Assembly (NCBI GenBank): GCA_001797815.1
Contig: MGQK01000068.1
Coordinates: 1-9,886 of the forward strand
Length of the DNA: 9,886 bases
Source of the DNA: Deltaproteobacteria bacterium RBG_13_61_14
GTDB lineage: Bacteria; RBG-13-61-14
Direction: 5' to 3'
Positions 1-9,886 of this stretch are shown piece after piece; the stretch's first letter is position 1, and the number at the start of each line of letters is the position of its first letter. Under the pieces are notes generated by a model, which did no database searches, had not been told where the DNA came from, and was given only the letters and a program-made list of their open reading frames with translations. The translations under genes were made by a program, and so were the position numbers.

Positions 1-32
1 TCGCCGAAATCTCCGTCCAAAGGCTCTGGGGG

Positions 33-59
33 GGGGTCAGAGCTTCACATGAAACTTAA
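33..59 (+). repeat. Left inverted repeat of RAYT element
   Basis: This begins GGGGTCAGAGCTTCAC and continues to position 59. It is the reverse complement of 1037-1063 except for one base in the middle (A here, T in the complement of the right copy). The transposase promoter-like TTGACA starts only four bases further on. Confidence 0.9.
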
Positions 60-62
60 GGC

Positions 63-91
63 TTGACAGGTTGTGCCGTGCTTGATAGGCT
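63..91 (+). promoter_or_regulatory. Putative sigma70-type promoter of the RAYT transposase
   Basis: A perfect TTGACA (63-68) is followed after 17 bases by TAGGCT (86-91), preceded by TGA, which fits an extended -10 (TGn). The -10 box matches the consensus at only three positions, but these include the two most conserved outer ones. Transcription would start about 97-98, at the ATG itself, so the transcript would be leaderless. That agrees with the absence of a Shine-Dalgarno sequence before position 98. The call rests on motif matching only. Confidence 0.4.
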
Positions 92-97
92 TCGGTC

Positions 98-1051
98 ATG
101 GCCCGGCCCTGGCGCATAGAATTCCCGGACGCGCTTTACCATGTAACCGCGCGGGGCAATAACCGGCAGGCGATTTTCTTGGAGGACGATGACCGACGAA
201 GCTTCCTGGACCTCTTGGCCTCGGCCCACGAGCGTTACGGGCTGGGGATTCTTGCCTTTTGTATGATGGATAACCATTATCACCTGTTCCTGCGCACCCC
301 GCGGGGCAACTTGAGCCGCGGCCTGCAATGGCTGAATACCACTTACGCCGTTCGCTTTCATCGCCGGCATGGTCGTTCGGGCCATCTTTTCCAGGGCCGG
401 TTCAAGGCGGTGCTGGTGGTTGACGAGGGGCACTGGCTTCACCTGTCCATGTATTTACACCTTAACCCGGTGCGGGCCAAAGTGGTGGAAGATCCCGCGG
501 ACTATGCATGGTCGAGTTTTCGGGACTATACGCGGTCGCGCTCGCGTTTTGAGTGGCTCCAGCCGGAGGAAATCCTGGCCCAGTATGGCCAAGGAGCATC
601 CGAGCGTCGCCGGCGCTACCGGCGGGAGTGCTTGTCCTTAGCCGGCTCGCGGCCGGATTGGCTTGAGCAGTTGCGAAGCGGAGTGATTTTGGGGGCGCGG
701 GAGACCCTGGCAGAAATGGTCCGGAAGTATCAACCCGCGGGCCAGCAGGAAGCGGTGCCGCAATTTACGGAGGCGAGTCGGCCCCGGGTGAACGGCGAAC
801 ACGAAATGGCGCGGGTGGCCCAAGTGTTTGGGGTAGCGGCCGCGGACTTGCAAAGGAAGCGTCGGGGGTTCCCGCCGAGGCTGGCGGCCTATGGCCACCT
901 GGTGGAGCACTGCGGCTTGAGCGTCTCCGAGACCGCGAGCTTGACCCGCGCCAGCACCACCGCGGTTTCTATGGGGCTGCGCCGGTGCCGCGAGCTGAAG
1001 TCCCGAGATGCTTCCTTTGCAACGCACCTGAAACAGTTAAGTTTCAAGTGA
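98..1051 (+). CDS. REP-associated tyrosine transposase (RAYT, Y1_Tnp) with DnaA-like C-terminal domain
   Basis: This is a 317-residue single-strand DNA transposase of the HUH/Y1 superfamily. The N-terminal domain (about 1-130) opens with the family signature around LYHVTARGNNRQ (13-24). It carries the metal-binding HUH-type motif HYH at 60-62, the GHLFQGRFKA segment at 95-104, and the likely nucleophile Tyr119 in the family motif YLHLNPVRA. About residues 231-305 resemble the C-terminal DNA-binding domain of DnaA, with a helix-turn-helix near LSVSETASLTRASTTAVS, as in the longer RAYTs. All catalytic residues are present. The ATG at 98 has no ribosome binding site. The stop codon lies inside the right inverted repeat, so the last residues (LSFK) are encoded by the repeat. 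The family probably cleaves and joins REP-like hairpins, which is inference here. Confidence 0.92.
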   Translation: MARPWRIEFPDALYHVTARGNNRQAIFLEDDDRRSFLDLLASAHERYGLGILAFCMMDNHYHLFLRTPRGNLSRGLQWLNTTYAVRFHRRHGRSGHLFQGRFKAVLVVDEGHWLHLSMYLHLNPVRAKVVEDPADYAWSSFRDYTRSRSRFEWLQPEEILAQYGQGASERRRRYRRECLSLAGSRPDWLEQLRSGVILGARETLAEMVRKYQPAGQQEAVPQFTEASRPRVNGEHEMARVAQVFGVAAADLQRKRRGFPPRLAAYGHLVEHCGLSVSETASLTRASTTAVSMGLRRCRELKSRDASFATHLKQLSFK

Positions 1052-1063
1052 AGCTCTGACCCC
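1037..1063 (-). repeat. Right inverted repeat of RAYT element
   Basis: Read on the minus strand, this repeats the left end (33-59) with one mismatch in 27. It overlaps the last codons and stop of the transposase (stop at 1049-1051). It ends one base before the Shine-Dalgarno sequence of the acyl-CoA synthetase gene. Confidence 0.9.
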
Positions 1064-1068
1064 AGGAG
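1064..1068 (+). promoter_or_regulatory. Ribosome binding site of the acyl-CoA synthetase gene
   Basis: AGGAG at 1064-1068 starts immediately after the right inverted repeat. It is spaced 7 bases from GTG 1076 and 10 bases from ATG 1079. Either start is served. The ATG is preferred because it is the commoner start codon. Confidence 0.6.
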
Positions 1069-1078
1069 AGAAAAGGTG

Positions 1079-2911
1079 ATGCAGGATTACTTCCGCAACT
1101 ACCGACAGCATTACCCGGAGGGGCATCAGTCCGATTACACCTGGAACCACCGCCTGGAGACCCTGGCCCGGGTGATTCCGAACACGCCCGCCTTCATCCG
1201 GGGCGAGCAGCAGCTCACCTGGAGGGAGTTCCACGCCCGCGTCAACCGCCTGGCCAACGCCCTCCTCGACCTGGGAATCCAAAAAGAAGAGCGGGTGGCG
1301 ATCATGGGGTTCAATTCCATCGAATGGATGGAGAGCTACTTCGCCGCCTCCCGGATCGGCGCGGTGCCGGTCAACGTCAATCCCCGCTACGTGCCGGCCG
1401 AGCTGAAATACATTTTCCTGGACAGCGACAGCGTGGCCGTGATCGTGGAGCCGAAGAGCCTGGACCCGGTGCAGGCGATCCGGGCCGAGCTGCCGCTCTT
1501 GCGCCTGGTGATCGTGATGGGCCGCGAGGCCCCGGCCGGCGACCATGCCTACGAAGGCCTGATGGCGAAGCATCCGCCCACGCCGCCGCGGTTGAACTGG
1601 AAGGTCACCAACGAGGACTTCGCCTTCCTCTTTTACACCGGCGGCACCACCGGCTATCCCAAGGGCACGGTCTGGGACTATGAGAGCCGCGTCCGGGGAC
1701 TGGACTCCCTGGTGATCAGCGCCATGCAGCCGATGGTGGAGCGGATCCTGGATTTGCCCTCGGAGTCCTACGTGGCCCTGTCTAACACTTTTCCCATTCC
1801 CCTGCCGGAAAAAATCTTGAAGAGCAACTTGGTCCGCCGCCTGGCCCAGCGCGAGCCGGGCCCGGTCGGCCGCTGGCTCAAGACGCAGTTGGAAAAACTG
1901 CCCGGCTCGGCCCTGATGTATCGGCTGAGCGGCGGCAAGATGAAACTGCTCATCGCCGCGCCGATGTTTCACGGCGCCGCCTACGAGAGCAACTTTTCCC
2001 AACTGGGCGCCGCGGCCTGCACCACCCTTTTCCTGACCAAGCCCCATCCCTTCGACCCGGTCGAGCTGTGGGAGACGGTGGAGCGGCACCAGGTGAACAT
2101 GATCCTGATCGTGGGCGATGCTTTCGCCATCCCCATGGTCGAAGAGCTGGAGCGGAAACACTACAACGCCCGCTCGGTCGCAATTATCGTGTCCTCCGGC
2201 GTAGCCTGGTCGCCCCAGGTTAAAAAGCGCCTGTTCCAGCACATCCCGGGGCTGCTCACCTTTGACTCGCTTGGCACCACCGAGACCAGCTCGGCTTTCA
2301 CCCACCTCTCGTCCTCGGACCAGAAAGAAATCCCCACCCTGCGGGTCAAGCTGGTCAAGGAGGGCGTGAACCAGACGCGCTGCGTGAACCCGGAGACCGG
2401 GGAGGACGTGAAACCGGGCGAGATGGGCGAGCTGATTTACGGGGGCTACACGGCGCTGGGTTATTGGAAGGACCCGGAGAAGACGGCGCGCTGCTGGCGG
2501 ATGCTCTTGGGCAAGCGCTGGTTTTTTGTGGGCGATCAGGGCACGGTGGACGAGCAGGGTTATTTTATTTTCAAGGGGCGGGGCGCGCTGGTGATCAACA
2601 CGGGTGGAGAAAAGGTTTACCCGGAGGAGGTGGAGGACATTTTGCGCGGCCATCCCAAGATCCGGGACCTGGCGGTGGTGGGCGTTCCGGACCCGCGCTG
2701 GGGCGAGGCGGTGACGGCCATTATCGAGCCGCGGCCGGGAGCGGATTTGATGCCGGAAGAGGTGATCGAGTTCTGCCGGGGCCGGATGGCGGGTTACAAG
2801 AAGCCCAAGCACGTGGTGTTGGTGGATGAGCTGCCCCGCTCGGCCTCGGGCAAGCTGGTGCGGCAGCCGCTGAAAAAGATGGCGGCGGAGCGACTGGGAA
2901 TAACTTCGTGA
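1079..2911 (+). CDS. Acyl-CoA synthetase (AMP-dependent synthetase/ligase, FadD-like)
   Basis: This 610-residue enzyme of the adenylate-forming superfamily should activate a carboxylic acid with ATP to an acyl-adenylate and transfer it to CoA. Numbering from ATG 1079, the P-loop is YTGGTTGYPKG (186-196). The adenine-binding motif is LGTTETS (398-404), the ribose-binding Asp is 486 in FVGDQG, and the hinge motif is KGRG (499-502). The C-terminal catalytic Lys is 592 in SASGK. Segments such as GDAFAIPMVEEL and INTGGEKVYPEEVE recall the mycobacterial FadD19-type synthetases, so a branched, cyclic or long-chain substrate is possible but unproven. About 100 residues separate the P-loop from the PMFHG motif (295-299), longer than I expect for the family. 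GTG 1076 is an alternative start. The stop overlaps a possible GTG of the next frame, and the gene leads a tight four-gene run. Confidence 0.9.
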   Translation: MQDYFRNYRQHYPEGHQSDYTWNHRLETLARVIPNTPAFIRGEQQLTWREFHARVNRLANALLDLGIQKEERVAIMGFNSIEWMESYFAASRIGAVPVNVNPRYVPAELKYIFLDSDSVAVIVEPKSLDPVQAIRAELPLLRLVIVMGREAPAGDHAYEGLMAKHPPTPPRLNWKVTNEDFAFLFYTGGTTGYPKGTVWDYESRVRGLDSLVISAMQPMVERILDLPSESYVALSNTFPIPLPEKILKSNLVRRLAQREPGPVGRWLKTQLEKLPGSALMYRLSGGKMKLLIAAPMFHGAAYESNFSQLGAAACTTLFLTKPHPFDPVELWETVERHQVNMILIVGDAFAIPMVEELERKHYNARSVAIIVSSGVAWSPQVKKRLFQHIPGLLTFDSLGTTETSSAFTHLSSSDQKEIPTLRVKLVKEGVNQTRCVNPETGEDVKPGEMGELIYGGYTALGYWKDPEKTARCWRMLLGKRWFFVGDQGTVDEQGYFIFKGRGALVINTGGEKVYPEEVEDILRGHPKIRDLAVVGVPDPRWGEAVTAIIEPRPGADLMPEEVIEFCRGRMAGYKKPKHVVLVDELPRSASGKLVRQPLKKMAAERLGITS

Positions 2912-2918
2912 AGGGAGT

Positions 2919-2922
2919 GGAG
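2919..2922 (+). promoter_or_regulatory. Shine-Dalgarno deciding the start of the first lipoprotein gene
   Basis: GGAG at 2919-2922 lies six bases before GTG 2929. This favours that codon over the upstream GTG at 2908, and starting there gives a compact, standard lipoprotein signal peptide. Confidence 0.5.
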
Positions 2923-2928
2923 ATCCAA

Positions 2929-3351
2929 GTGAAGAGCAAGCGAATGTGGGCAGGAAGTATAGTTCTGGCCGCGGTTCTTTTCAGCGCCGGGTGTTACGTG
3001 AACTTGACTTCGCCCATGTCCTACCGATCCGCCACCCGGACCGACGCGCTGGAGTTGGTGGAACTGGGGCCGGCCCAGGGACAGGCCTGTGCCAAGGCTT
3101 ATCTGGGCATTGTGATCATCGGCGACGCCGGCTACCAGGCCGCGGTGGCCGAGGCGCTCTCGGCCTCGGGCGGGGTCATGCTCTATGACGTGCGGTCCGA
3201 CACCCACTTGAAAAACTACTTCGGGATCTTTGCCCGCGAGTGCACCATCGTGCACGGCATCGCCGTCGGGCCGGCGCCGGCCGCGGCCGCTTCGCCGGTC
3301 GAGCCGATGCCAATGCCGCCTGCATCGGAAGAAGGGGCCACGGTCCCATGA
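2929..3351 (+). CDS. Small lipoprotein resembling the TRL-like family
   Basis: With GTG 2929 as start, this is a 140-residue protein. The lipoprotein signal peptide has KSKR as n-region, a hydrophobic core IVLAAVLF, and lipobox SAGC with the lipidated Cys at 22. The mature part holds SPMSYRSATRTD (28-39), then YLGIVIIGDAGYQAA (58-72), then DVRSDTHLKNYFGIFARECTIVHG (split around 87-110). The pattern of a GDA segment followed by a D..xxN.xGI(F/Y) stretch and a final T.V.G strand recalls the TRL-like (tRNA-associated locus) family of small envelope proteins of unknown function. The last 30 residues are a Pro/Ala/Met-rich tail. GTG 2908 would add seven residues and overlap the synthetase stop by four bases. 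It overlaps the next gene by ATGA. Lipoprotein status is well supported; the family call is from memory of the motif pattern. Confidence 0.7.
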   Translation: MKSKRMWAGSIVLAAVLFSAGCYVNLTSPMSYRSATRTDALELVELGPAQGQACAKAYLGIVIIGDAGYQAAVAEALSASGGVMLYDVRSDTHLKNYFGIFARECTIVHGIAVGPAPAAAASPVEPMPMPPASEEGATVP

Positions 3352-3857
3352 AGCGGGGTGTGGTCTTAGTTTTGGCCTTGGCCGGCCTGGGTTTGCCGGG
3401 CTGCGCCGGGGTGATCCGGTTCCTGGACGGCTTTTTCACGCGGGGCGAGTTGGTGGAGGAGAGTTATGCGGCGCACAAGACCGTGCGCCGGGCCCGGTTG
3501 AACCCGCAATCGCCTTCGATCATTTACCAGGATACCCGGGGCTCGCTTTCCTACCCCTCGCCGGTGATCCATGACCTGGCCCGAAACCTGGAATTTGGCC
3601 GGGTGGTGCCGGTGGAGGCGGAAGCCTGCGAGACCCATGTGCTGATTCCCTTGAGTTTGATCGCGACTCAGCAGATGCTGATTCCGGACGTGGACGTGAC
3701 CCGGGGCAATAAGGGCTATGAACTCGCGCGCGAGCGCATCCAGCAGGACTATCAGGTCACGGATATCTTCGACCTGCGGGTGGACGTGCGCCGGCGCAAA
3801 ATCTGGAACGTGTATGAGCGCGAGTGCCTGCTCATCCATGCTCTGGGGGTGAAATAA
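3348..3857 (+). CDS. Small lipoprotein, probable divergent relative of the preceding one
   Basis: The start is ATG 3348, which overlaps the stop of the previous gene as ATGA, a usual sign of translational coupling. The frame is open further upstream to 3240, but only this start gives a clean lipoprotein signal: MKRG, a Val/Leu/Ala core, and lipobox LPGC with Cys19. The 169-residue product has no domain I can name with certainty. Its C-terminal third (123-169), GYELARER... then DLRVDVRRRKIWNVYERECLLIHALGVK in two parts, aligns by eye with GYQ...DVRSD...ARECTIVHGIAV of the upstream lipoprotein, so the two look like diverged duplicates. It is probably an inner-leaflet or outer-membrane anchored envelope protein. 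The stop is seven bases before the next start. Confidence 0.7.
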   Translation: MKRGVVLVLALAGLGLPGCAGVIRFLDGFFTRGELVEESYAAHKTVRRARLNPQSPSIIYQDTRGSLSYPSPVIHDLARNLEFGRVVPVEAEACETHVLIPLSLIATQQMLIPDVDVTRGNKGYELARERIQQDYQVTDIFDLRVDVRRRKIWNVYERECLLIHALGVK

Positions 3858-3859
3858 CC

Positions 3860-3888
3860 GAAATGTGAAATGTGAAGACCTGACCCCA
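3860..3888 (+). repeat. Partial copy of RAYT-type terminal repeat at a gene start
   Basis: GTGAAGACCTGACCCCA at 3872-3888 matches GTGAAGCTCTGACCCCA at the right end of the RAYT element (1048-1064) at 15 of 17 positions, in the same orientation. It is preceded by two direct copies of GAAATGT (3860-3866, 3867-3873). No second half or transposase is attached. It covers the start codon and the first eight codons of the PP-loop gene. It is most simply a solo end or REP-like relic of a related, not identical, element. Confidence 0.6.
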
Positions 3889-4551
3889 TACCACAAGGCC
3901 TGGATCGCCTGGTCGAGCGGCAAGGACAGCGCCTGGGCCTTGCACCTGGCCCGGCAGATGGGTGAAATCGAGGTGCTCGGCCTGCTCGCGACCATCACCG
4001 AAACCTACGGCCGTGTCTCCATGCACGGGGTGCGGGAAGAGTTGGTGGAAGCGCAGGCCCGGGCGGCCGGGCTGCCCCTGCACAAGGTATTTATCCCCGC
4101 GCCCTGCTCCAACGAAATTTACGAAGCGGCCATGCGCTCCGCGCTCGAACAGGCGAAAGGGCAGGGCATCACCCGGGTGATCTTCGGCGACCTGTTCCTG
4201 GAAGATCTGCGCGCCTTTCGGGAAAAGCGGATGGCCGAGATCGGGATGACCGCGCTCTTTCCGCTCTGGAAAAGGGAGACGGGGCAGCTTGCCCGCGAGA
4301 TGATCGCGGCCGGGCTTCGCGCTTACCTCACCTGCCTTGATCCCAAGGTGATGCCGACCGAACTCGCCGGCCATTCCTTTGACGAGGCGCTGCTCGCCCG
4401 CTTGCCCCGGGGCGTGGACCCCTGCGGCGAAAACGGCGAGTTCCACACCTTTGCTTTCGCCGGCCCCATGTTCGACCGGGCCATCCCGGTCCGCCGGGGC
4501 GAGACCGTGCTCCGGGAGGGTTTTCTTTTCACCGACCTCTTGCTTTATTGA
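3865..4551 (+). CDS. PP-loop ATPase, Dph6-like (diphthine-ammonia ligase superfamily)
   Basis: This is a 228-residue adenine-nucleotide alpha hydrolase. The PP-loop SSGKDS is at 17-22 after the strand AWIAW. MHGVREELVEAQA and a C-terminal CGENGEFHTF (187-196) are hallmarks of the Dph6/ATP_bind_4 family. In eukaryotes and archaea the relative amidates diphthine on EF2. Bacteria lack diphthamide, so here the substrate is unknown, although an ATP-dependent amide or thiolation-type reaction through an adenylate is expected from the family. The length is normal for bacterial members. GTG 3865 is the only usual start codon that keeps the whole PP-loop strand, because an in-frame stop lies at 3850. 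It sits in a repeat relic, so residues 1-8 (MKCEDLTP) are repeat-encoded. The Shine-Dalgarno is weak (G-run around 3845). It is the last gene of the cluster begun by the acyl-CoA synthetase. Confidence 0.85.
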   Translation: MKCEDLTPYHKAWIAWSSGKDSAWALHLARQMGEIEVLGLLATITETYGRVSMHGVREELVEAQARAAGLPLHKVFIPAPCSNEIYEAAMRSALEQAKGQGITRVIFGDLFLEDLRAFREKRMAEIGMTALFPLWKRETGQLAREMIAAGLRAYLTCLDPKVMPTELAGHSFDEALLARLPRGVDPCGENGEFHTFAFAGPMFDRAIPVRRGETVLREGFLFTDLLLY

Positions 4552-4579
4552 GGATCGCGTAATTGGTTGACACGCGTAA

Positions 4580-4607
4580 GTAGGGGCGGCTCACGAGCCG
4601 CCCCTAC
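4580..4607. repeat. 12-bp perfect stem palindrome (intergenic hairpin)
   Basis: GTAGGGGCGGCT (4580-4591) pairs perfectly with AGCCGCCCCTAC (4596-4607) around a CACG loop. It lies 28 bases after the PP-loop gene stop, between convergent genes. There is no T-run, so it is either a strong structure protecting or ending both transcripts, or a member of a dispersed GC-rich palindromic repeat family. Confidence 0.7.
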
Positions 4608-4624
4608 CCCGCCTGGGGCGGGGT
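4606..4624. terminator. Second GC hairpin, overlapping the first, possible terminator
   Basis: ACCCCGCC (4606-4613) pairs with GGCGGGGT (4617-4624) across a TGG loop. It shares two bases with the preceding palindrome, so the two stems compete at their junction. No U-tract follows, hence only a tentative terminator. The remaining intergenic DNA to 4790 holds nothing I can assign, apart from a weak AGCC/GGCT stem at 4657-4668 followed by TTTT. Confidence 0.35.
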
Positions 4625-4790
4625 TCTGGATGACAACCTGAATTGGCAATACCACCAGCCCAAAGGCTTTTCATGTCAATCTATTCTGCGATCCTCAATA
4701 ATACTCCGACTAAGCCTCAAGCAGGCCGGTCTCGAACCTTCCCCCGGCCGTTCAGCCAGGTCCGGGCCAGGCGGCTTGAAAGTGGGAGTT

Positions 4791-6131
4791 TCAGCCTGAT
4801 TTCCGCTTGGAACGGAACAGCACCCGCACCGGGGTGCCGGTGAAGTCATAGGCCTGGCGGAGCGAGTTCTGCAAATAGCGCTGGTAGGAGAAATGGATTT
4901 TCTCCGGCCGGTTGGCGAAAAAGACGAAGGTGGGCGGCCGGACCGAGACCTGGGTCAGGTAGTTGATCTTGATCGGCCGTCCGCCGGGCGAGGGCGGCGG
5001 GTTGTGGGCGAGGATCGCCTCGAGCAGGCGGTTGAGCTCCGCGGTGGCGATGCGGCGCTGAAAGGCTTCCAGGACCTGGTCCAGGGTGGGCAGGATCCGG
5101 CCGCAATGGAGCCCGGTCCGGGCGGAGATGGTCAGCACCGGCGCGTAGGTGATGTGCTTGAGCTTGGTCTGGATCTGGTCATCCAGCTCGGCCCGCCGCT
5201 TCTCCGGGTTTGCGACCAGGTCCCACTTGTTGAGCAGGATGAGGGCGGCGCGGCCCCGTTCGTGGGCCAGGCCCGCGATCTTGGCCTCCTGCTCGGCAAT
5301 CCCTTCGAGCGCGTCCACCACCAGCAGCGCGGCGTGGCAGCGGTCAATGCTCCGGAGCGCCATCACCACCGAAAGCTTCTCCAGCTTGGCGCTGACCTTG
5401 CTCTTCCTCCGAATCCCGGCCGTGTCCACGAACAGGTAGCGCCGGCCCTGGAACTCGACCTCGCTGTCCACCGCGTCGCGGGTGGTGCCCGGCGCAGGGT
5501 GCACCAGGTGGCGGTCCTCCCCGAGCAGCCGGTTGAGCAGGGTGGACTTGCCGGTGTTGGGCCGGCCGATCACCGCGACCCGCGGCACCATCTCGTCCGC
5601 TTCCTCCACCGCCGCCGCGCCCGGCAGCGCCTCCCGGATGGCGTCCAGCAGCACATCCACCCCGAGGCCGTGCTCGGCCGAAACCGGAAAGAGCCGGTCC
5701 ACCCCCAGCCGATAAAAGTCGGCGAGGCCCGCTTCCTGCTTGGCCGCGTCCACCTTGTTCACCGCCACCCAGACCGGCTTGCTTTGCCGGCGGAGGAGCT
5801 CCATCACCTGCTCGTCGGCCGGGTGCAGTCCGGCCCGGCCGTCCACCAGGAGGACCACACCATCGGCCTCCTGGATGGCAAACTCGGTCTGCAGCCGCAT
5901 CGCCGCGAACACGTCCGGCCCGGTGACCGGCTCGAACCCGCCGGTATCCACAACCGCATAAACATGGCCGATCCATTCCAGCCGGCCGTAAATCCGGTCG
6001 CGGGTCACGCCCGGCGTGTCGTCCACCAACGCGGCCCGCCAGCCCACCAGCCGGTTGAACAGGGTGGACTTGCCCACGTTGGGCCGGCCCACAATCGCGA
6101 TCAGCGGCGGAGTTGGGTTCGAAGCCTTCAT
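4791..6131 (-). CDS. der: GTPase Der (EngA), double-GTPase ribosome assembly factor
   Basis: This is a 446-residue protein with two tandem G domains and a C-terminal KH-like domain, the unique Der layout. It acts in late maturation of the 50S ribosomal subunit and is normally essential. Domain 1 has G1 GRPNVGKST (15-23), the G2 threonine in PGVTRDR, G3 DTGG (62-65) and G4 NKVD (125-128). An acidic linker (AVEEADEMVP) leads to domain 2, with G1 GRPNTGKST (189-197), G3 DTAG (236-239) and G4 NKWD (301-304). The KH-like domain spans about 360-440 and includes PIKINYLTQV and a basic end, FRSKRKSG. All nucleotide-binding motifs are intact, and the length is ordinary for the family. The start is set by the residues just before the first G1. 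Only a weak AGAAAAG stands in for a ribosome binding site. The gene converges on the PP-loop gene and diverges from the symporter. Confidence 0.97.
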   Translation of the reverse strand: MKASNPTPPLIAIVGRPNVGKSTLFNRLVGWRAALVDDTPGVTRDRIYGRLEWIGHVYAVVDTGGFEPVTGPDVFAAMRLQTEFAIQEADGVVLLVDGRAGLHPADEQVMELLRRQSKPVWVAVNKVDAAKQEAGLADFYRLGVDRLFPVSAEHGLGVDVLLDAIREALPGAAAVEEADEMVPRVAVIGRPNTGKSTLLNRLLGEDRHLVHPAPGTTRDAVDSEVEFQGRRYLFVDTAGIRRKSKVSAKLEKLSVVMALRSIDRCHAALLVVDALEGIAEQEAKIAGLAHERGRAALILLNKWDLVANPEKRRAELDDQIQTKLKHITYAPVLTISARTGLHCGRILPTLDQVLEAFQRRIATAELNRLLEAILAHNPPPSPGGRPIKINYLTQVSVRPPTFVFFANRPEKIHFSYQRYLQNSLRQAYDFTGTPVRVLFRSKRKSG

Positions 6132-6193
6132 TTGCTTTTCTGATTCCGGGCGCGATCGGCGCCGCCGGGCGCTCGTTCTCTCGCCCGTCGCTC

Positions 6194-6222
6194 ATGTTAC
6201 TACCGGCGAAACCGCTTTGCAA
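6194..6222 (-). promoter_or_regulatory. Putative der promoter
   Basis: On the minus strand, TTGCAA (6222-6217) is followed by a 17-base spacer and TAACAT (6199-6194). Each box matches the sigma70 consensus at four of six positions. The 5' leader to der would be roughly 55 bases. It is a modest match in the right place within the divergent spacer. Confidence 0.3.
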
Positions 6223-6232
6223 AACTTCGGGG

Positions 6233-6261
6233 TTTACAGCCGCGGCGGGCTTTGCTATGCT
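6233..6261 (+). promoter_or_regulatory. Putative promoter of the symporter operon
   Basis: TTTACA (6233-6238, five of six to consensus) is separated by exactly 17 bases from TATGCT (6256-6261, four of six). TGC directly precedes the -10, giving an extended -10. Transcription would start near 6268, leaving about 19 bases that contain the GAGGA ribosome binding site at 6276-6280. This supports ATG 6287 rather than the upstream in-frame ATG at 6113, which lies within der. Confidence 0.45.
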
Positions 6262-6286
6262 CAAGCGAAACCTGCGAGGACCAGGC

Positions 6287-7873
6287 ATGACTACCACTCG
6301 ACAACGCGACCGCTGGGCCACCCGCGTCGGCCTGATCATGGCCATGGCCGGCAACGCCATCGGGCTGGGCAACTTCCTCCGCTTCCCGGTCCAGGCCACC
6401 CAGAACGGCGGCGGCGCTTTCATGATCCCTTACGTGATCGCGCTCCTCCTGCTCGCCCTGCCCCTGCTCCTGGTCGAGTGGGGCATGGGCCGCTTCGGCG
6501 GCGCCCGCCACCACGGCACCACCCCCGCGGTCTTCCAGATCCTCTGGAACCATCCCCTCGCCAAATACCTCGGCGTCCTCGGCATCTTCCTGCCCCTCAC
6601 CATCTGCATCTACTACGTCTATATCGAGAGCTGGACCCTGGCTTTCTCTTTTTTCTCCGCCTCCGGGCTTTACTTCGGGGTGCAGAGCCAGGCCGGCATG
6701 GCCGACTTCCTGGCCGGCTTCCAGGGAATCAAGGACACTTCTTATTTCGGCGGCTTCGGCCACGGCATCGGTCTCGCCTACCTCTTCTTCCTGCTCACCG
6801 CGGTCATCAACCTGGCCGTGATGTATCGGGGCATCTCCCGGGGCATTGAAAAAATGGCCAAAATCGCCATGCCCCTGCTCTTCATCTTCGCCGTCATCCT
6901 GGTCATCCGCGTCTTCACCCTGGGCGCGCCCGATCCGGCCCACCCGGAAAACAGCGTCTGGGCCGGGCTCGGCTTCATCTGGAACCCCAACCTCTCCCTG
7001 CTCCGGGAATCCCGGGTCTGGCTGGCCGCCACCGGCCAGGTCTTCTTCACCCTGTCCATCGGCTTCGGCGCGGTGCAATGCTACGCCTCCTACCTCCACG
7101 AGAGCGACGACATCACCCTCTCCGGCGTCACCACCGCGGCCACCAACGAGTTCGCCGAAGTCATCCTGGGCGGGTCCATCGCCATCCCGGTGGCCTTCGC
7201 TTTCTTCGGCGGCGCCGCCACCATCGCCTTTGCCAAGGGCGGCGCTTTTAACCTCGGCTTCCAGGCCATGCCCCTCATCTTCGAGCGCATCCCCCTCGGC
7301 GCCGTCTTCGGCATGCTGTGGTTCCTGCTCCTCTTTTTCGCCGGCATCACCTCCTCGGTCGCGCTCGCCCAGCCGGCCATCACCTTCCTCCACGACGAGC
7401 TCAACCTCACTCACCAACGCGCCGTCGTCGTCGTCTGGCTGGTCGTGATTCTCTGCGCCCAGCCGGTGATCTTCGGACTCAAGGGCGGGTTCCTGGATGA
7501 ATTGGATTTCTGGGCCGGCACCGCCGGGCTCCCCCTCTTCGGCGCCCTCGAAGTGATCCTGTTCGTCTGGGTCTTCGGCCGAAAAAACCAGGACAAGGAA
7601 TGGGCCTGGAAAGAGATCCACAAAGGCGCCGAACTGAAAATCCCGCGCGTGTTCTATTACATCATGCGCTACATCACGCCCTTGTATCTGGTGGCCCTGA
7701 TGGTGGCCTGGATCTGGCAGGCCGGGCCCGAGGTGCTTTGGATGAAGGGCGCGCCGGCGGAAGTGGTCACCTGGAAGTGGGCGGCCCGGGGCATGATGCT
7801 GGCCCTGATCGGCGTGCTGGTGCTCCTGACCTCGATCGCGGCAAGGAGGAACAAACCATGGCCGAGGGTATGA
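6287..7873 (+). CDS. LeuT-like sodium:amino acid symporter (NSS/SLC6 family)
   Basis: This is a 528-residue, about 12-helix inner-membrane transporter that should couple inward Na+ flow to uptake of a hydrophobic amino acid. It closely resembles Aquifex LeuT along its length. TM1 has WATRVGLIMAMAGNAIGLGN with the unwound GNAIGLGN that binds Na+ and substrate. TM3 has YYVYIESW with the gating Tyr. TM6 has the FFTLSIGFG substrate site. TM7 keeps the Asn of TNEFAEVILGG (Na1), and TM8 has FFAGITSSVAL with the Thr-Ser pair of Na2 and Leu where LeuT has Ile359. Start ATG 6287 has GAGGA at 6276-6280 and a promoter-like sequence upstream. The last 16 bases overlap the next small gene. Codon use changes in the final ~200 bases. 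The exact amino acid carried cannot be told from sequence. Confidence 0.95.
   Translation: MTTTRQRDRWATRVGLIMAMAGNAIGLGNFLRFPVQATQNGGGAFMIPYVIALLLLALPLLLVEWGMGRFGGARHHGTTPAVFQILWNHPLAKYLGVLGIFLPLTICIYYVYIESWTLAFSFFSASGLYFGVQSQAGMADFLAGFQGIKDTSYFGGFGHGIGLAYLFFLLTAVINLAVMYRGISRGIEKMAKIAMPLLFIFAVILVIRVFTLGAPDPAHPENSVWAGLGFIWNPNLSLLRESRVWLAATGQVFFTLSIGFGAVQCYASYLHESDDITLSGVTTAATNEFAEVILGGSIAIPVAFAFFGGAATIAFAKGGAFNLGFQAMPLIFERIPLGAVFGMLWFLLLFFAGITSSVALAQPAITFLHDELNLTHQRAVVVVWLVVILCAQPVIFGLKGGFLDELDFWAGTAGLPLFGALEVILFVWVFGRKNQDKEWAWKEIHKGAELKIPRVFYYIMRYITPLYLVALMVAWIWQAGPEVLWMKGAPAEVVTWKWAARGMMLALIGVLVLLTSIAARRNKPWPRV
7843..7849 (+). promoter_or_regulatory. Strong Shine-Dalgarno of the small-subunit gene, inside the symporter gene
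   Basis: AAGGAGG at 7843-7849 is eight bases before ATG 7858 and is the best ribosome binding site in the window. It lies within the symporter's C-terminal codons. This shows that the short overlapping frame is a real translated gene and suggests translational coupling to the symporter. Confidence 0.75.
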
Positions 7874-7980
7874 CCATCGCCGGCTGGATCTTCATGGCCG
7901 TGATCTGGTCCGCGGTGATTACTCTCGTGGTGTTTTGCTTTCGCCGAGTCCTTTTCAAGCAGTCTGCTAAAAACAAGTAA
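7858..7980 (+). CDS. 40-residue single-pass membrane protein, MetS-like NSS small subunit
   Basis: The protein has one hydrophobic helix (about residues 6-28, IAGWIFMAVIWSAVITLVVF) with a short acidic N-terminus and a basic tail (RRVLFKQSAKNK), which suits N-out/C-in insertion. Its position directly after an NSS symporter, its size, and the Trp in the middle of the helix match the MetS family. In Corynebacterium glutamicum, MetS is a small subunit needed by the symporter MetP for methionine and alanine uptake. It overlaps the symporter stop by 16 bases and has an excellent AAGGAGG. Reading from an earlier start in this frame would only translate a shadow of the symporter, so ATG 7858 is the start. 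The role as partner of the symporter is inferred from context. Short single-helix proteins give weak similarity, so the family name is tentative. Confidence 0.75.
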   Translation: MAEGMTIAGWIFMAVIWSAVITLVVFCFRRVLFKQSAKNK

Positions 7981-7999
7981 TTCCATTTCAAATCGAACC

Positions 8000-9886
8000 A
8001 TGAAAAATAATTTTCTGCTCTTGCTGGCGCTGGCTCTGGTCGTTTCAGCAGGGAAGAGTTCAGGGGAGGAATCTGCCATGACTGCGGATAGGGAATCTTT
8101 CCGCCAGCCGCCCAAGGCTTATCGTCCCTGGGTGCGCTGGTGGTGGCCGGGAAACGACGTCACGCCCGAAGAGCTGCGCCGCGAAATTGGGGTGCTGGAT
8201 CAGGCCGGGATCGGCGGGGCCGAGGTGCAGGCGTTTACCATGGGCCTCAACCCCAAGGCCCCGGCCGAGGTGCGGGACCGGGTCAAGAGCTTTGCCACGC
8301 CCTCGTTCTACGAGCACGTCCTGGCCGCGCTTAAGGAAGCCGAGGCCTGCGGTCTCCAGATGGACCTGACCCTGGGCTCGGGCTGGCCCCAGGGCGGGCC
8401 GCACATCACCAAGGAGCTCGGCTGCCAGACCCTGCTCTGGAACGAAAAGGACGTGAGCGGTCCGAAGCAAATCTCCCTGCGAGTGCCGCGGCCCAAAAAA
8501 CCCTTCTTCTATCTCATTGCCAAGGTGGGCGACTTGATCGGCCAGCACCTGGCCACCTATTATCCGGAAGACTTCAAGCCCATCGCCGCGGTCGCGGCCC
8601 GGTCCCTCGGCAACCCCAGGCACTCGCGCAAGTCCTGGAACTTCAAGGACACGGTGATGCTGGACTTCGGCTCGCTCACCAACTTAAGCGACCGGCTGCA
8701 GCCGGACGGGTCCTTGCGCTGGGAGGTCCCGCCCGGCCAGTGGAAGATCGTGTTCTTCTATGCCGGGCCCACCGGCGTCGCCCCGATCCTGATCGCGCAA
8801 AAAGAGCACGGACTCGAATTGGATCACCTCAACCCGCTGGCCATCCGGACCCATATCGAGCACGTGCTCGCGCCCGGCGAAAAATGGCTCGCGCCTGATT
8901 ACGGCAAAACCCTGCGCGGCTATTTTACCGACAGCCTCGAGCTCAAGGCCGAGCAGTTGTGGACCGCGGATTTCCTCGCCGAGTTCCAAAAGCGCCGCGG
9001 CTACGACCTCACCCCTTATCTCCCCGCGGTGCCGGTGCCCATGAAAAACAATATGATCGGGCACCTCGGCTTCACCCTCAAGCCGGAGTTCGACTTTCCG
9101 ACCGGCGAAGGCGAGCGCATCCGCTCCGACGTGGACCGCACCGTGGCCGAGTTATACCAGGAGCGCTTCATCGCCGAGCTCAGCCGTTATGCAGAATCGA
9201 AAGGTCTCCGCTCCCGCGTGCAGGCCCACGGCATGCAGGCCGACCTGCTTCAGAACTACGGCGCCGCCCAGATCCCGGAGACCGAGCAGCTCTATGCCGG
9301 CGGGCTGACCGACTTCCTCAAGCTGGCCTCCTCCGCCGGCCACCTCTACGGCCGCAACCTCGTCACCTCCGAGTCCTTCGTCTGGAACGCCCGCGACTAC
9401 ATGACCACCCCGCTCAAGATCAAGGCCGCGGCCGACAAGCTCTTCACCGCCGGGATCAACGGCGTCATCTACCACGGCTTCCCTTACACCTATCCAGCTC
9501 CCGGCTTCGGTGAGCCGGCCTGGGCGCCTTTCAGCTCGCCCTTCATGCGCTTCGGCACCTTCTCCACCAATGCGAACGAAGAGAACCCCTTCTTCAAATA
9601 CCTGCCCGCGCTCAACGCCTACATCACCCGCGTGCAATACGTGCTGCGGCAGGGCGAGGTGGTGACCGACGCGGCGCTCTACTACCCGCTCTTCGGCTAC
9701 CCCCAGCGCACCCTGGTGCACGAGGAGTTGACCGAAGGCGTGCTGGACGAGACCGACGCGCTCTTGCAGTATCCGGGCCTGCTCGCGCGCCTGCGCAAAA
9801 CCGGCCGGCCCTGGCCCGAGCACGAATGGGTTATGCAGAACGTCAAGCTGGCCGATCAACTGATGGCCCACGGCTACAACTACGAC
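8000..9886 (+). CDS. Secreted GH106-like glycoside hydrolase (probable alpha-L-rhamnosidase), 3' end beyond window
   Basis: The frame is open from ATG 8000 to the window end (629 codons, no stop), so it is partial. Residues 1-17 or so form a signal peptide (MKNN, then LLLLALALVVSA), indicating export. The mature start, YRPWVRWWWPGNDVTPEELRRE (in part), and GGAEVQAF are typical of the large GH106/rhamnosidase-like family. Further family-type segments are YFTDSLEL (308-315), FQKRRGYDLTPYLPA, QAHG (408-411), the Glu458 in TSESFVW, and a strand ending IYHGFPY. The acidic residues at 311, 314 and 458 are candidates for catalysis, which I cannot assign firmly. Full-length relatives exceed 900 residues with C-terminal beta-sandwich domains. 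Such enzymes remove L-rhamnose from plant or algal polysaccharides. It starts 19 bases after the small membrane protein gene with no clear Shine-Dalgarno. ATG 8078 is a poorer start because it loses the signal peptide. Confidence 0.82.
   Translation, partial: MKNNFLLLLALALVVSAGKSSGEESAMTADRESFRQPPKAYRPWVRWWWPGNDVTPEELRREIGVLDQAGIGGAEVQAFTMGLNPKAPAEVRDRVKSFATPSFYEHVLAALKEAEACGLQMDLTLGSGWPQGGPHITKELGCQTLLWNEKDVSGPKQISLRVPRPKKPFFYLIAKVGDLIGQHLATYYPEDFKPIAAVAARSLGNPRHSRKSWNFKDTVMLDFGSLTNLSDRLQPDGSLRWEVPPGQWKIVFFYAGPTGVAPILIAQKEHGLELDHLNPLAIRTHIEHVLAPGEKWLAPDYGKTLRGYFTDSLELKAEQLWTADFLAEFQKRRGYDLTPYLPAVPVPMKNNMIGHLGFTLKPEFDFPTGEGERIRSDVDRTVAELYQERFIAELSRYAESKGLRSRVQAHGMQADLLQNYGAAQIPETEQLYAGGLTDFLKLASSAGHLYGRNLVTSESFVWNARDYMTTPLKIKAAADKLFTAGINGVIYHGFPYTYPAPGFGEPAWAPFSSPFMRFGTFSTNANEENPFFKYLPALNAYITRVQYVLRQGEVVTDAALYYPLFGYPQRTLVHEELTEGVLDETDALLQYPGLLARLRKTGRPWPEHEWVMQNVKLADQLMAHGYNYD

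Follow-up and report, generated by a model that had tools for sequence, protein, structure and literature searches.

In Deltaproteobacteria bacterium RBG_13_61_14, a solitary 25-bp terminal inverted repeat (TIR) of an IS200-like transposon very probably supplies the start codon and a dispensable N-terminal tail of a gene coding for a Dph6-like PP-loop ATPase. The window, that is, the whole 9,886-nt stretch of contig MGQK01000068.1 that was analysed, contains this gene at positions 3865..4551 on the forward strand (228 amino acids; diphthamide-synthase domain, PF01902, E 1.5e-28). It is preceded by an ORF whose translation is lipoprotein-like (3348..3857, forward strand) and which ends with a TAA codon at 3855-3857, 7 bases before GTG 3865. 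Upstream of the repeat, the frame of the Dph6-like gene is closed by a TGA at 3850..3852 (forward strand), from which the codons AAT AAC CGA AAT GTG AAA TGT GAA GAC CTG ACC CCA lead to the first beta strand and are followed by TAC CAC AAG GCC TGG. Start-like codons in the interval from this stop to the first strand are limited to GTG 3865 and CTG 3880, both of them within the repeat, and according to the codon listing and the ORF list, the GTG (3865..3867, forward strand) is the only canonical in-frame start located 5' of the strand. When the 25-mer was deleted in silico, the joined flanks read TAA CCG AAA TAC CAC and contained zero start codons. As no start is present outside the repeat, initiation that preserves the first strand can only take place within the repeat, and the native start must have been lost. 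The codon listing and the deletion therefore bear out the first-pass annotation of this DNA, which had named GTG 3865 as the sole usual start preserving the strand, had assigned the residues MKCEDLTP to the repeat and had placed an in-frame stop upstream at 3850.

The repeat itself occupies positions 3863..3887 on the forward strand, with its outer end at 3887, and is a perfect copy of the 25-mer ATGTGAAATGTGAAGACCTGACCCC, which is read in the frame of the gene as VKCEDLT plus the CC of the following codon. Its limits follow from an alignment of the flanks, in which a sharp outer edge falls after CCCC and the inner edge lies at or just before ATGTGAA. The 25-mer is found in 15 exact copies genome-wide, including the window copy, and in 31 copies within 3 mismatches, compared to 0 for the control, for which the same genome was searched with the reversed pattern. 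The 17-mer TGTGAAGACCTGACCCC has 17 exact copies in the genome and 143 at up to 3 mismatches (reversed-pattern control: 5). Within the window, a 16-mer search allowing up to 3 mismatches matched positions 33-48, 1048-1063 and 3872-3887 only, at a chance expectation of 0.12, and these three matches are not attributable to chance. The first-pass annotation had described a match at 15 of 17 positions between 3872-3888 (GTGAAGACCTGACCCCA) and 1048-1064 (GTGAAGCTCTGACCCCA), which we confirm, and a 17-base repeat over the 5' end of the gene, for which the location holds and the extent does not, the real unit being the 25 bases of 3863-3887. The genome search for further solo copies that it had suggested revealed a multicopy repeat, with the identical 25-mer at 14 other places. 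An exact 23-mer of the repeat was not found in the viral contigs searched, and no family was matched in an Rfam search of the window.

Class and genomic copies of the repeat

The 25-mer is the TIR of one subfamily of an IS200-like tyrosine-transposase transposon. A full-length element is present on contig C79, where two inverted exact 25-mers bound a 1023-bp element (26284-27306) with a Y1 transposase, the domain of which matches PF01797 at 26887-27213. Read inward on the reverse strand, the outer end of the TIR is GGGGTCAG and fits the GGGGWSAS motif. TIRYTs are described by Di Nocera et al. (2013, PMC3733652) as RAYT-like tyrosine transposase genes that have TIRs carrying the GGGGWSAS motif, and not REPs, on either side. 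The elements described here resemble these TIRtrons/TIRYTs in their Y1 transposase, in their long TIRs starting with GGGGTCAG and in their single as well as paired dispersal. They differ in that the TIR overlaps coding sequence and provides a start codon, whereas the intragenic insertions covered in the relevant sections of PMC3733652 are GTAG/CGTC REPs.

The window also carries a transposon of a sister subfamily (33..1063, forward strand), with TIRs at 33-59 and 1037-1063 that are 96% complementary and a Y1 transposase at 98-1051, in which an HYH motif was seen and transposase Pfam matches were found. It was initially assumed that the repeat was derived from this RAYT element; this origin was rejected by the subfamily alignment, in which the repeat at 3863-3887 (AAGACCTGACCCC) and the window transposon (AAGCTCTGACCCC) fall into different TIR subfamilies, the full-length relative of the repeat being the element on C79. 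The designation of the repeat as REP-like could not be upheld in its strict sense either, since the 25-mer is not self-palindromic and forms no hairpin (0 kcal/mol on either strand), and belongs with the GGGGWSAS-type TIRs. Inspection of the repeat sequence showed no GTAG or CGTC tag at its ends, and no REPIN partner was found at the 3863-3887 site in a search of the window, though doublets elsewhere in the genome fold strongly: the inverted TIR doublets on C15 and C123, each 81 bp end to end, fold as long hairpins with z values of -11.4 and -9.6, respectively.

In the subfamily to which the repeat belongs, 10 copies are solo and 4 loci are paired. Among the copies at loci L001-L017, 10 of 17 are solo, and nine of these ten match the 25-mer perfectly. 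The singlets of REPIN systems show more decay than the doublets. Because the solo copies found here are mostly perfect, unlike such singlets, solo TIR ends may be actively produced in this genome. Three further observations concern the architecture of the elements. The doublets at L005:792-872 and L015:1437-1517 have an equal total length of 81 bp and unrelated 31-bp inner sequences, as if the spacing rather than the sequence were constrained. Two tandem heptamers within the TIR co-vary across subfamilies, being ATGTGAA twice, ATGTCAA twice or ATGTAAA twice, and this pattern suggests that they might form a repeated recognition site. Lastly, a 70-bp doublet on C46 (26924-26993; L007:1501-1570) combines one TIR of the subfamily of the repeat with one TIR of the subfamily of the window transposon, and is either a hybrid element or the result of two adjacent insertions.

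The Dph6-like protein and its N-terminus

The Dph6-like gene is present in a single copy in the genome. Its product scores 100 bits against PF01902 (cut-off 23.2) and retains all residues that are invariant in the family alignment; the PP-loop SxGKDS motif is present, and W16, S17, G19, K20 and D21 are invariant in the alignment. With its PP-loop fold, its conserved motifs and its fold matches to PH1257 (2d13) and PF0828 (3rjz), the protein is similar to the Dph6-like N-type ATP pyrophosphatases (PF01902). It differs from archaeal Dph6 in that it belongs to a bacterial branch and scores below the NCBIfam cut-off, reaching 72.5 bits with the archaeal Dph6 equivalog (TIGR03679, diphthine--ammonia ligase) where 197.3 are required.

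Among ~80 relatives from many phyla with 54-65% identity, the start is located 0-12 residues before the equivalent of H10, with a median distance of 4 residues compared to 9 in the protein described here. The first-pass annotation had pointed to the N-termini of orthologues as a check on its reading, and MKCEDLTP is seen in none of these ~80 relatives; nor is there a KCEDLTP-like N-terminus among them, their tails being variable and unrelated. In the AlphaFold (AF2) model, for which an alignment of 59 sequences was used as input, the mean pLDDT is 95.7, with ~97 for the core and 64 over residues 1-10. Residues 10-15 form the first strand. The residues encoded by the repeat thus stand in place of a tail that is not conserved in the family, and they would be tolerated because the family is variable before the first beta strand. 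No orthologues were found in the genomes searched from the genus, order, class or phylum, in which the phylum is represented by 3 genomes, the other two of them without a Dph6-like gene; these genomes included no close relative with an empty site. The upstream lipoprotein-like gene was absent from the relatives searched.

The 3' end of the Dph6-like gene coincides with a second mobile repeat. A MITE-like inverted-repeat element (4546..4700, forward strand), unrelated to the TIR, was delineated by its genome copies, a shared left edge and a strong hairpin. It has arms at 4545-4572 and 4674-4701 and an internal GGGGCGGCTCACGAGCCGCCCC hairpin, and further full-length and partial copies with 83-98% identity are present in the genome. 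The first bases of this element, TATTGA, are the codon for Tyr228 and the stop codon of the Dph6-like gene.

Probable initiation at GTG 3865 and proposed origin of the arrangement

A Shine-Dalgarno (SD)-like GGGGGTG is located at 3845..3851 on the forward strand, within the 3' end of the lipoprotein-like gene, and its RNA duplex with the anti-SD has a predicted energy of -9.7 kcal/mol. The spacing of 13 nt to GTG 3865 is longer than usual. Judging from these signals, initiation at GTG 3865 via the GGGGGTG, or alternatively by coupled re-initiation, is plausible. In addition, the repeat contains an ATG-TGA at 3863-3868, the TGA of which overlaps GTG 3865 in a GTGA arrangement, and which could be a decoy or a one-codon re-initiation device. 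Predicted pairing between the GGGGG of the SD and the CCCC of the repeat could lower expression. Due to the long SD spacing (13 nt) and the ATG-TGA decoy 2 bases upstream of the GTG, translation of the Dph6-like gene may be weak.

We consider it likely that a solo TIR supplanted the native start and that translation of the Dph6-like gene now begins at GTG 3865 and yields a tail encoded by the repeat. On this reading, the 25-bp TIR would have settled between the lipoprotein-like gene and the Dph6-like gene, either having arrived by transposition or having remained from the end of a longer element, and the native start would have been removed or displaced by it. One of the three forward frames of the TIR (GTG AAA TGT GAA GAC CTG ACC CC) has a start codon and no stop, and the protein read from GTG 3865 would begin with the unstructured tail M-K-C-E-D-L-T-P. 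Ribosomes would start at this GTG with the aid of the GGGGGTG, and possibly also through coupling to the upstream stop or through the ATGTGA stop/start overlap. As the repeat copy is perfect, its sequence suggests that the insertion may be recent, and since the event may be too recent, the intactness of the gene is no proof of its continued use. The term exaptation, used in the first-pass annotation, would moreover imply that the change had been maintained by selection.

A different route is conceivable, if somewhat doubtful: the copy could be what remains of a doublet or a full transposon that kept its right end and lost its left part, along with the native start, in a deletion. In this genome, the TIR of the copy also occurs in doublets and in full elements, and REP singlets are usually viewed as remnants of doublets (PMC3116915). 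However, a search of the window revealed nothing resembling a left end upstream of the copy, and the solo copies of the subfamily, perfect in 9 of 10 cases, do not look like decayed remnants. A remnant instead of a solo insertion changes the route and not the outcome. We regard it as unlikely that the insertion wrecked the initiation region and that the frame stayed open by luck, in which case the gene would have been disabled recently and would be translated poorly, if at all. Such a gene would be in line with the perfect repeat, which suggests a recent event, with the long SD spacing, with the AUG-UGA decoy overlapping the GTG and with the pairing predicted between the GGGGG of the SD and the repeat's CCCC, but the ORF is complete and coding-like in its codon use, it retains every family-invariant residue, and a strong SD and an in-frame GTG exist. 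The chance is slight that two regions were misjoined at the dispersed 25-mer during assembly and that the true upstream sequence lies elsewhere: although the assembly consists of 132 contigs and the 25-mer occurs repeatedly in it, many solo copies sit cleanly between intact genes, the SD and the gene order near the site look normal, and the 25-base repeat is shorter than the k-mers usually used by assemblers. A coincidental match between the repeat and what would be normal sequence of the gene is refuted by the genome counts, with 14 further identical copies against 0 in the control, and is also at odds with orthologues that are without the peptide of the repeat.

Transposon ends as coding sequence

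When 76 TIR copies from all subfamilies were examined, 18 were found to overlap a coding-like ORF, mostly at its 3' end, and the window copy is the only one within which a gene begins without an alternative start in the next 50 bases. In-frame GTGs in copies on C79, C125 and C90 were considered as start-codon cases and rejected, as these genes have starts of their own 4-16 bases downstream. A copy of the 25-bp TIR on C12 (~25076-25100; L003:1500-1527) encodes, on the reverse strand, the eight C-terminal residues of TsaD, GVRSSHFT, as well as the first base of its stop codon, and abuts an rRNA adenine dimethylase (RsmA-like) gene, the TGA/ATG junction with which is overlapped by the inner edge of the TIR. 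On C82, a TIR of a sister subfamily (~17977-18001; L027:1-1908, minus strand) is read in frame as ECQMSRPDP inside an MrfA/YprA-like repair helicase, which, when aligned to B. subtilis YprA (6znp), has six extra residues at the TIR loop. The TIR is largely stop-free, namely in one forward frame, which has its own GTG, and in all three reverse frames. It is conceivable that TIRs are ready-made translatable caps that have repeatedly been taken up, N-terminally in the Dph6-like protein, internally in the MrfA-like protein and C-terminally in TsaD, with the Dph6-like gene receiving its start and its stop from two unrelated repeats.

Genes decorated with small repeats have been described before. 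The sections of PMC3733652 dealing with such ORFs report REP- or RPE-decorated ORFs in O. terrae, Thauera and Rickettsia conorii, including N-termini and DNA-repair helicases, and state that N-terminal RPE-1 tags in R. conorii are expressed; for several species, N-terminal REPs are judged there not to be truly coding, as downstream starts exist. Similar to these cases, a small mobile repeat lies here within the frame of a conserved protein, in our case as read from the sequence alone. In contrast to the self-palindromic REPs and RPEs covered in those sections, the repeat is a TIR, and no downstream start would keep the fold. The pneumococcal BOX elements likewise are small repeats that overlap the ends of genes: a BOX-derived stop was reported for 36 CDSs, and boxC could provide the start of a few ORFs, but these ORFs encode no known protein and lack good SDs (PMC3049150), whereas the gene described here codes for a conserved ATPase.

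Taken together, the type of event is already known from REP/RPE-decorated ORFs and BOX-supplied stops, and it involves a different repeat class here. With the start of the Dph6-like gene very probably supplied by the TIR, this would be an unusually clean and countable example of a conserved enzyme whose translation start comes from mobile DNA, and the category of decorated ORFs, described for REPs and RPEs, would be widened to include the TIRs of tyrosine-transposase elements. For annotation, the case is a warning, as unusual N-termini starting with (M/V)KCEDLTP would reflect a transposon end and not protein homology.
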